From: [Muricauda] lutisoli (nom. illeg.)
GTDB lineage: Bacteria; Bacteroidota; Bacteroidia; Flavobacteriales; Flavobacteriaceae
Assembly: GCF_017313105.1 (NCBI RefSeq)
Contig: NZ_JAFLND010000001.1
Span: 558,001-622,000, forward strand
Length of the DNA stretch: 64,000 bases
Direction: 5' to 3'
Below the pieces are notes generated by a model that saw only the letters and a program-made list of their open reading frames with translations, ran no database searches and was not told where the DNA came from. The translations under genes were made by a program, and so were the position numbers. Every line of letters starts with the position of its first letter. Positions within the stretch are counted from its first letter, which is position 1. This document shows, in pieces, positions 1 to 64,000 of the stretch.

Positions 1-236
1 GATTAAGAAAACAAAGATGAGTGTGAAAAGTAAAACTGATTTTTTCATAATGCTCTACTTTTTAAATTATTAGAATATTTAAAAGGTATGAATAAAATTT
101 AACAATATTAAATTTATAGCTTTCAAAATCACCTCTCTTTCAATTTTGATATTAAATTTCTAAAATATCCATAATCGTCTTTTGTTTGAAGAACAAAGAT
201 GGTGATGTGGCGAATACATTCTTGATGGAAGCTGTT

Positions 237-1277
237 TTAAACAAGCTTGTTTATACAGGAAATTAATTTTTGGACATCTTCTGTTTTATGGTAGGCACTT
301 AAGACAATGCGACTAACTATAGGACCATTTTTATCAGGATAATTGAAATTGGTGAAAACAAACCCATGTTTTCTCAAGGCGGAAGCTAATGTATCATTTT
401 GAAACTCAAAGGTGGGGTGACCATCCATATTATTGAAAAATGATGGTTTTTCCAGTTGGGACTTGAAGAGATGATAGTTGTTTTTCAGTAATTCCAATCG
501 TTCGGAATACATATCGCTTGCCCCTAGAAGCGTTCCCATAAATGCAGGAGAGGTAGGGCTTGCCCCACCGTAAAAAGGTGTGGCTTCCAACATTTGGATA
601 TCCTCTTTGTTCCCAAAAACAGCTCCTGCTTGTACGCCCAATGCCTTGCCAAGAGAACAGCAGACCAACAATTTGACAGGTTCCAAATCCTTGAGCATGC
701 TGTAACAACCACTCCCATTGGCACCTACAACGCCAATGCCATGTGAGTCATCTCCGATCAGGACAATCTTGTCCAACGGAAGTTCGCGGAGTCCATCAAA
801 GTCTGGGAACTGTTTGCCGGAAAAGTCGATGGTATCAAATAGCACGACAGGTAGTCGATTTTTATCCAATTCCGCCGCTACATATTGATACAATTCATCC
901 GAACTGGATGCAATTTTTACGCCATTGACCAGAAGCGCTATATGGGCGTGTGGTGCGGCAATAATGGGATGACCTAGTTCCAGTAGATGGTGCACCACCA
1001 ATTGGGCGGCCAAGTAACCGCTGGACATGGTTAAACAGTCATCACTGCCTACCCAATGGGCCAAATGCCTTTCTGTTTCTCTATATATCTCCAGCGCAAT
1101 ATTCGATTTCCGGGAGGCACCGTAGTGCATTCCGTACTTGGTCACGTTTTTTAAGTACAATTCTTTGAAAGGCCCATAATTTTGCACTCCCAAATAGGAG
1201 GTTCCCCCAAAATACAAATGGGGTTTGCCATCAATTAAGATCTCTCTATCGGGTATGCTTTGTATCGGATAGGCCAT
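237..1277 (-). CDS. PLP-dependent aminotransferase class I/II (KBL/AONS-like)
   Basis: A 346-residue fold-type I PLP enzyme resembling the alpha-oxoamine synthase group (8-amino-7-oxononanoate synthase, 2-amino-3-ketobutyrate CoA ligase). K211 in CCSLGKALG is the expected Schiff-base lysine and D176/H179 in GDDSHG are the expected cofactor contacts; FGGTSYLG near residue 23 matches the AONS start region. The open frame continues upstream to 1529, but the ATG at 1277 is preferred because it overlaps the stop of the dipeptide epimerase gene by one base (TAATG), implying translational coupling. Being slightly shorter than a classic AONS (about 385 residues) and next to a peptide-processing enzyme, it may act in amino-acid metabolism rather than biotin synthesis. 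The family is secure; the substrate is not. Confidence 0.85.
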   Translation of the reverse strand: MAYPIQSIPDREILIDGKPHLYFGGTSYLGVQNYGPFKELYLKNVTKYGMHYGASRKSNIALEIYRETERHLAHWVGSDDCLTMSSGYLAAQLVVHHLLELGHPIIAAPHAHIALLVNGVKIASSSDELYQYVAAELDKNRLPVVLFDTIDFSGKQFPDFDGLRELPLDKIVLIGDDSHGIGVVGANGSGCYSMLKDLEPVKLLVCCSLGKALGVQAGAVFGNKEDIQMLEATPFYGGASPTSPAFMGTLLGASDMYSERLELLKNNYHLFKSQLEKPSFFNNMDGHPTFEFQNDTLASALRKHGFVFTNFNYPDKNGPIVSRIVLSAYHKTEDVQKLISCINKLV

Positions 1278-2287
1278 TAGAGCAATTCTATTCCGCTGCC
1301 AGGCAATTTTGGGAATATGACTTTGCCATTGTCCAAAATCTCGACTCCCTTCGCAATATCCCCTTTTAAAAGCATGGCTCCGTCCATATCCACATAATCC
1401 AACTGGGGCAACAATTGTGCAATGGCAGAGATGCCCACGGTGGACTCTGTCATACAACCTACCATAAGCTGTAATCCCAACTCCCGTCCTTTTTTTATCA
1501 TGCGTCGGGCAGGGGTAAGTCCCCCGCACTTGGTCAGTTTAATATTAATGCCGTGAAAATAAGGCCCACATTGTTCCACATCGCTTTCTATAATGCAACT
1601 TTCGTCTGCAATTACAGGAAGAACGGATTGCGCCTTTACCTTGGACATTCCTTCCCAGTCATCAGCTTTGAGAGGTTGTTCCAGGAATTCAACTCCCAAA
1701 TCTTTCAGTAGCGGAGCATTTTTTATGGTTTCCTCTGCGGTCCATGCCGTGTTGGCATCAATCCTAAAAATACTATCGGTGTGCTTTCGCAATTCCCGAA
1801 CAATGGCAACATCGTCAGGGGTTCCCAATTTGATCTTGTAAAGAGGCCAAGGTTTTTCCTGAAGCTTTGCGACCATTTTTTCGATGGTATCTATACCTAT
1901 GGTATAGTTGGTCATCGGATATTTTTCGGTGGTAGTGCCCCAAAGCTCGTATAGTGGTTTTCCCTTAAGTTTACCATAGAGGTCGTTTGCGGCCAGGTCC
2001 AAGGCGCAAAGGGTGAATTTGTGAAGGTCAAGTGACTCTAAAAACCCATAGAAACTTTCTGGAGAGTCAAAATCATAATTTTCAATTTGATTTCTGACGC
2101 CTTCTATTTCGGCCATCATTCCCTCCAAGGTAATTTTATAATAAGGATTGGAGGTAGCCTCGCCATAACCGGTTTTTCCATCCAAAGAGAGACAAACGAT
2201 CAAGGTATCCTGCTCATCTCGGGATTCTCTGGAAATGGTAAAAGTATGGGCTAATTGAAGCGTGTATTTTTTGAGCGCTATCTGCAT
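1277..2287 (-). CDS. Dipeptide epimerase (L-Ala-D/L-Glu epimerase type, enolase superfamily)
   Basis: A 336-residue cytoplasmic enolase-superfamily protein of the muconate lactonising enzyme subgroup. Visible landmarks are the KxK acid/base motif K151-K153 (YKIKLG), metal ligands D177 (RIDAN), E203 (LEQP) and D228 (ADES), and the second catalytic lysine at about K250 (INIKLTKCGG). The D300-M-D302 signature near the C-terminus is typical of dipeptide epimerases, where it binds the dipeptide amino group. The usual role is converting L-Ala-D-Glu from murein to L-Ala-L-Glu. It is the upstream gene of a coupled pair with the PLP enzyme, which suggests recovery of amino acids from cell-wall peptides. 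Exact dipeptide specificity cannot be read from sequence. Confidence 0.9.
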   Translation of the reverse strand: MQIALKKYTLQLAHTFTISRESRDEQDTLIVCLSLDGKTGYGEATSNPYYKITLEGMMAEIEGVRNQIENYDFDSPESFYGFLESLDLHKFTLCALDLAANDLYGKLKGKPLYELWGTTTEKYPMTNYTIGIDTIEKMVAKLQEKPWPLYKIKLGTPDDVAIVRELRKHTDSIFRIDANTAWTAEETIKNAPLLKDLGVEFLEQPLKADDWEGMSKVKAQSVLPVIADESCIIESDVEQCGPYFHGINIKLTKCGGLTPARRMIKKGRELGLQLMVGCMTESTVGISAIAQLLPQLDYVDMDGAMLLKGDIAKGVEILDNGKVIFPKLPGSGIELL

Positions 2288-2343
2288 AGTTAGTTAGGTA
2301 TTGCGTCTTGCTAAGATAGGGCTTCGGATAAACATAATAAAGA

Positions 2344-2376
2344 CAAAAGCCCACTGAAAAATCAGTAGGCCTTTGC
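2344..2376 (-). terminator. Rho-independent terminator after the DUF2807 gene
   Basis: Read on the minus strand, an imperfect hairpin (CTACTGA / TCAGTGG core with GGCC/GGGC flanks) is followed by TTTTGTCTTT. It lies about 20 nt past the stop of the DUF2807 gene and would end the envelope operon. Confidence 0.6.
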
Positions 2377-2395
2377 ATATTTAAAGGGAATTGGA

Positions 2396-3118
2396 TTAAT
2401 ATTTACGAACGCTTCCCGAAACGGATTTTTTGGTTTCAACGCTGGCATCGCCGGTGTATTTGATATCCGCTCCGCTGCTAGCATCTGCGACCAAAGACTC
2501 CGAAACATTCACGGAGATATCGGCACCGCTGCTGGCGTCTGCGTTACATCTTTTTACTATAAGGTCCTGAGCTTTAATATCGGAGCCGCTACTGGCATCG
2601 GCAAATAGTGCATCTGCCTGTCCTGATACCTTGATATCGGCACCGCTACTGGCATCGGCGGAAACTTCGCTCGCCACAACCTCTACATGTAGGTCGGCAC
2701 CACTACTGGCGTCCAGTTCAATGTTTTCGGCCTTAACCACGTTTTGTGCAATAAGGTCGGCACCACTGGAGCTTTCCAAAGCTGTGATCTCTGGTAAGGT
2801 CACGTAAACGTTTTTGGTAGCTCTTCCAATATTTTCAATGGCGTGTATTTTAAGTCTACCATCCTTAACATCCGTTCCAATTAGGTCAATAATGTTTTCG
2901 TCGGCCTCAACCGTAATGTTAAAGTCAGAGCCTTGAGTTACGAATACATCTATTCCTTCTGAAGCGGATACGATGTCAAAATCCTCTTTTACATCGCGGC
3001 TTTCTTCCACGACTTCGCCGTTACCGGTTTTTCCGTTGCCGAAGTTCATATTCATCATGCATGAGGATGCAAAGAGAGATAGGAGTGCGGTGATTGCTAA
3101 TCTTGCTAGTGTTGTCAT
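2396..3118 (-). CDS. DUF2807 (head GIN domain) lipoprotein
   Basis: A 240-residue exported protein. The first 20 residues form a lipoprotein signal ending LLSLFASSC, so C20 is the likely lipidated cysteine. The mature part is a DUF2807 domain with about six near-identical turns of the type DASSGADI between residues 115 and 230, as expected for a right-handed beta-solenoid whose SSGAD turns stack. It is the last gene of the run DUF4870, PadR, PspC, DUF2807. The family is abundant in Bacteroidota envelopes, but its molecular function is not established; an adhesive or structural role is a guess. Confidence 0.88.
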   Translation of the reverse strand: MTTLARLAITALLSLFASSCMMNMNFGNGKTGNGEVVEESRDVKEDFDIVSASEGIDVFVTQGSDFNITVEADENIIDLIGTDVKDGRLKIHAIENIGRATKNVYVTLPEITALESSSGADLIAQNVVKAENIELDASSGADLHVEVVASEVSADASSGADIKVSGQADALFADASSGSDIKAQDLIVKRCNADASSGADISVNVSESLVADASSGADIKYTGDASVETKKSVSGSVRKY

Positions 3119-3234
3119 GATTGTTGTTTTATTATTGATTGATTTATGATGTCTACTGAAATTAATCAGTGTAAATGTCTGTTTTTATATATGTGTTTTA
3201 AATAATGATCTACTGAATTGACGAATTAGGGGGT

Positions 3235-4971
3235 TCAATTGTTACTTTTTTCTTTGGCTTTAACCTTTACCCCATCTTCGTTGATTTTCATTTCAAAAGA
3301 GTCTTGGTCGTCCTTGATGTCGATATCGATACCATCTTCATTGATGATGATCTTGCCATTACCATCGGATTCCTCATCATCATCTTCGGGGCAATCCAAG
3401 CATTTCAACTCTCCGTCATCCTTCATCAACCAGTACTGACCCGCCATACCGCTTCGGTAAAAACCTTGATCGTTGTCGATTCCCCTGCCAATGTATCTGG
3501 TAGTGGAGCTGTCAAAATAAACCGTCATGGATTCTGGTACATAAATGGTTATGGTCACCTCCTGGTTTCTGGCTTTGTTCGATGTTTCCGTGGTCAAATA
3601 TTTGTCCAGTACAATTTCATTGCCATCAATGGTGTAAGCATATTCAATGTTCCTGGCGCGGTCACGAGCTGCCGGTGTTGAACTTCCATCCGCATCTTTT
3701 CTAATGTTGATGCTGATGGAGTCTGTATCCGACTTTCTTACTTTAACGTCGACTTCATCAGACATTAAAATACGGTTGTCGTTTTCGTCATAACCAAAGG
3801 TCATCCTACCAAAATGGATGTCGTCCCGATTATAATCCATTTCGCCATCCTTCATTGTAATGACCAAAGTATCAGAAGGCATTTCCATTGTTAATTCTGT
3901 TCTATCGTTAACGCTTCCGGTATAAGAGAATTCCGCTGCCTGGCGTATACCAAATACGATCAACAGTCCTACGGAAATCAACCAAAGGCCCAACAAGGAG
4001 AATTTGGCAATGTTTCCGATGGATTTAAGATTGTTCACCAATATCTTCAAACCTAAATAAAGCAGGAAGAAGAACGGAATACCCACGGCGAAGAACATTA
4101 AAATGGATACCACCCATACAGGCGCGCCCGAAGTGTTCACGATCTCGTAAAAATCTATACCGGGCACATGTACCGCATCGAACATACCCACGGTGAATAG
4201 ACCGAAAAACAATCCTACCAAGGTAGATGCACCGATGATGATCAACAGAATGCCTATGAACTTACCGAATACCTTGAAAAGGAACAGGATAATGTCCCCA
4301 ATGGTATCAAAAAAGGTCTTGGAGCCGCTTTTGACCTTGTCGCCCACTTTTTCGTAGTCAACATTTTTTACTTTGTCCGCAACATCATCAAACCCCTCTT
4401 TAACTTTGCGTTCTATATTGCTGATGTTGACGGGCTCTCCCCGCATATCCAATTTTTGGGAGGTTGTGGCGGCTTCGGGAACCAAGATCCAAAGTAGGAT
4501 ATAGGCAATAAAGCCAAAACCACTGGTAAATACGGCCAACAATATAAATATGAGCCTTATCCAAAGGGCATCGATGCCCAAATAATGTTCCAAACCGGCA
4601 CAGACACCACCAATGTATTTGTGGTCGATGTCCCTATACAGCTTTTTTGCCCTGTTCGTAGAAGATTCGGCGTGGCTCTTTTTGGGTTCGTCCTCAAAAA
4701 TATCCTCGTCCACCATGTAATCTTCGGGCTGCCCCATTACTTCGATTACTTGATCAACTTCTTTGTGGGTGATTACCTGTCTCTCGTTCTCCATTTTCTC
4801 CAAGAAGAGTTCGGCAATCCTTGCCTCGATATCGGCAATGATCTCGTCGCTTCCCTTGGTACCTGCAAACGACCGTCTAATGGACTCCAGGTACCGTCTC
4901 AGCTTGTTATACGCGTCATCGTCTATGTGGAAGAGCGTATTTGCTAGATTTATATTTACTGTCTTGTTCAT
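3235..4971 (-). CDS. PspC-domain transmembrane protein
   Basis: A 578-residue membrane protein. Residues 1-100 are acidic, soluble and helical. A PspC domain follows at about 110-170 (KLYRDIDHKYIGGVCAGLEHYLGI, then a long hydrophobic helix). Three more membrane segments lie roughly at 225-260, 285-310 and 320-345, then a C-terminal beta-rich domain of the type also found in DUF2807/DUF4097 proteins, ending in a Cys pair (CLDCPEDDDEE) and an acidic tail. PspC domains respond to envelope stress in other bacteria. The gene sits 9 nt downstream of the PadR gene, a common Flavobacteriaceae arrangement, so an envelope-stress or surface-homeostasis role is likely but unproven. Confidence 0.9.
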   Translation of the reverse strand: MNKTVNINLANTLFHIDDDAYNKLRRYLESIRRSFAGTKGSDEIIADIEARIAELFLEKMENERQVITHKEVDQVIEVMGQPEDYMVDEDIFEDEPKKSHAESSTNRAKKLYRDIDHKYIGGVCAGLEHYLGIDALWIRLIFILLAVFTSGFGFIAYILLWILVPEAATTSQKLDMRGEPVNISNIERKVKEGFDDVADKVKNVDYEKVGDKVKSGSKTFFDTIGDIILFLFKVFGKFIGILLIIIGASTLVGLFFGLFTVGMFDAVHVPGIDFYEIVNTSGAPVWVVSILMFFAVGIPFFFLLYLGLKILVNNLKSIGNIAKFSLLGLWLISVGLLIVFGIRQAAEFSYTGSVNDRTELTMEMPSDTLVITMKDGEMDYNRDDIHFGRMTFGYDENDNRILMSDEVDVKVRKSDTDSISINIRKDADGSSTPAARDRARNIEYAYTIDGNEIVLDKYLTTETSNKARNQEVTITIYVPESMTVYFDSSTTRYIGRGIDNDQGFYRSGMAGQYWLMKDDGELKCLDCPEDDDEESDGNGKIIINEDGIDIDIKDDQDSFEMKINEDGVKVKAKEKSNN

Positions 4972-4980
4972 TTTTTGATT

Positions 4981-5310
4981 CTATTTTGTGTTGGTTACCA
5001 GATTGACTGCATTTCTTAGTTCGTCCCAGGTGCCGTTGAGTTCGTTTAAAAACAATTGCCCCGTTTCTGTAAGAGCGTAATATTTTCGGGGCGGTCCCGA
5101 TGTGGATTCTTCCCAACGGTAGTTGAGCAATCCAGCATTTTTAAGCCTTGTGAGCAAAGGGTATATGGTACCTTCCACTACTAACATCTTTGCGTCCTTT
5201 AAGGCTCCCAGAATTTCTGAGGCATACTTGTCGTCATCCTTTAGGATGGACAGGATGCAATACTCTAGAACCCCCTTGCGCATCTGTGCTTTTGTGTTTT
5301 CTATGTTCAT
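4981..5310 (-). CDS. PadR family transcriptional regulator
   Basis: A 109-residue winged-helix repressor of the short PadR class: helix-turn-helix at about 12-75 (GVLEYCILSIL ... GTIYPLLTRLKNAGLL), then the beta-wing with RKYYALTETG, then a C-terminal dimerisation helix. It lies directly upstream of the PspC gene (9 nt), a pairing widespread in Bacteroidota. PadR proteins usually repress their own operon. The best operator candidate is the palindrome over the promoter upstream of DUF4870 at 6079-6099, so the whole four-gene run is probably its target. Confidence 0.92.
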   Translation of the reverse strand: MNIENTKAQMRKGVLEYCILSILKDDDKYASEILGALKDAKMLVVEGTIYPLLTRLKNAGLLNYRWEESTSGPPRKYYALTETGQLFLNELNGTWDELRNAVNLVTNTK

Positions 5311-5419
5311 AATTTCATGGTTCTATTAAATTAACTGTTCGTTTTTGTTCTTCCAAACTTTGTTTGGTGACGCTTCCACTCCATTCCCCTGAATTGGGCA
5401 GGGGAGTGGAAACGGTTCT

Positions 5420-5488
5420 TTGATTGATGATTGTTTGATGTTTTTCGTTTTTTGATTGATGGTTAAACTCCTTTTTCTTTGATTGATG
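5420..5488. repeat. Three copies of TTGATTGATG in the DUF4870-padR spacer
   Basis: The decamer TTGATTGATG occurs at 5420-5429, 5452-5461 and 5479-5488 in the 211-nt spacer between DUF4870 and padR, again at 6008-6017 just upstream of the DUF4870 start, and at 14195-14204. On the transcribed minus strand it reads CATCAATCAA. The remainder of the spacer shows no gene. Role unknown; it could be a leader or translation-initiation element. Confidence 0.45.
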
Positions 5489-5521
5489 ATGAATATTGCG
5501 GAGGTGATTAAACTCCTATAG

Positions 5522-6004
5522 TTATTTGATGAATTTTATAGTGAACGGGTATTTGAAATATTCCCCCTCATTGGTTCTAATGGTGGCCAAAATGGTAAAT
5601 ACAATGTTTACAACGGCCAGGGCCACCTGCAAAAATCCTGATATGCCTACAGGCCATATAAGTCTTCCTAACCTAAAATCGTCGCTATCGATGTGAATGT
5701 TTAGGTTATTGAGGTCGCTCAACCCATGGAACCCGAAAAAGTTCCAATCGAACAAGTCTGGCCAAAATCCAATAAAGAATGGAATGGTGACCAAACCTGC
5801 CACGATGGAATAAAGCAACATACTAATTTGAAAATTCAGAGCCTGTTTGCCGTTGTAATCGACAAACGCATGCTCTTTTTTGTTGGCTGTCCATAAGATC
5901 AATGGAAGTATAAAGTTTCCAAAAGGAATAAAGTACTTCGAGAACATGGACGCGTGGATGATCGCGGATAAATTTCGTTCGTGTTTGGTGATTGTAGTTG
6001 CCAT
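5522..6004 (-). CDS. DUF4870 domain membrane protein
   Basis: A 160-residue Tic20-like/DUF4870 protein with hydrophobic segments at about 22-40 (FSKYFIPFGNFILPLILW), 55-80 and 118-142. The conserved NKKEHAFVDYNGKQALNFQ motif following the first segment is diagnostic of the family. It is the promoter-proximal gene of the DUF4870-padR-pspC-DUF2807 run and its ATG follows an AATCAAAAA leader. Function is unknown; it is expected in the inner membrane as part of an envelope module. Confidence 0.88.
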   Translation of the reverse strand: MATTITKHERNLSAIIHASMFSKYFIPFGNFILPLILWTANKKEHAFVDYNGKQALNFQISMLLYSIVAGLVTIPFFIGFWPDLFDWNFFGFHGLSDLNNLNIHIDSDDFRLGRLIWPVGISGFLQVALAVVNIVFTILATIRTNEGEYFKYPFTIKFIK

Positions 6005-6057
6005 TTTTTGATTGATGTTTTTTGATTGTAAAAGGGTTAACCTATTAGCTTACCATG

Positions 6058-6099
6058 CAAATATATATCCAAAAGATGGTACTATGCAAAACAAAGTAC
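6058..6099 (-). promoter_or_regulatory. Promoter with PadR-type operator palindrome
   Basis: On the minus strand a perfect Bacteroidota -7 element TATATTTG lies at 6065-6058. Upstream, 6079-6099 forms an interrupted palindrome GTACTATG-N5-CAAAGTAC (7 of 8 positions symmetric) that covers the TTG expected for the -33 element (CAA at 6087-6089 on plus). Operator over -33 means bound repressor would block RNA polymerase. The predicted start lies about 45 nt before the DUF4870 ATG. The link to PadR is inferred from operon membership and site form. Confidence 0.65.
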
Positions 6100-6173
6100 T
6101 ATAATTTAACATAAAATTAACAATATCAGGTAACATCTTTTTACCTATTTTTAGGCAGACTTAAATAAAGTAT

Positions 6174-6629
6174 ATGGCACTTACACCCAGTAAAATCAAT
6201 ATGTTCACTTTTATGAAGCTCCCTTCGGCATGGTGGTGCGGGGTGCGACTCAAGTATATTGATGATAAAAAAGCAATGACCACGGTAAAACATAAATGGA
6301 TTAATCAAAATCCATTCAAATCCATGTTTTGGGCCGTTCAAGGGATGGCTGCCGAGCTAAGTACGGGTACATTGGTCATGAACGAAATACAAAAAAGCGG
6401 CAAAAAAGTGTCCATGCTCGTAGCGAACAACAAAGCCACTTTTACCAAAAAGGCTACGGGACGCATCAATTTTACCTGTGAGGACGGGGAATTGATCGCC
6501 GATGCCATTAACAAAACCGTGGAATCCGGTGAGGGGCAAACCTGCTGGATGAAAGCCGTAGGGGTCAACCAAGATGGGGTGGAGGTGTCCACCTTTCATT
6601 TTGAGTGGACCGTGAAAGTCAAGGCGTGA
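6174..6629 (+). CDS. DUF4442 hotdog-fold protein (thioesterase-like)
   Basis: A 151-residue single-domain protein. The opening TPSKINMFTFMKLPSAWWCGVRL and the central MFWAVQGMAAELSTGTLVM are the conserved blocks of the DUF4442 family, which adopts a hotdog fold like PaaI-type acyl-CoA thioesterases. No signal peptide or membrane helix is present, so it should be cytoplasmic. It is divergent from the DUF4870 operon and shows no functional neighbours. Thioesterase activity is inferred from fold only. Confidence 0.85.
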   Translation: MALTPSKINMFTFMKLPSAWWCGVRLKYIDDKKAMTTVKHKWINQNPFKSMFWAVQGMAAELSTGTLVMNEIQKSGKKVSMLVANNKATFTKKATGRINFTCEDGELIADAINKTVESGEGQTCWMKAVGVNQDGVEVSTFHFEWTVKVKA

Positions 6630-6656
6630 TTTTGGTATAGGGTGAAGGTGAAAAAA

Positions 6657-7464
6657 TTATAAATCTTCGTTGCTATAGAATTCAATTTCTTTTTTATAAG
6701 GAAATGTTTGTTCAAATATCTTTTCGTTTGTATCATGAAGGTCCTTTTCTAAAAGGGTATAATTGTTTTCAATTTTTTCAAAAATCCTGTAATTGTGCTT
6801 TTTGGTTTTTGGGTTTATTATTGAGTATTGTATTATTGTGCTGTGTCTACTCGTGGTAATAATTTGAAGGTTAATATTGTCAGCACCAACTTTTTTCGTA
6901 AAGTTTATTGGTCTTATTTTTCTTGAATTAATTTGTTTATTGCCATATACTTTTGTTCTTTCTTCCCAACATTTGAATAAAAGCTTTTCAACTCCATCCA
7001 CCATCTCTTTAGGACAGTTTTTAATTTTTTCTAAATCTATTATCCTAATTTCAGCATCATAAATAGGGTAATTGGACATGCTTTCAGCTATTAATCTTAT
7101 TTTATCTGTTTGGATTTGATGGACTAAGACTCTAAGATACCCCGAGCCCATAACTCTCTTAATAGTTTCACTTTGTAAATGATCTAATTTTTTTTGAGCC
7201 TCAATTAATTCATTTGCTAAGTCATTATTCTTTTTTTGTTCAGCTATCAATTGACTGTCCTTTTTCTGTGATTCTTTTTGGGCTTGAACCACATCCTCAG
7301 TTTTGGTTAAAACTTTTTTTTTGGATTTTTGAAAGTTCGATTTGGAGACTATCGCTTTTTTGGTCTGATTTTTTCCCATCAATATATTGCCATGCAGATA
7401 CGATTCCTGCTAGTAATGCTACCAATACAATAATAATGGCAACCAAATAGTGTTTTGCTTCCAA
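6657..7464 (-). pseudogene. Membrane-anchored coiled-coil protein split by a +1 indel in an A9 tract
   Basis: Two overlapping frames make one plausible protein. From a TTG at 7464 one frame encodes a short N-terminus, a strong membrane helix (LVAIIIVLVALLAGIVSAW) and a polar helix, then stops soon after a run of nine A residues (minus strand of 7314-7322). The downstream frame, open to 6657, continues the coiled coil (VLTKTEDVVQAQKESQ onward) and a C-terminal domain of about 150 residues with no family I recognise. With eight A residues instead of nine the frames join into about 268 residues. The formal start of the downstream frame (a TTG at 7382) would give an implausible lysine-rich leader. 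The cause may be a mutation, phase variation, RNA-polymerase slippage on A9, or a sequencing error. Confidence 0.7.
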
Positions 7465-7513
7465 AATGGAGTAGTTTTTTCGAAATTAACTATTTTAAAA
7501 AGATTTGCTGTCT

Positions 7514-7543
7514 TTGATAATGAAGTAGTTGTCAACTATTTTG
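7514..7543 (+). promoter_or_regulatory. Candidate promoter of the AIM24-family gene
   Basis: TTG at 7514-7516 is followed after 20 nt by TATTTTG at 7537-7543, a one-base-short form of the Bacteroidota -7 element TAnnTTTG. It lies about 60 nt upstream of the start at 7604. A weak match, offered as the best candidate in this gap. Confidence 0.35.
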
Positions 7544-7603
7544 TAACAAAACCTAAAACAAAACAACAGATAAATAAAACAACATTTAAAAAGCAATCAA
7601 AAA

Positions 7604-8404
7604 ATGAACGCACACGAAATAGACTACCACATTTACGGCGAGGAAATGCAATATGTGGAAATAGAACTGGATCCACAAGAGGCTGTTGTTGCCGAAGCAG
7701 GGACTTTTATGATGATGGACCAGGATATTAAAATGGATACCATCTTTGGGGACGGTTCCAATCAAGATACCAGTGTTTTGGGCAAAGTATTCTCCGCAGG
7801 TAAGCGATTGCTCACCGGCGAGAGCCTTTTTATGACCGCTTTCTTGAACGTAGGTCAAGGTAAAAAGTTGGTAAGCTTTGCTTCGCCCTATCCCGGTAAA
7901 ATTGTTCCCATTGACCTTTCCGAAAAAGGAGGGAAGTTCATCTGCCAAAAAGATGCTTTCCTGTGTGCTGCCAAAGGTGTTTCCATAGGCATCGAATTCT
8001 CCAAACGCTTGGGACGTGGTTTTTTTGGTGGAGAGGGTTTTATAATGCAAAAACTGGAAGGTGATGGAATGGCCTTTGTTCATGCCGGTGGGACCATGGC
8101 CAAAAAAACATTGGCACCTGGCGAGACATTAAGAGTGGATACCGGTTGTATTGTTGGTTTTTCCCATACCGTGGATTACGATATTGAATTTGTCGGGGGA
8201 ATCCGAAATTCTGTTTTTGGTGGTGAAGGACTGTTCTTTGCTACGCTTCGAGGACCTGGAACCGTTTATATTCAATCGTTGCCATTTAGCAGGTTGGCCA
8301 GCCGTGTTTGGGCCGCTGCACCTCGAGGTGGCGGAAAAGACAAGGGTGAAGGCAGTATTTTGGGTGGTCTTGGGGACTTGTTGGACGGGGATAATAGATT
8401 TTAA
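7604..8404 (+). CDS. TIGR00266/AIM24 family protein
   Basis: A 266-residue protein of the AIM24 family. Recognisable blocks are [23 protein letters not shown] near the start, [11 protein letters not shown] at about 68, [19 protein letters not shown] at about 135, and the glycine-rich C-terminal GLGDLLDG typical of the bacterial subfamily. No signal peptide or membrane segment. The yeast homologue is a mitochondrial protein; the bacterial function is unknown. It is monocistronic and ends just before the heptamer repeat tract. Confidence 0.88.
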
Positions 8405-8406
8405 TC

Positions 8407-8469
<63 letters not shown>

Positions 8470-8488
8470 GCAGCAGAGCGAGGCTCAA

Positions 8489-8560
8489 TGTCATTCTGAA
8501 CGAAGTGAAGAATCTCACCCGATATCTCAAATCTGAAATCAGAGATCTGAATTTTAAGTC
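8489..8560. repeat. Dispersed intergenic repeat remnant
   Basis: Following the heptamer tract, a block containing TCATTCTGAACGAAGTGAAG at 8491-8510 is a sequence I recall as recurring between genes in many Bacteroidota genomes. A second block with near-symmetric AAATCTGA / ATCTGAATTT words follows at 8528-8554. Together with the heptamers this looks like a REP-like intergenic repeat cluster. Confidence 0.55.
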
Positions 8561-8585
8561 TGAAAAAATCACTTCTTTTGTGCAT

Positions 8586-9239
8586 ATGAATTTCAACGAC
8601 CTGTTCCATTTTCTGGAAGAATTGCAACAAAACAATAACAAGGAATGGATGGATGCCAATCGTAAATGGTACAAATCCCTTCGGAACGATTTCATTGCTT
8701 GGCTTGACGATTTGGATATGACCATGGCCCAGCTCCATGATGATTATTACCCAACTCCTGGTAAAAAGGGCATCAACCGAATCAACAATAATTTGATGTT
8801 CCACCCGAACAAGCCCATTTATAAGGATCATTTTGGTGCTGGATTGGACAAAGCGCCCAATTCTGCAGATTTTTATATCGAGATTGGATTAAAACATTGT
8901 TTGTTGGCCGGTGGTCGCTGGCGACCCGATTCCAAAACCCTTCGCAGTATCCGCGATGCCATTGATTACAATGGGGAGGAACTCCAGAAGATACTGGACA
9001 AGCCGTCCTTTAAAAAAATGTTTGGTGGACTGTACAAAGACGAAAAACTGGTGTCATCTCCCAAGGGCTTTTCCAACGACCATCCACATATAGAATTGCT
9101 TCGCAACAAAACCTTTGCTGTGGAGTACGGGTTAACAAAGAAGGATGTGCTTAGCAATGATTTCAAGGAAAAAATCGTTGAAGTTTACAAGGAAATGCTT
9201 CCCTTTCGTCAATATTTGAACCAAGCCGTTACCGTTTAA
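8586..9239 (+). CDS. DUF2461 (TIGR02453) family protein
   Basis: A 217-residue protein whose homology begins at the ATG at 8586 (NFNDLFHFLEELQQNNNKEWMDANRKWY). Family landmarks include NRINNNLMFHPNKPIYKDHFGAGL near 75 and FYIEIGLKHCLLAGGRW near 100. The open frame reaches back to 8151, but that extension overlaps the AIM24 gene and translates the repeat tract, so it is discarded. The last four bases overlap the stop of the convergent M81 gene. Function is unknown; the protein appears cytoplasmic. Confidence 0.87.
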   Translation: MNFNDLFHFLEELQQNNNKEWMDANRKWYKSLRNDFIAWLDDLDMTMAQLHDDYYPTPGKKGINRINNNLMFHPNKPIYKDHFGAGLDKAPNSADFYIEIGLKHCLLAGGRWRPDSKTLRSIRDAIDYNGEELQKILDKPSFKKMFGGLYKDEKLVSSPKGFSNDHPHIELLRNKTFAVEYGLTKKDVLSNDFKEKIVEVYKEMLPFRQYLNQAVTV

Positions 9240-10792
9240 TCCAACTCATCTGAAGCCTTGATTAATCGTGCCGACAGGTCAGGGCGTTCCATATCCTTAT
9301 CATAAGGGAACATGGGCCTCATGATTCTTTTGTGGCCCAAGCGTTCTAGGTCTTGGTCGACCCCTCCAGGAGTCAATGCCATGATCCAGTCGCCTCTCAT
9401 ATTGTAAAGTTCGGGCACCAAATAGCCAATTTTAACCACGATGATGTCGGTTTCGCTCGGGATAAGCCCTAAGTCGGTAAAATCGGATTTCCTGTGATAG
9501 GGCTTCCTTTTTTTCGTCACGATAACATGTGCATTATCTACTTTTACCACGACCTCGGTTTCCGCATGTACATCACCCTGTTTAATGGCGGTAACTTCTC
9601 CAGTTAACATAAGAGGTGGAGCATACCTATCGTCTATTTCGGCACCAACAGGTGCACTTACTTCTCCACCCACACCGACTTTTATGGCTTCTTCTACCAA
9701 TTTCGGTCCGGGAATGGATGCATAAATCAACGATTTTCCATCTGCGGCATGGAATTCTTCTCGTTTTAAAAGTTCCGTTAAGGTCCAGGTAACATCGCCA
9801 GCACCGCCTGCGGTGGGGTTGTCCCCCATATCACTTAACATAAAAGGTTTTTTATTGCTCGCAAGGGCAAGTTCCAACGCTTCTTCATATGATTTTGTGG
9901 GGGCCACGAACTCAAATTTTTCGCGGACATCCCAAAAACTATTGGCCAGTTTTTCTGCTCCTTTGGTTATCTGCTGTTGGTCGTCTCCTGTTACCATGAC
10001 CACGGCATGGTTTCGCGGTTCATCGGCCCACGCGTAGCCTATCCATATGGCTGCATCGATAACACCTTCTTTTTGCTCCACTTCGGGCACTTTGGCATAC
10101 AGACTTTTTCCAGGCTCTACTCGGGTACTCGTTTTTTCTCCAGGCAGTAAGATGGGCACTGGAATCCACGCTTTATATTTTGGTTTACCTTTTCCGTTTT
10201 CCAATCTGGTGACCAGGTTTTCCACGGCCCGTTTGCGCGATTCCGTGGCATCCTCGTGTGGGGCCATACGGTAACAAGTGATCAAATCGGAGTGTTGTGC
10301 CAATCGTTTGGAAACATTTCCGTGCAGGTCCATGGAAGTGGATATCAGTACATCAGTTCCCACCACTTCGCGGATTCTTTTGATTAGATCCCCCTCTGGA
10401 TCGTCCAGTCCAACCACACTCATGGCGCCATGAATATCAAAAAATAATCCATCGTAAGGCATGTTTTCTTCCAACATTGTCAATGTTTTGCCCACCAATG
10501 ACTCATAGGCTTCACGGGTAACTGTCCCTCCCGGCAACGATTTTCCCACTAAAGTGGGAACCCACTCGGCCCGTTGCCTCAAAGAAGAATCTGCCTCCAT
10601 AAACGGGTAACGGTTAAATATGGAATCCCCGATTTTGGGATGAAAGGCTTCTTCATGGGTAAGGGCGGGCGAAAATGTACTGGATTCAATGCCCAGCCCT
10701 GCAATGGCTATACGGGGCAGTTTTTTTTCAGTGTTGTTCTTACAGCCTATCAGGATAACAATAAGGAATAGATAAACTAAGGGGTTGCGCAT
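9236..10792 (-). CDS. M81 (MlrC-like) family lipoprotein
   Basis: An exported member of the MlrC/M81 family, the group that includes the microcystin-degradation peptidase MlrC. The protein begins with a lipoprotein signal (LFLIVILIGC), then RIAIAGLGIESSTFSP, the family's conserved opening; DIHGAM and SMDLHGNVS are the expected metal-binding histidine motifs, and DMGDNPTAGGAGD opens the C-terminal MlrC domain. An in-frame ATG at 10819 would add nine polar residues; the ATG at 10792 places the signal peptide at the N-terminus and is preferred. Many M81 relatives act on non-microcystin substrates, so the activity is undetermined. Family members are often cytoplasmic; the lipoprotein leader here is a feature of this one. 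Confidence 0.85.
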   Translation of the reverse strand: MRNPLVYLFLIVILIGCKNNTEKKLPRIAIAGLGIESSTFSPALTHEEAFHPKIGDSIFNRYPFMEADSSLRQRAEWVPTLVGKSLPGGTVTREAYESLVGKTLTMLEENMPYDGLFFDIHGAMSVVGLDDPEGDLIKRIREVVGTDVLISTSMDLHGNVSKRLAQHSDLITCYRMAPHEDATESRKRAVENLVTRLENGKGKPKYKAWIPVPILLPGEKTSTRVEPGKSLYAKVPEVEQKEGVIDAAIWIGYAWADEPRNHAVVMVTGDDQQQITKGAEKLANSFWDVREKFEFVAPTKSYEEALELALASNKKPFMLSDMGDNPTAGGAGDVTWTLTELLKREEFHAADGKSLIYASIPGPKLVEEAIKVGVGGEVSAPVGAEIDDRYAPPLMLTGEVTAIKQGDVHAETEVVVKVDNAHVIVTKKRKPYHRKSDFTDLGLIPSETDIIVVKIGYLVPELYNMRGDWIMALTPGGVDQDLERLGHKRIMRPMFPYDKDMERPDLSARLIKASDELD

Positions 10793-10916
10793 GGTTTGTG
10801 GTTTGGTTGGTTTCATCAAAGTATAAATATCGACATTATTGTGATGGTGTCAAAAGAAGTGCTTAATTCAGAATGATAAATGGATAAGGCCTATATTTAG
10901 AAAAAACTTATTCATT

Positions 10917-11504
10917 TTGGCCAACGACAGAATCAGGAACATACAACGGGAACTACTATCGGACAACTGGTATTCCCTTGAAAAAATCACTTTTGAATAT
11001 TTACGTGACGATGGCATTTGGGAAAAGCAAATTCGCGAGTCTTATGACCGAGGCAATGGTGCAGCCATTCTTTTATATAATATTGAAAAGGGAAAGGTGG
11101 TACTAACGAAGCAGTTTCGAATGCCAACCTATGTAAATGGCAATGCCGATGGAATGATGATCGAGGTTTGTGCGGGTCTTTTGGAAAAGGGCAATGCCGA
11201 GGAAACCATTAAAATGGAGGTGGAAGAGGAGACAGGCTATAAAATTGACAGGGTTAAAAAGGTTTTTGAATCCTATATGTCACCAGGTTCGGTTACGGAA
11301 ATACTCCACTTTTTTATCGGGGCTTATGAAGATGGCATGAAAATCGGCGAAGGTGGCGGTGCTGAAGACGAAACAGAGAACATCGAGGTGTTGGAGCTGG
11401 ATTTTAAAAAAGCCATTGCTATGATGGAATCCGGTGAAATCAAAGATGCGAAAACTATCATGTTACTGCAATATGCCCAAGTTCAAGGGATTTTTGATCA
11501 GTAG
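10917..11504 (+). CDS. nudK: NUDIX hydrolase, GDP-mannose pyrophosphatase type (NudK)
   Basis: A 195-residue NUDIX enzyme closely resembling Escherichia coli NudK throughout: [46 protein letters not shown]-like, and [20 protein letters not shown]. The Nudix box is [23 protein letters not shown], where the usual basic residue before the first catalytic E is M. NudK hydrolyses GDP-mannose to GMP and mannose-1-phosphate. No ATG fits; the start is a TTG, aligned with the NudK N-terminus. The 3' end overlaps the convergent dacB gene by 7 nt. Confidence 0.88.
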
Positions 11505-12781
11505 TTTTCGTACAGTTTTTTTAAGGTAGTGTAGATGGTTTCCCTGATTTTTATGGAGGGTACCCTAAAATGGTTGTTCATAAAACTAAAGATGAGTAGT
11601 TTGCCCGATTTCGTTTTTACATACCCGCTTACATTGTAGTTGTTGCCAACAGATCCTGATTTGGCAAAAAGAAAAGCTTCTGTGGTCGGGTCTTCCCATT
11701 GTTCAACGGTGCTATCGGGTCCCCACATCGGAAAAATGGCGAATAGGCGTTCTTCCGGAATTTCCCTGTGTAATTTTTGAAGGATCTGTACAAAGGACCT
11801 TGGTGTGAACAAATTATATCTGGAAAGCCCCGAACCATCCACCCAGCGAGGTTGGTGTTCCAAATCCTTTAAGTGGTTTTCCAACATATAGCCAATGACT
11901 TTTTTAGTGCTCAGTGTATCGGAAATCATACCGGAGGCAGCCAACAATAGTTGTTCGGCCAAAAAGTTATCGCTTTCAAAAAGCATGCGTTTGTAAATGG
12001 AGTCCGTCTCAATGCCGTATAAAGTTTGCTTTTCGCCTTCGGGGACATGTGGGGTCAAGAAAATCTCATTTCCCGTGGCAGTTTCCAATAATTGCTTTAT
12101 TAAACTATCGCTGGTCACATAAGGAACCTCCAAAGTATCTTGTTCCATTGGGGCAATGTAAAATTGATTGTGGAACTCTTCTCGTTTTATGACGGTATCC
12201 TTAACGGTAATTTGATTTTTGAAATTCTCGGGAGAAATCTTCAAACTGTCGTTGTTGGAAATGGTGACTACATTGCCGTAAAGTGGTATTGTAGATTTTT
12301 CTGGGGAGAAATAGGTGTCGTAATCTTCCCATGCCCAACCAGGTCCATATCGCTCTTCGCTATGGTTTTTGGTATAAAGTGCTATGGTTTCTTGATTTTG
12401 CAACCAACGTATTGCTGTACTGTCTTTAAAATAAGGATGCAACCAAGATGGGTCACCGGTTCCTTCTACAAATAACGTATCGTTGGCCACTATGTATTTT
12501 AAGGTCGGTATGTTTTTGGGGAGTAGTTTTAGGCCTGTATATAAGGTTGAAATCTTGGTATTGCTGGCAGGAGTAAAATATTTATCGCCATTACGGTTAT
12601 AGATTTCTTTTTGGGTATTGGCATCCGTTATTACCAGACCATGAAATGAGTTCCCCAGATGATTATTGTTCAATTGGGAGTTGACCATCTTTTTGGTGGA
12701 ATTACACCCAATCAAAAGAAATGAAATCAATAATAATTTAAAAATCAACAAGTTATATAGGTTCCTGTTTAATGGGTACAT
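11498..12781 (-). CDS. dacB: D-alanyl-D-alanine carboxypeptidase/endopeptidase, PBP4 class (peptidase S13)
   Basis: A 427-residue lipoprotein (lipobox LLIGC, C26) with all three penicillin-binding motifs: S73-N-T-K76 (ASNTKIS), the SDN triad in [12 protein letters not shown], and KSGS in [16 protein letters not shown] in place of the usual [13 protein letters not shown] is also typical of S13 enzymes. It is expected in the periplasm anchored to a membrane, trimming peptidoglycan stem peptides or opening cross-links. It is monocistronic and convergent with nudK. Confidence 0.92.
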
Positions 12782-12900
12782 ATGTGCAGTTCATCGATTT
12801 TAACAACAAGTTGTTCAATTTTTAACTGGAAATTGAGCTATGTAAACGGCTTTTTTAGTAATTTTAAAAACAACCTAATACCCAATTTAATCAAATTAGT

Positions 12901-13098
12901 ATGCCTAGAGCTATGTTAGATTACACCAAAACAATCCTTCAAAAGGTGAGTTTTGATGTTAAACTCTTCGCTAGGGAACTCAAGAAAGCTATTTCGAGAT
13001 TATTACCCAGTGAAGTGAACGAACTTAGAATCTGGTTGCAATTTTTTATTGTGGACAAACCAGAATTACAACCAACATTATTACTATTAAAAGCCTAA
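12901..13098 (+). CDS. Small conserved flavobacterial protein, function unknown
   Basis: A 65-residue helical, mildly basic protein: MLDYTKTILQKVSFD, then a KELKKA-like helix, ending PELQPTLLLLKA. I recall near-identical small proteins in many Flavobacteriia, always unassigned. The gene has its own strong terminator 11 nt after the stop, supporting real transcription. The ATG at 12901 is used; the ATG at 12913 is equally possible. No signal peptide, membrane segment or known domain. Confidence 0.72.
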   Translation: MPRAMLDYTKTILQKVSFDVKLFARELKKAISRLLPSEVNELRIWLQFFIVDKPELQPTLLLLKA

Positions 13099-13108
13099 AA
13101 CACTACCG

Positions 13109-13136
13109 AGAGCCGCTGAAAAGCGGCTCTTTTAAT
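13109..13136 (+). terminator. Rho-independent terminator of the 65-residue gene
   Basis: Perfect 9-bp stem AGAGCCGCT / AGCGGCTCT with a GAAA tetraloop, followed by TTTTAATTTTT. It overlaps the last codons of the convergent oxyR gene. Confidence 0.88.
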
Positions 13137-14073
13137 TTTTGGCCAAGGGACTGATGATTTTCACATCCTGAAACGCAATGGCACCACGAACAATACTTGA
13201 GATAACTTCTCTCAAAGCATCTGTTATTTGTATTTTCAGTTCACTTTTATGGTAGATCAAACTTATTTCCCTAGCTGGTACGGGGTTTTTAAAAGTTTTG
13301 AGGTTTGCTTTTTTGTCCTCTTCCAAATGAAGGGTGTTCAAATACGGCAGCAATGTCATGCCCATCCCTTCGTCGGCTAAACTCACCAAGGTCTCAAAAC
13401 TTCCGCTTTCTATTTTAAATTGCTCTCCAAGTCTACTTTTTGAAGCTTTGCACAAGTTGATTACCCCTTCACGAAAACAGTGACCGTCTTGCAAAAGCAG
13501 GATATCGTTCACATCCAAATGTTCCGTGGTCAATTCAACCTCGGACGCCAATCGATGATTTTTAGGAACATAGCCCACAAAAGGCTCATAATACAAAGGG
13601 CGTTCTTTGATGAACTCGATTTCCAACGGAGTGGCCGCTATACCGGCGTCTAAATGTCCGTCCAAAATATTTTTGATCATGGTTTGCGTTGATTGCTCCT
13701 TAATGATCAGGTTTACTTTGGGGTATTTTTTAATAAAGGCATTTAAGAACATCGGGAGCAATGTAGGCATTACGGTAGGGATTATGCCAAGCGTATAATC
13801 GCCTCCAATGTATCCTTTGTCTTGGTCAACTATATCTTTTATGCGTTCTGCTTCGGCGACAATGTTCTTTGCCTGTGCCACAATTTTTTCACCAACCTCT
13901 GTAATGGATATGGGCTTTTTACTCCGATCAAAAATCAGTACGTCCAACTCATCTTCCAGTTTTTGCACCTGCATGCTCAGGGTAGGTTGGGTAACAAAGC
14001 TCTTTTCCGCGGCCAGAGTAAAGTTCTTGTGCTCGGCAACGGCTAGCACATATTGAAGTTGGGTAATCGTCAT
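13132..14073 (-). CDS. oxyR: Hydrogen-peroxide sensor/regulator OxyR (LysR family)
   Basis: A 313-residue LysR-type regulator. The winged helix-turn-helix covers residues 1-60 (FTLAAEKSFVTQPTLSMQVQKLE) and the periplasmic-binding-like sensor domain covers 90-300. C199 in DGHCFREGV and C208 in INLCKA fall at the same numbers as the redox-active cysteine pair of E. coli OxyR, so peroxide sensing through a disulfide is well supported. The gene is alone between two terminators. Its targets are not evident here; no catalase or Dps gene is adjacent. Confidence 0.92.
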   Translation of the reverse strand: MTITQLQYVLAVAEHKNFTLAAEKSFVTQPTLSMQVQKLEDELDVLIFDRSKKPISITEVGEKIVAQAKNIVAEAERIKDIVDQDKGYIGGDYTLGIIPTVMPTLLPMFLNAFIKKYPKVNLIIKEQSTQTMIKNILDGHLDAGIAATPLEIEFIKERPLYYEPFVGYVPKNHRLASEVELTTEHLDVNDILLLQDGHCFREGVINLCKASKSRLGEQFKIESGSFETLVSLADEGMGMTLLPYLNTLHLEEDKKANLKTFKNPVPAREISLIYHKSELKIQITDALREVISSIVRGAIAFQDVKIISPLAKN

Positions 14074-14163
14074 TCAAGTATAAGTTTATGGTATAAAAGT
14101 ATAAAAAACTATCAGGCTAATCTATAGAAAAAAGGGAATCCTGAAAATGTAAACAGGCATAAA

Positions 14164-14195
14164 AACAAAAAGCCTGCAAACGGCAGGCTTTCTTT
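14164..14195 (-). terminator. Terminator after the DUF2141 gene
   Basis: Seven-bp stem AGCCTGC / GCAGGCT; on the minus strand it is followed by TTTTTGTTTTT. It separates DUF2141 from oxyR. Confidence 0.85.
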
Positions 14196-14215
14196 TGATT
14201 GATGATTTTTTTTGA

Positions 14216-14635
14216 CTAGAACCGGATATTCATTTCCAAATCCTCATTGCCCACGGTAAACTTCGCACTATTAAATGTGGGTGGACCCATTGCCATATCG
14301 TTACCGGACATTCCATAGCTTTCTTTCGGCATTCCATTGGACTGATAATCCATACGGTTGTTTTCATTGGCATCGTGCATTGCCATAATGGCATAATTGC
14401 CAGGAGAGACATTGGTAAACGTCAAGGTTACTTTTCCATTTGTAATGGCACTTTGAAGGTTTTGTAGCCCCTGTCCTTTCATAAAGGTATCTTCGGTATG
14501 AAGGCCGGCCAATACTTTACCTTCATCGCTGGTTATGTTGTCAATGGTGATCGTAATGTCGATTCCTGGTTTTTCTTGTGCCATGGCGATGATACTCACA
14601 AAGAAGAAACTTAATGCTAGTGTTACAGTTTTCAT
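14216..14635 (-). CDS. DUF2141 domain secreted protein
   Basis: A 139-residue exported protein: a Sec signal peptide (MKTVTLALSFFFVSIIAMAQ) then a DUF2141 domain of about 115 residues (DITITIDNITSDEGKVLAGL ... YAIMAMHDANENNRMD). The domain is a small beta-sandwich predicted outside the cytoplasm. The frame is open to 14737, but the ATG at 14635 starts the signal peptide directly. It is divergent from the TonB receptor gene across 213 nt, so the two may be co-regulated. Function unknown. Confidence 0.88.
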   Translation of the reverse strand: MKTVTLALSFFFVSIIAMAQEKPGIDITITIDNITSDEGKVLAGLHTEDTFMKGQGLQNLQSAITNGKVTLTFTNVSPGNYAIMAMHDANENNRMDYQSNGMPKESYGMSGNDMAMGPPTFNSAKFTVGNEDLEMNIRF

Positions 14636-14848
14636 AATGTTTGTTTTTGATGTTTTATATGCTTCAAAATTCATGAAGTAGCTGATCTTATAAAATTTCA
14701 TCCTACCGAAATGTTGATTTTTTGGAGTGAACTGCAAAGTGAAAATTGCAATTCAATTCGGTTAGAAAAAACTACAATTGGGTATTTCGTTTTGGTTTGG
14801 CTCAATGCTGAAGGGGAAATTTGTGGCATCAATCAAAAACGAACGGTC

Positions 14849-17011
14849 ATGAAAATCTTCAGCAATCTAATCACCTTATTACTATGCACGGGAACTGTTT
14901 TTTCGCAACAGTCCATAACAGGAAAAGTTACCGATGCCAAAAACAACCCGATCGAAGGGGCCAACATTTATCTGGAAGGTACTTACGATGGTGCTTCTTC
15001 GGACCCCAATGGAAACTTTAGTTTCGAGACTACCGAAGAAGGACTTCAAACGCTTATAGTTTCCATGTTATCCTTTGAGCCCCACCGCGAGGCCGGTGAC
15101 ATTGGCTATTTCAAGAATCTGCACATTACATTGATGGAGTCCGTGAATTCGTTGTCGGGAGTTACCTTGACGGCAGGTACTTTTGAGGCAGGGGATAATT
15201 CCAAGGTGTCGGTACTGAAACCGCTCGATATTGTTACCACGGCTGGGGCTGCTGGGGATTTTGTGGCCGCTTTGCAGACATTGCCCGGCACCACAACGGT
15301 AAATGAGGACGGCCGTTTGTTCGTTAGGGGAGGTACCGCAGGAGAGACACAGGTTTTTATAGATGGGCTGCGCGTTTTTCAACCCTTTAATGCGACACCG
15401 AACAACACACCTACCCGTGGTAGGTTTTCGCCCTTTCTTTTTAAGGGGATTTCCTTTAGCACTGGTGGCTATTCGGCCGAATATGGCCAAGCCCTCTCCA
15501 GTGTGCTATTGCTGAACACCACGGATGTACCTTTACAAGAGAAAACGGATGTTTCCATAATGAGTGTTGGCGGTGGTGTTGGTCATACAAGAATTTGGGG
15601 TGACCAATCGTTGAGCATCAACACGAATTATTTGAATCTTGCCCCATATGAAGCGTTGATTCCCTCTACCCAAGGAGTCCGTTGGAACAGTCCGTACGAA
15701 TCTGTCTCTGGTGAAGCGGTTTTTAGGAGCCGAGGAGAAAAGAGCATGTTCAAATTGTACACGGGATTCAACCACACCAATTTGGATATTGAACAGGAGG
15801 ATATCAATTTTGAAGATTATGTACGTTTCCGGCTCAAGAACAATAACCTATACTTTAATTCGTCCTATAAATACTATTTCGCCAACGACTGGAGCTTGAC
15901 CTCAGGAGCTTCCATAGCTTGGGATTCCAATGATATTGAAATTGAGGAGGACAGGGTGGATATCGGGGAAACATCAATGCACCTTAAGGTAAAGGCCCGC
16001 AAAAATTTCAGTAATCGGTATGATTTGAGTTTTGGGGCGGAATATTTCCATACCAATTTTGATGAAACCTTTACCGATACGGATGTGGATGCTTTCAAAA
16101 GCGGATATTCTGATGGCCTGTGGGTGGCCTTTGCGGAATCCGATATCTTTTTGAGCAATAAATTCGCTATGAAACTGGGCGTTCGGGCCACCCATAGTAG
16201 TTTGTTGGATGGTTTTGAAATGTCACCTCGCGTGTCCTTGGCCTACAAACCAGGAGAAGAAGGCCAGTTTTCCTTGGCTTACGGCGATTTTTACCAGAGG
16301 CCGCTCTCCGATGTGGTAAAGTTTGATCAAGACTTGGAGATGGAGAAAGCATCCCACTACATTATTAACTACCAATACATCAACAACGGAAAAACCTTTA
16401 GAACCGAGTTTTATTATAAGGACTATGACCGTTTGATCAAATTTGATACGGATGTGCCACAGTTCAATTCAATGTATACGAACTCGGGAGGAGGCTATGC
16501 CAAAGGCATCGATGTTTTTTGGAGGGATAGTAAGAGCATTGATAATTTGGATTATTGGTTCTCTTATTCCTTTCTGGACACTGAACGCGACTATCGAAAC
16601 TTTCCTGAAAAGGCAACTCCGAACTTTGCACCAAAACATAATATTTCATTGGTCACCAAATATTGGGTGGATAAGCTGCGCTCACAGGTTGGACTGTCGT
16701 ATTCTTATGGATCGGGGAGGCCATATCACAATCCGAACAACCCTGGGTTTATGGAAGAGCGAACCAAATCGTACAATAATTTGAGTTTTAATTGGGCCTA
16801 CTTGATCGATCAACAAAAGATCTTATACTTCTCCATAAGCAATTTATTGAGCATCATTAACGTCAGTAATTATCAATATACCGATGTCCCGGATGTAAAT
16901 GGATTCTATGATCGAAGAGCGATCACGCCACCTGCGGATAGCTTTTTCTTTGTTGGGTTCTTTTGGACCATCAGCACCGATGGTAAAAGCAATCAATTGG
17001 ACAACCTTTAG
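14849..17011 (+). CDS. TonB-dependent outer-membrane receptor with carboxypeptidase-like regulatory domain
   Basis: A 720-residue outer-membrane protein. A signal peptide (cleavage after VFSQ) is followed by a carboxypeptidase regulatory-like (CarboxypepD_reg) beta-sandwich (SITGKVTDAKNNPIEGANIYLEG), a plug domain with LFVRGGTAGETQVFIDGLRV at about 155, and a beta-barrel. The last residues are mostly polar and do not end in a classical aromatic. The frame extends upstream to 14711, but 14849 starts at the signal peptide. No SusD partner follows, so it is not a polysaccharide-locus SusC; the substrate could be iron, vitamin or peptide. The small neighbour DUF2141 is the only candidate partner. 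Confidence 0.9.
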   Translation: MKIFSNLITLLLCTGTVFSQQSITGKVTDAKNNPIEGANIYLEGTYDGASSDPNGNFSFETTEEGLQTLIVSMLSFEPHREAGDIGYFKNLHITLMESVNSLSGVTLTAGTFEAGDNSKVSVLKPLDIVTTAGAAGDFVAALQTLPGTTTVNEDGRLFVRGGTAGETQVFIDGLRVFQPFNATPNNTPTRGRFSPFLFKGISFSTGGYSAEYGQALSSVLLLNTTDVPLQEKTDVSIMSVGGGVGHTRIWGDQSLSINTNYLNLAPYEALIPSTQGVRWNSPYESVSGEAVFRSRGEKSMFKLYTGFNHTNLDIEQEDINFEDYVRFRLKNNNLYFNSSYKYYFANDWSLTSGASIAWDSNDIEIEEDRVDIGETSMHLKVKARKNFSNRYDLSFGAEYFHTNFDETFTDTDVDAFKSGYSDGLWVAFAESDIFLSNKFAMKLGVRATHSSLLDGFEMSPRVSLAYKPGEEGQFSLAYGDFYQRPLSDVVKFDQDLEMEKASHYIINYQYINNGKTFRTEFYYKDYDRLIKFDTDVPQFNSMYTNSGGGYAKGIDVFWRDSKSIDNLDYWFSYSFLDTERDYRNFPEKATPNFAPKHNISLVTKYWVDKLRSQVGLSYSYGSGRPYHNPNNPGFMEERTKSYNNLSFNWAYLIDQQKILYFSISNLLSIINVSNYQYTDVPDVNGFYDRRAITPPADSFFFVGFFWTISTDGKSNQLDNL

Positions 17012-17012
17012 G

Positions 17013-17435
17013 TTACTGTTGCATTTTTAGATAGTAGTCCACAGAATGCTTTCCAGATCCATATACAATAAAGAACAGTGTGGCCAATAGCACAATAATG
17101 GACAACATAAGATTATTGGTGTTCATTTCGCCGAGAAAATTGGTCAGGATTGCACCAAAGATTATCGGTATCTGGGCAATAGCTGCCCATCGGGTAAGCA
17201 GCCCAACAACAATGAGTATACCTCCCACAAAATGGGCAGGAATCAAATAGTGAAGAAAAATCATGCCACCGGGAACCTCTTCGAACGGTTCGGCCAATCG
17301 CTCCATTTCTTCATAGTTGGTCATAAATTCAATGCCTTTTACAAAAAGAACAACGCCAAGCAATATGCGGATCAGGTCCAAAATAAGATAGGTATGGGCA
17401 TTGGCCCATTTGTTGAGGTTTTTGATTAGACCCAT
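17013..17435 (-). CDS. DoxX family membrane protein
   Basis: A 140-residue protein with four predicted membrane helices (LILDLIRILLGVVLFVKGIEF, FLHYLIPAHFVGGILIVVGLL, AAIAQIPIIFGAILTNF, LSIIVLLATLFFIVYG). It matches the DoxX/DoxX-like family of small quinone-related or redox-linked membrane proteins. The frame extends to 17474, but the ATG at 17435 (MGLIKNLNKW) fits homologues better. It is convergent with the TonB receptor, one base apart. Confidence 0.82.
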   Translation of the reverse strand: MGLIKNLNKWANAHTYLILDLIRILLGVVLFVKGIEFMTNYEEMERLAEPFEEVPGGMIFLHYLIPAHFVGGILIVVGLLTRWAAIAQIPIIFGAILTNFLGEMNTNNLMLSIIVLLATLFFIVYGSGKHSVDYYLKMQQ

Positions 17436-17555
17436 GGCGATGAAGTTTAAAGGTTTAGTATATAAGTTACTCATTTATAGGTATATATAAAAGAGAATCC
17501 TTACAAAAGTCTATAAAAACCGTAGGAATGGTGTAATATAATGTACAAATGAACT

Positions 17556-18035
17556 TTAGGAGGCGTTCAAATTCAATTCCATTTGTATATCACTGCGGGC
17601 GTAAGGAGAAGCAATATTGGTCATTTCGCTGAATCCCAGTTTTTTGTACAAAGCTATTGCAGGTGCTAACTTTCGGTTGCTCTCCAAAAATATTTTATTG
17701 GCACCCAACCGTTTAGCTTGGTTAATGATATGTTGCCCCAATAGTTTTCCAATACCCTTGCCCTGGGCTTTTGGAGAAACTCCCATTTTGGAGAGTTCAA
17801 AATCATAACCCTCATATTTGCAGGGTATCAATGCACAGACTCCTACAGGAACATCATCACATAGGGCAACAGCGATATAACCGCCTTTGTCCAAAATATA
17901 TTCTTTTGGGTTTTGGAGTATAATCCGGTCCATTTCCTCAATTTTAAAATACTTGATGATCCATTCCTCATTCAGGCTCCTAAAGGCATCTTTGTAGGCT
18001 TCCGAATAGGGAACAATTCTGTAGGATGAATCCAT
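17556..18035 (-). CDS. GNAT family N-acetyltransferase
   Basis: A 159-residue GCN5-related acetyltransferase. The acetyl-CoA pyrophosphate-binding signature is PKAQGKGIGKLL (Q/RxxGxG/A) at about residue 98; LESNRKLAPAIALYKKLGF is motif B. It is monocistronic. The substrate cannot be inferred. Confidence 0.88.
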   Translation of the reverse strand: MDSSYRIVPYSEAYKDAFRSLNEEWIIKYFKIEEMDRIILQNPKEYILDKGGYIAVALCDDVPVGVCALIPCKYEGYDFELSKMGVSPKAQGKGIGKLLGQHIINQAKRLGANKIFLESNRKLAPAIALYKKLGFSEMTNIASPYARSDIQMELNLNAS

Positions 18036-18147
18036 TTTGAGGAAATTTTGGAGATATCCCGTAAAAATAAACCGAAATACAGAACAATTGGTAAGCTGGA
18101 ATCCAATTTTTTAGGAGTAAAAGTGACTTATCTTTCAATTTCAACTG

Positions 18148-18206
18148 CCGTTCAACGAAAAAATTATCTGTTCGACGATAAAATAATTAGATTTACATTA
18201 AGTTTA
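18148..18206 (+). promoter_or_regulatory. Candidate LytTR-type direct repeats and -7 element upstream of PorP/SprF
   Basis: Two similar 11-mers, CCGTTCAACGA at 18148 and CTGTTCGACGA at 18168, are 20 nt apart. Both resemble the AlgR/LytTR core CCGTTCGTC. TAAGTTTA at 18199-18206 matches the -7 consensus in 7 of 8 positions. The site sits in the 272-nt gap between the GNAT and PorP genes; a 79-codon open frame there has no support. Confidence 0.45.
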
Positions 18207-18307
18207 GTGGTAAAATTCTTACAAGTCCCAAATCTTGCGAATGAAAAACTTAAACAAATATCAACCTGTCCCAATCAGGAATATTAACCTACAAATCCCA
18301 ATCGGCT

Positions 18308-20095
18308 ATGGAGATAAAACTACCCCTGTTTTTTCAAACTACATTTCCGTCCCAATTTGAGCGTTATTTTTTTGCGCTATCGATCATTTTTTTTCTGGGC
18401 CTTACCTCACAAGCCCAAGAAGAGAATAATCCCTATGTGAGTTACGACGTCCCATTTCAAAACCTGCTAAAGTTCAACCGGTTTTTGATCAACCCCACCT
18501 TTTCTTCCATAAGGGAGGACAAATCTTATATAAACTTCTTTCATCGAAGTCAAAGTGCCGATTTCGAGAACAATCGCCAAAACTATTTTCTGAGCTATAG
18601 TGGTAGAATAAATGATAGGGTTGGGCTTGGCTTTAGTTTATATAATCAAAGTGAGGGGGTAATTTCCAATTTGGGCGTTATGGCCAATTACTCCCACGGC
18701 ATACAGTTAGGGGAGGAAAGTAGCCTGACATTTGGTGTCAATATTCCCTATTATGTAAGTAGTTACGATCCGAGTAGAGCGGTTACCCAAGAAGAAGATC
18801 CTTTTTTGAGACAGGCTGAGGAAAGTTCCGTTATATCGTTTCAACCTGGCCTTAACTTGAGCATAGGTAAGTTCGATTTTGGTGTTTTTGCCCAAAATTT
18901 GGTGGACTACAATATAAAGTCTGGGAACTCCTTGACCAATTTGAATGAAAAAACCTTCTCTGGTCATATACAGTATGTGTATGAGTTCGAGAATGGCAAA
19001 GGTATATTTGAGGATAGCAGGTTAATGCCTTTGGCAAGAGCCCGCTTTAAGGGAAGTGAGGACCCGGTTTTTGGAGGAGGTATAATCCTTGACCTTCCCA
19101 AGTTGGGGTGGGTTCAGGGAGGATATGATCAGTTTTACGGAGCATCTGCTGGAACAGGTTTTAATCTAAATCAAAGACTGTCTTTTGGGTATAATTTTGA
19201 GAAAAGCCTGAGCAACAGCATTGCCAATCTTGGTGTGACCCACGAAATTTCCATTGCCTACTCTTTTGTGCCCAATCTTTCCAAAAACACCTTCGTTTCC
19301 AACGATGATGAAGAGAAAAAGAAGATTGAGAACTCTGCCGTAGCCGATGCAGGTAATAAAACCGAACAAACGGAGCAGAGCAGTAAGTTGGATGTAAAAA
19401 CCACCTTGCGCCCATCCAACAAAGAAGACAGGGCATATTGGGAGGAGCGTGTAGCTCAACTTCAGGAACAAAAGGAAGATAGTTACGCGGTAATAGATGA
19501 TTTGCTCTATAAAGTGGATTCCATGAAACAAAGTAGGGAAGCCGATATGGAGAAGCGCTTTGAGATGGTGATGAGACTGGTAAAAAGACATAATGGAGAC
19601 CAGATTCCAGATATCGAAAGGAAAGCTCAAAAGTTGTACATGGCGGACAGTAAGGATTTAGACTCCCTTTATAATTCAATTGAAGCTTCGACTGCTACAG
19701 CTTTGGCAGAAAATACCCAAGTCGTTTCCAAAAAAGTTGAGAAGAAAAATGAAGGTAAATTTCATGGTGGAGCATTTAAGCCCATTGAGAAATATATCAA
19801 TCTGGAAGGTGTAGGGCAAGGACATTATATTGTGGCCAATGTTTTTAAGAATGAGACATACCTTAAAAACTTTATGAAAGAATTAAAAGGTAAGGGATTG
19901 CAGGCACAATATTTTAAAAATCCGGATAACGGACTCAATTATGTTTATTTGGCCAAGTACCAAGAGAACGAGGCTGCATATGCTGCTTACAAATCTCAAT
20001 TAAAGGGGAAATATCAGGATGAGATTTGGATCATGCATGTTGAAAACCCCAGATACTCCAATTGGGCCGATACGATGTTCCAGGATATTGAATAG
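18308..20095 (+). CDS. PorP/SprF family type IX secretion outer-membrane protein with C-terminal SPOR-like region
   Basis: A 595-residue protein. After a signal sequence (cleavage near TSQAQ) residues 35-325 form the PorP/SprF beta-barrel (NPYVSYDVPFQNLLKFNRFLINPTFSSI opening, YGASAGTGFNLNQRLSFGYNFE near the end). Residues 330-480 are charged and include a helical stretch that may be a coiled coil. Residues 500-585 (GQGHYIVANVFKNETYLKNFMKEL) look like a SPOR-type repeat. PorP/SprF proteins link type IX cargo to the gliding/secretion apparatus or present adhesins. No partner adhesin gene is next to it. A SPOR-like tail would add peptidoglycan contact. Confidence 0.85.
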   Translation: MEIKLPLFFQTTFPSQFERYFFALSIIFFLGLTSQAQEENNPYVSYDVPFQNLLKFNRFLINPTFSSIREDKSYINFFHRSQSADFENNRQNYFLSYSGRINDRVGLGFSLYNQSEGVISNLGVMANYSHGIQLGEESSLTFGVNIPYYVSSYDPSRAVTQEEDPFLRQAEESSVISFQPGLNLSIGKFDFGVFAQNLVDYNIKSGNSLTNLNEKTFSGHIQYVYEFENGKGIFEDSRLMPLARARFKGSEDPVFGGGIILDLPKLGWVQGGYDQFYGASAGTGFNLNQRLSFGYNFEKSLSNSIANLGVTHEISIAYSFVPNLSKNTFVSNDDEEKKKIENSAVADAGNKTEQTEQSSKLDVKTTLRPSNKEDRAYWEERVAQLQEQKEDSYAVIDDLLYKVDSMKQSREADMEKRFEMVMRLVKRHNGDQIPDIERKAQKLYMADSKDLDSLYNSIEASTATALAENTQVVSKKVEKKNEGKFHGGAFKPIEKYINLEGVGQGHYIVANVFKNETYLKNFMKELKGKGLQAQYFKNPDNGLNYVYLAKYQENEAAYAAYKSQLKGKYQDEIWIMHVENPRYSNWADTMFQDIE

Positions 20096-20099
20096 ATAA

Positions 20100-20711
20100 T
20101 CAAGATTCAGTTTCTTTCATATGCTCGGCAATGCCCTGACTCCCTGGGTCCGACCTTTCTTCGAGTTCCGATATTATTTTGTGATGGTCGTCTGCTCGGG
20201 TCTGGGAAAGCTTGTAGGTAGCTTGTATGTCCGATATTAAAACCTTAAAGCCAACAACACCTTTTACTTGTCTCAAGGTTTTAGGAGATAGGTTTTTAAG
20301 AGAAATAGGTTTTTTGGAGCCCTTTTCATATTTGTCTACCAAACGGTGCATGGATGCCATGGTTTCTTCCTCTGTCAATACTATTAGGGTGCCATATACG
20401 TGAACGGCAATATAGTTCCAAGTGGGCACTTCTTCTTCCTTGTACCACGATGAAGATATATAGGCATGTGGACCATTGAAAATGCAAAGTACTTGGGCCT
20501 TGTCGTTAAAATATTTCCATTGCGGATTGGCCTTGGCAATGTGGCCCACTAAAATATCATTTCCCTCACCGTCTGTTTCCAGTTCAAGCGGAATGTGGGT
20601 TCCCCAAGGCTTATTGTCAACAGTATTGATTAAAATGCCAAAGCTGTTTTGCTGTAAAAAGTTCTTGACTTCAGCAATATCTTGATTGTTATAGTGTATT
20701 GGAATGTACAT
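20100..20711 (-). CDS. PaiB-like FMN-binding negative transcriptional regulator family protein
   Basis: A 203-residue protein of the PaiB family (split-barrel FMN-binding fold). Conserved segments are HIPLELETDG, GHIAKANPQWKYF, FNGPHAYISSSWY and VPTWNYIAVHVYG. Bacillus PaiB is a negative regulator, but the fold also serves in flavin-dependent enzymes, so the label is a family name rather than a demonstrated role. Cytoplasmic; convergent with PorP, four bases apart. Confidence 0.87.
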   Translation of the reverse strand: MYIPIHYNNQDIAEVKNFLQQNSFGILINTVDNKPWGTHIPLELETDGEGNDILVGHIAKANPQWKYFNDKAQVLCIFNGPHAYISSSWYKEEEVPTWNYIAVHVYGTLIVLTEEETMASMHRLVDKYEKGSKKPISLKNLSPKTLRQVKGVVGFKVLISDIQATYKLSQTRADDHHKIISELEERSDPGSQGIAEHMKETES

Positions 20712-20808
20712 GGAAGTGGAGTTACCTGTGGGAGTATAAAAAGTTTAAAGATAATAAATATGATATGATGTGACTCCGAGGGTTAACAGGCAAAACATCT
20801 TCAACCTC

Positions 20809-20834
20809 AAAAAAAAGGCCCTGATTAGGGCCTA
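20809..20834 (-). terminator. Terminator of the NTF2-like lipoprotein gene
   Basis: Stem AGGCCC / GGGCCT at 20816-20833; on the minus strand it is followed by at least six T residues. Confidence 0.85.
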
Positions 20835-20857
20835 TGTAAGTTGTTATGTGGACAAGA

Positions 20858-21379
20858 CTACTCCATTGGTTCCATTTCTTCCTCGGCCTTTTTGGCTTCC
20901 ATTTCAATTTTCTGAAGCTCCATCACAACTTCTGATGGGTCCCAATAACCATATTCCCTTACAATTTTGCCATCTACAAATTGATAGGTCAAATGTACAG
21001 GGATATCTATTTCTTTGTTGTTGGCGGCTAAGGTTCCTTTCCAACCCAACCAACAATTCACCCAAGTTTCGCCATCATCGGTGACGACCATTTCATATTC
21101 TGAGTTCTCATTTTGAAAGCTCCTGGACGAATAATTTGCATCTGTTTGTTTGTGATAATCCATAGCTTCGCTGGCAGACATTGGATTTTCACTGACATTG
21201 TAAAACGTTTTTGAGGTATCTGCATACATGCTTGTATCGAATGTTTTATTGTTGTAGTTCGATATCAATTGTTTTACTATATCAATTTCTGGTGAGTCCT
21301 GCGTATATCGAACAGGACCTTGTTGGCAAGAACTAAATACAAGTACTGCCAATACGCTTAGGAAAAGAATTTTTTTCAT
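20858..21379 (-). CDS. NTF2/SnoaL-like lipoprotein
   Basis: A 173-residue lipoprotein (LVFSSC, C18). The mature region (IDIVKQLISNYNNKTFDTSMYADTS ... HLTYQFVDGKIVREYGYWDPSEV) has the layout of an NTF2-like/SnoaL domain: N-terminal helices, a cone-shaped sheet, and the typical FxDGKI strand turn. The C-terminal 25 residues are very acidic. Such domains bind small molecules or act as accessory subunits; no activity can be assigned. It has its own terminator. Confidence 0.75.
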   Translation of the reverse strand: MKKILFLSVLAVLVFSSCQQGPVRYTQDSPEIDIVKQLISNYNNKTFDTSMYADTSKTFYNVSENPMSASEAMDYHKQTDANYSSRSFQNENSEYEMVVTDDGETWVNCWLGWKGTLAANNKEIDIPVHLTYQFVDGKIVREYGYWDPSEVVMELQKIEMEAKKAEEEMEPME

Positions 21380-21987
21380 TGTTTTTGTGTTATGGTTAAT
21401 TATTTATAGTGAAAAGCTCAATCAATGTATGACCTAAATTTATAGGTAGGTATACTTAACATCAGGGCATTGAGCACCTTGATCAATGACTACAATTATT
21501 GACTTAAAATAATTTTAGGGTAACTGGGGGAATACAACTTGCCTTATCCAATCCTCAAAACACAAATTTCAGTTGCAAGTAAAGGTCTAATTTAACTAGA
21601 ATAAATGTTGGGCTGTAAAGGGAAATATGCTTTGCATAACCAACTATTAAATATAATAAAAATCTGTAAATGAGTGCCTTAAAAATGTTTCTATTTGCAA
21701 AATGAGTGTAAATCAGGATGATTTTCCTACAGAAACATTTCTTGCCTTTCCATTGTTGTAATAGTAAGATCGCGGCCATGGGGTTTACTTGAGCCGTTAA
21801 TTAAATGTTCAACTTCAAAAAGAAGAAAATTTAAAAACCTGAATCTAGGTTGTTTTGTTCTCTTTTGAAGGGGTTCCCGATACAAACTACAATCCAGTCC
21901 CAAATATTTACAGTTCAGTAATCCTTCTTTTAAAAAAGGCTTTCGTCAATTCATCTTTGCGCTATCAATAATCATAAAACAACAGTC
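21380..21987. other. 608-nt intergenic region upstream of the histidine-kinase operon
   Basis: No credible gene. A 74-codon minus-strand frame (21555-21779) lacks any family resemblance. The distal part is AT-rich without obvious hairpins. The proximal 100 nt carry the LytTR-type direct repeats and -7 element described separately. The length and emptiness would allow an unrecognised small RNA, but nothing in the sequence demonstrates one. Confidence 0.6.
21889..21959 (+). promoter_or_regulatory. LytTR-type direct repeats with promoter, unit 1
   Basis: ACAATCCAGT at 21889 and ACAGTTCAGT at 21910 are 21 nt apart, the spacing of LytTR/AgrA-type sites (AgrA box core ACAGTTAAG). CATCTTTG at 21952-21959 matches TAnnTTTG in 7 of 8 positions, 42 nt from the start of the second box. 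No -33 TTG is present, consistent with an activator-dependent promoter. The ATG of the operon is 29 nt downstream. Confidence 0.65.
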
Positions 21988-22611
21988 ATGAAAAAACTAA
22001 TTTTAACAATGGTGCTCTTGGGGGCCACATTTGTGAATGCACAGGATCGTTATTCCAAAGGAATGGAAAAGGCCTTTGAGCTATGGCAAAGCCAAAAGAC
22101 AATGGAGGCATCCCATATGTTTGAGCGTATAGCTACGGCAGAGCCCGATAAATGGCTCCCTTACTATTATGTTTCGCAGATCAACACCATCATATCATTT
22201 GGAGAAAAGGATGAGGACAAACTGAGCGAACAACTGCAAAAAGCCAAGGAATTTTTGGATGTGGCCAAGACCATTTCACCGAATAATCCCGAGCTTTTGG
22301 TTCAAGAAGCACTCATTAACACCGCTTGGATTGCTTTTGACGGTGCAACCTATGGTATGACCCTTTCTCCAAAGAATGCACAATTGTATCAAAAAGCCAT
22401 GGAATTGTCACCCAACAACCCAAGGGTAATTCTATCTAAAGCGGAGTGGGATATGGGGTCTGCCCGGTACTTCGGTAAGGATACCGCTCCATATTGCCAA
22501 GATGTGGAAAGGGCGTTGGAACTTTTTGCTACCTTTAAATCCGAAACACCATTTTATCCGACTTGGGGCGAAGAGAGAGCAAAAGAGATATTGGAAAGCT
22601 GTGGTAAATAA
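21988..22611 (+). CDS. Exported TPR-like protein, first gene of the kinase operon
   Basis: A 207-residue periplasmic or secreted protein with signal peptide (ILTMVLLGATFVNAQ). It contains degenerate tetratricopeptide units, for example KAKEFLDVAKTISPNNPELL and KAMELSPNNPRVI, plus two Cys residues (YCQDVE, ILESCGK). It ends 3 nt before the histidine-kinase gene, so it is co-transcribed with it. A role as a periplasmic partner of the 2TM kinase is an inference from the operon. Confidence 0.83.
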   Translation: MKKLILTMVLLGATFVNAQDRYSKGMEKAFELWQSQKTMEASHMFERIATAEPDKWLPYYYVSQINTIISFGEKDEDKLSEQLQKAKEFLDVAKTISPNNPELLVQEALINTAWIAFDGATYGMTLSPKNAQLYQKAMELSPNNPRVILSKAEWDMGSARYFGKDTAPYCQDVERALELFATFKSETPFYPTWGEERAKEILESCGK

Positions 22612-22614
22612 GAA

Positions 22615-23946
22615 ATGATGAAACTCCTGATAAGAGAAGTTTTTAGGGCATTGGTAATAGGGGTGGCTATTTTTATAGTGTCCCTAATTATCTACTTTGT
22701 TAACGGTTGGGAATTCACTTTTCAGGAACTGTCCAAGGATTTTTGGGAAACCATTGTGTTTTCCACGATAATCTACCTCTGTAATGCCGCTTCTTTTATT
22801 ATGCTCATGCGGAAATACGACAAAGAGCTGTTCACCCGCAAATACATTGGTTATGGTATCATTGGAAATATCCTGGCATCCATTATCGGAATCTTTTTGG
22901 CTCGTTTTGTCTTAAAGGTATGGATATACAAAGTAAGTTTTGGTGCTTTTATTTCGGCTGAAACCCCACGGGATTATTACTCTTCCTTTTTTATTGCAAT
23001 GATAGTGGCCCTGTTGTTCTATGCGGCTTACTACTACAAGTTTTACAAGGAAAAGCAGGTAAAGGAGCAAAAAATAATCGCAGGTTCGGCATCTGCCCGA
23101 TTCGATGCCTTAAAAAACCAATTGGACCCTCACTTTTTGTTCAACAGTCTTAATGTTTTGACAAGTTTGATCGATGAAGACCCGCAACAAGCTCAAAACT
23201 TTACCACCTCTTTATCCAAAGTATACCGATATGTGCTGGAGCAGAAAAACAAGGACCTGGTCACTGTGGATGAGGAATTGAAGTTTGCCCGAACTTATGT
23301 GAGACTTCTTAAAATGCGTTTTGAGGATAGTATCATTTTCGATATTCCCGATCATTGTTCCCAGCCCGAAGCTAAAATAGTACCGCTGTCGCTACAGCTT
23401 TTATTGGAAAATGCGGTAAAGCACAATGTGGTAACATCTTCCCGACCATTGCACATTAAAGTTTTTGAAAAGAACGATATGTTGGTGGTGAGCAACAACC
23501 TACAGGAAAAGCAAGTAGTGAAAAAGAGTAGTGGGGTAGGGCTACAGAATATAAAACAGCGTTACAATATTTTGACCGACCGCGAAATGGTCATTGAAAA
23601 AACAGAAAAGGATTTTAGTGTTTTTATCCCTATGCTTACCCAAAAATACACGGTTCTGGAGACTCAGGAGAGCTATATTGAGGAAAAACGCTATGCGAAT
23701 GCCAAGGAACGGGTCAAGAATATTAAGGACTTCTACGGCAATCTTATGGCGTATTGCATTGTTATTCCTTTTTTATGGTGGCTCAATTTCCGCACTACGG
23801 ACTTTTTATGGGCATTTTTTCCAACCATAGGCTGGGGCTTTGGGCTAACCGCGCACGGAATGGCCGCCTTTGGCTATAATCCATTATGGGGCAAACGTTG
23901 GGAGGAACGTAAGATCAGGGAACTCATGGATAAGGACGATTTCTAG
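22615..23946 (+). CDS. LytS/YehU-type sensor histidine kinase fused to a C-terminal 2TM domain
   Basis: A 443-residue inner-membrane kinase. Four membrane helices lie at about 11-29, 46-66, 78-100 and 122-142. The His_kinase domain has phospho-acceptor H173 in NQLDPHFLFNSLN; the ATPase has the N box ENAVKHN (265-271) and the G box GVGLQNIKQR (307-316). After a linker, residues 358-440 are a complete 2TM domain (RYANAKERVKNIKDFYGN ... WEERKIRELM) similar to the four stand-alone proteins downstream. The partner is the LytTR regulator at 25424. A membrane domain behind the catalytic domain would place the ATPase between two membrane anchors, an unusual topology. Confidence 0.92.
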   Translation: MMKLLIREVFRALVIGVAIFIVSLIIYFVNGWEFTFQELSKDFWETIVFSTIIYLCNAASFIMLMRKYDKELFTRKYIGYGIIGNILASIIGIFLARFVLKVWIYKVSFGAFISAETPRDYYSSFFIAMIVALLFYAAYYYKFYKEKQVKEQKIIAGSASARFDALKNQLDPHFLFNSLNVLTSLIDEDPQQAQNFTTSLSKVYRYVLEQKNKDLVTVDEELKFARTYVRLLKMRFEDSIIFDIPDHCSQPEAKIVPLSLQLLLENAVKHNVVTSSRPLHIKVFEKNDMLVVSNNLQEKQVVKKSSGVGLQNIKQRYNILTDREMVIEKTEKDFSVFIPMLTQKYTVLETQESYIEEKRYANAKERVKNIKDFYGNLMAYCIVIPFLWWLNFRTTDFLWAFFPTIGWGFGLTAHGMAAFGYNPLWGKRWEERKIRELMDKDDF

Positions 23947-23985
23947 AGCCAAATTTCCACTCCTTACCCTTCACCCTAGCCACTA

Positions 23986-24056
23986 ACAATTCATCCTACA
24001 AAAATTACAGTTCGGGAATTCGTTTTTCATTTTACATGAAAGTATGGGGATATTTG
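23986..24056 (+). promoter_or_regulatory. LytTR-type direct repeats with promoter, unit 2
   Basis: ACAATTCATC at 23986 and ACAGTTCGGG at 24007 are 21 nt apart. GATATTTG at 24049-24056 matches TAnnTTTG in 7 of 8 positions and starts 42 nt after the second box, the same offset as in unit 1 upstream of 21988. No -33 TTG at the expected place. Drives the 2TM gene run starting at 24088. Confidence 0.65.
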
Positions 24057-24087
24057 ACCTGTAATCAATTATAAAAACGAACAAATC

Positions 24088-24366
24088 ATGGAAAACTTTG
24101 AAGAACAACGTTATGCAAGAGCAAAGGAAAGAGTGGAGCGCATCAAGTCTTTTTACTCCAATCTAACTGCCTATTTTCTGGTGATTCCATTGCTCGCTTA
24201 CTTAAACTTTAGGACAACCGGTTTCCCCTGGTCCATTTTCCCGGCGATTGGATGGGGCCTTGGACTGGTAGGGCATTGGATGACAGCTTACGGGCAGAAC
24301 CCTATTTTTGGAAAGGAGTGGGAAGAACGTAAGATTCAGGAGCTTATGAGCAATAAAGAATTTTGA
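24088..24366 (+). CDS. 2TM domain protein A
   Basis: A 92-residue protein that is nearly all 2TM domain: RYARAKERVERIKSFYSN, two hydrophobic segments separated by NFRTTGFPW, then WEERKIQELM. It is the closest relative of the kinase C-terminal domain, sharing LNFRTT and the IGWG motif. Expected as a helical hairpin in the inner membrane with both ends in the cytoplasm. First gene of the second LytTR-controlled unit. Confidence 0.9.
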   Translation: MENFEEQRYARAKERVERIKSFYSNLTAYFLVIPLLAYLNFRTTGFPWSIFPAIGWGLGLVGHWMTAYGQNPIFGKEWEERKIQELMSNKEF

Positions 24367-24410
24367 GAATGAGTACTTTTAGCTATAACACCACATTAAA
24401 AAACAATACC

Positions 24411-24713
24411 ATGGAGTCTTCAGATAAAGAGAACAAATATTTACGGGCCAAGGAGCGTGTGGAAGAGCTCAAAAAATTTTATGGGAACCTTACTTCCTAT
24501 GTCGTGGTAATTTCGGGATTGGCCCTGATCAACTATTTTACCAACCATTTTGCCTATGCCTGGTTTTTATGGGCTGCTTTTGGCTGGGGTATCGGGATCG
24601 TTTTCCATGCCATTAAAACATTCGACCTAAACCCATTTTTTGGCAAACAGTGGGAAAAACGCAAAATAGAAGAGTTTATGCGCGATGATGAACAGAACAA
24701 CAAATGGAAATAA
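24411..24713 (+). CDS. 2TM domain protein B
   Basis: A 100-residue 2TM protein: KYLRAKERVEELKKFYGN, hydrophobic pair, FGWGIGIVFHAIKTF, WEKRKIEEFM. The frame opens further upstream (from 24363), but the ATG at 24411 gives the MES start that parallels the MEN starts of paralogues A and C. It is 44 nt after paralogue A and probably co-transcribed. Function unknown beyond the domain. Confidence 0.88.
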   Translation: MESSDKENKYLRAKERVEELKKFYGNLTSYVVVISGLALINYFTNHFAYAWFLWAAFGWGIGIVFHAIKTFDLNPFFGKQWEKRKIEEFMRDDEQNNKWK

Positions 24714-24715
24714 TC

Positions 24716-25036
24716 ATGGAAAATTTTAATAAGGAAAAATATAACAGAGCCAAAAAAAGAGTGGACGAACTCAAGGGCTTTTATATTCATTCGGCCATTT
24801 ATGTGGTGATAAACACCTTTATTTTGATCAATATTTATCTTAATACAGATAGTTTTTGGCAATGGGAGCATTTTATCACATTGATGGCCTGGGGCATTGG
24901 ATTGTTGTTCCACGCCTCAAAAACCTTTGGATTCAACCCACTATTGGGCAAGGACTGGGAAGAGCGCCAGATTCAAAAGTATATTGACGAGGACAGAGAG
25001 GAAATGAACAAGTTCAAAAAGGATGGAGACAAATAG
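24716..25036 (+). CDS. 2TM domain protein C
   Basis: A 106-residue 2TM protein: KYNRAKKRVDELKGFYIH, two membrane segments, MAWGIGLLFHASKTFGFNPLLG, WEERQIQKYI, then a charged tail. The ATG at 24716 follows the stop of paralogue B by two bases; an in-frame ATG at 24704 overlapping that stop is an alternative. Tight packing implies translational coupling. Confidence 0.88.
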   Translation: MENFNKEKYNRAKKRVDELKGFYIHSAIYVVINTFILINIYLNTDSFWQWEHFITLMAWGIGLLFHASKTFGFNPLLGKDWEERQIQKYIDEDREEMNKFKKDGDK

Positions 25037-25358
25037 AAACTTGCTGAGGAGAAATGCTGAAAAGCGAGTTAAAGAACTCAAAGGATATTATAGTCACATC
25101 ATCATTTTTGTAATCGTAAACGGTATTCTTTACCTCTTAAAAACGGGAGTTTTGAACTCCTTGTTGCCAGAAGCATTTCCAAAGGAATCTTATTATTACG
25201 ACTGGATCAATGCCAATATTCTGATTTGGGGGTTGATCTTGTTGGTGCATACCTTGATCTTATTCAGGCATAAATTCACTTTCTTTAAAAAGTGGGAGGA
25301 GCGCCAAATTCAAAAATACATGGATGAGGATAGGAGCAAGGTTGATAAATATAAGTAG
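25023..25358 (+). CDS. 2TM domain protein D (diverged)
   Basis: A 111-residue, most divergent paralogue. It keeps KRVKELKGYYSH and WEERQIQKYMDEDR, but the loop between the membrane segments is enlarged (about 25 residues with KESYYYDW) and the glycine-rich GWGxG motif is reduced to LIWGLILL. Its start overlaps paralogue C by 14 nt. The terminal gene before the LytTR regulator. Confidence 0.88.
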   Translation: METNRNLLRRNAEKRVKELKGYYSHIIIFVIVNGILYLLKTGVLNSLLPEAFPKESYYYDWINANILIWGLILLVHTLILFRHKFTFFKKWEERQIQKYMDEDRSKVDKYK

Positions 25359-25423
25359 ATTCCAAAGAAAATAAATTGACTTTTTACCTTTGAGCACTAA
25401 CCAAAAACACAAACCATACCCAC

Positions 25424-26179
25424 ATGAATGTCCTGATCATTGAAGATGAAAAACCAGCAGCAAGACGGTTGTCCAGATTGCTCGTAGAATTGGAAATTGA
25501 AGTCTCAACCATGCTGCATTCGGTTGAAGAATCCATAGTCTGGTTCAAAGAAAATCAGCATCCCGATTTAATCTTTTTGGACATCCAATTATCGGACGGG
25601 CTTTCCTTTGAAATTTTTGATGAGGTCGAGGTAAAAAGCGCCATCATTTTTACCACTGCTTATGACGAATATGCACTCCAAGCTTTTAAGCTGAACAGCA
25701 TCGATTATTTACTTAAACCCATTGAAGAAGAAGAGCTGGAAAGTGCAGTAAAAAAGTATCGGAATTTTAAGCCTGAAAACCGAAAAATCCCCATCGATTT
25801 TAACGACATAAAAAAGCTTCTGGTAAACCCTTTGGAACGTGATTACAAAAAACGATTTACAGCTAGGGTTGGGCAACATTTAAAAATTATAAATGCTGAT
25901 GAGGTGGAATGTTTTTACAGCGAAAACAAAGGAACCTATGCTGCAACCTCCGATGGTAGAAATTATTTGTTGGACACCACTTTGGAACAGTTGGAAGAGG
26001 AATTGGAGCCGCAGACATTTTTTAGGGTAAGCCGAAAGTTCTATGTGAACATCAACCATATAGGAGATATCATTTCATACACAAATTCAAGGCTTCAAAT
26101 CAAACTGAACCGTTTTAACGAGTACGAAGTCATTGTAAGTAGGGAACGTGTTAGAGACTTTAAGTTATGGTTAGAGTAA
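25424..26179 (+). CDS. LytTR family response regulator
   Basis: A 251-residue response regulator. The receiver domain (1-115) has E7/D8 and phospho-acceptor D53 in LIFLDIQL, with T at FTTAYD and K at YLLKP. The LytTR DNA-binding domain covers about 140-250 (RFTARVGQHLKIINADEVECFYSENKGTYA ... TFFRVSRKFYVNINHI). Upstream, TACCTTTG at 25385-25392 is a perfect -7 element, so it may also have its own promoter. It should accept phosphate from the kinase at 22615 and bind the two direct-repeat sites in this locus. Confidence 0.93.
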   Translation: MNVLIIEDEKPAARRLSRLLVELEIEVSTMLHSVEESIVWFKENQHPDLIFLDIQLSDGLSFEIFDEVEVKSAIIFTTAYDEYALQAFKLNSIDYLLKPIEEEELESAVKKYRNFKPENRKIPIDFNDIKKLLVNPLERDYKKRFTARVGQHLKIINADEVECFYSENKGTYAATSDGRNYLLDTTLEQLEEELEPQTFFRVSRKFYVNINHIGDIISYTNSRLQIKLNRFNEYEVIVSRERVRDFKLWLE

Positions 26180-26218
26180 CTGTTTTTAAAAAACTGAATT
26201 CCAATTTTTTAGTTAAAA

Positions 26219-26258
26219 TAAAAAACCTACTATAAGTTTTCTTTATAGTGGTTTTTTT
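26219..26258. terminator. Bidirectional terminator between the LytTR and LETM1-like genes
   Basis: Hairpin with arms around 26226-26235 (CCTACTATAA) and 26243-26252 (TTATAGTGGT), flanked by A-rich sequence on the left and seven T residues on the right, suitable for both converging transcripts. Confidence 0.8.
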
Positions 26259-26268
26259 AAACCAAAAC

Positions 26269-27459
26269 CTAATTTTCTTCTACCCGATTGTCATCAAAGG
26301 CCGAGGGTAGCAGTTTAGGTATCAATTTAATGAAAATTGGAAGAAGGATAGCTCCGCCAGGTAACATAAAAATTGCCAAAGAAGGAATGCTTTTAAAAAT
26401 ATCCAACAACTGATTCTGAACTTTTTTCTTTTCTTCAGCACTTAAATCCTTAACGGTTGACTTGGATAAAAGAGCAACTAATTCTCTGCTCTCGGTAAGT
26501 TCTCTTTTCAACCTTTTGCTATTTCTGAGAATGAGTTTACTAACATTTTTTGACATACCATCGTAGAACTGCACAGCTAAATTTTTGTTGCTTAAATAGG
26601 CTATTTTATCCTTATTTTTTTCGAAGAAATTTTCTACGAATTGTAGTTCCGATCTCACCTCTTTTTCCGACTTGCCAAGGTCGTTTCCCAAACCAAAAAT
26701 ATAGTCGGTTTCTGTGTAGTCCAAAGTCTTATCTTCCCATATCGTTAAGCAAGCCATATCCAAAAAATAATCCTTCTCGTTTTCGGTAAATTTTTGGGTC
26801 AATAGATCGGAATAATTGCCATCAAATTTTGCCTCATCCAGGTCTATATACGTTAACGAAGAACCCAACAATTGAATCAATTTTGCATCCAATTCATGGG
26901 TCTCTTTGGAGTTCAGTGCGTGGTATACAATATTAATGGTTACATACTCCAAAAGTTGGGCATGTTCCATAACGTTTTTTTTACCTCTTAGGTAAATTAT
27001 AAATATGAGTATGTCAACATAAAGCAGCGAATTGGTCAAGCTATTTCCAAGAGCTCTACTGAAAGTATTATCGCTCAAATAAATTCTGGAATCTATTAGT
27101 TTCTCCAGCTGTGATTCCGTTTTTGAACCGGTCAATATTTTATTCAAAAAGGAAATCCGACTGACATCCAAAGATTGGTAATACTCAAAAACCTTATTGA
27201 CGAATGCATCAAAATCCGTCTTTCCCACTTCAAAGGTATAGGTAAAGTACAAGGCAGTAAGAAGGTTGATCTTAGCAATTTCATCTTCACTAAGCGTATG
27301 CTCAACGGGTATAAACGAAGGTATGTTCAAGTGAACACCATAAATAAAGCCATTTGCTTTGAGTTGCCTGTACAAGCTGTTAAAGTCCTCGAAGTTTGAA
27401 GACTCTTGATCTACAAGGTGACCAAACTTATTGATCCAACCGGAGGCAGAAGGGTTCAT
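26269..27459 (-). CDS. LETM1-related biofilm-associated protein
   Basis: A 396-residue protein of the flavobacterial LETM1-related family. The C-terminal motif at about 360-390 (LAIFMLPGGAILLPIFIKLIPKLLPSAF) is the LETM1-like signature; the rest is helical, with a hydrophobic segment near 145-158 (SLLYVDILIFIIYL). The family name comes from a biofilm phenotype reported in related bacteria, not from a known mechanism. It is monocistronic and converges on the LytTR gene. Confidence 0.85.
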   Translation of the reverse strand: MNPSASGWINKFGHLVDQESSNFEDFNSLYRQLKANGFIYGVHLNIPSFIPVEHTLSEDEIAKINLLTALYFTYTFEVGKTDFDAFVNKVFEYYQSLDVSRISFLNKILTGSKTESQLEKLIDSRIYLSDNTFSRALGNSLTNSLLYVDILIFIIYLRGKKNVMEHAQLLEYVTINIVYHALNSKETHELDAKLIQLLGSSLTYIDLDEAKFDGNYSDLLTQKFTENEKDYFLDMACLTIWEDKTLDYTETDYIFGLGNDLGKSEKEVRSELQFVENFFEKNKDKIAYLSNKNLAVQFYDGMSKNVSKLILRNSKRLKRELTESRELVALLSKSTVKDLSAEEKKKVQNQLLDIFKSIPSLAIFMLPGGAILLPIFIKLIPKLLPSAFDDNRVEEN

Positions 27460-27570
27460 TTAAATGAATTAGATGCCAAAGTAAAACAATTTCTCTGACT
27501 TTGTTTTTATGCCAAGTGAATCACTTCAACAAAATAGCGTTAAGATAATTTTAACATTTCAAAACCAAAC

Positions 27571-27601
27571 CACCCCCTAAGAGGTTCCGTAGGTAGGGGT
27601 G
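27571..27601. promoter_or_regulatory. Inverted repeat upstream of the DUF4331 operon
   Basis: CACCCCCTA at 27571 and TAGGGGTG at 27594-27601 are complementary apart from one extra C, with a 14-nt centre. The sequence ends 24 nt before the ATG at 27626, so it could be an operator or a 5'-leader hairpin. No T-tract, so not a terminator. Confidence 0.4.
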
Positions 27602-27625
27602 AACGAAACTTAAAAAACAAGTAAC

Positions 27626-28318
27626 ATGAAAAAAACAACGAAATATCTATTAGGACTTGGATCCTTGGTAATCGCAGCCACCGTATTGGTATCTGCAGAC
27701 CACATAGATGCGCCGTCGTCGGCAGGAACTACTGCGGACATTGCCGATTTTTATGCTTTTGAACCCACTGAAGGTTCCGACAACACCGTATTTGTGGTAG
27801 ATCTTCAATCCGATGTTTTGCCAGAATTGGCGTATGGAACCTTTGACGAGGACGTACTTACCGAAATCAATATTGATTTGGATGGTGATTTGGTAGAGGA
27901 TCAAGTAATCCAAGCTATTGCAAGAGATGGTAGGATGTACTTCTTTGGACCAATGATGCCTTCGCAAACCGGCCTGAGCAGCGAAGTATATACAGATGCT
28001 GCTTTGGGCGATGTGGAGATTTCAGGTGCCACCGCAATTGTAGAAACAACGTCGGATGGCGTATCCCTATTTGCTGGACCACGACAAGACCCGTTCTTTT
28101 TCGATTTTTTCCAGTTCAACGCTGTGATTTCTCCTGAGTTGGATTCTGCACCAAAAGGTTTTTTACCTCCAGAGGAGGCTGCGGACACCTTTGATGGAGC
28201 CAACACCCTTTCCATTGTAGTGGAAATTCCAAATAGTATGTTGGGGACGCCTACCGCTACCAATGCCCTTGGTCTATCAGTTTATAAGACTTGGGTGACA
28301 ACAAACAGAAAACAATAA
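27626..28318 (+). CDS. Exported protein with the N-terminal half of a DUF4331 domain
   Basis: A 230-residue protein with a signal peptide (LVIAATVLVSA) followed by the conserved DUF4331 opening DHIDAPSSAGTTADIADFYAFEP, and VLTEINIDLDGDLVEDQVIQ. It includes PRQDPFFFDFFQF at about 155 and ends IPNSMLG...LGLSVYKTWVTT. Complete DUF4331 proteins are generally longer and carry further modules that are absent here and found in the next gene. The spacing to that gene is 19 nt. Function unknown; the family is predicted extracytoplasmic. Confidence 0.85.
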   Translation: MKKTTKYLLGLGSLVIAATVLVSADHIDAPSSAGTTADIADFYAFEPTEGSDNTVFVVDLQSDVLPELAYGTFDEDVLTEINIDLDGDLVEDQVIQAIARDGRMYFFGPMMPSQTGLSSEVYTDAALGDVEISGATAIVETTSDGVSLFAGPRQDPFFFDFFQFNAVISPELDSAPKGFLPPEEAADTFDGANTLSIVVEIPNSMLGTPTATNALGLSVYKTWVTTNRKQ

Positions 28319-28337
28319 GAAACTTAAAAACGATATT

Positions 28338-29051
28338 ATGAAACTAAGACAATCAATATATATAACTGCTCTAGTACTAAGCTTTGGTCTAGTAATTGGC
28401 TGTAGCAATGATGATAACGGAACCTATATGGATGAAGATATGATGATGGGCGATGATATGATGGGCGTTGATTTTACCGGAACATATGCGCAGGTGGATC
28501 ATCTTGGTCGCCCAGGAATCAATACCACCCTAAGTTATGATATGGAGGGTGAAGCCAGTATTAAAGATGCGCACAATACCACAATTCCTTCGGAAATGAG
28601 CGCAGTGTTTCAAATGGGATTTCAGGCCAGATTGGAGCAATACCATGATGTATATGCTTTAAAATTGGGGTTGGATCCTGCAGATGTGGATTACGAAAAC
28701 AACATTTTAGGATTGGATGCTGCAACCCTGACAACGGTTTTGGCTGCGGATGTTTTGGAAGTTGCGCCAGATCTGCCCACCACATATTTTAACCCAGGTA
28801 CCGACCTTGATAATGATGGTAACCTACTGGTTCCGGATGGTGATGAAGTGGCCCTTACCGGAAGGCACCCCAATGATGATATTATAGATGTTTCCCTAAT
28901 TCTATTTTTCGGGGGAATGGAAGGCGACAGGTTTAGTGGTCAGGACTTGGATGATGATGGAATGGCCGATTTACCAAGACTAACATCGGATGGTGTTGGG
29001 CTTACGGCCAATATTTCGACTACATTCCCCTATTTGGGAGCACCCGAGTAA
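28338..29051 (+). CDS. Lipoprotein with the C-terminal half of a DUF4331 domain
   Basis: A 237-residue lipoprotein (LVIGC, C22). SNDDNG after the cysteine resembles the acidic surface-export signal of Bacteroidota lipoproteins, so surface display is likely. The mature part matches the C-terminal modules of DUF4331: QVDHLGRPGINTTL, then TGRHPNDDIIDVSLILFFGG, then DGVGLTANISTTFPYLGAPE. It complements the preceding gene, giving a DUF4331 protein divided into a soluble half and an anchored half. Confidence 0.85.
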   Translation: MKLRQSIYITALVLSFGLVIGCSNDDNGTYMDEDMMMGDDMMGVDFTGTYAQVDHLGRPGINTTLSYDMEGEASIKDAHNTTIPSEMSAVFQMGFQARLEQYHDVYALKLGLDPADVDYENNILGLDAATLTTVLAADVLEVAPDLPTTYFNPGTDLDNDGNLLVPDGDEVALTGRHPNDDIIDVSLILFFGGMEGDRFSGQDLDDDGMADLPRLTSDGVGLTANISTTFPYLGAPE

Positions 29052-29071
29052 TTAATTGCTATGAAAGGGAC

Positions 29072-29103
29072 GGGGGAAGGAAATCTTCCTTCCCCTTTTT
29101 TTT
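29072..29103 (+). terminator. Terminator between the DUF4331 pair and the TPR lipoprotein
   Basis: Strong stem GGGGAAGGA / TCCTTCCCC-type with a short loop, followed by eight T residues. Probably partial, because the TPR gene starts only 20 nt further on. Confidence 0.85.
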
Positions 29104-29122
29104 AATCTAATACAACAACAAG

Positions 29123-30412
29123 ATGAAAACAACAATACAATATATCTTTTTACCAATAGCCTTATTGTTTTTGGCATCATGTCAGCAAAAGGAAAATGAA
29201 TTTAAAACAGATAAAGAGGATTACGATCGTTTTCTCGCATCAGCACCAGTAAAACCAACCTCAAAATATTTTGACCTTTGGAATGGCAAAATCAAACCCG
29301 ATAGTACCCAATTGCTCAGCTTGGGGAATGTTGCCGGTGAGTATAGCCGTTTTTTTAAGGCAACGGGCGATATCCAATATTTAAAAGATGCCGAGGAATC
29401 CCTGAAAAAGGCAGTGGAAATCGCTGCAGTGGGAAAATCGGGATACCTGAGGGCATTGGCCAGAAATTACATTTCGCAACATAGGTTTAAAGAAGCTTTG
29501 GTCCTCGCAAAAGAGGCAAGGGCTTTAGGAAGTGGAGAAAAGGAAACCCAGCGTTTACTTTTTGACCTTCACATGGAACTGGGAAATTACGATTTGGCAA
29601 ATCAATATTTGGATAGTATCCAGAATATGTCCGACTTTGGTTATTTGATCCGTGTTGCAAAATGGAACGACCATAAAGGGGACTTGGACACTGCAATCCA
29701 ATTTATGGAAAAGGCCATGGCTAAGGCCGAATCCTCCAAAAATAAAAACCTGTTGTTATGGTCCTATACCAACCTAGCTGATTTTTATGGTCATGCTGGG
29801 CGTATTGAAGACTCTTATAAGTTATATCTAAGTGCACTGCAAATAGACCCTCAAAATGCATATGCCAAAAAGGGCATTGCATGGATCGTGTACTCTTATG
29901 AGAGAAATGGCGAAGAAGCTCTCCGGATTTTGGACGCTATCATGCAAAAGAACAAGTCACCCGAATATTACCTGTTAAAAGCTGAAGTGGCTTCTTTTTT
30001 AAACAACGATATACTTCGAGTTCAAGCATTGGACGATTATTACAAAGTTGTTGCTAGCAATAAAAATTACGGTGACATGTACAATGCTTACAATGTGGAT
30101 TTTCTGTTAAGTATGGATGTGGAACGAAAAGCTTTCGAGCTGGCACGGGAGGAGGTTCTAAATAGACCTACCCCGGAATCTTATGGCCTGTTTGCCTACA
30201 GTTTGCTTCATTTGGGTGAGAAACAAAAAGCGATGCAGGTTATTGAAGATCATGTAATGAATGCCACTTATGAGCCTGCCATTCTTCAGCAAGCTGCCGA
30301 AATTTATAAGGCCAATGGAAAAAAAGATAGGGTCAGCGAACTAAAGAATGAACTATTGTCGGCTGCTTACGAGCTCGGTCCAATTAAAGAGGCTCAAATA
30401 CTAGGCCTTTAG
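29123..30412 (+). CDS. TPR-repeat lipoprotein
   Basis: A 429-residue lipoprotein (LLFLASC, C19). It is composed of TPR units, for example YLKDAEESLKKAVEIA, RFKEALVLAKEARALG, DLDTAIQFMEKAMAKAE, RIEDSYKLYLSALQIDPQN and EKQKAMQVIEDHV. Downstream of the DUF4331 pair in the same direction, it is a plausible scaffold for them. No catalytic motif visible. Confidence 0.87.
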   Translation: MKTTIQYIFLPIALLFLASCQQKENEFKTDKEDYDRFLASAPVKPTSKYFDLWNGKIKPDSTQLLSLGNVAGEYSRFFKATGDIQYLKDAEESLKKAVEIAAVGKSGYLRALARNYISQHRFKEALVLAKEARALGSGEKETQRLLFDLHMELGNYDLANQYLDSIQNMSDFGYLIRVAKWNDHKGDLDTAIQFMEKAMAKAESSKNKNLLLWSYTNLADFYGHAGRIEDSYKLYLSALQIDPQNAYAKKGIAWIVYSYERNGEEALRILDAIMQKNKSPEYYLLKAEVASFLNNDILRVQALDDYYKVVASNKNYGDMYNAYNVDFLLSMDVERKAFELAREEVLNRPTPESYGLFAYSLLHLGEKQKAMQVIEDHVMNATYEPAILQQAAEIYKANGKKDRVSELKNELLSAAYELGPIKEAQILGL

Positions 30413-30474
30413 TTTCCCCTTTAAAAGCAAGGTTGATGACCTAGTTGGTCTCAGCTTGGTTGTTGTTTTTAGGT

Positions 30475-30504
30475 ACGCCATGGTTTTACTCCATGGCGTT
30501 TTTT
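30475..30504 (+). terminator. Terminator of the TPR lipoprotein gene
   Basis: Nine-bp stem ACGCCATGG / CCATGGCGT with a TTTTACT loop, then six T residues; overlaps the 3' end of the convergent MscS-like gene by two bases. Confidence 0.88.
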
Positions 30505-31042
30505 ATTCTTTGGAGATATCTTGATCGGTGTCTGTTTTTTCCTCCTGCAAAATTTCAATTCCTTTTTGGATGACCAAATTGGTCGGTATGGTTATCCGTT
30601 TGCCGTCGTCCGTACGCATAAAAAGATAAAATCCACTAATATCCTCAACTTTTCCGGTCCAATCAAAATCCTTGTCCATTACCCGTATTCTATCGCCCAA
30701 ACGCAATGGGTGATTGAAAAACAGAATCACACTTGCCGTTAAATTTGAAAGGATGGACCATTGGGCCACAAAACCAACGCCCAAAATGGCCAAAATCGAA
30801 GATATAAAAACCGAAAAATCCTTGAAATCAACGCCCCATATCAAAGAAATGCCGATAAAAGCCAGAAGATAAAACAACAAGTTACTCAAGTAAAAAATAA
30901 CTTTCCTGCTGTTCATGTCAATGGCGCTTGTTTTTCCGAAACGCCGAATAGCTCTTTTGCTCAAAGAGTTCAGAGCAATAACTAAAGCCAAAAGTACAAT
31001 GGTGGATAAAATCTCGTATTTAAAGGGCATGGGGTCGATCAT
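30503..31042 (-). CDS. Small MscS-family mechanosensitive channel
   Basis: A 179-residue membrane protein with three hydrophobic segments (at about 10-27, 47-70 and 77-112). The third, VFISSILAILGVGFVAQWSILSNLTASVILF, is the glycine/alanine pore helix of MscS, followed by the beta domain (HPLRLGDRIRVMDKDFDWTGKVEDI). It lacks the large C-terminal alpha/beta domain, making it a minimal MscS. Expected to act as an osmotic release channel or adaptor in the inner membrane. Confidence 0.88.
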   Translation of the reverse strand: MIDPMPFKYEILSTIVLLALVIALNSLSKRAIRRFGKTSAIDMNSRKVIFYLSNLLFYLLAFIGISLIWGVDFKDFSVFISSILAILGVGFVAQWSILSNLTASVILFFNHPLRLGDRIRVMDKDFDWTGKVEDISGFYLFMRTDDGKRITIPTNLVIQKGIEILQEEKTDTDQDISKE

Positions 31043-31112
31043 AACGGTTCTTAGTAAATTTGGATTAACTTATAGTTCTAAACTACGAATAAACCCTTTC
31101 ATATTTTAAACC

Positions 31113-32093
31113 ATGAAAACAGATTTTGAAGAAAATTCATGGGTGATCAACTATTCACCGGACAATTACTACAACCGAAAATTCTCTTTACAGGAAGATC
31201 TGCAGCTCTCTAAAGGAGACAAATCCATTACTTGGGTAAACACCTATGGTTTGGATTATATGGAAGAGTTTAGGCAAATGGTGAACGGTAATAACCTTGA
31301 CGACTTTTTGTTGCGTCTCCTCTTGAATCAAAAAATGGGAAACAAAGTCATTGTGCTGGAAGACCAACTCTTCATCGCTGCCCGCATACTAAAAACGGAG
31401 CATCACAGTATGGAGTCCGAACAAATGTATTTTGTGGTGTCCAAGGATTTTAACTGGTGCATACAAGAAAAGAGGGGCGACCATTTCGATTGGATTCGCC
31501 AACGGATATTTGAAAACAAAGGGATTATTAGAAAAAAGCGTGCGGACTATCTGCTCTTTTTCATTCTGGAAACTTTGATTACCAATTACAAAGAGAAATA
31601 CGAAGATACCGTAGTAATGGAAAATGCCCTGGATGCCATTGTAAAACGTGAACCCACACCAGAATTCATGTTCGAGGTTGAACAAAAAAAGGCGATGATC
31701 CAAGATTTCAAAAAAGCATCTCATGGACTCCGGGACATTATAATAAAGCTGGAAAGAGTCGAGGTAAAAGGGTTTCAGACCAAATATTTTAGCGAGCTTA
31801 GGGAGCAAATCAATGGTTTGATCGCGGATATTGACTCCGACATAATGGAACTGGAAAGCCAGATCAATCTGTTCTTTAGTGTACAGGGCCATCGTTTGAA
31901 CGAAGTAATGAAGACCCTCACCATTTTCTCGGTGGTTTTTATTCCGCTCACATTTATGGCGGGCATTTATGGAATGAACTTCGAAAACATGCCCGAATTA
32001 AAATCACCCTATGGTTATTTTATACTGTTGGGCGTAATGCTCATTGTGACCATTATCTCCATTATTATTTTTAAACGAAAAAAATGGTTTTAA
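31113..32093 (+). CDS. corA: CorA-family divalent cation transporter
   Basis: A 326-residue CorA-type protein. A large N-terminal cytoplasmic domain with long helices (residues 190-260) leads to two C-terminal membrane helices at about 265-290 and 300-320, separated by the family's signature YGMNFENMPE (GMN selectivity motif). It should form a pentamer importing Mg2+ or other divalent ions. TAAATTTG at 31055-31062 is a perfect -7 element upstream. Divergent from the MscS gene. Confidence 0.92.
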   Translation: MKTDFEENSWVINYSPDNYYNRKFSLQEDLQLSKGDKSITWVNTYGLDYMEEFRQMVNGNNLDDFLLRLLLNQKMGNKVIVLEDQLFIAARILKTEHHSMESEQMYFVVSKDFNWCIQEKRGDHFDWIRQRIFENKGIIRKKRADYLLFFILETLITNYKEKYEDTVVMENALDAIVKREPTPEFMFEVEQKKAMIQDFKKASHGLRDIIIKLERVEVKGFQTKYFSELREQINGLIADIDSDIMELESQINLFFSVQGHRLNEVMKTLTIFSVVFIPLTFMAGIYGMNFENMPELKSPYGYFILLGVMLIVTIISIIIFKRKKWF

Positions 32094-32175
32094 AACTCTG
32101 ATTTTATTGCCCTTATGATCAAATCATTCCATGTGTGATTTTCCTGGGTTTTATCCAATGATAAACATCATATTC

Positions 32176-32201
32176 TTGAAAAAGGTCGCTCGGTAGATTT
32201 G
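32176..32201 (+). promoter_or_regulatory. Promoter of the OmpW gene
   Basis: TTG at 32176-32178 and a perfect -7 element TAGATTTG at 32194-32201, spacing 15 nt (shorter than usual), 22 nt before the ATG. Confidence 0.5.
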
Positions 32202-32223
32202 TCCCATCAATTTTAAATAACAT

Positions 32224-32874
32224 ATGATGAGAAAAAGAATACTAGTAGCAGTAATGGCTGTAATGGGATTAACCAATTTGGCAATGGCCCAAGATGCCCC
32301 AGCTGACAACGATGGCAAATGGCAATTTAGATTGAGGGGAATTGTGATTTCTCCTGATGAGAGTGCCGATATCGAAGTTATAGGAGGGGATGTGGACATT
32401 TCAACCGCTTTTGTTCCAGAATTCGACATTACCTACTTTTTTGATGATAATTGGTCCTTGGAACTTATTTTGGGTACTGCTAAGCACGATGTTGAAGCTG
32501 TGGGTACCGATGCAGGTGATATTGATTTGGGCAGTGTATGGTTATTACCACCAACGCTTACGGCCCAGTATCATTTTACCGGGGGTGATTTTGTTCCATA
32601 CCTTGGAGCTGGTCCAAATTTAACACTATTCTACGGTGTTGATGAAGGTCCTGTAGCAGATGATGTGGAATATGACACTGCTGTTGGTTTTGCACTTCAG
32701 GGTGGTTTCGATTTTATGTTGAATGATAAATGGTTCTTGAACTTTGATGTAAAAAAATTATTCTTGAACACTACTGCCACTGTTGATGCAACGACCGCAT
32801 TGGGAGCCACTGTGGATGCCGATGTAGACATTAACCCATGGATCTTTGGATTTGGGGTAGGTCTTAAACTTTAA
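32224..32874 (+). CDS. OmpW family outer-membrane protein
   Basis: A 216-residue small beta-barrel. Signal peptide (MGLTNLAMA); then the OmpW pattern KWQFRLRGIVISPDES, FVPEFDITYFFDDNWSLELILGTAKHDV, PPTLTAQYHF, FVPYLGAGPNLTLFY, and the terminal strand WIFGFGVGLKL ending in L. OmpW proteins are eight-stranded channels for small hydrophobic or cationic molecules. Monocistronic with promoter and terminator. Confidence 0.92.
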   Translation: MMRKRILVAVMAVMGLTNLAMAQDAPADNDGKWQFRLRGIVISPDESADIEVIGGDVDISTAFVPEFDITYFFDDNWSLELILGTAKHDVEAVGTDAGDIDLGSVWLLPPTLTAQYHFTGGDFVPYLGAGPNLTLFYGVDEGPVADDVEYDTAVGFALQGGFDFMLNDKWFLNFDVKKLFLNTTATVDATTALGATVDADVDINPWIFGFGVGLKL

Positions 32875-32906
32875 TATTCGATTGTTTTTTAGGTAATCTA
32901 AGTGTT

Positions 32907-32942
32907 GAAGGCAGTTTGGTTTATCCGGCTGCCTTCTTTTTT
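32907..32942 (+). terminator. Terminator of the OmpW gene
   Basis: Stem GAAGGCAG / CTGCCTTC with a 13-nt loop, followed by six T residues. Confidence 0.85.
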
Positions 32943-32950
32943 GCCCTAAT

Positions 32951-33754
32951 TTAGGCACCTACGGCACCCAAAGTGTACAATTGTTCCAATGTTGGTGTCT
33001 CGCTACCACCTTCGGGCTCTAAGGTAATTCCGAATGCTTCCGATTCGTTGGCGTTTTCCAAGGTGAAGAGCTTGGTGTCTTGCGAAGCAAAATCATCCAA
33101 CAAACCAATGCTGGTCGGAGTAAGCGGGTTCAACTTTAAGGACCAAACTTGATACGTGAAACCATCGGGTGGTTCGGGCAGTCCTTTTGCATCTATGATT
33201 ACTTTCTGTTCTTCTTTGTTCCAATAGGCTTTGGCATAGGATTCAGGGGAAACGGTTTGTCCGCCAAGGGCAATTACTGTTATATCTTTATCCCTGATGT
33301 CCTCCAATAAACTCTCCGTAGTGGTTACTTCTTCCCGGGTTTCGGATAGTATGTCTTCCAAGCTTTGCTTTTCTTGATTGGTAAGCTCAATCTCGGATTT
33401 GAGTTTTGCATTTTCCCTGTACATCCAGAACAATCCAACAGCCAATAAAATGGATGCGGCCCAACCTAAATAATTGCCCCAGGGCGTCCTTTTGGTTTTG
33501 GAACCTTCGGGGGTAAATGGGATAACATCATCTATTTCGGCCTTTATTTTTGCAAAACCATCTTGTGGCATTTTGGGTGAAGCAGCTTTTGTCAGCTTAA
33601 GAACGGCCTTTTCGATTTCTTCAATTTCTCTCCTGATTTCCGGATACTGTATGGCATAATGTTGCACCTCTAGATTTTCTTCAGGCGATAGCGCTCCAGC
33701 AACGTAGAGTTCCAATTTTCCAGAAGCTATGTATTCTTTTACATCTATGCTCAT
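32951..33754 (-). CDS. Anti-sigma factor (RskA-like)
   Basis: A 267-residue membrane protein that overlaps the sigma-factor gene by 4 nt. The N-terminal 90 residues are a cytoplasmic anti-sigma segment (LELYVAGALSPEENLEVQHY); a single membrane helix lies at about 93-112, followed by a coiled-coil stretch and a C-terminal RskA domain (PEPPDGFTYQVWSLKLNPLTPTSIGLL). It should hold the ECF sigma factor at the inner membrane until an envelope signal leads to release. No zinc-type HxxxCxxC motif is visible. Confidence 0.9.
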   Translation of the reverse strand: MSIDVKEYIASGKLELYVAGALSPEENLEVQHYAIQYPEIRREIEEIEKAVLKLTKAASPKMPQDGFAKIKAEIDDVIPFTPEGSKTKRTPWGNYLGWAASILLAVGLFWMYRENAKLKSEIELTNQEKQSLEDILSETREEVTTTESLLEDIRDKDITVIALGGQTVSPESYAKAYWNKEEQKVIIDAKGLPEPPDGFTYQVWSLKLNPLTPTSIGLLDDFASQDTKLFTLENANESEAFGITLEPEGGSETPTLEQLYTLGAVGA

Positions 33755-34278
33755 GCCATATTTTTTCTAATGTTGGAAATACAGCTTCTAATTCTTGTTT
33801 TTATGGTACCAATGGGCGTATCCAGCTCTTTGGCAGCTTCTTTTTGGGTATAACCCTTAAAGTAAAGCATATCAATTAGCAAAATACACTTTTCCTTGAG
33901 TCCTTTCAATAAGGATTGAAGTCCAATAGTGTCCATTTTGCTGTTTAAATCTTCACCACTTTCAAAAATACCTACGAGAGAATCTACAGGAAGGTTCTTT
34001 TTTTGGTTTTTATGGGTTTTGGAGCGCACTTCATCGATAGCGGCATTCCTCGCAATATTTAATATCCATGTAAAAAAACGACCTTTCGAGGGGTCGTATT
34101 GATCGGATTTCTCCCAGATTTTCACAAAAACATCCTGACAGATTTCTTGGGAGCGCTCCGAATCCTTTACGATTACGTTAATTGCTCCACAAATATTCTC
34201 AGCGTACATATTGTACAAGGTCTCAAAAGCGACCGTATCCTTTTGCTGAAATAGTTGTATGAGGTTGTCCAGATGCAT
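33751..34278 (-). CDS. ECF-type RNA polymerase sigma factor
   Basis: A 175-residue sigma-70 family factor of the ECF group. Region 2 is SQEICQDVFVKIWEKSDQYDPSKGRFFTWILNIARNAAID (about 44-82); region 4 is the helix-turn-helix YTQKEAAKELDTPIGTIKTRIRSCISNIRKN at the C-terminus. Followed by its anti-sigma gene with an ATGA overlap. Resembles the SigK/RskA type. Its regulon is unknown; the neighbouring YceI and SodC genes share promoter features and are candidates. Confidence 0.92.
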   Translation of the reverse strand: MHLDNLIQLFQQKDTVAFETLYNMYAENICGAINVIVKDSERSQEICQDVFVKIWEKSDQYDPSKGRFFTWILNIARNAAIDEVRSKTHKNQKKNLPVDSLVGIFESGEDLNSKMDTIGLQSLLKGLKEKCILLIDMLYFKGYTQKEAAKELDTPIGTIKTRIRSCISNIRKNMA

Positions 34279-34298
34279 TGAAGTTGCTTAAATATATA

Positions 34299-34327
34299 AA
34301 AAAAGAGCTGCTCAAGGCCGCTCTTTT
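34299..34327 (-). terminator. Terminator of the YceI gene
   Basis: On the minus strand, AGAGCGGCC-TTGA-GCAGCTCT forms a hairpin with internal mismatch, followed by seven T residues. Confidence 0.75.
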
Positions 34328-34353
34328 TATAAATCTTAGTCGAGATAGTAACC

Positions 34354-34980
34354 TTATTCCTGTTCCAATAATACAGATCCTGTAATGGCAACGTCTTCCC
34401 AAGTTTTGCTCACACCATCTGAACCTGTGTGCAAAATTTTACAAGCTTCGTTCAAAGAGGCTAAAGCGTCCAAGGCATTCCATTGTTTTAAGTCCATTAC
34501 TCCAGAAAAGTTCACATGGTTGTCTTCAGTGATTTCATATTCCATTGGAAGTTCGGTAGATACGCCGTTCATACTTAATTGTACGGTACAACTCTTATCA
34601 TCTTTAAGAGTAAAGGTTCCGGTAATGGATTGGGTCTCCGCCATTTTTTCAAAGAAAAACTCGATGATTTTCGGATCTCTTGTTCCAGTGGGATCATTGG
34701 TGAAAAGGCTACTCACCGGAATGGAAAATTCAAGGCCGTTTAAGGTTTCCATTGGGGTTTCACCTGCAGTGTACGTTAGCTCAATATCCTGAAAAGTTCC
34801 CCCGACCGGAACTTTATCCGTGGTTTTATAAGCAGTAAACCGAACATCGGTGGAGTCTTCTACAATACTATAGGTTGCAGTAGTGGATTCCTCTTGTTTT
34901 TTCTCTTCCTTTTTTGTTTGCTTACAGCTAAAGGCGGCTACCAACAATAGTCCCAATGCGGCAATTTGAATATTTTTCAT
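34354..34980 (-). CDS. YceI-like family lipoprotein
   Basis: A 208-residue lipoprotein (AAFSC, C19) with a lysine/glutamate-rich linker and then a YceI-like lipocalin fold (TYSIVEDSTDVRFTAYKTTDKVPVGGTFQDIEL ... ACKILHTGSDGVSKTWEDVAITG). YceI proteins bind polyprenoids or similar amphiphiles in the periplasm and are often stress induced. The leader peptide closely resembles that of the SodC lipoprotein upstream, and so does the promoter. Confidence 0.88.
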   Translation of the reverse strand: MKNIQIAALGLLLVAAFSCKQTKKEEKKQEESTTATYSIVEDSTDVRFTAYKTTDKVPVGGTFQDIELTYTAGETPMETLNGLEFSIPVSSLFTNDPTGTRDPKIIEFFFEKMAETQSITGTFTLKDDKSCTVQLSMNGVSTELPMEYEITEDNHVNFSGVMDLKQWNALDALASLNEACKILHTGSDGVSKTWEDVAITGSVLLEQE

Positions 34981-35002
34981 TTCAGATATTTTTAATTTAG
35001 GA

Positions 35003-35033
35003 CTAAGTTAGGCATTATTCAAAGTGCTGTCAA
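35003..35033 (-). promoter_or_regulatory. YceI promoter, shared architecture with sodC
   Basis: On the minus strand: TTGAC, ten bases, ATAATGCC, then TAACTTAG, which fits TTG-N20-TAnnTTTG with one mismatch. The string ATAATnCCTAACTTA is shared with the sodC promoter (14 of 15 bases) at the same distance from TTGAC. Confidence 0.6.
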
Positions 35034-35034
35034 T

Positions 35035-35068
35035 AAAAAAAAGCTGCCCATGGGACAGCTTTTTGTTT
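35035..35068 (-). terminator. Terminator of the sodC gene
   Basis: Stem AGCTG(T)CCCA / TGGGCAGCT-type around 35042-35060, flanked on the minus strand by a long T run. It abuts the -33 element of the YceI promoter. Confidence 0.85.
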
Positions 35069-35083
35069 TTGATATTTTAAATA

Positions 35084-35671
35084 TCATTGAATGATACCTG
35101 TACAGGCAATTCTCGTACCAGCGGCACCCGAAGGTTGTGATGTGTAATCATCGGTTCCTTGATGTACGATTACAGCTTTTCCTAAAATATCTTTTTTCTC
35201 GTCGCCGCAGCCAATGCACCATTCATCCGTAGAAAATTCTACAGTGGCACTCCCATCTGCGTCTGCCGTGAAATTACCGATATCCCCTTTGTGATAACCA
35301 TCTTCGGAACCCCATTTTCCGTGAGGTTCATGGGTAGGGTTCCAGTGTCCTCCTGTTGATTTTCCATCAGGAGAGGAGCAATCGGCCTTTTCGTGCAGGT
35401 GAATGGCATGCTCGCCTTCATCGAGTCCTAAAAAGGTCGCTCTCATAATTACTTCGCCACCGTCTTGGGTGAACATAACTTCACCACTTACATTACTATC
35501 GCTTTTGGGCTCCATTTCAAAAGTAATGACTTCGGGGTCAATTTTTTCTGCAACTTGTTCAACCGTTTCTTCAACCTCCTCAGTTGTTTCTTCGGCTTCT
35601 TTTTTTGCTTGTTTACAGCTAAAAGCTGTTATAAATAGTAGCGCTAACGCTGTTATTTGTACTTTTTTCAT
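35084..35671 (-). CDS. sodC: Cu/Zn superoxide dismutase lipoprotein
   Basis: A 195-residue lipoprotein (TAFSC, C19). An acidic linker precedes a Cu/Zn-SOD domain with the copper ligands in HAIHLHEKADC, the bridging/zinc region GGHWNPTHEPHGKWGSEDGYHKGDIGNF, and VIVHQGTDDY near the C-terminus. An additional Cys pair (EWCIGCGDEKKD) occurs where many SODs have none and might bind a metal or form a disulfide. It protects the periplasm or surface from superoxide. The leader and promoter are nearly duplicated at the YceI gene. Confidence 0.92.
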   Translation of the reverse strand: MKKVQITALALLFITAFSCKQAKKEAEETTEEVEETVEQVAEKIDPEVITFEMEPKSDSNVSGEVMFTQDGGEVIMRATFLGLDEGEHAIHLHEKADCSSPDGKSTGGHWNPTHEPHGKWGSEDGYHKGDIGNFTADADGSATVEFSTDEWCIGCGDEKKDILGKAVIVHQGTDDYTSQPSGAAGTRIACTGIIQ

Positions 35672-35698
35672 TAAAAATGATTTTTTTATGATTAGCTC

Positions 35699-35729
35699 AT
35701 AAGTTAGGGATTATATGTGCCCAAGTCAA
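35699..35729 (-). promoter_or_regulatory. sodC promoter, shared architecture with YceI
   Basis: On the minus strand: TTGAC, ten bases, ATAATCCC, then TAACTTAT (6 of 8 to TAnnTTTG), lying 28 nt before the ATG. Same spacing and 14 of 15 core bases as the YceI promoter. Confidence 0.6.
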
Positions 35730-35748
35730 GCTATTTCCCACTGTATTT

Positions 35749-36441
35749 CTAGGGCTTCTTTTTGTTGAAGAGCTTTCTTAAATCTGGGTTGTAAAAAACC
35801 GCAAATTGTAAACGGTCGTAAACTGCATTGGCAAACTGATTTCTCAAATATCCCAATTGCACACTACTGTTTTCTGTAATATTCACGCCTACAGCCCCGT
35901 ATAGTCTATTCTGTCCAAACAAATCATCTTGTAAATTGATGAACAATTCATCGTAAAAATTCAAAAAGAAAGTGTTGGTGAGCGGCAAGGTCATCTGAAT
36001 GCGATAACGTGCCCTGTGCTGTGTCTCGGTGGTTCTACCAAAATCCAAGAAACGCTGCTCCAACCGGTACCTGTGCTCAAATAGGAACTCCCAAACTTTA
36101 TTCTTTAGAATAAACTGTTCAAAGATCCGATGTTCTTTGGAATTGATTTCACCTTCAAATTCATAAAATGTATTGTCCGTATCAATGTATGCATAGCCTC
36201 CAGTGGCTATGGCATTGGGATTAATATGGTAATTGAGCCCCGTTCGCAACAACATTTGGTTAAAATTGCGGGTAGTCTCGTAAAATCGGAACTGGGCTTC
36301 GGTGTGTACACTTAACCGTTCTGAAACCTTGTTCATGCCAAAATACATGAACCAAGCTCCCATTTCATCCTCTCCGGGTTGTTGTGCATTTACTGTCAAT
36401 AATCCAAATAAGACAAATAAGCCTGCTAATCTTTTAATCAT
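35749..36441 (-). CDS. DUF2490 outer-membrane beta-barrel protein
   Basis: A 230-residue protein with a signal peptide (LFVLFGLLTVNAQ) and the DUF2490 pattern: EMGAWFMYFGMNKVSERLSVHTEAQFRFYE, EHRYRLEQRF, TTETQHRARYRIQMTLPL, FLNFYDELFINL. The alternating amphipathic strands suggest an outer-membrane barrel. Start overlaps the S9 peptidase stop by 4 nt, so it is the last gene of that operon. Function unknown. Confidence 0.87.
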   Translation of the reverse strand: MIKRLAGLFVLFGLLTVNAQQPGEDEMGAWFMYFGMNKVSERLSVHTEAQFRFYETTRNFNQMLLRTGLNYHINPNAIATGGYAYIDTDNTFYEFEGEINSKEHRIFEQFILKNKVWEFLFEHRYRLEQRFLDFGRTTETQHRARYRIQMTLPLTNTFFLNFYDELFINLQDDLFGQNRLYGAVGVNITENSSVQLGYLRNQFANAVYDRLQFAVFYNPDLRKLFNKKKP

Positions 36442-38357
36442 TTACTATCCTCTTTAATTGGAGTACTCTTTTCTTCTTTTAGGTACTCGTCCAAAAATTC
36501 TAAAATTTTGCTGTATGCTGTGATTTGATTCTCTTTTTTCACAAAGCCATGCCCTTCATCTTCAAAGAGAACATACTCCACAGGAACCCCGTTTTTGCGC
36601 ACGCCGGCAACGATTTCATCCGATTCTGCCTGCAACACCCTAGGGTCTTGCGAGCCCTGGAGCACAATCAGTGGTTTGGTGACCTTATCCGTATGGAAAA
36701 GCGGGGAAATCTGCTTTAACCGAACAGAATCCGCACTGTAAGGGTCTCCCAGCTCTTTGTAAAGGGCATCTTTAAAGGATTCCCACCATGGCGGGATACT
36801 TTTAAGTGTTCTTATCCAATTGGTTACCCCGAAGAGGTTGACTCCCACATCAAATTCCTCTGGTGTGTAGGTCAAAGCGGCCATGGTCATATATCCACCG
36901 TAAGACCCTCCGATAATTCCGATTTTCTCACCATCGATTTCGGGTTGTTGGGCCAACCAATTTTTTCCTTCCACACAATCTTTAAGGTCTTTGTCCCCAT
37001 GGTTTAAATCGTCCATTTGGTAAAAGGTTTTACCATATCCGCTGCTTCCTCGGTTGTTCACCGCTAAAACGGCGTACCCATGGTTCACCAAATATTGGAT
37101 GAACGAGCTAAAGTTTTGGCGCGATTGCCCACCTGGCCCCCCGTGCACCCATACCAAAGCGGGTGCTGGATTCTCCTCGGTTGCTTGGTGGGGTTTGTAG
37201 TAAATGGCAGGGATTTCCAATCCATCAAAGGATTTATACCGGATTACTTCGGCCTTAACCAAATCCTGTCCTTGGATTTCGGGATTCAGTACATCGGTCA
37301 GCTTTTTTTGCTCCTTGGTTTCCAGATCATAGACATAAAGATTGGATGGCGTTTGTGAACCACCTGCGTAAAAACGCATCATGGTTTCATCGTCAGAAAA
37401 GCTAACACTGGTAATATCCATGTTTTCCACTGTGGGCAGATCAATATTTTCTCCTGTGGCCACCTCCATCACTTCGATGGTGTTTTTGGCATCCTCGTTT
37501 ATGTAGGTCACTTGATAGGTACCATTCTGCGTAAAATAACTTCCTGAAATATCCCAGTCTCGTACTAGGGACTTTTCGTAAGATTCATCGGCAATTGTGT
37601 ATTTCATCAAATAAGAAAACTCGCTACCATCATCTGTAGTGTAATACAATGCCGAACCATCCGGGGCAAAATCCTGAGGCGAGTTCCCGCTTTGGCTTTT
37701 ATTTATTTTCATTAATTCATCCGACTCCAAATTGTACAAGAACAGATCACTATCGTTCGTGTTGATGGATTTGCTCAATGCGACATATTTTTCGTCTGGA
37801 GAAACAACACCGACATCGTACCCATCATCATTTTGATAAACCATTTCGGGGTCCATTGTTTCCAAATCCATTTTATACAGGTCCATAAACCTGCTATCTC
37901 GCTCGTTGGAACCATAAAAGAATGCGGATTTGTCCTCGGACCATTGGTAAAACAGGGAACGAGCCCCCTCTTCGGGAGTCAGATCCTTATGATTGCCATC
38001 GGTATCCCTAACAAAAATGTGATAGATTTCATCGCCGTTGTTGTCCATACGAAACAGCATTCGTTCATCATTTGGAAAATAGGAAATGGCGAACACCGAA
38101 GAACTGTCGGATTGTGTTACCGGCATCATTTCGCCCCCAGAAGTGGGTATAGTGTACATATTATAAATGCCCGAACGGTTACTCGATACCAGCAATTTGG
38201 ATTTATCGGGCGAAAAGCTTCCTCCTGCGATGGATTCGTTGTCCATCATTTGGGAAATGCTATAGGTCTTCATCGTATCGGCTACGGAAGGTTCCTTTTT
38301 CTCTTCTTTACAGGCCCAGATACTGGTGATCAGGGCAATGGCCAATAATTTTTTCAT
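36438..38357 (-). CDS. S9 family prolyl oligopeptidase-type lipoprotein
   Basis: A 639-residue exported peptidase: lipoprotein leader (ITSIWAC, C16), an N-terminal beta-propeller (about 40-370), then the alpha/beta hydrolase domain with nucleophile serine in GIIGGSYGGYM, aspartate in VLQGSQDPRVL and histidine in FEDEGHGF. S9 enzymes cleave short peptides after proline or at the N-terminus (DPP/AARE types). Six nt separate it from the propeller protein upstream. Confidence 0.92.
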   Translation of the reverse strand: MKKLLAIALITSIWACKEEKKEPSVADTMKTYSISQMMDNESIAGGSFSPDKSKLLVSSNRSGIYNMYTIPTSGGEMMPVTQSDSSSVFAISYFPNDERMLFRMDNNGDEIYHIFVRDTDGNHKDLTPEEGARSLFYQWSEDKSAFFYGSNERDSRFMDLYKMDLETMDPEMVYQNDDGYDVGVVSPDEKYVALSKSINTNDSDLFLYNLESDELMKINKSQSGNSPQDFAPDGSALYYTTDDGSEFSYLMKYTIADESYEKSLVRDWDISGSYFTQNGTYQVTYINEDAKNTIEVMEVATGENIDLPTVENMDITSVSFSDDETMMRFYAGGSQTPSNLYVYDLETKEQKKLTDVLNPEIQGQDLVKAEVIRYKSFDGLEIPAIYYKPHQATEENPAPALVWVHGGPGGQSRQNFSSFIQYLVNHGYAVLAVNNRGSSGYGKTFYQMDDLNHGDKDLKDCVEGKNWLAQQPEIDGEKIGIIGGSYGGYMTMAALTYTPEEFDVGVNLFGVTNWIRTLKSIPPWWESFKDALYKELGDPYSADSVRLKQISPLFHTDKVTKPLIVLQGSQDPRVLQAESDEIVAGVRKNGVPVEYVLFEDEGHGFVKKENQITAYSKILEFLDEYLKEEKSTPIKEDSK

Positions 38358-38363
38358 TGTTCG

Positions 38364-41300
38364 CTATTTAAGTTCAAAACTTTCGGTCTCCTTAAAAGGG
38401 GATAGGTCCAATGATTCAATGGAGGTTCTGTACGATTTCCATTCATCATTAAAGAAGGAATTGGTGCTGTCCAATGCGGTCTTTAGTTCTTCTTCCGCAA
38501 ACTGGATCATTCTTCTTTCCGTCGCGGTGATTCCAGATTTTCTTGTGTTTACATAGTAAGAAGCATTGCCCAATCGGGACATTACATTAGGTTCTGGGTC
38601 ATCGGTGATGCCCTGTCTTTTGTCCTCTTTGCCCAAGTACAATGCTACAACGGAATCGATTTGCTTTACAATTTCTTCCGATGCTTTTATATGCTCTTTA
38701 AACTTGTCCTTGTCCAGTTCCTTGAGCTCTTTTTTGAATTTATCCGCCAAATTCTTGCTTTCCACTAATTGCTTCACCGCATCTGCGGCTGTTTGGGTAT
38801 AGCTTTCCAGTTTTTTGCCAGTTTCATAGACTTCGTTGATGGAGGCAAGGTCAACATCCAATCTTGGGTCCGTTTTAACGGTTACCATGGTCGAATCGGA
38901 TATATTGCCATAAATGGCCTTTACTTTGTAAGTTCCAGGCTTTACCTCGATACCACCACGCTCTCTGTCCCGTTTTTTGATGGTTCTCGAAGGTCTATCG
39001 GGACCTTTTTCATCCAAGTTCCAATAAATTCTGTGGAAACCGGCCTTTTCGGGAGTTTTATATTTTAATGTTCTGATAAGCCTATCGCCGTCATAAAATT
39101 CAAAAAAGATGGAATCCTTGGTTTTTTCCTTTGAGTTTTCCCCCTCGGCTTTGTCTTCCTCTTCGCTTTCCTCTTTTTTCTTTTCCTTATCCTTCTTTTT
39201 GCTTCCTTCTTTAAGGTAGTAGGTGATCATGGCGCCAGATTCCCTATTTTTGCCACTAAAAATGGCATCGCCTCCAAACCTACTTCCGGTTGGTTGCTGA
39301 TAGGCCGCTAAATAGGCATCGGGGCTTTTGAACAGGCCAATTTCTTTTTGTAAAATGGAGGTATTGCCCGCCAATTTTCTCAATGGACGGATATCATCCA
39401 AAACCCATGCGGCCCTTCCAAAGGTTCCGATGACCAAATCCTGCTCTCTAGGATGAATTGCCAAATCCTTAGTGGAAACTGTTGGAAAATCCTTGTTCCA
39501 TTTTTTCCAATTATTCCCTGCATCCAATGAAAGGTAAAGGCCATCATCTGTACCCAAGAACATTAGGTTGGGGTTTTCTGGGTCTTCAATAATGGATAAC
39601 GTGTAGCTTTCCACATCGTTTTCATCTACAATACGGGTCCAAGTTTTCCCGTAATCCTTGGTACGGTAGGCGTATGGTGTGTAGTTGAACCTTCTATAAT
39701 CGTTGGCGATCAAAAGAGCTTCACCTTTCTTGTTTTGCGAAGCTTTAATCTGTGGAATCCAACTTCCAGCGGGTAATCCTTTGATGTTTTTAGTGACCTC
39801 AATCCAGGTTTCACCACCATTTTGCGTATAGTGTACACGACCGTCATCGGTTCCGATCCAAAGCATATCCTCTTCAACAGGCGAGGGTTCGATAACAATA
39901 ATAGTGCAATGGTTTTCTGCTCCTGTGGCATCCATCGTAAGTCCACCACTTTCACTCTGCTTTTGTTTTTCCTTGTCGTTGGTTGTCAGGTCCGGGGAAA
40001 TTACTTCCCATGTCAATCCTTTATCGGTGGATTTATGCACGAACTGACTTCCAAAATATACCGTGCTGTTATCAAATGGGTCTTGGCCAATGGCAGCGTT
40101 CCAGTTAAATCGAAGTTTAGTGTCCGCATCTGGCGGGGTAGGGCGTACAATATAGCCGTTGCCTGTTTTCCAATCGTAACGGCTTACATATCCCTGTTGG
40201 CTCATGGCATATCCGTATTGGCTATCATCCTTGTCGGGAACCACATCGAAACCGTCCCCAAAGGCGATTTCTTGCCAATAACTGTTACGGATTCCCTGTG
40301 CTTTCCAAACATAGGCGGGTCCTCTCCACGAGCCATTGTCCTGCATGCCGCCATACACATTGTACGGATACTCGTTGTCCGTACTGATGTGGTAGAACTG
40401 TGCCACGGGCAAATTACCTATAAAACGCCATGTTTTGCCACCGTTTTTGGTGATGTTTAGACCACCATCGTTACCGTCCAACATAAATTGTCCGTTTTCT
40501 GGATGGATCCACCATGCATGATGGTCGGGGTGGACACCATTGTCCACACCATAAGAGGGCATCAATTGAGTAAAGTTTTTACCACCGTCTTCAGACACGT
40601 TGATGTAGGTGAAAACTGAATACACACGATTTTCGTTTTGCGGGTCCACATAAATTTCTGAATAGTAAAATGGACGATTTCCAATATCGCTTTTGTCGTT
40701 GATCTTCTCCCATGTAAAACCTCCGTCAGTGGATTTGTACAACGCATTTTTCTTAGCCTCTACCAACGCATAGATGATATTGGGCTTGTTACGTGCTATA
40801 GCAACACCTATTCTACCCAAATCTCCTTCGGGAAGACCATCTTCTGCGGTGACTTTTTTCCAAGTTTTACCACCATCGTGTGTGATGTGCAGCCCACTAC
40901 CTTCGCCACCTGAGTTAAAGAACCAGGGTTCTCTTTTATGTTCCCACATGGCAGCAATCAGTTTGTTCGGGTTTTTAGGGTCCATTACCAAATCGGCAAC
41001 TCCTGTTCTATTATTAACGAACAATACTTTTTCCCAAGTTTCACCTCCATCGGTGGTTTTAAAGACACCTCGTTCGGGATGCTCGCCCCAAGGGGAGCCA
41101 ATGGCACCTACATACACTACATCGGGGTCTGTTGGGTCGATAACGACCCTATGGATGTGCCTGGTTTTTTCCAATCCCATGGATTTCCAGGTTTTACCCC
41201 CGTCCAAGGATTTGTAAATACCATATCCGCCATTGAGGCTGTTTCTTGGGTTGCCTTCCCCTGTCCCCACCCAAATTACCGATGGATTGGATTGTTGAAT

Positions 41301-41573
41301 GGCGACTGCTCCGATGGAAGCCGTTACCTCCTTATCAAAAACAGGTTCCCATTTTATACCGCCGGAAGTAGATTTCCACAACCCGCCCGAAGCCGTTCCG
41401 ACGAACATTACATCAGGGTTGGAATGGACCACATCAATGGAAGTGACACGACCGCTCATTCCAGCAGGGCCAATGTTTCTTGGTTTTATGTCACGGAGCA
41501 GTTCTACATTAAAATCTTGTGCCGTAATACTGGCGGTAATCAGTAATACAAGGTAGAGGATTGATTTTTTCAT
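38364..41573 (-). CDS. Secreted VPS10/sortilin-like BNR propeller protein
   Basis: A 1069-residue secreted protein. A signal peptide (LVLLITASITAQ) precedes repeated BNR/Asp-box units (SPNGGxTW-like: STSGGIKWEPV, SLDGGKTWKSM, TTDGGETWEKV, THDGGKTWKKV, STDGGFTWEKI, TQNGGETWIEV), forming one or two propellers of the VPS10/sortilin type. A charged, lysine/glutamate-rich region lies at about 800-835, followed by a beta domain and a C-terminal helical domain. Often annotated as glycosyl hydrolase, but no glycosidase catalytic pair is evident. Co-operonic with the S9 peptidase. Confidence 0.88.
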   Translation of the reverse strand: MKKSILYLVLLITASITAQDFNVELLRDIKPRNIGPAGMSGRVTSIDVVHSNPDVMFVGTASGGLWKSTSGGIKWEPVFDKEVTASIGAVAIQQSNPSVIWVGTGEGNPRNSLNGGYGIYKSLDGGKTWKSMGLEKTRHIHRVVIDPTDPDVVYVGAIGSPWGEHPERGVFKTTDGGETWEKVLFVNNRTGVADLVMDPKNPNKLIAAMWEHKREPWFFNSGGEGSGLHITHDGGKTWKKVTAEDGLPEGDLGRIGVAIARNKPNIIYALVEAKKNALYKSTDGGFTWEKINDKSDIGNRPFYYSEIYVDPQNENRVYSVFTYINVSEDGGKNFTQLMPSYGVDNGVHPDHHAWWIHPENGQFMLDGNDGGLNITKNGGKTWRFIGNLPVAQFYHISTDNEYPYNVYGGMQDNGSWRGPAYVWKAQGIRNSYWQEIAFGDGFDVVPDKDDSQYGYAMSQQGYVSRYDWKTGNGYIVRPTPPDADTKLRFNWNAAIGQDPFDNSTVYFGSQFVHKSTDKGLTWEVISPDLTTNDKEKQKQSESGGLTMDATGAENHCTIIVIEPSPVEEDMLWIGTDDGRVHYTQNGGETWIEVTKNIKGLPAGSWIPQIKASQNKKGEALLIANDYRRFNYTPYAYRTKDYGKTWTRIVDENDVESYTLSIIEDPENPNLMFLGTDDGLYLSLDAGNNWKKWNKDFPTVSTKDLAIHPREQDLVIGTFGRAAWVLDDIRPLRKLAGNTSILQKEIGLFKSPDAYLAAYQQPTGSRFGGDAIFSGKNRESGAMITYYLKEGSKKKDKEKKKEESEEEDKAEGENSKEKTKDSIFFEFYDGDRLIRTLKYKTPEKAGFHRIYWNLDEKGPDRPSRTIKKRDRERGGIEVKPGTYKVKAIYGNISDSTMVTVKTDPRLDVDLASINEVYETGKKLESYTQTAADAVKQLVESKNLADKFKKELKELDKDKFKEHIKASEEIVKQIDSVVALYLGKEDKRQGITDDPEPNVMSRLGNASYYVNTRKSGITATERRMIQFAEEELKTALDSTNSFFNDEWKSYRTSIESLDLSPFKETESFELK

Positions 41574-41702
41574 GAGTTGGTTTTATTTTTTGAGTTTAGC
41601 TTTGACCTAAGAAAGGCATACTTGGTATGGTCAGTTTTTGGTCGCCTAAAGATACCAAAAACCCTTGCCTCATTTCTTAATAGGATGTTAATGGAATGTT
41701 GT

Positions 41703-42959
41703 TTAGTTGTCCTTGTATACGACCCCATCTTTCATCACGTATCTTACGTACTTCATTTGAGAAATATTCTCTACAGGATTTCCTTGAACAGCTATGATAT
41801 CTGCCAAGTATCCTTTTTGAATCATTCCCAATTCATCAAAATGAAGAATGTTTGCGTTCAATGAGGTTGCAGATTGCAAAGCTTTGATGGGTTCCATGCC
41901 ATAGGCTACCATCAGTTCCAGTTCCCGATAGTTTTCTCCGTGGGCAAATACACCGACATCACCACCAAAAACAATATTAACTCCCGAGTGCAGTGCCAGT
42001 TGAAAGGATTTCTTCTTTTTTGCCACTCGTTCAGGATCGGGCTCGGCACCTTTTTTCCAGCCTTTATACTGCTCAATAGCATCTCCTGCAGCAAGGGTTG
42101 GGCATAGGGCGACTCCATTTTCTTTCATTAAACCAAATATTTCTGCCGTACCGCCATCACCATGTTCAATGGTTTCCACACCGCCCATAATTGCGTGCCG
42201 CATTCCTTCCGGTGTACTGGCATGGGCCACTACATAACGTCCCGCAGTGGTGGCTGCCTCGACCATTGCAGTGATTTCTTCCTGTAAAAAAGTAGGTTGA
42301 GAAGGTTCTCCTTTGCCCCAGCGGTAATCGGCATAAATTTTTATGAGGTTGGCACCGTGGCCCAATTGCGTTCTTACTTCTTTGATGGCATTGTCCCTGC
42401 CGCTTACAGGAACTGCACCCAAGGGTACCTTGACACCGTCATGAAATCCTTTTGGGCCATATGCCCCGGTTGCTACGATGGCTGGACCTGCCATTAAGGT
42501 ACGCGGGCCTGGAATAATACCGTCATCAATGGTCTTTTTAAGATATACATCGGTATAACCCGCTCCCTCCGAACCTAAATCGCGCATGGACGTAACACCT
42601 GCCATCAACGACTTTTTAGCGTGTACCGCACCTCTGATAGCCCTCTCGGCGTGGGATTCTACCAGAACTTGGTCGTTCCATTCCGTTTCGTTGTAAGGAT
42701 GCAACAACAAATGGGAGTGACCTTCAATGATACCTGGCATCAGTGTCATGCCCTTTAATTCTTTTTTGGTGTAGGAGCCAACGTTTTTTAGTCCATTTAA
42801 AGGACCTGCGTAGGTAATCCGGTTTTCATCTACCGCTACCACCCAAGCTTTATGCAGTTCAGTGCCATCGAAAACCTGTTCGGGCAGCAAAAGGGTCTGT
42901 GAACTCAAACTGTTCAGAAATAAGGTCAGAATCAGGGCTAAAATGTATTTTGATTGCAT
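41703..42959 (-). CDS. Exported amidohydrolase (imidazolonepropionase/Xaa-Pro dipeptidase-like)
   Basis: A 418-residue metal-dependent hydrolase with a signal peptide (ALILTLFLNSLSSQ). Metal-site motifs are MPGIIEGHSHLL (HxH), GRYVVAHASTPEG and GVETIEHGDG, and FGGDVGVFAHG. It lies 18 nt downstream of another amidohydrolase. Members of this clade hydrolyse dipeptides such as Xaa-Pro or Xaa-Arg; the exported form suits peptide scavenging with the S9 protein. Confidence 0.88.
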   Translation of the reverse strand: MQSKYILALILTLFLNSLSSQTLLLPEQVFDGTELHKAWVVAVDENRITYAGPLNGLKNVGSYTKKELKGMTLMPGIIEGHSHLLLHPYNETEWNDQVLVESHAERAIRGAVHAKKSLMAGVTSMRDLGSEGAGYTDVYLKKTIDDGIIPGPRTLMAGPAIVATGAYGPKGFHDGVKVPLGAVPVSGRDNAIKEVRTQLGHGANLIKIYADYRWGKGEPSQPTFLQEEITAMVEAATTAGRYVVAHASTPEGMRHAIMGGVETIEHGDGGTAEIFGLMKENGVALCPTLAAGDAIEQYKGWKKGAEPDPERVAKKKKSFQLALHSGVNIVFGGDVGVFAHGENYRELELMVAYGMEPIKALQSATSLNANILHFDELGMIQKGYLADIIAVQGNPVENISQMKYVRYVMKDGVVYKDN

Positions 42960-42977
42960 GCTGACGTTGTTTGGGAG

Positions 42978-44384
42978 TTAATCCATTACGGAGTTGTTCA
43001 GTAATTCTTGTAATTCACTTTTCGAAAATACTTGGCTTCCTTTGATCACGCCATAAATTTTCTCGGTATTTTCGATATTTTCCAATGGGTTGGCATCCAA
43101 AATGACCAAATCGGATATTTTTCCTTTGGAAATTTTGCCATAGTCTTCGGTTTGGTCCAAGAATTTTGCTCCATTTACGCTAGAAGTTCGCAGTGCATCA
43201 AGTGGAGAGATGCCATTGTCTACCATGGCCTGTAATTCCTTGTGCAAAGAAATACCGGGATAGGTGTAGGAATTGAACGCTCCACTGTCCGATCCTGCCA
43301 AAAGTTGAACACCTGCCGAATCAATGGATTTGGCAAGTTTGCCAAAAAATGTATCCAATTGCTTTCTGTTTTCCCTGGCCTCTTCGGATGCGTTCAAAGC
43401 TGATCGTATCCTGCCTTGATAGGTTTGGATGATACCGCTTCCCATATATTGAAGGTACTCGTCGTTGCTATGGTCTACCTCGTCCAAATAACTTAAAGTA
43501 TGTCCAATATGAAGTGTGGGAACCACAAAAACATCATTTTCTTTCAACGAATTAAACGTTGTTTGTGCAGTGGTATCCGAATACCCTTCCATAAGAGCGG
43601 GCATGGCACCCCAAAAGCCAATTTCACCTTGGTTCAGCTTGTCGGTGATTTCAATCTCATTGCTGGCACATCCTTTCATGATATAGTAAAGGTGCTCAAT
43701 GCCATCCATTCCCGCATTTATGGTCTCGTCCAAGGTGACGGTAAACGGCATATGTCCTGATACTGTAAATCCTCTTTTCTTGGCTTCTTCGATTGATCTT
43801 AGATAGTTATCGCGTGAAATTCTACTGTCATAAATTTTAACAAAATCCACGTTCAAGGATTCCAACGAATCCAAAGCATGTATCACATCTGCTTCGGTCT
43901 CTACTTCCAAAGAGCCTGCCCAGCTCCCATTGGGCCCATCAATTTTTGGACCTGCGGTAAAAATAGTGGGGCCCACCAACTCTTCCGAGGCAATTTGATT
44001 TTTCCAGTCCATAACAGCATGGGTGAGGTCACCCCCTGCATCACGTACCGTAGTAATACCGTTGGCAATAAAAAGCTTTAAAAAGTTTTTGTTGTTATTG
44101 ATCAAAGTATCACCACCACGTAAATGGATATGGTTGTCCCAAAATCCGGGTAGTACAAACTTTCCAGAGGCATCAACAGTGGCACCTGCCTTAAAGTCGT
44201 TTGAATCCACAGACGCTACGGATTCAATTCTTCCATTGGATATAAATATGTTTTGCTTTTCAATCTTTCCGGTTTCCAAGTGGATGACTTGTGCGTTGGT
44301 GATTGCCAAATCATATTGCTGTACAGCTTTCTTTTTACAGCTAACGATAATGAGCAAGAGAAATAAAAGGAGTGGTCGGGTCAT
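42978..44384 (-). CDS. Amidohydrolase family lipoprotein
   Basis: A 468-residue lipoprotein (IIVSC, C16) of the amidohydrolase superfamily. Metal motifs: LPGFWDNHIHLRGG (HxH), FTVSGHMPFTV, GIEHLYYIM and LLAGSDSGAFN. First gene of the pair with the amidohydrolase at 41703. Predicted to sit on an outer face and cleave peptide or cyclic-amide substrates. Confidence 0.88.
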   Translation of the reverse strand: MTRPLLLFLLLIIVSCKKKAVQQYDLAITNAQVIHLETGKIEKQNIFISNGRIESVASVDSNDFKAGATVDASGKFVLPGFWDNHIHLRGGDTLINNNKNFLKLFIANGITTVRDAGGDLTHAVMDWKNQIASEELVGPTIFTAGPKIDGPNGSWAGSLEVETEADVIHALDSLESLNVDFVKIYDSRISRDNYLRSIEEAKKRGFTVSGHMPFTVTLDETINAGMDGIEHLYYIMKGCASNEIEITDKLNQGEIGFWGAMPALMEGYSDTTAQTTFNSLKENDVFVVPTLHIGHTLSYLDEVDHSNDEYLQYMGSGIIQTYQGRIRSALNASEEARENRKQLDTFFGKLAKSIDSAGVQLLAGSDSGAFNSYTYPGISLHKELQAMVDNGISPLDALRTSSVNGAKFLDQTEDYGKISKGKISDLVILDANPLENIENTEKIYGVIKGSQVFSKSELQELLNNSVMD

Positions 44385-44459
44385 TTGAGGTTGAATTTTA
44401 ATCCTTAAAGATACCTGATTTTTTATTGACCGGGCTTCTGGGTTTTTCCAATTTTTTTA

Positions 44460-45740
44460 GTGATTTTTATCCAAACACAAATTTTGAAAGAAGCTAAGCC
44501 AAGTTGGTTCTATTTATTATTGTTGATTTTATCGGGTGAGGCGATCTTTATCCTTCCCTTTGTGTTGCCGCGTGTTTTTAGACCTACCGTACTGGATGTT
44601 TTGGAGTTGGATAATGTAGAGCTGGGTCTCTGTTTTTCCATTTACGGTTTGGTGGCCATGGTTTCTTATGTTCTAGGCGGTCCCCTGGCCGATAAGTACC
44701 AACCTCGAAAACTGATTGCCGTTGCTTTGTGGATGACTGCATTGGGCGGGTTTTTGTTTGCTCAATATCCTACGTTATGGGTACTTCAGATCTTGTATGG
44801 TTGGTGGGGCTTTACCACTATTTTTCTGTTTTGGGCCCCCATGATAAAGGCCACTAGAATCTGGGGAGGGACCGATTCACAGGGAAAAGCTTTTGGGTTT
44901 CTGGATGGTGGTCGGGGACTTACAGGGGCCCTGTTCAGTTTGTTGGGCGTGGTGGTGTTTTCCTTCTTTTTATCCGAATCCCCGGATGTAGCCAACCTTA
45001 ATGATCGCAAGGAGGCATTCACCTATGTGATCTATTCTGCTTCCATTATCATTATTTTGGTGGGTTTTTTGGTCTGGTTTTTTATGAAAACGGACGAGAA
45101 CAGTGAAAAAGTGATTCTTGAGCGTATCTCTTGGCGGGATATCAAACAAGTGTTGAAATTACCGTCGGTTTGGTTGCTGATGGTCATTATCCTTTGTGGC
45201 TATGTAGGGTATAAAATTACGGACATCATCTCCCAATATGCCGAGGAGGTCATGTTGTACAATCAAGTAGACTCGGCCAAGGTGGGAACCTTATTGCAAT
45301 TTCTTAGGCCAACTACGGGCATTTTGTTTGGTTTAATTGCCGATCGTTTAAAAATCACCTGGCTATTGGTTGTGAGCTTTGCTTTGGCGCTAGCGGGAGG
45401 ATTGCTCTTTGCCAGTGGGGTAATTGCACCGACAACAACGCTTTTGTTTTTTATATCGGTAGTTGTTATCGCGGCAGGAGTTTATGGTATTCGAGCGCTC
45501 TATTTTGGGGTTATGCACGTTGGTAAAATACCCTTGACCTTGACAGGTACTGCTGTTGGACTAATTTCTTTGATAGGCTACACGCCCGATGTATTCGCTG
45601 GCCCAGCCTACGGTATGCTCTTGGATGCCCATCCGGGCCAAGAAATTGGGCATCAAAATGTATTTTGGATGTTAAGTGCCTTCGCTTTAATTGGTGGTGT
45701 TGCAGCATTGATATACCATAGAAAATATGGTAAGCAGTGA
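44460..45740 (+). CDS. MFS transporter
   Basis: A 426-residue, 12-helix major facilitator. The loop 2-3 signature is GGPLADKYQPRK (conserved GxLADrxGRr variant), and FGFLDGGRGLTGALFSLLG lies in helices 4-5. The start is GTG at 44460 (VIFIQTQ); the next Met is within helix 2, so GTG is needed. Divergent from the amidohydrolases, so it may import or export their products. The stop is directly adjacent to that of the convergent YdeI-like gene. Confidence 0.9.
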   Translation: MIFIQTQILKEAKPSWFYLLLLILSGEAIFILPFVLPRVFRPTVLDVLELDNVELGLCFSIYGLVAMVSYVLGGPLADKYQPRKLIAVALWMTALGGFLFAQYPTLWVLQILYGWWGFTTIFLFWAPMIKATRIWGGTDSQGKAFGFLDGGRGLTGALFSLLGVVVFSFFLSESPDVANLNDRKEAFTYVIYSASIIIILVGFLVWFFMKTDENSEKVILERISWRDIKQVLKLPSVWLLMVIILCGYVGYKITDIISQYAEEVMLYNQVDSAKVGTLLQFLRPTTGILFGLIADRLKITWLLVVSFALALAGGLLFASGVIAPTTTLLFFISVVVIAAGVYGIRALYFGVMHVGKIPLTLTGTAVGLISLIGYTPDVFAGPAYGMLLDAHPGQEIGHQNVFWMLSAFALIGGVAALIYHRKYGKQ

Positions 45741-46313
45741 TTATTGCCCTCTATATTTGATGTTTTTTTCTAAAAGCGATACAATTTCCTTGATTCTTCT
45801 TTTCCGGGTCTCTTCCCTTTTGGCTTGTTTGAGCCAATAGAGATAGCTCTTTCTTTGACTGTTGGTGAAACTTTTAAAGTTTTTATGGGCTGTTGGGTGA
45901 TTGTTGAAAGCTTTTTGCAAATCCTCTGGAACCACACCGTTTTCCACATCGTCCAATATGGTCCAGGAACCATTTTGTTTGGCAACTTCAATGGCTTCCA
46001 GACCACTTTTGTGCATCAAACCATTAGCTTTTAATTCTTTTATGTGATTCTTGTTGACTCTGCTCCAAGTGCTCTTGGGTTTTCTTGGACAAAAGTATTG
46101 TTTGCGCTTTCCATCACCGAGACTTTTAACGGTGCTGTCTATCCATCCATAACAAAGGGCAACTTTTACGGCCTCCTCCCATCGCATACTTTCCTTATGA
46201 TGCTCGACTTTGTAAAAAATCAAGTGGACACCAGTATAGGTTTCGTGGTTTTCATGAAGCCACTCGCGCCACTCATCATCGTTTTTGAAATAATGCTCGG
46301 GATGCTTTTTCAA
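45741..46313 (-). CDS. YdeI/OmpD-associated family protein
   Basis: A 190-residue cytoplasmic protein: KHPEHYFKNDDEWREWLHENHE at the start and EEAVKVALCYGWIDSTVKSLGDGKRKQYFCPRKPKSTWSRVNK, the hallmark of the YdeI/DUF1905-like family, then a C-terminal helical region rich in Lys/Arg (SFTNSQRKSYLYWLKQAKREETRKRRI). The start is TTG, one base after the M1 peptidase stop, suggesting coupling. Function is unclear; related proteins have been linked to bacteriocin protection. Confidence 0.85.
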   Translation of the reverse strand: MKKHPEHYFKNDDEWREWLHENHETYTGVHLIFYKVEHHKESMRWEEAVKVALCYGWIDSTVKSLGDGKRKQYFCPRKPKSTWSRVNKNHIKELKANGLMHKSGLEAIEVAKQNGSWTILDDVENGVVPEDLQKAFNNHPTAHKNFKSFTNSQRKSYLYWLKQAKREETRKRRIKEIVSLLEKNIKYRGQ

Positions 46314-46314
46314 A

Positions 46315-47928
46315 TTAAATTTTTTGGGTCTCTATGTAGAAGTTTTTGTCAAAATCGACTTGGGTCCCGCCTAATTCCTCGGTTTTCCAAGTAGCATTCG
46401 GAAACAGCCATTTTTCCGAACCATCCACAGTTATTTTTATGGGCATATCAAAACCTTCCACAATGTCCACATACCTATAACTGATGGTTTCTCCATCAAT
46501 TTTATATTCCAATGTGGGAATCATTATAGTGCGTAAGTATTGATCAAAGAAAGCGGATAGATCCTTTCCTGATTTTTCACTCAAATAATTTTCAATTTGT
46601 TCGGAAGTGACAGTTTGGTGATAAAAATCCTTATTGATGCCTCTTAATATTTGACGCCATTTTTCATCATCTTCCACTAATTGACGTAAAGTATGGAGCA
46701 TGTTCGCGCCCTTGTAGTACATATCTCCAGAGCCGCTTTTGTTTACACCGTAAGGACCAATGATTGGGCGGTCGTTTTGAATGTTGGCACGTGTTCCAAT
46801 TACATATTCAGCGGATGCCTTTTTTCCAAAGTGATAGTCGAGGTACAGATTTTCGGAGTAAGCCGTAAATCCTTCGTGCACCCACATATCGGCAATATCT
46901 TTATAGGTGATATTATTGGCAAACCATTCATGTCCCGCTTCGTGGATAATAATAAAATCGAATTGCAGTCCCCAACCCGAGCCCGATAGATCACGGCCCA
47001 AGTAACCATTTTCGAACTTGTTGCCGTAGGTTACGGAACTTTGGTGCTCCATGCCCAAATAAGGCACTTCCACCAATTTAAAGCCATCCTCATAAAAAGG
47101 GTAGGGGCCGAACCAATGTTCAAAGGCCCTCATCATCATTGGTGTTTGGGCAAATTGCTTTTTGGCCTTCTCCAAATTTTCGGGCAGCACGTAGTAATCC
47201 AATTGAAGTGGGCCGTTTTCACCTTGGTAGGTCTCTCCAAAATGGGTGTAATCCCCAATATTTACGTTTACCCCATAATTGTTGATGGGGTTTTTGACCA
47301 CCCAATTGTAAGTTTTAAAATCCCCTTTTTCTTCTACACTTTCCAATTGCCCGTTGGAGACATCCATCAGCTCTTTTGGAACGGTGGCACTGATGCGCAT
47401 GCTGTCCACCTCGTCGTACATGTGGTCTTTGTTCGGCCACCATACACTTGCACCGAGTCCTTGGCAAGAGGTGGCTACAAAAGGATTGCCATTAGTATCT
47501 TCTTTCCATGAAAACCCCCCGTCCCAAGGAGCTCTAACTGCTTCTCTCGGATATCCTGAATATTTGATTTTCAGTTCGTTGTACGCTCCAGGGACCTGTC
47601 TTTTTCTTAGTTTGATGAAATGGGCGTTTCCTTCCGAGGTGAACTTTAGTTTTTTACCGTCTTGTTCAACAGATTCGATCTGCATGGGTTCCTGTAGGTC
47701 AATTTGAAGCGTTTTTGCTTCTTTCAGCACCTTGTACCTGACCACATTGTACCCAGAGATAAACTTTTTGGAGGGCTCGACCTTAACATTCAGGTCATAA
47801 TGGTTCAAATCCCACCACACCCGTTCCTGAGTGATGCTTCCTCGCAGGGAGTCTTGTCTTGTGAATTCTTGCGCATTTATCGCCCAGACTCCAAGTAAAA
47901 GAGCAATGATCAGGAGACTATGTTTCAT
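46315..47928 (-). CDS. M1 family metallopeptidase (aminopeptidase N-like)
   Basis: A 537-residue exported zinc peptidase. After a signal peptide (LLLGVWAINAQ) residues 40-230 form the N-terminal saddle; the catalytic domain has zinc site H329-E-A-G-H333 with E352 (WVHEGF) as third ligand, and the substrate N-terminus motif is GMEHQ at 292-296 in place of GAMEN. It lacks the long ERAP-like C-terminal domain. 13 nt downstream of the M28 gene, together forming an extracellular peptide-degrading operon. Confidence 0.92.
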   Translation of the reverse strand: MKHSLLIIALLLGVWAINAQEFTRQDSLRGSITQERVWWDLNHYDLNVKVEPSKKFISGYNVVRYKVLKEAKTLQIDLQEPMQIESVEQDGKKLKFTSEGNAHFIKLRKRQVPGAYNELKIKYSGYPREAVRAPWDGGFSWKEDTNGNPFVATSCQGLGASVWWPNKDHMYDEVDSMRISATVPKELMDVSNGQLESVEEKGDFKTYNWVVKNPINNYGVNVNIGDYTHFGETYQGENGPLQLDYYVLPENLEKAKKQFAQTPMMMRAFEHWFGPYPFYEDGFKLVEVPYLGMEHQSSVTYGNKFENGYLGRDLSGSGWGLQFDFIIIHEAGHEWFANNITYKDIADMWVHEGFTAYSENLYLDYHFGKKASAEYVIGTRANIQNDRPIIGPYGVNKSGSGDMYYKGANMLHTLRQLVEDDEKWRQILRGINKDFYHQTVTSEQIENYLSEKSGKDLSAFFDQYLRTIMIPTLEYKIDGETISYRYVDIVEGFDMPIKITVDGSEKWLFPNATWKTEELGGTQVDFDKNFYIETQKI

Positions 47929-47941
47929 TTATGAATGTTTA

Positions 47942-49276
47942 TTACCTGAAAACTTTGTTTGGAAAAACCACGGGACTTTCATGTCCGTCTTTGCCAACGG
48001 CCGCTACACCAAAGAAGTAATTGTCGATTACAATACCTTCCAAGGTATGCTCGCTAACATCGCCGACATACTTGTAATTGTCCCAGGTAGGGGAGGTGGT
48101 ATCCCTCCAATATATTTTGTAGCCCACGGCACCATCTACTTTGCTCCAGCGCAATTTGGCACTAGGCTCCACAATACCTCCGATTTCCACAGTTTCGGGA
48201 GCGGGCGGTGCCCACGCAATGGATGCTAGATTAATGGCGTTTACCGCAGTAAGCTTTTTCGCATATTCAAAATTTACGTGTTCCAAGACATCGCCGTAGG
48301 CAATACCATCTTCTGTTCGGATGTCCTGGTGTTGCTGTGTATAATTCTCGTGCGCCTCCATGATGCGAACACCTGCATAGCCGGCATCGTTAAAAGGTCT
48401 GTGGTGGCCACCACGTCCAAATCTATCCAAACGGTAAATCATCATAGGGTTCATTTCGGGCATATATGTTTTGGTGGTTTTGTAAATGTAGCGTGCCAAC
48501 TGACGGGAAATCCCATCGACTTCGCCACCGTAAAAACGCCTTGCCCTACGTTGTTGTTCCGTTTCGGTGGGAGGAACAGGTTCCGAAAAAATCCTGAAAT
48601 CCCGGTTGCTCACCACACCATCGACCCCTGTGATATTTCCGATCATATCATTATTAAGAATACCTACGATATCCCATCCTTTTTCCTTGGCGTAAGCAGC
48701 CATTCCTTTACCACCATAAAGCCCTTGCTCTTCTCCGGAAAGTCCTAAATAAATAATGCTACTTTCAAATTTATATTTGGACAATACCCGTGATGCTTCA
48801 ATAGTACCTGCCATTCCACTGGCATTATCGTTTGCTCCAGGGGAGTCTGATGTGAAGTTGGTAGGGTTGCTGACGCGGGAGTCGATATCCCCGCTCATAA
48901 TAATAAAGCGATTCGGAAATTTGGTTCCGCGTTGAATGGCAACAACATTCACGATTTCCACATCTTTCACGATTCGCGCATTATCACCCTCTTCAATCAA
49001 GTTCTTTTGATAGAAAACCTCGAGACAATCGTTACAGTCTGCCGATATTTTTTCGAATTCCGATTTGATCCATCTTCTAGCAGCGCCAATTCCCCGTGTT
49101 TGTGAAACGGTATCGCTCAAGGTGTGTCTTGTGCCGAAGTTGACCAGCGTGGTCACATCACTTTCAATACGTTCAGCGGAAACTGAATTGATAATATCAT
49201 AAATCCTTGTATCGGTTTGCGCTTGTGAAAATGAAATAAAAAGAAATGTAAATAGTAGGGGGAAGTAATTCTTCAT
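47942..49276 (-). CDS. M28 family metallopeptidase with fibronectin-III domain
   Basis: A 444-residue exported peptidase: signal peptide (FLFISFSQAQ), then an M28 domain with zinc ligands in SGDIDSR, SPGANDNASGMAGTIEASR and GLSGEEQGLYGG (catalytic Glu pair), NNDMIGN, and a late histidine in HRPFNDAGYAGVRIME. From about 360 an FN3 module follows (PAPETVEIGGIVEPSAKLRWSKVDGAVGYKIYW). M28 enzymes remove N-terminal residues from peptides. First gene of the M28-M1-YdeI run. Confidence 0.92.
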   Translation of the reverse strand: MKNYFPLLFTFLFISFSQAQTDTRIYDIINSVSAERIESDVTTLVNFGTRHTLSDTVSQTRGIGAARRWIKSEFEKISADCNDCLEVFYQKNLIEEGDNARIVKDVEIVNVVAIQRGTKFPNRFIIMSGDIDSRVSNPTNFTSDSPGANDNASGMAGTIEASRVLSKYKFESSIIYLGLSGEEQGLYGGKGMAAYAKEKGWDIVGILNNDMIGNITGVDGVVSNRDFRIFSEPVPPTETEQQRRARRFYGGEVDGISRQLARYIYKTTKTYMPEMNPMMIYRLDRFGRGGHHRPFNDAGYAGVRIMEAHENYTQQHQDIRTEDGIAYGDVLEHVNFEYAKKLTAVNAINLASIAWAPPAPETVEIGGIVEPSAKLRWSKVDGAVGYKIYWRDTTSPTWDNYKYVGDVSEHTLEGIVIDNYFFGVAAVGKDGHESPVVFPNKVFR

Positions 49277-49383
49277 AATTAGTTTGAGTTGAGTTTTCCT
49301 TGAAAATTAGAGCTATAAAAATAGGAAAAACTACCCAAAGCTTCTTTGCTTATGTATCGGAAGTATGTTAAAAACCTAAATAT

Positions 49384-50910
49384 TTAGTTCTGTAAAAAGG
49401 TAACTTTCTCGATTTCTCCGTTTTCCACTTCATAAATGGCAACTGCTCTAAAGATAGCACCATTTATGGTCACGGATTCTTCATCGATAACCTTGTTTCC
49501 CAAAACGATCCTGTTTTTTATTTCACAATGCAGATCAGGGGTGTTTTCAAAAAAAACAGCATATTGTTCCTTTAGCTTGGGGTTTCCTTTTACATTGAGC
49601 TTATGCGGAAATTGATAGAGTTCAACGTCTTGGGCGTAGGTGTTGGAAAATGCCTCGACATCCCTTTGATTGTAGGCATCCAATTGTTCTTGTACAATGC
49701 TTTCCGCATCGGTCAGCGGGCCATCTGGAAAAATAAAGGTCATTGATGAGATAAGTCCATTTTCAACTTGATAAATGGCTACTTGGTGCCCGTCCCTACC
49801 GTCAACTTTGGTAACTTCCTCATCGATAACCATATTTCCCAGGACTATTCGGTTAACTACTTCGACGCTCGATGATTTCACATTTTCAAAAAAACGCTCG
49901 TAGTTCTCCTTCATTTTGTCGTTTCCCTGATACATTTTCTCATTGGGAAAACGGCTTACCTGTACATTATCCGTAAAGCAGGACACAAAACCATCCAAAT
50001 CTTGCCTGTTAAAGAAATCTACTTGTTTTTGAATAATTTTTGAGGGTGATCCTTCGGCAACAAAAGCCAATCGCTTTTGGTTTGGACTGATGGCTATTCG
50101 GCTGATGTTGTTGATTTCTTCTTGGGGAAACTCTATGATGGTTTCCCAATCGGCATCGGAACCGATATCTTTGGTTAAAAGTTTTTTACCGGCTCCGGTT
50201 ATGATGGTGTTTTCATCCAACCAACAAATATCTTCTTCTTTGCCGTAGGTATGGGTTATTTTTTTTGATTCACCCGTAATCGGATCCAGTGATAAAATCT
50301 CCCACTCATTTTTCTTTTTGCCAATAAAGCTGACCAAGTTTGAATTGGGTATGTTGTACAAAGACCGTCCTACATTTTGATATACGGTGTTTTGTGTATG
50401 TTCTTCTAAGTCCAAAACCACAAGGTCCATCCGATTATCCACCAACACCGTGGCAACAATTACTTGATCATCGAACCAAACATGGTATCCTATCTTTAAA
50501 TCTGATATTGGGGTTGATTCGCTGGTTTCAACATCATATTCATAAAGGCGTTGAAGGCCATCCACATCCAAACGAATGGCGGAAACTGCATTTTTTCCAG
50601 GAATGCGGAGGGGGGAATATTCACTTCCCGCCGTGGTATAGGTCAACCAAGATGAGGTACTTCCCTCATTTACATTAAATTGGAGTATGTCTGTTTGGTC
50701 TTCTCTTGTAGAAGCAAACAAAACATGATTGTCGTCCCAAAAGGAAGGTTGATTGTCGTAACCCGGATTGTTAGAGATATTTTTGGGATTGCTCAAAAGA
50801 GGTTTTCCATTATTCATTTCCAAATCAAAAAGGTAGACCTCTGTTTCGGTCTGGGCCCATCCTTGGCCGAATGCCAAAAAAAAGCAAATAATGAAAAACC
50901 CTCGTATCAT
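49384..50910 (-). CDS. TolB-like propeller fused to two NTF2/SnoaL domains
   Basis: A 508-residue exported protein: signal peptide (IICFFLAFGQGWAQ), a TolB/WD40-like propeller up to about 290 (NPGYDNQPSFWDDNHVLFAS, SRIAISPNQKRLAF), then two tandem NTF2-like domains (IIQKQVDFFNRQDLDGFVSCFTDNVQV and IVQEQLDAYNQRDVEAFSNTYAQDVEL) that are clearly duplicates of each other, each with VLGNxVIDEE. The gene overlaps the trehalose-synthesis gene by 4 nt. The combination is unusual; a binding or lid role is a guess. Confidence 0.82.
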   Translation of the reverse strand: MIRGFFIICFFLAFGQGWAQTETEVYLFDLEMNNGKPLLSNPKNISNNPGYDNQPSFWDDNHVLFASTREDQTDILQFNVNEGSTSSWLTYTTAGSEYSPLRIPGKNAVSAIRLDVDGLQRLYEYDVETSESTPISDLKIGYHVWFDDQVIVATVLVDNRMDLVVLDLEEHTQNTVYQNVGRSLYNIPNSNLVSFIGKKKNEWEILSLDPITGESKKITHTYGKEEDICWLDENTIITGAGKKLLTKDIGSDADWETIIEFPQEEINNISRIAISPNQKRLAFVAEGSPSKIIQKQVDFFNRQDLDGFVSCFTDNVQVSRFPNEKMYQGNDKMKENYERFFENVKSSSVEVVNRIVLGNMVIDEEVTKVDGRDGHQVAIYQVENGLISSMTFIFPDGPLTDAESIVQEQLDAYNQRDVEAFSNTYAQDVELYQFPHKLNVKGNPKLKEQYAVFFENTPDLHCEIKNRIVLGNKVIDEESVTINGAIFRAVAIYEVENGEIEKVTFLQN

Positions 50911-53117
50911 GGTTTTGTAAAACGTTTTAATAATTGCCTAACTCTTGCGGTGTTTTCCACATGGTATTTGGCCTGTGTTTTTTTGAGTCCGACTTTAACG
51001 GTAACTGCCGAATCTGGAAGTTCTTGGAACATAAACTCATCTGTCCAATCATCGCCAATGGCAAAAACAAAGTCATAATCGTCTTCACTTAACATACGAG
51101 TGGCAGCCCTTCCTTTGTTCACGTTGCTGCTTTTTATTTCCATTACTTTGTTCCCGTTCAATACACTAATATCGTCATTACCGATCAAACTACGCAACAC
51201 AGTGTTGAGCTCCGTGGCTCTTTTTGCACCAAAATCAGGGTCGGTATTTCGGTAATGCCAAGCTAGGGAATAGTTTTTTTCCTCAATGAATGATCCGGGG
51301 GTTCTGTCCACAAAGGATTCCAATACTGGTCGGATTTTGCTCATCCATTCTCCTTTTACCTGTTCCAGTAACTTAAAATCTTCACCGTTTCGGGAGATCC
51401 ACACGCCGTGCTCCACGATCATATTGTATTTTTTGGGCAAGAACCAACGGGCAAAGGTTTGTTTGTCCCTTCCGCTTATCAAAAATACGGTAGTGTCTTC
51501 TTGCTGGTTCAGTTCATCCAAGAGTTCGTAAAGCTCTTCATCGGGAGAAGCTTGTTGTGGGTCTTTGTGAAATCCAGCCAGGGTGCCATCATAATCCAAG
51601 AACAACAACCGTTTTTTGGATTTTGAATATTCTTGTTGGATGGACAATAATATTTCGGATGACATTTTCTCGGAAATAAAGGCTTTGCCGAGGTCCCTGT
51701 TTTCTTTCAAAGCGCTCATAAACTCGTTTGCCCAAACCTCCACGTTGTAGCGTTCCAATCTTTTTTGCAGAAAGGTATTTCTGGAAACTTGCTCTTCCAT
51801 GGGCATATTAAAGGCCCTTTTAAGAGTATCCGCTTGTTGTTCAAAATTGTTCGGATTGATCAATAACGCTTCATTCATTTCGTAAGCGGAACCTGCCATT
51901 TCGCTTAAAATAAGCACCCCTGATTTATCGGTTCGGGTAGCAATATATTCCTTGGCAACCAAATTCATTCCATCTCGCAAGGGGGTAAGCCATGCAATAT
52001 CGCTGGAGGTGTACAGGTCGATCAAGCTTTCAAAGGGCAAGGAGCGATAGAAATACCAAATGGGTGTCCAGTTTACGGTAGACAATTCTCCGTTGATACG
52101 ACCCACCAATTCATCGACCTCTCTTTTCAACAGTTGATATTGAGGCACATTGGAACGGGAGGGTACGGCCAAGATGATCAATCGAACCTTTTCCTTGTAT
52201 TCTGGGTATTTTTGAAGGAAATACTCAAAAGCATTGATGCGCTTTGCGATTCCCTTACTGTAATCCAATCGGTCTATGGAAAGGATGAGCTTGGTATCGG
52301 GTGCGGATGCTTTGTGGTTGTCCAAACGGACCTGTAAATCACTGCGCTCTTCCTTGCTTTTGGAATCGTGCAGCACAGCGGCATCCCTGAACTTTTTGTA
52401 ATCGATTCCCATAGGAAAGGAATCAACCTTGATGACCCTATTGTCGAGGTAAATCTCGTTGAAGCTCACATCCAGTCCTATCAGCCTTCGGACGGAGCTT
52501 AAGAAATGTCTTTCGTAGTCGTAGGTATGGAAACCAATAAGGTCTGAGCCCAGCAATCCTTCCAAAATTTCTTCACGCCAGGGCAGGGTCCGGAAAATTT
52601 CGAAAGACGGGAATGGGATGTGCAAAAAGAAACCGATGGTGGTATCGGGTCGTTTTTCGCGTACCATTTGTGGTACCAGCATCAGTTGGTAATCATGGAC
52701 CCAAATAGTGTCATTGTCATCCGAATTCTCGATGATGGCATCTGCAAACTTCTGGTTTACCGCTTTGTAGGTATCCCAATAGTTGAGTTCGAATTCAGAA
52801 TACTTCAAAAAATAGTGGAACAGGGGCCAAATGGTACGGTTACTGAAACCGTAGTAAAATCCATCAATTTCATCCGAATTCAGTTTTACTTTGGCACAGC
52901 CATGCTCTTTTAGGGCTCTATCAATATCATCCTCTAGTTCTTCCGGGGTATCTTCATCCGTTAATCCGGACCAACCTATCCATAGACTTTCGCCACCACT
53001 GTGAACGGATTTCATCCCTGTGGCCAGACCTCCAACACTTGGTATTGCATTGATTGTTCCATTGCTAATTTGTAATTGAACGGGTAGTCGATTTGAGATT
53101 ATGATAGTTTTGCCCAT
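50907..53117 (-). CDS. Bifunctional trehalose-6-phosphate synthase/phosphatase (OtsA-OtsB fusion)
   Basis: A 736-residue cytoplasmic fusion. Residues 1-465 are a GT20 synthase: ISNRLPVQL, VGGLATGM, WVHDYQLMLVP, FFLHIPFPS, RLDYSKGI, LRDGMNLVAKEYIA. From about 495 comes a HAD-type phosphatase: LLFLDYDGTLAGF (nucleophile DxD), VFLISGRDKQ, and AIGDDWTDEFMF. It makes trehalose from UDP-glucose and glucose-6-phosphate in a single chain. Start overlaps nothing upstream; 103 nt separate it from the divergent GH15 gene. Confidence 0.93.
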   Translation of the reverse strand: MGKTIIISNRLPVQLQISNGTINAIPSVGGLATGMKSVHSGGESLWIGWSGLTDEDTPEELEDDIDRALKEHGCAKVKLNSDEIDGFYYGFSNRTIWPLFHYFLKYSEFELNYWDTYKAVNQKFADAIIENSDDNDTIWVHDYQLMLVPQMVREKRPDTTIGFFLHIPFPSFEIFRTLPWREEILEGLLGSDLIGFHTYDYERHFLSSVRRLIGLDVSFNEIYLDNRVIKVDSFPMGIDYKKFRDAAVLHDSKSKEERSDLQVRLDNHKASAPDTKLILSIDRLDYSKGIAKRINAFEYFLQKYPEYKEKVRLIILAVPSRSNVPQYQLLKREVDELVGRINGELSTVNWTPIWYFYRSLPFESLIDLYTSSDIAWLTPLRDGMNLVAKEYIATRTDKSGVLILSEMAGSAYEMNEALLINPNNFEQQADTLKRAFNMPMEEQVSRNTFLQKRLERYNVEVWANEFMSALKENRDLGKAFISEKMSSEILLSIQQEYSKSKKRLLFLDYDGTLAGFHKDPQQASPDEELYELLDELNQQEDTTVFLISGRDKQTFARWFLPKKYNMIVEHGVWISRNGEDFKLLEQVKGEWMSKIRPVLESFVDRTPGSFIEEKNYSLAWHYRNTDPDFGAKRATELNTVLRSLIGNDDISVLNGNKVMEIKSSNVNKGRAATRMLSEDDYDFVFAIGDDWTDEFMFQELPDSAVTVKVGLKKTQAKYHVENTARVRQLLKRFTKP

Positions 53118-53220
53118 AAAAGGATGATTTTTGACGTATTTTAATTTTTTGTTTCTTTAAAATTCGGGAAATTCGAGCGCAAAACCAATTCATTCTAACC
53201 CTTTTGAGAATTTTTGACCT

Positions 53221-55020
53221 ATGGACAATTTGAATTACGGAATTATAGGAAATTGCAGGAGTGCGGCATTGATTTCCAAAGAAGGCTCCATAGACTGGTG
53301 CTGTTTGCCTCAATTTGACTCTACTTCGATATTTGCAAAATTGCTCGATGAGCAAAAAGGAGGGAGTTTTGAAGTACATCCAAAAGGGGATTATGCCATT
53401 GAACAGGAATATTATCGCAATACCGCTATTTTAATCACACGCTTTACGGAAGGCGATAATATTTTTGAGGTGCACGATTTTATGCCCAGGCACCATAAAA
53501 TGAACGGTAAGTATAAGGCACAACCCGAAATTATCCGTTATGTGAAATATATTTCGGGAGAGCCGAAGTTTTCGGTAAAATACGATCCCAAATTGGAATA
53601 CGGGTTGGGAGCGACCAAGCATTTCGTAAAGGAGGATTTTATTGCCAGCCTTACCCATAAATTAAAATACGACACCCTTTTCATGTACACATCTTTTGAT
53701 AAGAAAGGTGTTTTAGAGGGCGATGAGTTTATTTTGAAGGAAGATGGCTATTTTTTGATTTGTTACAATGAAAAAATATTGAAGCCTACTACCGATACTA
53801 TGGGGTTGGAACTGGAGCGTACCAAGGTGTACTGGTTGGATTGGGCTGCGAAAACACCCAACTATCAGAAGTTTAAAGACGATATAATAAGAAGTGCCAT
53901 AACGCTTAAAATGTTGACTTACGACAAAACAGGAGCTGTTTTGGCCGCAGCGACCACATCGCTTCCTGAAACCATTGGCGAAGTCAGAAACTGGGATTAC
54001 CGTTTTTGTTGGATCAGGGATGCTTCCATGGTGATCAAGGTGGTTTCCGAACTTGGACATAAGAACTCAGCCAAGCGTTACCTTCAGTTTATTATTGATT
54101 TGATGCCCGACAAGGATGAAAAACTCCAGATCATGTATGGCATCAATAAGGAAAAAACATTAACAGAGAGAACCTTGAACCATTTTGATGGGTACAAAGG
54201 CTCCAAGCCTGTTCGTGTTGGCAATGCTGCATATAAACAACGTCAAAACGATATTTATGGCATTTTGATGGATGTGATTTACGAGCAGTTGAAAAACTTC
54301 AGCAACGATATTGAAAACGTGGAAGAGCTATGGAGCATTACCAAGGGTATTGTATGGATAGTGGGTAAACACTGGGAGGAGCCCGATAAAGGTATTTGGG
54401 AGTTCCGCGGTGAGGACAAACACTTTACCTTTTCAAAGGTTTTGTGTTGGGTAGCCTTGGACCGTGCGATAAAAGTGGCCAAAATGTTTGGTAAAACAAG
54501 AAAACTGGAACGTTGGACGGCCCTTGAGCAAGAAATAAAAGAAGATATCCATAAAAACGCATGGAACAATGATATCAATGCATTTGTTCAAAGCTACGGA
54601 TCCCGTCATTTGGATGCTTCGGTACTTTTAATGGAGCCATACGGTTTTATCCATGCCAGGGACCCTAAATATGTTAGCACGGTAAAAGCCATAGAGGAAG
54701 GTCTAAGTAATGATGGCCTTTTATATCGATATAAAAATGAAGATGACTTTGGACTGCCATCTTCTTCTTTTACGATTTGTACCTTTTGGTTTATCAACGC
54801 ATTGTTCAAAATTGGTGAGGAAGAAAAGGCCCTGGAGCGTTTTGAACGCTTGTTGAGCTATAGTAACCATTTGGGACTTTTTAGTGAGGACATCGATTTT
54901 AAGACCAAAAGGTTGTTGGGGAATTTTCCACAGGCCTATTCACACTTGGCACTAATTGAATGTGCTATTAATTTCTCCAAAAAGCAAGGGGACGAAAAAA
55001 TATTGGAATCCATAGGTTAA
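53221..55020 (+). CDS. Glycoside hydrolase family 15 enzyme (glucoamylase/trehalase type)
   Basis: A 599-residue cytoplasmic GH15 protein. It starts NLNYGIIGNCRSAALISKEGSIDWCCLPQFDS, with the family's (alpha/alpha)6 barrel from about 230: IGEVRNWDYRFCWIRDASMVIK, then EDKHFTFSKVLCWVALDRAIKVA (catalytic Glu region) and the second catalytic acid toward the C-terminus (LFSEDIDF). The position opposite a trehalose synthase suggests it hydrolyses trehalose, as reported for some bacterial and archaeal GH15 enzymes, rather than starch. No signal peptide. Confidence 0.9.
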   Translation: MDNLNYGIIGNCRSAALISKEGSIDWCCLPQFDSTSIFAKLLDEQKGGSFEVHPKGDYAIEQEYYRNTAILITRFTEGDNIFEVHDFMPRHHKMNGKYKAQPEIIRYVKYISGEPKFSVKYDPKLEYGLGATKHFVKEDFIASLTHKLKYDTLFMYTSFDKKGVLEGDEFILKEDGYFLICYNEKILKPTTDTMGLELERTKVYWLDWAAKTPNYQKFKDDIIRSAITLKMLTYDKTGAVLAAATTSLPETIGEVRNWDYRFCWIRDASMVIKVVSELGHKNSAKRYLQFIIDLMPDKDEKLQIMYGINKEKTLTERTLNHFDGYKGSKPVRVGNAAYKQRQNDIYGILMDVIYEQLKNFSNDIENVEELWSITKGIVWIVGKHWEEPDKGIWEFRGEDKHFTFSKVLCWVALDRAIKVAKMFGKTRKLERWTALEQEIKEDIHKNAWNNDINAFVQSYGSRHLDASVLLMEPYGFIHARDPKYVSTVKAIEEGLSNDGLLYRYKNEDDFGLPSSSFTICTFWFINALFKIGEEEKALERFERLLSYSNHLGLFSEDIDFKTKRLLGNFPQAYSHLALIECAINFSKKQGDEKILESIG

Positions 55021-55021
55021 C

Positions 55022-55050
55022 AAAAAAACGCCCCAGGTAGGGGCGTTTTC
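55022..55050. terminator. Bidirectional terminator after GH15 and the fadE gene
   Basis: Stem AACGCCCC / GGGGCGTT; flanked by seven A residues (T on minus) on the left and TTTT on the right, serving both convergent genes. Confidence 0.88.
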
Positions 55051-55087
55051 AAATCCTAGTGGGTTTTCATCCCAACATTTATTTGAA

Positions 55088-56896
55088 TTAGTCAAAGGTA
55101 TACCCGTTATCTGCTGCAACTTTGTCGGCTATCTGCGTTCTAAGTTTCACAACATTGGGTTGATTTGTATACTTGGTAAAGCGTTTCAGTCCCATCAACA
55201 TCATACGTTGTTCATCGCCTTCGGCAAAAGAAACTATAGCTTCCTTTCCTTTTTGTTGGATGATGTCGACCGCCCTGTACAAATACAGTTTGGACATGGC
55301 GATTTGCGCAGCCTGAGCTTCTTCACCAAAGCGTTTTGCATTTTTCTCAGTTCTTAGGATAGCTGATTCCGCCATATAAATTTGAATCAAAATATCGGAA
55401 GCGGCCATCAACAACATTTGATGTTTTTCCAAATCCGGTCCAAATTTTTGAACAGCGCTACCGGCCACCATCAAGAATACTTTTTTCAATCTGGCTATCA
55501 GGTCCTTTTCTTCGGAAAGCAGTTCGGAAAAATCCGGTGTATCAAAAGACGGAATGCCCATTAGTTCTTCTCCCACAGCAGTTGCAGGGCCTAAAAGGTC
55601 TACGTGGCCTTTCATGGCTTTCTTTACCAACATTCCTACGGAAAGCATACGGTTGATTTCATTGGTGCCTTCATAAATCCTGGAAATACGAGCATCTCTC
55701 CAGGCAGATTCCATTGGGGTATCGGCGCTAAAGCCCATTCCTCCGAATACTTGTATACCTTCATCCGTGGTATGCTGAACGTGTTCGGAAACTGCCACTT
55801 TTAAAATGGAACATTCAATAGCGTATTCTTCTACGCCTTTGAGCTCTGCTTCTTGGTGAGAGTTGCCACTTGCTTCGCGAATGGCAATTCTGTCCTCGAT
55901 GTTTTTGGCTGCACGGTAGCAAGCAGCTTCATCCACATAAGCGTTGGTGGTCATATCTGCAATTTTTGCTTTAATGGCACCAAAGTTTATGATTGGTGTT
56001 TTAAATTGAACACGTTCGTTGGCATATTTGGTAGCCTCACCAATAACTCTTCTTTGAGCTTCCAAACATGCGGCTGCCAATTTAATCCTGCCCACATTTA
56101 GTGCGTTCATGGCTATTTTGAATCCGTTTCCTCGCTCAGAGAGCATATTTTCAACAGGTACTTTGGTATCGTTGAAAAATACCTGACGGGTAGAAGAGGA
56201 GTGGATTCCCAATTTTTTTTCTTCTTCACCGAGGGAAATTCCATTTGCCGAGTCGTTTTCGACAATAAAACCGGTAATATTTTTATCATCTTCGATTCTG
56301 GCAAAAACAATGAACAGGTTGCAGAAACCAGCGTTGGATATCCACATTTTCTGTCCTGTTATGCTGTAGTATTTACCATCGTCGGAGAGCACTGCTTTTG
56401 TTTTACCAGAGTTTGCATCTGACCCAGCTCCTGGCTCTGTCAAACAATACGCACCAAACCATTCTCCTGTGGCTAGTTTCGGCACATATTTTTGTTTTTG
56501 CTCTTCGGTTCCGTATAACGTAATGGGCAAGGTTCCAATTCCCGTATGGGCTCCAAAAGCGGTACTAAAGGACCCCGTGGCTCCTGAAATATAGTCACAG
56601 ACCAACATGGTGGAAACGAATCCCATGCCCATACCACCATAAGCTTCGGGAACTGCCACACTGAGCAAGCCAAGTTCTCCTGCCTTTTTCATGCATTCTT
56701 CTGTGTATGCGTAATCTTTTTTCTCGAAACGCTCCCAATGTGCCCAAAGCTCTCGGTCTACAAATTCCTTGGTGCTATCGCGCATCATTTTTTGTTCCTC
56801 GTTGAGGTCCTCAAGGGTGAACACGTCCTCACATTTGGTCTCCTTGACCAAAAATTGACCTCCTCTCAATATGTCTTTTTCTTTTGTATCGCTCAT
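55088..56896 (-). CDS. fadE: Acyl-CoA dehydrogenase, FadE type
   Basis: A 602-residue flavoprotein. The ACAD core spans about 25-420: YCLTEPGAGSDANS (FAD-binding), FGGMGFSADTPMESAWRDARISRIYEGTNEINRML (C-terminal helices with the catalytic acid region); residues 430-600 form the additional C-terminal domain of the Bacillus FadE/VLCAD-like group. It introduces the trans-2 double bond in fatty acyl-CoA. Last gene of marR-fadN-fadA-fadE; 22 nt after fadA. Confidence 0.92.
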   Translation of the reverse strand: MSDTKEKDILRGGQFLVKETKCEDVFTLEDLNEEQKMMRDSTKEFVDRELWAHWERFEKKDYAYTEECMKKAGELGLLSVAVPEAYGGMGMGFVSTMLVCDYISGATGSFSTAFGAHTGIGTLPITLYGTEEQKQKYVPKLATGEWFGAYCLTEPGAGSDANSGKTKAVLSDDGKYYSITGQKMWISNAGFCNLFIVFARIEDDKNITGFIVENDSANGISLGEEEKKLGIHSSSTRQVFFNDTKVPVENMLSERGNGFKIAMNALNVGRIKLAAACLEAQRRVIGEATKYANERVQFKTPIINFGAIKAKIADMTTNAYVDEAACYRAAKNIEDRIAIREASGNSHQEAELKGVEEYAIECSILKVAVSEHVQHTTDEGIQVFGGMGFSADTPMESAWRDARISRIYEGTNEINRMLSVGMLVKKAMKGHVDLLGPATAVGEELMGIPSFDTPDFSELLSEEKDLIARLKKVFLMVAGSAVQKFGPDLEKHQMLLMAASDILIQIYMAESAILRTEKNAKRFGEEAQAAQIAMSKLYLYRAVDIIQQKGKEAIVSFAEGDEQRMMLMGLKRFTKYTNQPNVVKLRTQIADKVAADNGYTFD

Positions 56897-56918
56897 GATA
56901 TTTTTTGTTTAGTAATTT

Positions 56919-58109
56919 TTAGTTTAGGAATTCGAATATACCTGCGGCACCTTGCCCAGTACCCACGCACATAGTGACCATGCCGTATTTGCCTTTCATA
57001 TCGCGCTTTCTCATTTCATCAAAAAGCTGAACGGACAGTTTTGCTCCAGTACATCCGAGAGGGTGTCCAAGTGCTATGGCACCTCCGTTCACGTTTACGA
57101 TATCTTGGTTAAGGTCAAGTTCGCGGATAACGGCCAAGGACTGTGATGCAAAAGCTTCGTTCAGTTCAATAAGGTCTATCTGGTCTTGTTTCATCCCAGC
57201 TTGCTTTAAAGCTTTTGGGATTGCTTTTACAGGTCCAATCCCCATTATCCTTGGTTCCACGCCAGCTGCAGCATAGTTTACCAAACGGGCAACCGGCTCC
57301 AGGTTCAATTCTTTCACCATTTCCTCACTCATTACCATTACAAAAGCAGCACCATCACTCATTTGTGAAGAATTCCCTGCAGTTACACTACCTCCTTCGG
57401 CAAAAACCGGTCGCAACTTATTCAAGGTTGGAATGTTGGTTCCTTTTCTCGGGCCTTCATCTTTATTGACGGTGTATGTTTTGGTTTCTTTTTTCCCTGC
57501 CTCGTTCACAAAGGTGTGTTCCACCTCAATGGGAACAATTTGATCTTGAAAGCGGTCCTCTTCTTGGGCTTTCAAAGCTTTCATATGGGAATTAAATGCA
57601 AATTCGTCCTGATCTTCGCGGGACACCTTGAATTGTTTGGCAACGGCTTCCGCTGTAAGCCCCATGCCCCAATAGTAATCTTCGTGACCTTCTTTGGCCG
57701 TGGCGTAATCCGGGGTTGGTTTATAACCACCCATTGGAATGTAACTCATACTTTCGGCACCACCGGCGATAATACAATCGGCCATTCCAGACTGTATTTT
57801 TGCTGTGGCAATTCCTATGGTTTCCAGTCCTGAGGCACAATAACGGTTAACGGTAACGCCGGGCACATCTTCTATCTCAAGTCCCATTAAGGATATGAGC
57901 CTTCCCATGTTCAGACCTTGTTCGGCTTCGGGCATGGCATTTCCAACGATAACGTCATCAATACGTTTTTTGTCCAGTTGAGGTAGCTCGTTCATCATGT
58001 ATTCGATGGTTTCGGCTGCCAGTTCGTCTGGTCGCTTAAACCTGAAGAGGCCTTTTGGTGCTTTGCCCACGGCCGTTCTATATCCTTTTACTATATATGC
58101 TGTTTTCAT
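56919..58109 (-). CDS. fadA: Acetyl-CoA C-acyltransferase (thiolase)
   Basis: A 396-residue thiolase. C91 in NRYCASGLE is the acyl-carrying nucleophile; [23 protein letters not shown] and [11 protein letters not shown] hold the remaining catalytic residues. It splits 3-ketoacyl-CoA with CoA to acetyl-CoA and a shortened acyl-CoA. Between fadN and fadE as in Bacillus subtilis fadNAE. Confidence 0.93.
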
Positions 58110-58194
58110 CTTTCTTTGGATTCTTTGTTTATCGGATTTTTGGAGAGTCGGTTTGCTTTATCGATCAATCGATACATCTAACGTTCCAAATCAT

Positions 58195-60600
58195 CTAATT
58201 TCTAAGTGGTTTTCCTGTTTTCAACATGTGCTGGATACGTTCCAAAGTCTTTCTTTCGGTACATAGCGATAGAAATGCTTCTCTTTCCAAATCCAATAAA
58301 TATTGTTCAGTTACCATTGTCGCTTCAGAAAGGTCACCTCCTGCCATTACGTAGGCCAGTTTATCGGCAATCTTTTTGTCGTGCTCCGAAATGTAATGTC
58401 CGGCTTCCATGGAGTCCGTTCCCACCAAGAACATACCCAGGGCCTGTTTTCCTAGTACCTTCACATCTTTTCGCTTCACAGGCTTAGTATAACCTGCATC
58501 CGCCATTAGTTTGGCATAGGCCTTTGCCGTTGCGATCTGACGGTCTTTATTGACCACGACCACATCTTTTCCTTTTTGAAGGATGCCCAAGTCGTAGGCC
58601 TCATAGGCCGAAGTTGAAACTTTGGCCATTCCGATAGTAAGGAAATACTCCTGTAGTACATTGAGTTCCACATCGTTTTTTCTAAACGTGTCCGAAGCGC
58701 GGAGAGCCATTTCTTTGGAACCACCTCCACCAGGAATCACACCAACGCCGAATTCCACCAAACCGATGTAGGTTTCGGCCGCGGCCACCACTTTATCGGC
58801 ATGGAGCGAAAGTTCACAACCGCCGCCCAAGCACATACCGTGCGGGGCAGAAACTGTTGGGATGGATGAATATCGCATACGCATCATAGTGTCCTGGAAC
58901 ATTTTGATGGCCATGTTCAGCTCATCATATTCTTGTTCCACAGCCATCATAAAGATCATTCCGATATTGGCACCAACAGAGAAATTCGCGGCTTGGTTAC
59001 CAATGACCAATCCTGCAAAATCCTTTTCGGCCAGATCTACAGCTTTGTTCAAACCAGCTAGTACATCCCCGCCGATAGTGTTCATTTTGGATTGAAATTC
59101 ACAGTTAAGGATTCCATCACCTAAATCTTCGATAACAACACCGCTGTTTTTGAAGACTTCTTTGGTTTTTCTGATGTTGTCCAAAATAATAAAGGCATCC
59201 TGACCTGGAACTTTTTCCATGGTCTTTTTAGGAATATCATAGAAGTAGGTATTCCCTTCTTTTACCGTGTAGAACGAATCAATTCCCGCTTCTTTCATTT
59301 CGGACACCCATGGGGCAGCTTCCAAACCTTCAGCCTTGATAAGTTCAAGACCTTTGTCGAGTCCTACGGCATCCCAAATTTGGAACGGTCCGTGCTCCCA
59401 ACCGAAGCCGGCCTTCATGGCATCATCTATTTTATATAATTCATCAGTAATTTCAGGAATACGATGGGTAACATAGGCGAAAAGTGCTCCGAAGCTCTTT
59501 CTGTAGAATTCTCCAGCCTTGTCTTTGCCATCCACCAATACAGGGAAACGGTCAATTACCTTATCTATGGTCTTTGTGAGCTCTAAAGTGGCAAATTTGG
59601 CGCTCTTTTTCGAGCGGTAGTCCATGGTATCCAAATCCAATGTCAGGATTTCGCTTTTGCCATCGTCGCCTTTAATTTTTTTGTAAAATCCTTGTCCAGT
59701 TTTACTGCCCAGCCATTTGTTGTCCATCATGGTTTGGATGAAATCGGGCAATTGGAAGAGTTCATGGCGCTCGTCGTCCTTACAGTTTTCACTGATTCCG
59801 TTGGCCACATGTACAAGGGTATCCAGTCCTACCACATCCACGGTACGGAAAGTGGCGGATTTGGGTCTTCCGATAACGGGACCTGTCAATTTATCGACTT
59901 CCTCGACCGTCATTCCCATTTCTTTTACCGTGTGTAACAAACTTTGAATACTGAAGATTCCAATACGGTTACCTATAAAAGCAGGAGTATCTTTGGCAAC
60001 CACCGAGGTTTTGCCCAAGTATTGCTCACCATATCCGTTCAGGAACTCCAAAACCTCAGTGGAGGTTTCTGGACCAGGTATAATTTCGAAAAGTTTTAAG
60101 TATCGGGCCGGGTTGAAAAAGTGCGTACCACAGAAGTGTTTCTGGAAATCATCGCTTCTCCCTTCGCTCATAAATCGGATGGGGATACCTGAGGTGTTCG
60201 AAGTGATCAACGTACCGGGGGAGCGGTGTTTGTCCAAATTCTCAAACACCTGCTTCTTGATGTCCAAACGTTCCACTACCACTTCAATGATCCAATCTAC
60301 TTCGGCCACTTTGGAAATGTCATCTTCCAAGTTTCCTGTGCTGATGCGATCAGCGAATTTTTTGTGATAAATGGGGGAGGGTTTGGACTTTAATGCAGAT
60401 GCGAGCGATTCGTTCACCAAACGATTGCGGACCGCTTTGTCTTCCAAGGTAAGCCCTTGGGCTTTTTCCTTGTCGGTCAGTTCGCGTGGAACTATATCCA
60501 ATAAAAGAACTTCGACCCCAATATTCGCAAAATGGCATGCAATGCCACTTCCCATTATTCCGGAACCGATTACGGCAACTTTGTTTATATGCCTTTTCAT
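58195..60600 (-). CDS. fadN: 3-hydroxyacyl-CoA dehydrogenase/enoyl-CoA hydratase fusion (FadN type)
   Basis: An 801-residue bifunctional enzyme with the dehydrogenase first: NAD site VAVIGSGIMGSGIACHF (8-24), SNTSGIPI, and the HFFNP catalytic His region at about 160, then two 3HCDH C-terminal domains, then the enoyl-CoA hydratase domain from about 500 (LVIGNQAANFSVGANIGMIF, GMCLGGGCELSLHAD). This order is that of B. subtilis FadN (789 residues), the reverse of E. coli FadB. Performs hydration and NAD-dependent oxidation in beta-oxidation. It begins 14 nt after marR. Confidence 0.93.
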   Translation of the reverse strand: MKRHINKVAVIGSGIMGSGIACHFANIGVEVLLLDIVPRELTDKEKAQGLTLEDKAVRNRLVNESLASALKSKPSPIYHKKFADRISTGNLEDDISKVAEVDWIIEVVVERLDIKKQVFENLDKHRSPGTLITSNTSGIPIRFMSEGRSDDFQKHFCGTHFFNPARYLKLFEIIPGPETSTEVLEFLNGYGEQYLGKTSVVAKDTPAFIGNRIGIFSIQSLLHTVKEMGMTVEEVDKLTGPVIGRPKSATFRTVDVVGLDTLVHVANGISENCKDDERHELFQLPDFIQTMMDNKWLGSKTGQGFYKKIKGDDGKSEILTLDLDTMDYRSKKSAKFATLELTKTIDKVIDRFPVLVDGKDKAGEFYRKSFGALFAYVTHRIPEITDELYKIDDAMKAGFGWEHGPFQIWDAVGLDKGLELIKAEGLEAAPWVSEMKEAGIDSFYTVKEGNTYFYDIPKKTMEKVPGQDAFIILDNIRKTKEVFKNSGVVIEDLGDGILNCEFQSKMNTIGGDVLAGLNKAVDLAEKDFAGLVIGNQAANFSVGANIGMIFMMAVEQEYDELNMAIKMFQDTMMRMRYSSIPTVSAPHGMCLGGGCELSLHADKVVAAAETYIGLVEFGVGVIPGGGGSKEMALRASDTFRKNDVELNVLQEYFLTIGMAKVSTSAYEAYDLGILQKGKDVVVVNKDRQIATAKAYAKLMADAGYTKPVKRKDVKVLGKQALGMFLVGTDSMEAGHYISEHDKKIADKLAYVMAGGDLSEATMVTEQYLLDLEREAFLSLCTERKTLERIQHMLKTGKPLRN

Positions 60601-60614
60601 GTGCGATTTATAAA

Positions 60615-61064
60615 TTAATTATTAGTTGTTTTTGTATAGATTTTTTTATCTGTAATCAGCTTGTTGATGGTTTCTATGATCCTAAAGAAACCCACCAAAT
60701 CTTCTTGTGTGGTATTTTCTTTTACCACTTCGTTGAAACGCAGCACCACTTCTTTGGACTCCTCACGTTTTTCCAAACCCAGTGGTGTTAAATAAATCAG
60801 GACTCCACGTCCATCCTTAGGATTACGTTTACGTTGAATGTAACCTCTTTGTTCAATATTTTTTAAGATTCTTGACAAACTAGTTGCTTCCATTCCCATT
60901 TTTGGTCCTAAGGTGGTACTTGGTGTACCTCCTTTTGGGTCAATACTTAATAAGGTAAATCCAATGGCCATTGTAAGCCCGTAGTTTTTCGCTTCCTCAT
61001 TGTACATTTTACTAACAGCCTGCCAGGTGGCCCTAAGGGCGTAATCAATGGTCAAATCTTTCAT
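60615..61064 (-). CDS. MarR family transcriptional regulator
   Basis: A 149-residue MarR repressor: dimerisation helices at both ends and a winged helix at about 50-105 (MGMEATSLSRILKNIEQRGYIQRKRNPKDGRGVLIYLTPLG with the DxR wing DGRG). First gene of the beta-oxidation operon and directly behind a perfect 28-bp palindrome. Probably derepressed by a fatty acyl-CoA, by analogy with other fatty-acid regulators, although those are usually TetR or GntR types. Confidence 0.92.
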   Translation of the reverse strand: MKDLTIDYALRATWQAVSKMYNEEAKNYGLTMAIGFTLLSIDPKGGTPSTTLGPKMGMEATSLSRILKNIEQRGYIQRKRNPKDGRGVLIYLTPLGLEKREESKEVVLRFNEVVKENTTQEDLVGFFRIIETINKLITDKKIYTKTTNN

Positions 61065-61083
61065 AGAACTGGTTTGGTGTTCT

Positions 61084-61122
61084 CAAATATATAAAAATTT
61101 ATTATGCATGCATAATAAATTT
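61084..61122 (-). promoter_or_regulatory. Promoter with perfect 28-bp palindrome (MarR operator)
   Basis: The plus-strand segment 61095-61122 is an exact palindrome with half-site AAATTTATTATGCA. On the minus strand a perfect -7 element TATATTTG lies at 61091-61084, immediately downstream of the palindrome, which therefore covers the -10 to -35 region. Predicted autoregulation of marR-fadN-fadA-fadE. Confidence 0.8.
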
Positions 61123-61136
61123 CAGATTAAATAGCA

Positions 61137-61170
61137 GCAAAAAAAAGCCTGCAACTTGCAGGCTTTATAT
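61137..61170 (-). terminator. Terminator of the acyl-CoA ligase gene
   Basis: Stem AAAGCCTGCA / TGCAGGCTTT with a 3-nt loop; on the minus strand it is followed by seven T residues. It isolates the ligase transcript from the MarR promoter. Confidence 0.88.
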
Positions 61171-61188
61171 TTTGATGAAATGGACAGA

Positions 61189-62958
61189 TCAATGACCGTA
61201 AATATCATTGTAAAGGGATGTGTATTTTTCCTTGACAATTTTTCGTTTAAGTTTCATGGTAGGGGTGAGGTGGCCTTCTTCCACGCTCCATACGTCGGGG
61301 GTAAGTCTAAACTGCTTGACCTTTTCCCATTTGGCAAATTCTTGATTGGCCCAATCCACTTCCTCTTGCATGCGCGCAATTACTTTCTCATTTTTAACTA
61401 TTTCGGCATTGGATCCTAAATTAAGATCATGGCGTTTACCCCACTCCTTTACAAATTCGAAGTTGGGTTGAATCAAAGCGGCAGGCATTTTTTCACCTTC
61501 TCCAACAACCATGATTTGCTCTATGAACCGGGATTGCTTAAAGCGGTTCTCCAACAATTGTGGAGCAACATATTTTCCACCGGATGTCTTGAACATTTCC
61601 TTTTTACGATCCGTAATGCGTAAAAATCCTTCTGCATCGATCTCACCTATGTCACCCGTATGAAAATATTCGCCTGTCATTACTTGAGCAGTTCTTTCAG
61701 GGTCTTTATAATAGCCCATCATTACGTTGGGTCCTTTGCATAGGATTTCTCCGTCTTCTGCTATTTTTACTTCGACCCTATCTATAATTTTACCTACAGT
61801 TCCAATTTTCCAGCCTCTATTCCGTTGGTCGTTTACTGCAATCACAGGTGAAGTTTCTGTAAGTCCATAACCTTCCATCACTGGCATATCAGCCGCACCA
61901 AAAATGCGTGCCAATCTGGGTTGGAGCGCAGCACTGCCGGAAACCATTACAGATAAGTTTCCACCAAGACCTTCCTTCCATTTACTGAAAATCAATTTTC
62001 TGGCAAGTCCTAATTTTTTTCCGTACCACCAACCATTTGCACCATAAGGTTCAAATTTAAGTCCCACTTCTACGGCCCAGAAGAACAGTTTCTTTTTTAT
62101 GCCCGTGAGCGCAGCTCCTTTGGCAATGATGGCGTCGTATACTTTTTCCAATAAACGAGGCACCACGGTCATTACATTGGGCTTTACCTCCTTAATATTA
62201 TCACTGATTTTGTCCAGACCTTCGGCAAAGTAAATTTGGATTCCGCAATATTGATAGAGATAAAGGATCATTCTCTCGAAAATATGGCAGACGGGCAAAA
62301 AGCTTAATGCAACTCCTCCGGATTCAAAAGGGACCCTTTCTTCACTCGAAACCACATTGGATACAATATTATCGTGCGAAAGCATTACTCCCTTTGGTTT
62401 ACCTGTTGTGCCAGAGGTGTATATCAACGTGGCCAAGTCTTCAGCCTTGACGTTAGCTTTCAATTTTTCAACTTCTTCTTGATTTGATGTGTCAGCTCCC
62501 GATTCCAACAATTCTTTCCAATTTTTACAATTTTCAAGTTCATTGAAGGAATAAACTTCCTCAAGCTTTTTAATCTTGGAACTTACGGCAAGTACTTTTT
62601 CCAGCACCTCTTCGCAGGAAACAAAGCAATATTTGGCCTCGGAATGGTTAAGGATATACTCATAATCCTCCTCTGAAATAGTAGGGTATATGGGAACTGT
62701 TTGTGCGCCGATTTGAAGGACTCCGATATCCATGATGTTCCATTCAGTACGATTGGTCATGGAAATAATGGCAATCTTATCGTTTGGTTTAACACCCATG
62801 GTTAACAAAGCCCTGCTTACCGCATTTGCTTGGTTAATGTACTCCTTTGTGGATGTGCCGATCCATTTGCCGTCACTTTTGGTGACCAATGATTTTTCTA
62901 AGGGGTATTTTTCAAGCTGATAGTATGGGAAATCAAATAATCGGGTAACAGTTTGCAT
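61189..62958 (-). CDS. Long-chain acyl-CoA synthetase (AMP-binding)
   Basis: A 589-residue adenylate-forming enzyme: P-loop-like LIYTSGTTGKPKGVMLSH at about 190, EGYGLTETSP at about 365, EYFHTGDIGEIDAEGFLRITDRKKEMFKTSGGKYVAPQ (C-terminal hinge and lysine), matching the long-chain FadD15/FAA-type group. It activates fatty acids for the adjacent beta-oxidation unit. The frame opens at 62985, but the ATG at 62958 (MQTVTRLFDF) is the better start. It has its own transcript, separate from the MarR operon. Confidence 0.9.
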   Translation of the reverse strand: MQTVTRLFDFPYYQLEKYPLEKSLVTKSDGKWIGTSTKEYINQANAVSRALLTMGVKPNDKIAIISMTNRTEWNIMDIGVLQIGAQTVPIYPTISEEDYEYILNHSEAKYCFVSCEEVLEKVLAVSSKIKKLEEVYSFNELENCKNWKELLESGADTSNQEEVEKLKANVKAEDLATLIYTSGTTGKPKGVMLSHDNIVSNVVSSEERVPFESGGVALSFLPVCHIFERMILYLYQYCGIQIYFAEGLDKISDNIKEVKPNVMTVVPRLLEKVYDAIIAKGAALTGIKKKLFFWAVEVGLKFEPYGANGWWYGKKLGLARKLIFSKWKEGLGGNLSVMVSGSAALQPRLARIFGAADMPVMEGYGLTETSPVIAVNDQRNRGWKIGTVGKIIDRVEVKIAEDGEILCKGPNVMMGYYKDPERTAQVMTGEYFHTGDIGEIDAEGFLRITDRKKEMFKTSGGKYVAPQLLENRFKQSRFIEQIMVVGEGEKMPAALIQPNFEFVKEWGKRHDLNLGSNAEIVKNEKVIARMQEEVDWANQEFAKWEKVKQFRLTPDVWSVEEGHLTPTMKLKRKIVKEKYTSLYNDIYGH

Positions 62959-63085
62959 AGTAAGTTTTATGTAAAGCGGTTGCAAATTAGCAAATCAGAC
63001 CTTAACAATGAAACAGATTTAACAATTACATGGGGTAAATTTTACAAAATTCCCAATAAAATACCTCCGACTCTTTATGATTTTA

Positions 63086-64000
63086 TTAATCTTCGAGTTT
63101 TTCCAACCATTCCCTGGCATTTACAAAAGCTTGTAACCAAGGAGTTACCGTATCGGTTCTATCTTTTGGATAGTGGGCCCAGTTCCATGGGAAGGTGGAA
63201 CGCTCTATGTGCGGCATTGTCACCAAGTGTCTGCCTGTTTTATCGCAAAGCATGGCAGTGTTGTAATCACTTCCGTTTGGATTGGCCGGGTAGCCCTCGT
63301 ATCCATATTTTGCCACAATATGATATTGCTCCTCCGTATGTGGTAGACTGAATTTACCCTCACCATGACTGATCCAAACACCCAAGGTGGTCCCGGCCAT
63401 GCCGGAAAGCATCACTGAATTGTTTTCTTGGATCTTTACTGAGGTGAAGTTGCTCTCGTGCTTATGGGAATCGTTATAGGTCATTCTACCATGGGTTCCG
63501 TGTTCAGGGTTGATAAGGTCCAACTCCATGAACAATTGGCATCCGTTGCAAATCCCTACGGATAAGGTATCGGGCCTCGCAAAGAAATCCTTTAAAGCCT
63601 TATTGGCCTTTTCGTTGTACTTAAAAGCACCTGCCCAGCCTTTGGCGCTCCCCAATACATCGGAGTTGGAGAAGCCACCTACCGCACCGATGAACTGGAT
63701 ATCTTCCAAGGTCTCCCTACCTGTAATAAGGTCGGTCATGTGTACATCTTTCACATCAAAGCCGGCCAAGAACATCGCATTGGCCATTTCACGCTCGGAA
63801 TTACTTCCTTTTTCGCGAAGAATGGCTGCTTTGGGTCTTTTTGAGGTCGGAACTTCCGGTAGAGCACCATTAAATTCGGTTGGGAAACTATATTGCAAGG
63901 GCTGCTCCTTGTAGTTGTCATAGCGGTCCTTGGCCAAACCATTAGCGGTTTGCTTGCTGTCCAAAAGGTAAGATGTCTTGAACCAGGTATCACGCAAGGA
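63086..64000 (-). CDS. purL: Phosphoribosylformylglycinamidine synthase, C-terminal part (runs off the window)
   Basis: The last 305 or so residues of a large PurL; the gene continues beyond 64000. The glutamine amidotransferase domain is complete: KAAILREKGSNSEREMA, nucleophile Cys in VGICNGCQLFMEL, WISHGEGKFSLPH, and the final catalytic histidine/glutamate at LVTMPHIERSTFPWNWAHYP. The upstream residues (RDTWFKTSYLLDSKQ) match the linker preceding this domain. It makes FGAM in purine synthesis, with the large single-chain form of Gram-negative bacteria. Confidence 0.92.
   Translation of the reverse strand, partial: SLRDTWFKTSYLLDSKQTANGLAKDRYDNYKEQPLQYSFPTEFNGALPEVPTSKRPKAAILREKGSNSEREMANAMFLAGFDVKDVHMTDLITGRETLEDIQFIGAVGGFSNSDVLGSAKGWAGAFKYNEKANKALKDFFARPDTLSVGICNGCQLFMELDLINPEHGTHGRMTYNDSHKHESNFTSVKIQENNSVMLSGMAGTTLGVWISHGEGKFSLPHTEEQYHIVAKYGYEGYPANPNGSDYNTAMLCDKTGRHLVTMPHIERSTFPWNWAHYPKDRTDTVTPWLQAFVNAREWLEKLED

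Follow-up and report, generated by a model that had tools for sequence, protein, structure and literature searches.

A predicted LytTR regulon and its promoter grammar in a LytS/LytTR locus of Flavobacteriaceae

The 64,000-nucleotide stretch of [Muricauda] lutisoli DNA analysed here (the window) very probably contains the control region of a Flavobacteriaceae LytS/LytTR system, in which the regulator encoded at 25424, once activated by its kinase, would turn on five units. According to this model, the membrane kinase would phosphorylate the regulator, which would then bind as a pair to two ACARTTC-type boxes placed one LytTR period (21 nt) apart. Bound just upstream of a degenerate -33 element (a T-run), it would recruit RNA polymerase to the Bacteroidota -7 element (TAnnTTTG). 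The five units thus controlled would be husA-like-kinase, the 2TM run with lytTR (autoregulation), a TonB-dependent receptor gene, a DUF2141 gene and a DUF2807 gene beside pspC. We infer binding by the 25424 protein, activation and the signal sensed by the kinase; the latter may be the state of the envelope or of a porphyrin-type ligand, read through the membrane.

Box form, period and autoregulation are already known for LytTR regulators. No description of the Flavobacteriaceae regulon and its promoter grammar was found in the open-access literature surveyed. For uncharacterised Bacteroidota families (2TM, DUF2141, DUF2807/PspC and HusA relatives), the predicted circuit provides a regulon and a transcription-factor target open to testing, and for the -33/-7 promoters of Bacteroidota it sets out a LytTR promoter grammar.

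Structure of promoters A and B

Promoters A and B are located upstream of the kinase operon and of the 2TM run, respectively (Table 1). Both consist of two boxes with a period of 21 nt and of a -7 element that matches TAnnTTTG in 7/8 positions and starts 42 nt after the start of box 2. Direct reading showed that the first-pass annotation, which had reported these four box positions, periods and -7 elements, was correct to the base. The same annotation stated that neither promoter has a -33 TTG. TTG is indeed absent near -33 at both A and B, but the region is not empty: a conserved TTTT run occupies the expected -33 position, 20-21 nt 5' of the -7 element.

Known binding sites of LytTR regulators consist of two 9-bp repeats with 12 bp between them, located directly 5' of -35 (PMC6193735; AgrA, PMC4227749). 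Both box pairs have this form, i.e. two direct repeats of about 9 bp near ACAGTTmAG, separated by a 12-bp spacer. Since the 21-nt period is that of the 9 bp-12 bp-9 bp repeats in LytTR operons already characterised (PMC6193735), it supports assignment of the boxes to a LytTR protein. Box 2 is 7-9 bp from the conserved T-run, in agreement with the ~8-11 bp upstream of -35/-33 expected for LytTR sites. Generic sigma-70 and terminator scans returned nothing informative.

A dimer bound upstream of such a weak core promoter most likely activates transcription, including that of its own gene. Some LytTR proteins, e.g. AgrA at bsaA, also repress (PMC4227749), and activation is deduced here from box position alone; the regulator might repress, or its binding might tune basal promoters without strict activation. 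We consider this unlikely, because both boxes are situated entirely 5' of the core promoter, with the spacing that LytTR activators use, and because this core is a weak one (with a T-run, not TTTG, at -33 and a 7/8 match at -7), as at activator-dependent promoters.

Table 1. Promoters and genes of the predicted regulon in the window
Feature	Position	Strand	Remarks
Promoter A box pair	21889..21918 (21889-21897 + 21910-21918)	+	ACAATCCAGT at 21889, ACAGTTCAGT at 21910; 54.8 bits
Promoter A core	21928..21959	+	T-run 21928-21931 at -33; -7 element CATCTTTG 21952-21959
Promoter B box pair	23986..24015 (23986-23994 + 24007-24015)	+	ACAATTCATC at 23986, ACAGTTCGGG at 24007; 70.0 bits
Promoter B core	24023..24056	+	T-run 24023-24027; -7 element GATATTTG 24049-24056
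Promoter C	14753..14823	+	boxes 14753/14774, -7 element 14816-14823; 28.2 bits; upstream of TonB-dependent receptor gene
Promoter D	14665..14735	-	divergent box pair upstream of DUF2141 gene; 20.0 bits
Promoter E	3172..3242	-	box pair overlapping pspC 3' end, upstream of DUF2807 gene; 22.1 bits
DUF2807 (head GIN/Toastrack) protein	2396..3118	-	adjoins pspC
PspC with LiaI-LiaF-TM and Toast-rack domains	3235..4971	-	adjoins DUF2807 gene; no own box pair
PadR	4981-5310		upstream of pspC
DUF4870	5522-6004		upstream of pspC
DUF2141 secreted protein	14216..14635	-	divergent from receptor
TonB-dependent receptor (CarbopepD_reg_2, Plug, beta-barrel)	14849..17011	+	downstream of promoter C
HusA-like secreted TPR-fold protein	21988..22611	+	first gene of kinase operon; structure and profile
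LytS-type histidine kinase (PF06580) with C-terminal 2TM domain (PF13239)	22615..23946	+	
2TM protein A	24088..24366	+	64% identity to kinase C-terminus
2TM protein B	24363..24713	+	45% to kinase C-terminus; in-frame ATG at 24411
2TM protein C	24704..25036	+	38% to kinase C-terminus
2TM protein D	25023..25358	+	29% to kinase C-terminus
LytTR response regulator (Response_reg + LytTR)	25424..26179	+	last gene of promoter-B unit

Conservation of the box pairs

If functional, the repeats were expected by the first-pass annotation to recur upstream of orthologous genes. A search of related genomes bore this out: the box pair recurs at both places in nearly all ~70 congeners and across Flavobacteriaceae. 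The genus set comprised the locus from 69 further genomes, assigned to Flagellimonas/Allomuricauda by named contigs, making 70 loci in all; the closest relative is Allomuricauda profundi, with a kinase 98% identical. The order husA-like gene, kinase, 2TM run, lytTR is kept across the genus loci, the husA-like gene being non-adjacent in eight genomes. Of the 70 loci, 62 have a box pair scoring at least 10/13 at site A, and 67 have one at site B.

This is not due to general DNA similarity, since boxes and TTTG are 85-98% conserved per column in the genus, whereas the 20-nt gap before the -7 element reaches only 43-50%. Period and offset are fixed. Strict box pairs with period 21 were found in 41 genomes (70 genus loci) and 24 genomes (68 family loci), while any other period occurred in at most one genome in these two sets. 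Counted from box 2, TTTG has an offset of 46 (42 for the start of the -7 element) at 99/108 sites in the genus and at 40/64 in the family.

As the elements are short, we asked whether the resemblance could arise by chance or reflect generic Bacteroidota promoter sequence. Searched for on its own, the loose box pair shows no genome-wide enrichment (21 hits, 18 with the reversed control), and the -7 element was therefore added to the search pattern. The full pattern was found in 217 of 301 Flavobacteriaceae genomes representing 237 genera, its reversed control in 4. From 121 sites in other species of the genus a weight matrix was derived; in 12 random 64-kb sequences with the dinucleotide make-up of the window, it gave no score above 6 bits. 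Together with conservation in genus and family, these comparative data already contradict a chance origin, which we regard as extremely improbable.

Promoters C, D and E and their target genes

Using the pattern (up to 3 mismatches) and the matrix, the whole genome was searched for further sites. Only five hits, all in the window, score positive; the other six range from -12 to -35 bits. Hence the first-pass count of two promoters, though right about A and B, was incomplete, three more being present at 14753 (+), 14735 (-) and 3242 (-). These sites C, D and E score far lower (20-28 bits) than A and B. Promoter C has the same target in relatives. In the interval 14665-14823, two divergent box pairs stand back to back, flanked by the genes for DUF2141 and for the TonB-dependent receptor. 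DUF4870, PadR, PspC and DUF2807 form a compact Psp/Lia-like cluster, in which the box pair at 3172-3242 (-) faces the DUF2807 gene. A gene for a PorP/SprF (type IX secretion) protein at 18308-20095, between the receptor gene and the kinase operon, is without box pair.

In 20-kb regions taken from other genomes of the genus and family, genes of these classes again lie downstream of matrix hits, mostly with ~85-125 nt from box 1 to ATG, and 28 of 30 sites sampled across the family precede these gene families. The sites in loci L212 and L245 are upstream of genes that do not belong to the main set, namely for a thioredoxin-like protein and for an unclassified secreted one.

The candidate targets are not always linked to the kinase. 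In genome G204, the DUF2807-pspC unit is ~0.74 Mb from the kinase and has its own box pair; the receptor-DUF2141-husA cluster, at least ~0.4 Mb from the kinase (by the shorter way on a presumed circle), likewise has its own. In G035 and G046, a receptor-husA pair ~60-75 kb from the kinase carries two box pairs. Box pairs that stay with putative target genes far from the kinase are the strongest evidence for the predicted regulon.

HusA-like protein and TonB-dependent receptor

No Pfam family matches the product of the gene that opens the kinase operon (21988). Its structural model (pLDDT 92.5) is most similar in PDB to the HusA haemophore of Porphyromonas gingivalis (6bqs, TM 0.79/0.81), and a profile search recovers HusA by sequence over full length (E 5.8e-19). 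The protein is thus a homolog of HusA, which was reported to pass porphyrin to the TonB-dependent receptor HusB (PMC6173696, PMC10100897).

HusA-like genes directly follow TonB-dependent receptor genes in many Bacteroidia families. Outside Flavobacteriaceae, this is true for 18 of 22 Bacteroidia loci when the receptor family of the window is considered, and a LytS-type kinase follows in 9 of these distant loci. The system resembles the Hus system of P. gingivalis in its HusA homolog and, in those distant loci, in receptor adjacency; unlike here, no LytTR link is described for Hus in the literature surveyed. In the window, the receptor gene is ~5 kb from the husA-like gene, yet it has the same promoter type. 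The predicted circuit would thereby place relatives of HusA, the porphyrin role of which was studied in Porphyromonas, under two-component control in mostly free-living bacteria.

DUF2807 belongs to the Toastrack group of Psp/Lia modules (PMC11237479). Because the targets include HusA and receptor on one side and DUF2807 on the other, a role in uptake plus envelope maintenance is suggested; the circuit would tie an outer-membrane uptake pair to envelope-maintenance genes.

Kinase, 2TM proteins and LytTR regulator

The kinase consists of a multi-TM N-terminus, a PF06580 core in which the H, N and G motifs are conserved, and a C-terminal 2TM domain, and is encoded in one locus with a REC-LytTR regulator, as is typical of LytS/LytTR systems. 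Presence of such a regulator had been claimed in the first pass, and the 25424 ORF does contain Response_reg and LytTR domains. A sequence search of the regulator against PDB gave matches to receiver domains alone. A model of its DNA-binding domain (pLDDT 88) displays the LytTR beta fold of AgrA/ComE type, with 3d6w, AgrA (4g4k/3bs1) and ComE (4cbv) as best PDB matches.

Along the operon, the 2TM paralogs become progressively less similar to the C-terminus of the kinase, as expected of serial copies, and their number differs among species. No functional data on this system were found in literature on 2TM or DUF2141 genes. For lytTR, a separate promoter was considered at a perfect TACCTTTG (25385) 5' of the gene and rejected, TAnnTTTG being present there in just 5/68 loci. 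Since lytTR has no conserved promoter of its own and ends the promoter-B unit, promoter B implies autoregulation. The membrane-protein run originally proposed as a target is indeed preceded by a box pair, but it ends in lytTR itself and so would also be autoregulatory. Similarly, the originally predicted circuit of kinase and regulator acting on two units agrees with the conserved box pairs upstream of both units and with the joint presence or absence of pattern, kinase and LytTR ortholog; it was too small, as there are five promoters.

Free 2TM copies made from a kinase-controlled promoter might conceivably feed back by flooding the membrane and competing with the kinase or resetting it, and the whole might represent a core Flavobacteriaceae response that combines HusA/receptor uptake with envelope maintenance. 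We put this forward tentatively.

Comparison with known systems

With AgrA/ComE-type activators, the system shares a box near ACAGTT, the 21-nt period, location just upstream of the core promoter and the LytTR fold. Differences are the Bacteroidota -33/-7 promoter, in which the -7 element keeps a fixed 42-nt offset from the boxes, and the LytS-like membrane kinase, which ends in a 2TM domain; no peptide pheromone was seen.

As in LRS (HdrRM, BrsRM; Bacteroides LRS-like operons; PMC6193735), the LytTR regulator would be co-transcribed with small membrane proteins, the repeats are 12 bp apart and ~8-11 bp upstream of -35/-33, and positive autoregulation is predicted (PMC6193735). LRS are characterised by a LytTR regulator without cognate kinase and by an inhibitory membrane protein. 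In contrast, the 25424 regulator contains a receiver domain (Response_reg), its probable cognate kinase is encoded in the locus and the membrane proteins are 2TM paralogs of the kinase C-terminus.

BtsS/BtsR and YpdA/YpdB also pair a PF06580 LytS-type kinase with a REC-LytTR regulator driving a transport function. Their boxes and targets are different, whereas the kinase described here has an added 2TM domain and the predicted response covers envelope genes. Finally, Lia/Psp envelope-stress modules (PMC11237479) resemble the arrangement of DUF2807 (Toastrack) beside a PspC/LiaI-LiaF-TM protein under predicted control of a sensor-kinase system. Here, however, LytTR would take the place of LiaRS, pspC has no box pair and no PspA was seen in the part of the locus examined.

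Distribution in Flavobacteriaceae and other taxa

We further examined whether the promoter pattern and the kinase occur together. The LytS-type kinase with C-terminal 2TM domain was detected in 228 of the 301 family genomes. Kinship ignored, 216 genomes contain both kinase and pattern, 12 the kinase only, one the pattern only and 72 neither. All 12 genomes with the kinase only carry a LytTR ortholog (59-84% identity), and weaker box pairs are present in several of them. The pattern-only genome, G078, is the sole family genome with the promoter pattern that lacks both kinase and LytTR ortholog. The sites, their geometry, conservation, targets and this co-occurrence are direct observations. The putative circuit appears to be kept across about three quarters of sampled Flavobacteriaceae and spans most genera sampled.

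About ten LytTR proteins are encoded in the genome, and the boxes might be targets of a different paralog, the local kinase and regulator being mere neighbours of a shared regulon. Nor is recognition of such boxes confined to the clade, as the same geometry is found beside other LytTR homologs (42-47% identical) outside the family. Such an assignment is nevertheless improbable: the 22 kinase-less family genomes tested have no close LytTR ortholog (best identity 37-49%) and, except for G078, no sites, and no pattern hit outside the cluster is recognised by the matrix in this genome.

Across the class as a whole, the kinase is rare, and hits to the strict pattern are near background. This strict pattern was not found in G392 and G662, kinase-bearing genomes of a second Flavobacteriales family. 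Box pairs are located directly upstream of the operon in G433 (2TM-kinase-lytTR, 38.9 bits) and in G660 (husA-2TM-kinase-lytTR, 24.5 bits), genomes of another family. Kinases of G433 and G660 have no 2TM domain, and 2TM is a separate neighbouring gene. Its occurrence as a separate gene in these genomes and as a fused domain in Flavobacteriaceae suggests that 2TM and kinase work together. Near other LytS/LytTR pairs, in loci L349 and L352, different carboxypeptidase-regulatory-like (TonB-receptor-like) genes have weak box pairs (13-14 bits) upstream of them, which hints at a promoter grammar that may be common to several LytTR systems.

Follow-up and report, generated by a model that had tools for sequence, protein, structure and literature searches.

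A conserved two-protein version of the uncharacterised DUF4331 domain in Flavobacteriaceae

Two adjacent genes of [Muricauda] lutisoli, designated D1 and D2, each encode part of a DUF4331 domain (PF14224), and each gene product has an export signal of its own. Such an arrangement raises the question whether one gene has been broken, whether two proteins have gone separate ways, or whether the domain is genuinely made of two parts; if the last, it is further asked on which side of the outer membrane the pair works and what it binds. The window analysed here is a stretch of 64,000 nucleotides (positions 558,001 to 622,000 of contig NZ_JAFLND010000001.1, assembly GCF_017313105.1), and coordinates given without a locus label refer to it. 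Among 5.39 million open papers, a text search for DUF4331 and its accessions found no described function and no relevant paper, and a split two-protein DUF4331 was likewise not found in these open papers.

D1 (27626..28318) encodes 230 amino acids and D2 (28338..29051) 237 amino acids. Both genes, and all features described within them, lie on the plus strand; their reading frames differ and are separated by a spacer of 19 nt (28319..28337). D1 matches PF14224 with 79.2 bits, against the Pfam cut-off of 27, over profile positions of about 1-238 in two pieces; D2 matches with 29.3 bits, just above the same cut-off, over positions 248-421. The two ranges do not overlap. The full profile (1-421) is not found in one protein here, but is covered only by D1 and D2 jointly, and in the whole genome these two pieces are the sole DUF4331 matches. 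The signatures DHIDAPS, ADFYAF, GRPGINTTL, GRHPNDDIIDVSL and FPYLGAPE were all found in the D1 and D2 translations. NCBIfam holds no family for D2 and matches D1 at chance level only, and a sequence search of solved structures with D1 and with profiles A3 and A1 returned nothing convincing.

D1 is a Sec-exported soluble protein without an anchor. Its signal peptide (27626..27694) ends in VLVS-ADHIDAP, where the position of the cut is uncertain and the mature protein starts with A-D-H or D-H. D2 is a lipoprotein, with an N-terminus reading LVIGC-SNDDNGTYMDED, i.e., a lipobox with the lipidated cysteine C22 (28401..28403) and then an acidic tract. D1 and D2 are thus a split variant of DUF4331. 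The original prediction had assigned the N- and C-terminal halves of the domain to two proteins 19 nt apart, each with its own export signal; the signal peptide, the lipobox and the spacing are confirmed, and the profile search proposed as a check of complementary coverage speaks outright in favour. Further into D1, the acidic loop D84-x-D-G-D88-x-x-E-D92 (27875..27901), which is putatively calcium-loop-like, has D84, D88 and D92 invariant in 37 D1 proteins; R153, D155, P156, F157 and D160 of the RxDPFFxD motif (R153-D160, 28082..28105) are also invariant in 37 D1, and D155, F157 and D160 are conserved in one-piece DUF4331 as well. C22 and the TGRxxxDD motif of D2 (T174-D181, 28857..28880) are invariant in 37 D2, and the G, R and both D of that motif recur in one-piece DUF4331.

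The D1-D2 order is kept in 150 of 150 distinct pairs, and neither half was found without its partner; one further DUF4331 stretch, outside the 150 pairs, is cut by the end of its locus (L229). The spacing ranges from -71 to 294 nt with a median of 22 nt (146 pairs lie between -30 and 80 nt), the overlaps partly reflecting the choice of the first possible start codon. A lipobox was found by script in 149 of the 150 D2 proteins, the exception being a late start in the ORF call. The window's genome is of the Flagellimonas/Allomuricauda type; its D1 shares 95% identity with D1 of Flagellimonas lutimaris. DUF4331 was found in 36 of 99 genomes of a genus-centred sample (35 of the 60 from the genus), in 104 of 249 genomes of a Flavobacteriaceae sample, and in 48 of 395 genomes of a phylum sample, 15 of these 48 being Flavobacteriaceae. 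A search of the Flavobacteriaceae sample with the D2 alignment found 105 of 249 genomes, namely the 104 that bear D1 and one marginal genome (G126, E=9e-4). Besides Flavobacteriaceae, four further families (codes f4, f18, f22 and f38) have split forms, and f38 lies outside the class. A few genomes (loci L074, L080, L138 and L139) carry the tandem D1-D2-D1-D2, always in that order. Tandem copies of one-piece DUF4331 at L083, L084, L086 and L089 mirror these split pairs.

One-piece DUF4331 is known from other Bacteroidota and from plasmids of Streptomyces, Pseudoalteromonas, Sulfitobacter, Paracoccus and others. In a 126-row alignment the split point falls between a conserved W..SR and SG-W-Q, in a short variable loop of the one-piece forms, and at 40 positions (21 in the D1 part, 19 in the D2 part) split and one-piece forms share the same amino acid. 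Trees were calculated in a quick search mode for the D1 region (64 rows, 32 split and 32 one-piece) and for the D2 region (61 rows, three that were too short having been dropped). In each of them a branch with a support of 100 sets all split rows apart from the one-piece rows; this branch is long. With a root among the one-piece forms, the trees fit one splitting event, and from the sequences the split looks old and fixed. A survey of Flavobacteriaceae for fused versus split forms had been proposed with the original prediction; both halves lie in the same 104 genomes, and the trees set the split forms apart from the one-piece forms.

Joint models were calculated with AlphaFold2 as single linked chains, in which the linker forces nearness and pTM is not an interface score. 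The window pair (103 rows, no one-piece row) gave a mean pLDDT of 88.5 and a pTM of 0.88. A pair from the same genus (L034), whose D1 and D2 are 85.6% and 83.5% identical to those of the window, gave 87.8 and 0.88 (126 rows, 22 of them one-piece). Values of pLDDT below 50 are confined to the surroundings of the D2 acidic linker, and the first ten residues, with the conserved histidine, are less certain (mean pLDDT 72 in the L034 model and 68 in the window model). Many alignments to beta-sandwich domains, for which only the first and last aligned residues are reported, run from about residue 11 in D1 to about residue 360 inside D2 and cover about 115-125 residues. Because this range spans D1 into D2 with a single domain's worth of residues, strands of D2 may complete the beta-sandwich of D1. 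The top aligned chain is the C-terminal part of glucodextranase 1ug9 for both the L034 model (Z 5.9, 153 aligned residues, rmsd 3.9) and the window model (Z 6.0, 159 aligned residues, rmsd 4.2), with 17-18% identity versus 2-14% for the other listed rows. Chain C of ethylbenzene dehydrogenase (2ivf) is among the alignments of the window model. A Foldseek search of solved structures gave no match at E<=0.001; cellobiose dehydrogenase (4qi7) was second, above that value. The co-folding check proposed earlier has yielded a confident joint fold twice and so speaks in favour of the prediction, with linked chains only. That D1 and D2 are paired halves of one domain is considered very probable, and the two would be physically bound in the cell.

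Two readings deny such a pair. A frameshift, a sequencing error or an annotation artefact would explain why adjacent ORFs cover one family, but D2 has a signal peptide and lipobox, the spacing is kept in many genera, the three possible offsets between the D1 and D2 frames are all in use (54, 51 and 45 of the 150 pairs), and the split forms are a single supported group. The original prediction had already held that this is not a simple frameshift, given the separate export signals; with the 150 conserved pairs, the trees and the D2 lipobox the artefact is refuted, its remaining probability being negligible. Alternatively, the halves may have diverged into independent proteins which keep ancestral folds and do not bind each other. 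Their separate export signals would suit this reading, and the contact itself is a prediction of the models. It is contradicted by the lack of any unpaired half beside the 150 pairs, by the identical genome distribution, by tandem duplicates that keep both partners (L138, L139, L080) and by the joint fold, and is regarded as highly improbable.

The pair is followed by a gene for a TPR lipoprotein (29123..30412, plus strand), identified by profile match and locus comparison as a conserved neighbour of split and one-piece DUF4331 alike. Among 57 loci viewed, which differ in the length of the stretch and of which 20, window included, come from the window's genus, the TPR gene is present in 54, a TonB receptor in 25, an RskA-type anti-sigma factor in 27 and a HupE-type permease in six. 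Between D2 and the TPR gene lies a terminator-like hairpin with a T run (29072..29104, plus strand), and a similar hairpin is found there in 65 of 149 loci; it has the longest stem among six sites that a terminator scan found in the region, where 3.4 were expected from shuffles. Such a hairpin would favour the binder over the products of the later genes, an arrangement found in many binding-protein operons. Genes for an RskA-type anti-sigma and an ECF sigma factor (32951..34278, minus strand) are possible regulators. Genes of these two types are found repeatedly near DUF4331 in different phyla; in Pseudoalteromonas (L230) and at L128 they immediately precede it. Downstream of the TPR gene are a CorA-type divalent cation transporter (31113-32093) and an OmpW-type barrel (32224-32874), also found there in many members of the genus. 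Divergent from D1 is a gene for a protein resembling the LETM1 ribosome-binding domain (26269-27459, minus strand), kept in 29 of the 57 loci. Farther away, four consecutive similar ORFs of about 92-116 amino acids (24088-25358), two of which were tested and match the 2TM domain (PF13239), precede a LytTR response regulator (25424-26179). A role in anti-phage defence was considered and rejected: PADLOC gave no match for D1 or D2, and what it matched in the TPR protein was weak and of TPR type.

The lipoprotein export signal of Bacteroidetes is described (PMC5080379) as a polar residue followed by acidic residues after the cysteine, for example SDDDD in Bacteroides fragilis and SDDFE in Flavobacterium johnsoniae. 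The acidic tract of D2 begins with SNDDN (28404..28418), which is similar to these signals, and CSNDDN shows the polar and then acidic residues near the lipid cysteine that mark an LES. Mean net acidity at positions +2 to +7 is 2.76 for D2 (148 scored of 150) versus 0.21 for the TPR lipoproteins of the same loci (92 of 92; Mann-Whitney p ~1e-32, uncorrected for relatedness). Because its tract resembles the published signals, D2 is probably surface-facing. The TPR lipoprotein, the region of which after the cysteine is not acidic, probably faces the periplasm. The suggestion that it could hold the pair was not borne out, given this difference in acidity and a hairpin that separates its gene from D2. 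A T9SS tail (sorting domain TIGR04183) is found in 22 of 32 one-piece DUF4331 proteins, a set that includes five from outside Bacteroidota and in which L083 and L112 are misses; D1 and D2 have no match to TIGR04183 up to E=1. In two Rhodobacterales the one-piece gene adjoins type II secretion genes. Together with the D2 tract, the T9SS tails and the type II neighbours make an outer-surface role likely, and an outward-facing location of the pair is accordingly favoured with reasonable confidence. No export path through the outer membrane is known for D1, the presence of which at the surface may follow from its pairing with D2. That the halves meet outside the inner membrane, with the lipoprotein half anchored, fits the lipobox and surface-type tract of D2, and binding of D1 to D2 in the cell is an inference.

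As to the ligand, the sole histidine conserved in both split and one-piece DUF4331 adjoins the signal-peptide cut, and the sequence SSHREAP occurs without variation in 32 of 32 one-piece proteins. Three residues before this histidine, all 36 one-piece forms have A, S or G, and all 148 D1 scored (150 given) have A or S; residues of this kind are required for a signal peptidase cut. A home-made cut score preferred the SSH start in 27 of 36 one-piece forms; for D1 it preferred D-H in 88 of 148 and A-D-H in 35 of 148. An X-X-His N-terminus is the copper/nickel ATCUN arrangement, and this reading is weaker in split D1 than in the one-piece forms because of the preference for the D-H cut. A literature search on N-terminal ATCUN-type nickel sites found no paper on the DUF4331 family.

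Gene neighbours also bear on the ligand. In Streptomyces the order is DUF4331-TPR-permease, and the permease belongs to the NicO nickel-transport family. Pseudoalteromonas and a Comamonadaceae have the same order interrupted by small genes, with HupE_UreJ_2 as the permease. In the 395-genome phylum sample HupE_UreJ_2 lies within 7 kb in nine of the 48 DUF4331-bearing genomes (eight within ~3 kb), where rough arithmetic gives a chance expectation of less than one genome. However, none of the 15 Flavobacteriaceae among these 48 genomes has HupE within 7 kb, and HupE of the window genome is on another contig. Histidine directly follows the signal peptide in seven of seven linked permeases whose start was read, a count that leaves out two of the six HupE-cluster members. 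HupE permeases with such a histidine are described as metal-catching 'anglerases' in a 2025 study (PMC12537917). Four TonB receptors linked to DUF4331 of one-piece or early split form (L035:7360-9585, L112:11422-13698, L117:10563-12845 and L228:4467-5351) would likewise have histidine as the first mature residue. A TonB receptor is absent beside the window operon, which does not favour a receptor-linked role; the best receptor homologue of the window's genome is unlinked (G000 C3, 49% identity), and a search for a receptor substrate with NCBIfam models gave scores far below cut-off throughout. In the window's genome (L234:6165-11003) a His-rich 128-aa protein without a family match precedes the unlinked TonB receptor homologue; next come a BlaI-type repressor and an M56 protein bearing TonB C-terminal domains (a BlaI/BlaR1-like pair).

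The explanation preferred here is that D1 and D2, as halves of one DUF4331 domain, would form an obligate non-covalent pair, with D2 anchored in the outer membrane and probably outward-facing, and D1 sitting on D2. The pair would replace the one-piece, T9SS-exported DUF4331 of other Bacteroidota. At the surface it would most likely capture a transition metal in divalent form, either nickel, cobalt or copper, or a complex of one. A TonB receptor might then take over the metal, and further along the route the TPR protein in the periplasm and, in relatives, a HupE/NicO permease might act. Taken as a whole, an obligate surface pair capturing transition metal is judged about evenly balanced between true and false. 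Metal capture, a reasoned hypothesis and the best supported of the functions considered, is suggested by the gene neighbours (TPR, TonB receptor, HupE/NicO) and the sole invariant histidine by the signal-peptide cut, and is put slightly below that balance. Rather unlikely is the boldest form, in which D1 crosses the outer membrane paired with D2 to make a lipid-anchored surface metal trap with the X-X-His of D1 in the metal site; if true, D1-D2 would represent a piggyback export route and the founding member of a surface metal-capture family.

Two other readings accept the pair and differ on its place or ligand. Were both halves periplasmic, a true pair could serve with the TPR lipoprotein as a metal or ligand buffer, in line with the lack of a known signal that would take D1 beyond the inner membrane and with a TPR partner that looks periplasmic and, in 54 of 57 loci, accompanies DUF4331 more constantly than any other gene. 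The acidic tract of D2 argues otherwise, as do the T9SS tails of 22 of 32 one-piece relatives and the type II secretion genes that adjoin the two Rhodobacterales copies, and this reading has perhaps a modest chance of being right. A DOMON/CBD9-like beta-sandwich that binds heme or sugar and hands it to a TonB receptor appears less likely still. It could draw on 1ug9 as the best alignment in both models and on the appearance of 2ivf chain C and 4qi7, the three of which presumably belong to one superfamily; yet Z of about 6 is in a range that the tool calls common, Foldseek has none of them at E<=0.001, no such family turned up when solved structures were searched with profiles, and for heme D1 and D2 offer no invariant Met, Lys or second His as a ligand. 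The surface pair with a transition metal as its ligand is retained as the preferred explanation.

By its sequence, the pair is real and conserved, and divides between two proteins a domain that is uncharacterised and probably exposed at the surface. DUF4331 is here split by nature, so that its halves lend themselves to expression, mixing and mutation. Should D1 reach the surface, it would show that a surface lipoprotein can carry a soluble protein out with it, a point that bears on surface lipoprotein export in Bacteroidota. Should nickel, cobalt or copper prove to be the ligand, the pair would name a widespread outer-membrane metal-uptake step in marine flavobacteria.

Among known systems, the BtuB-BtuG type (cf. 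PMC10404256) likewise combines a surface lipoprotein with a TonB receptor in Bacteroidota, and is likened here by arrangement, not by sequence; in contrast, the surface binder of the window consists of two proteins and the receptor is not adjacent. Anglerases are HupE/UreJ permeases with an N-terminal-His metal-binding domain (PMC12537917). Relatives of the D1-D2 operon carry HupE permeases with histidine next to the signal peptide, and DUF4331 shows a conserved histidine there in the same way. Unlike the anglerases, DUF4331 is not fused to a permease, since neither D1 nor D2 matches any other family; it probably lies at the outer surface and has its histidine at position 2 or 3 instead of 1, and its metal binding is putative. 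The same study describes the metal sequesterase DUF6702, common in Bacteroidota, which binds Ni, Co and Cu; it is, as DUF4331 may be, an exported beta-sandwich with an N-terminal histidine, and belongs to a different family. One-piece DUF4331 (PF14224) of other Bacteroidota, Actinomycetota and Pseudomonadota differs from the split form, which is made of two proteins with separate export signals, has no T9SS tail and is without an insert of about 100 amino acids in the second half. It belongs to the same family, with conserved residues in both halves, and the same TPR gene follows it in most loci viewed.
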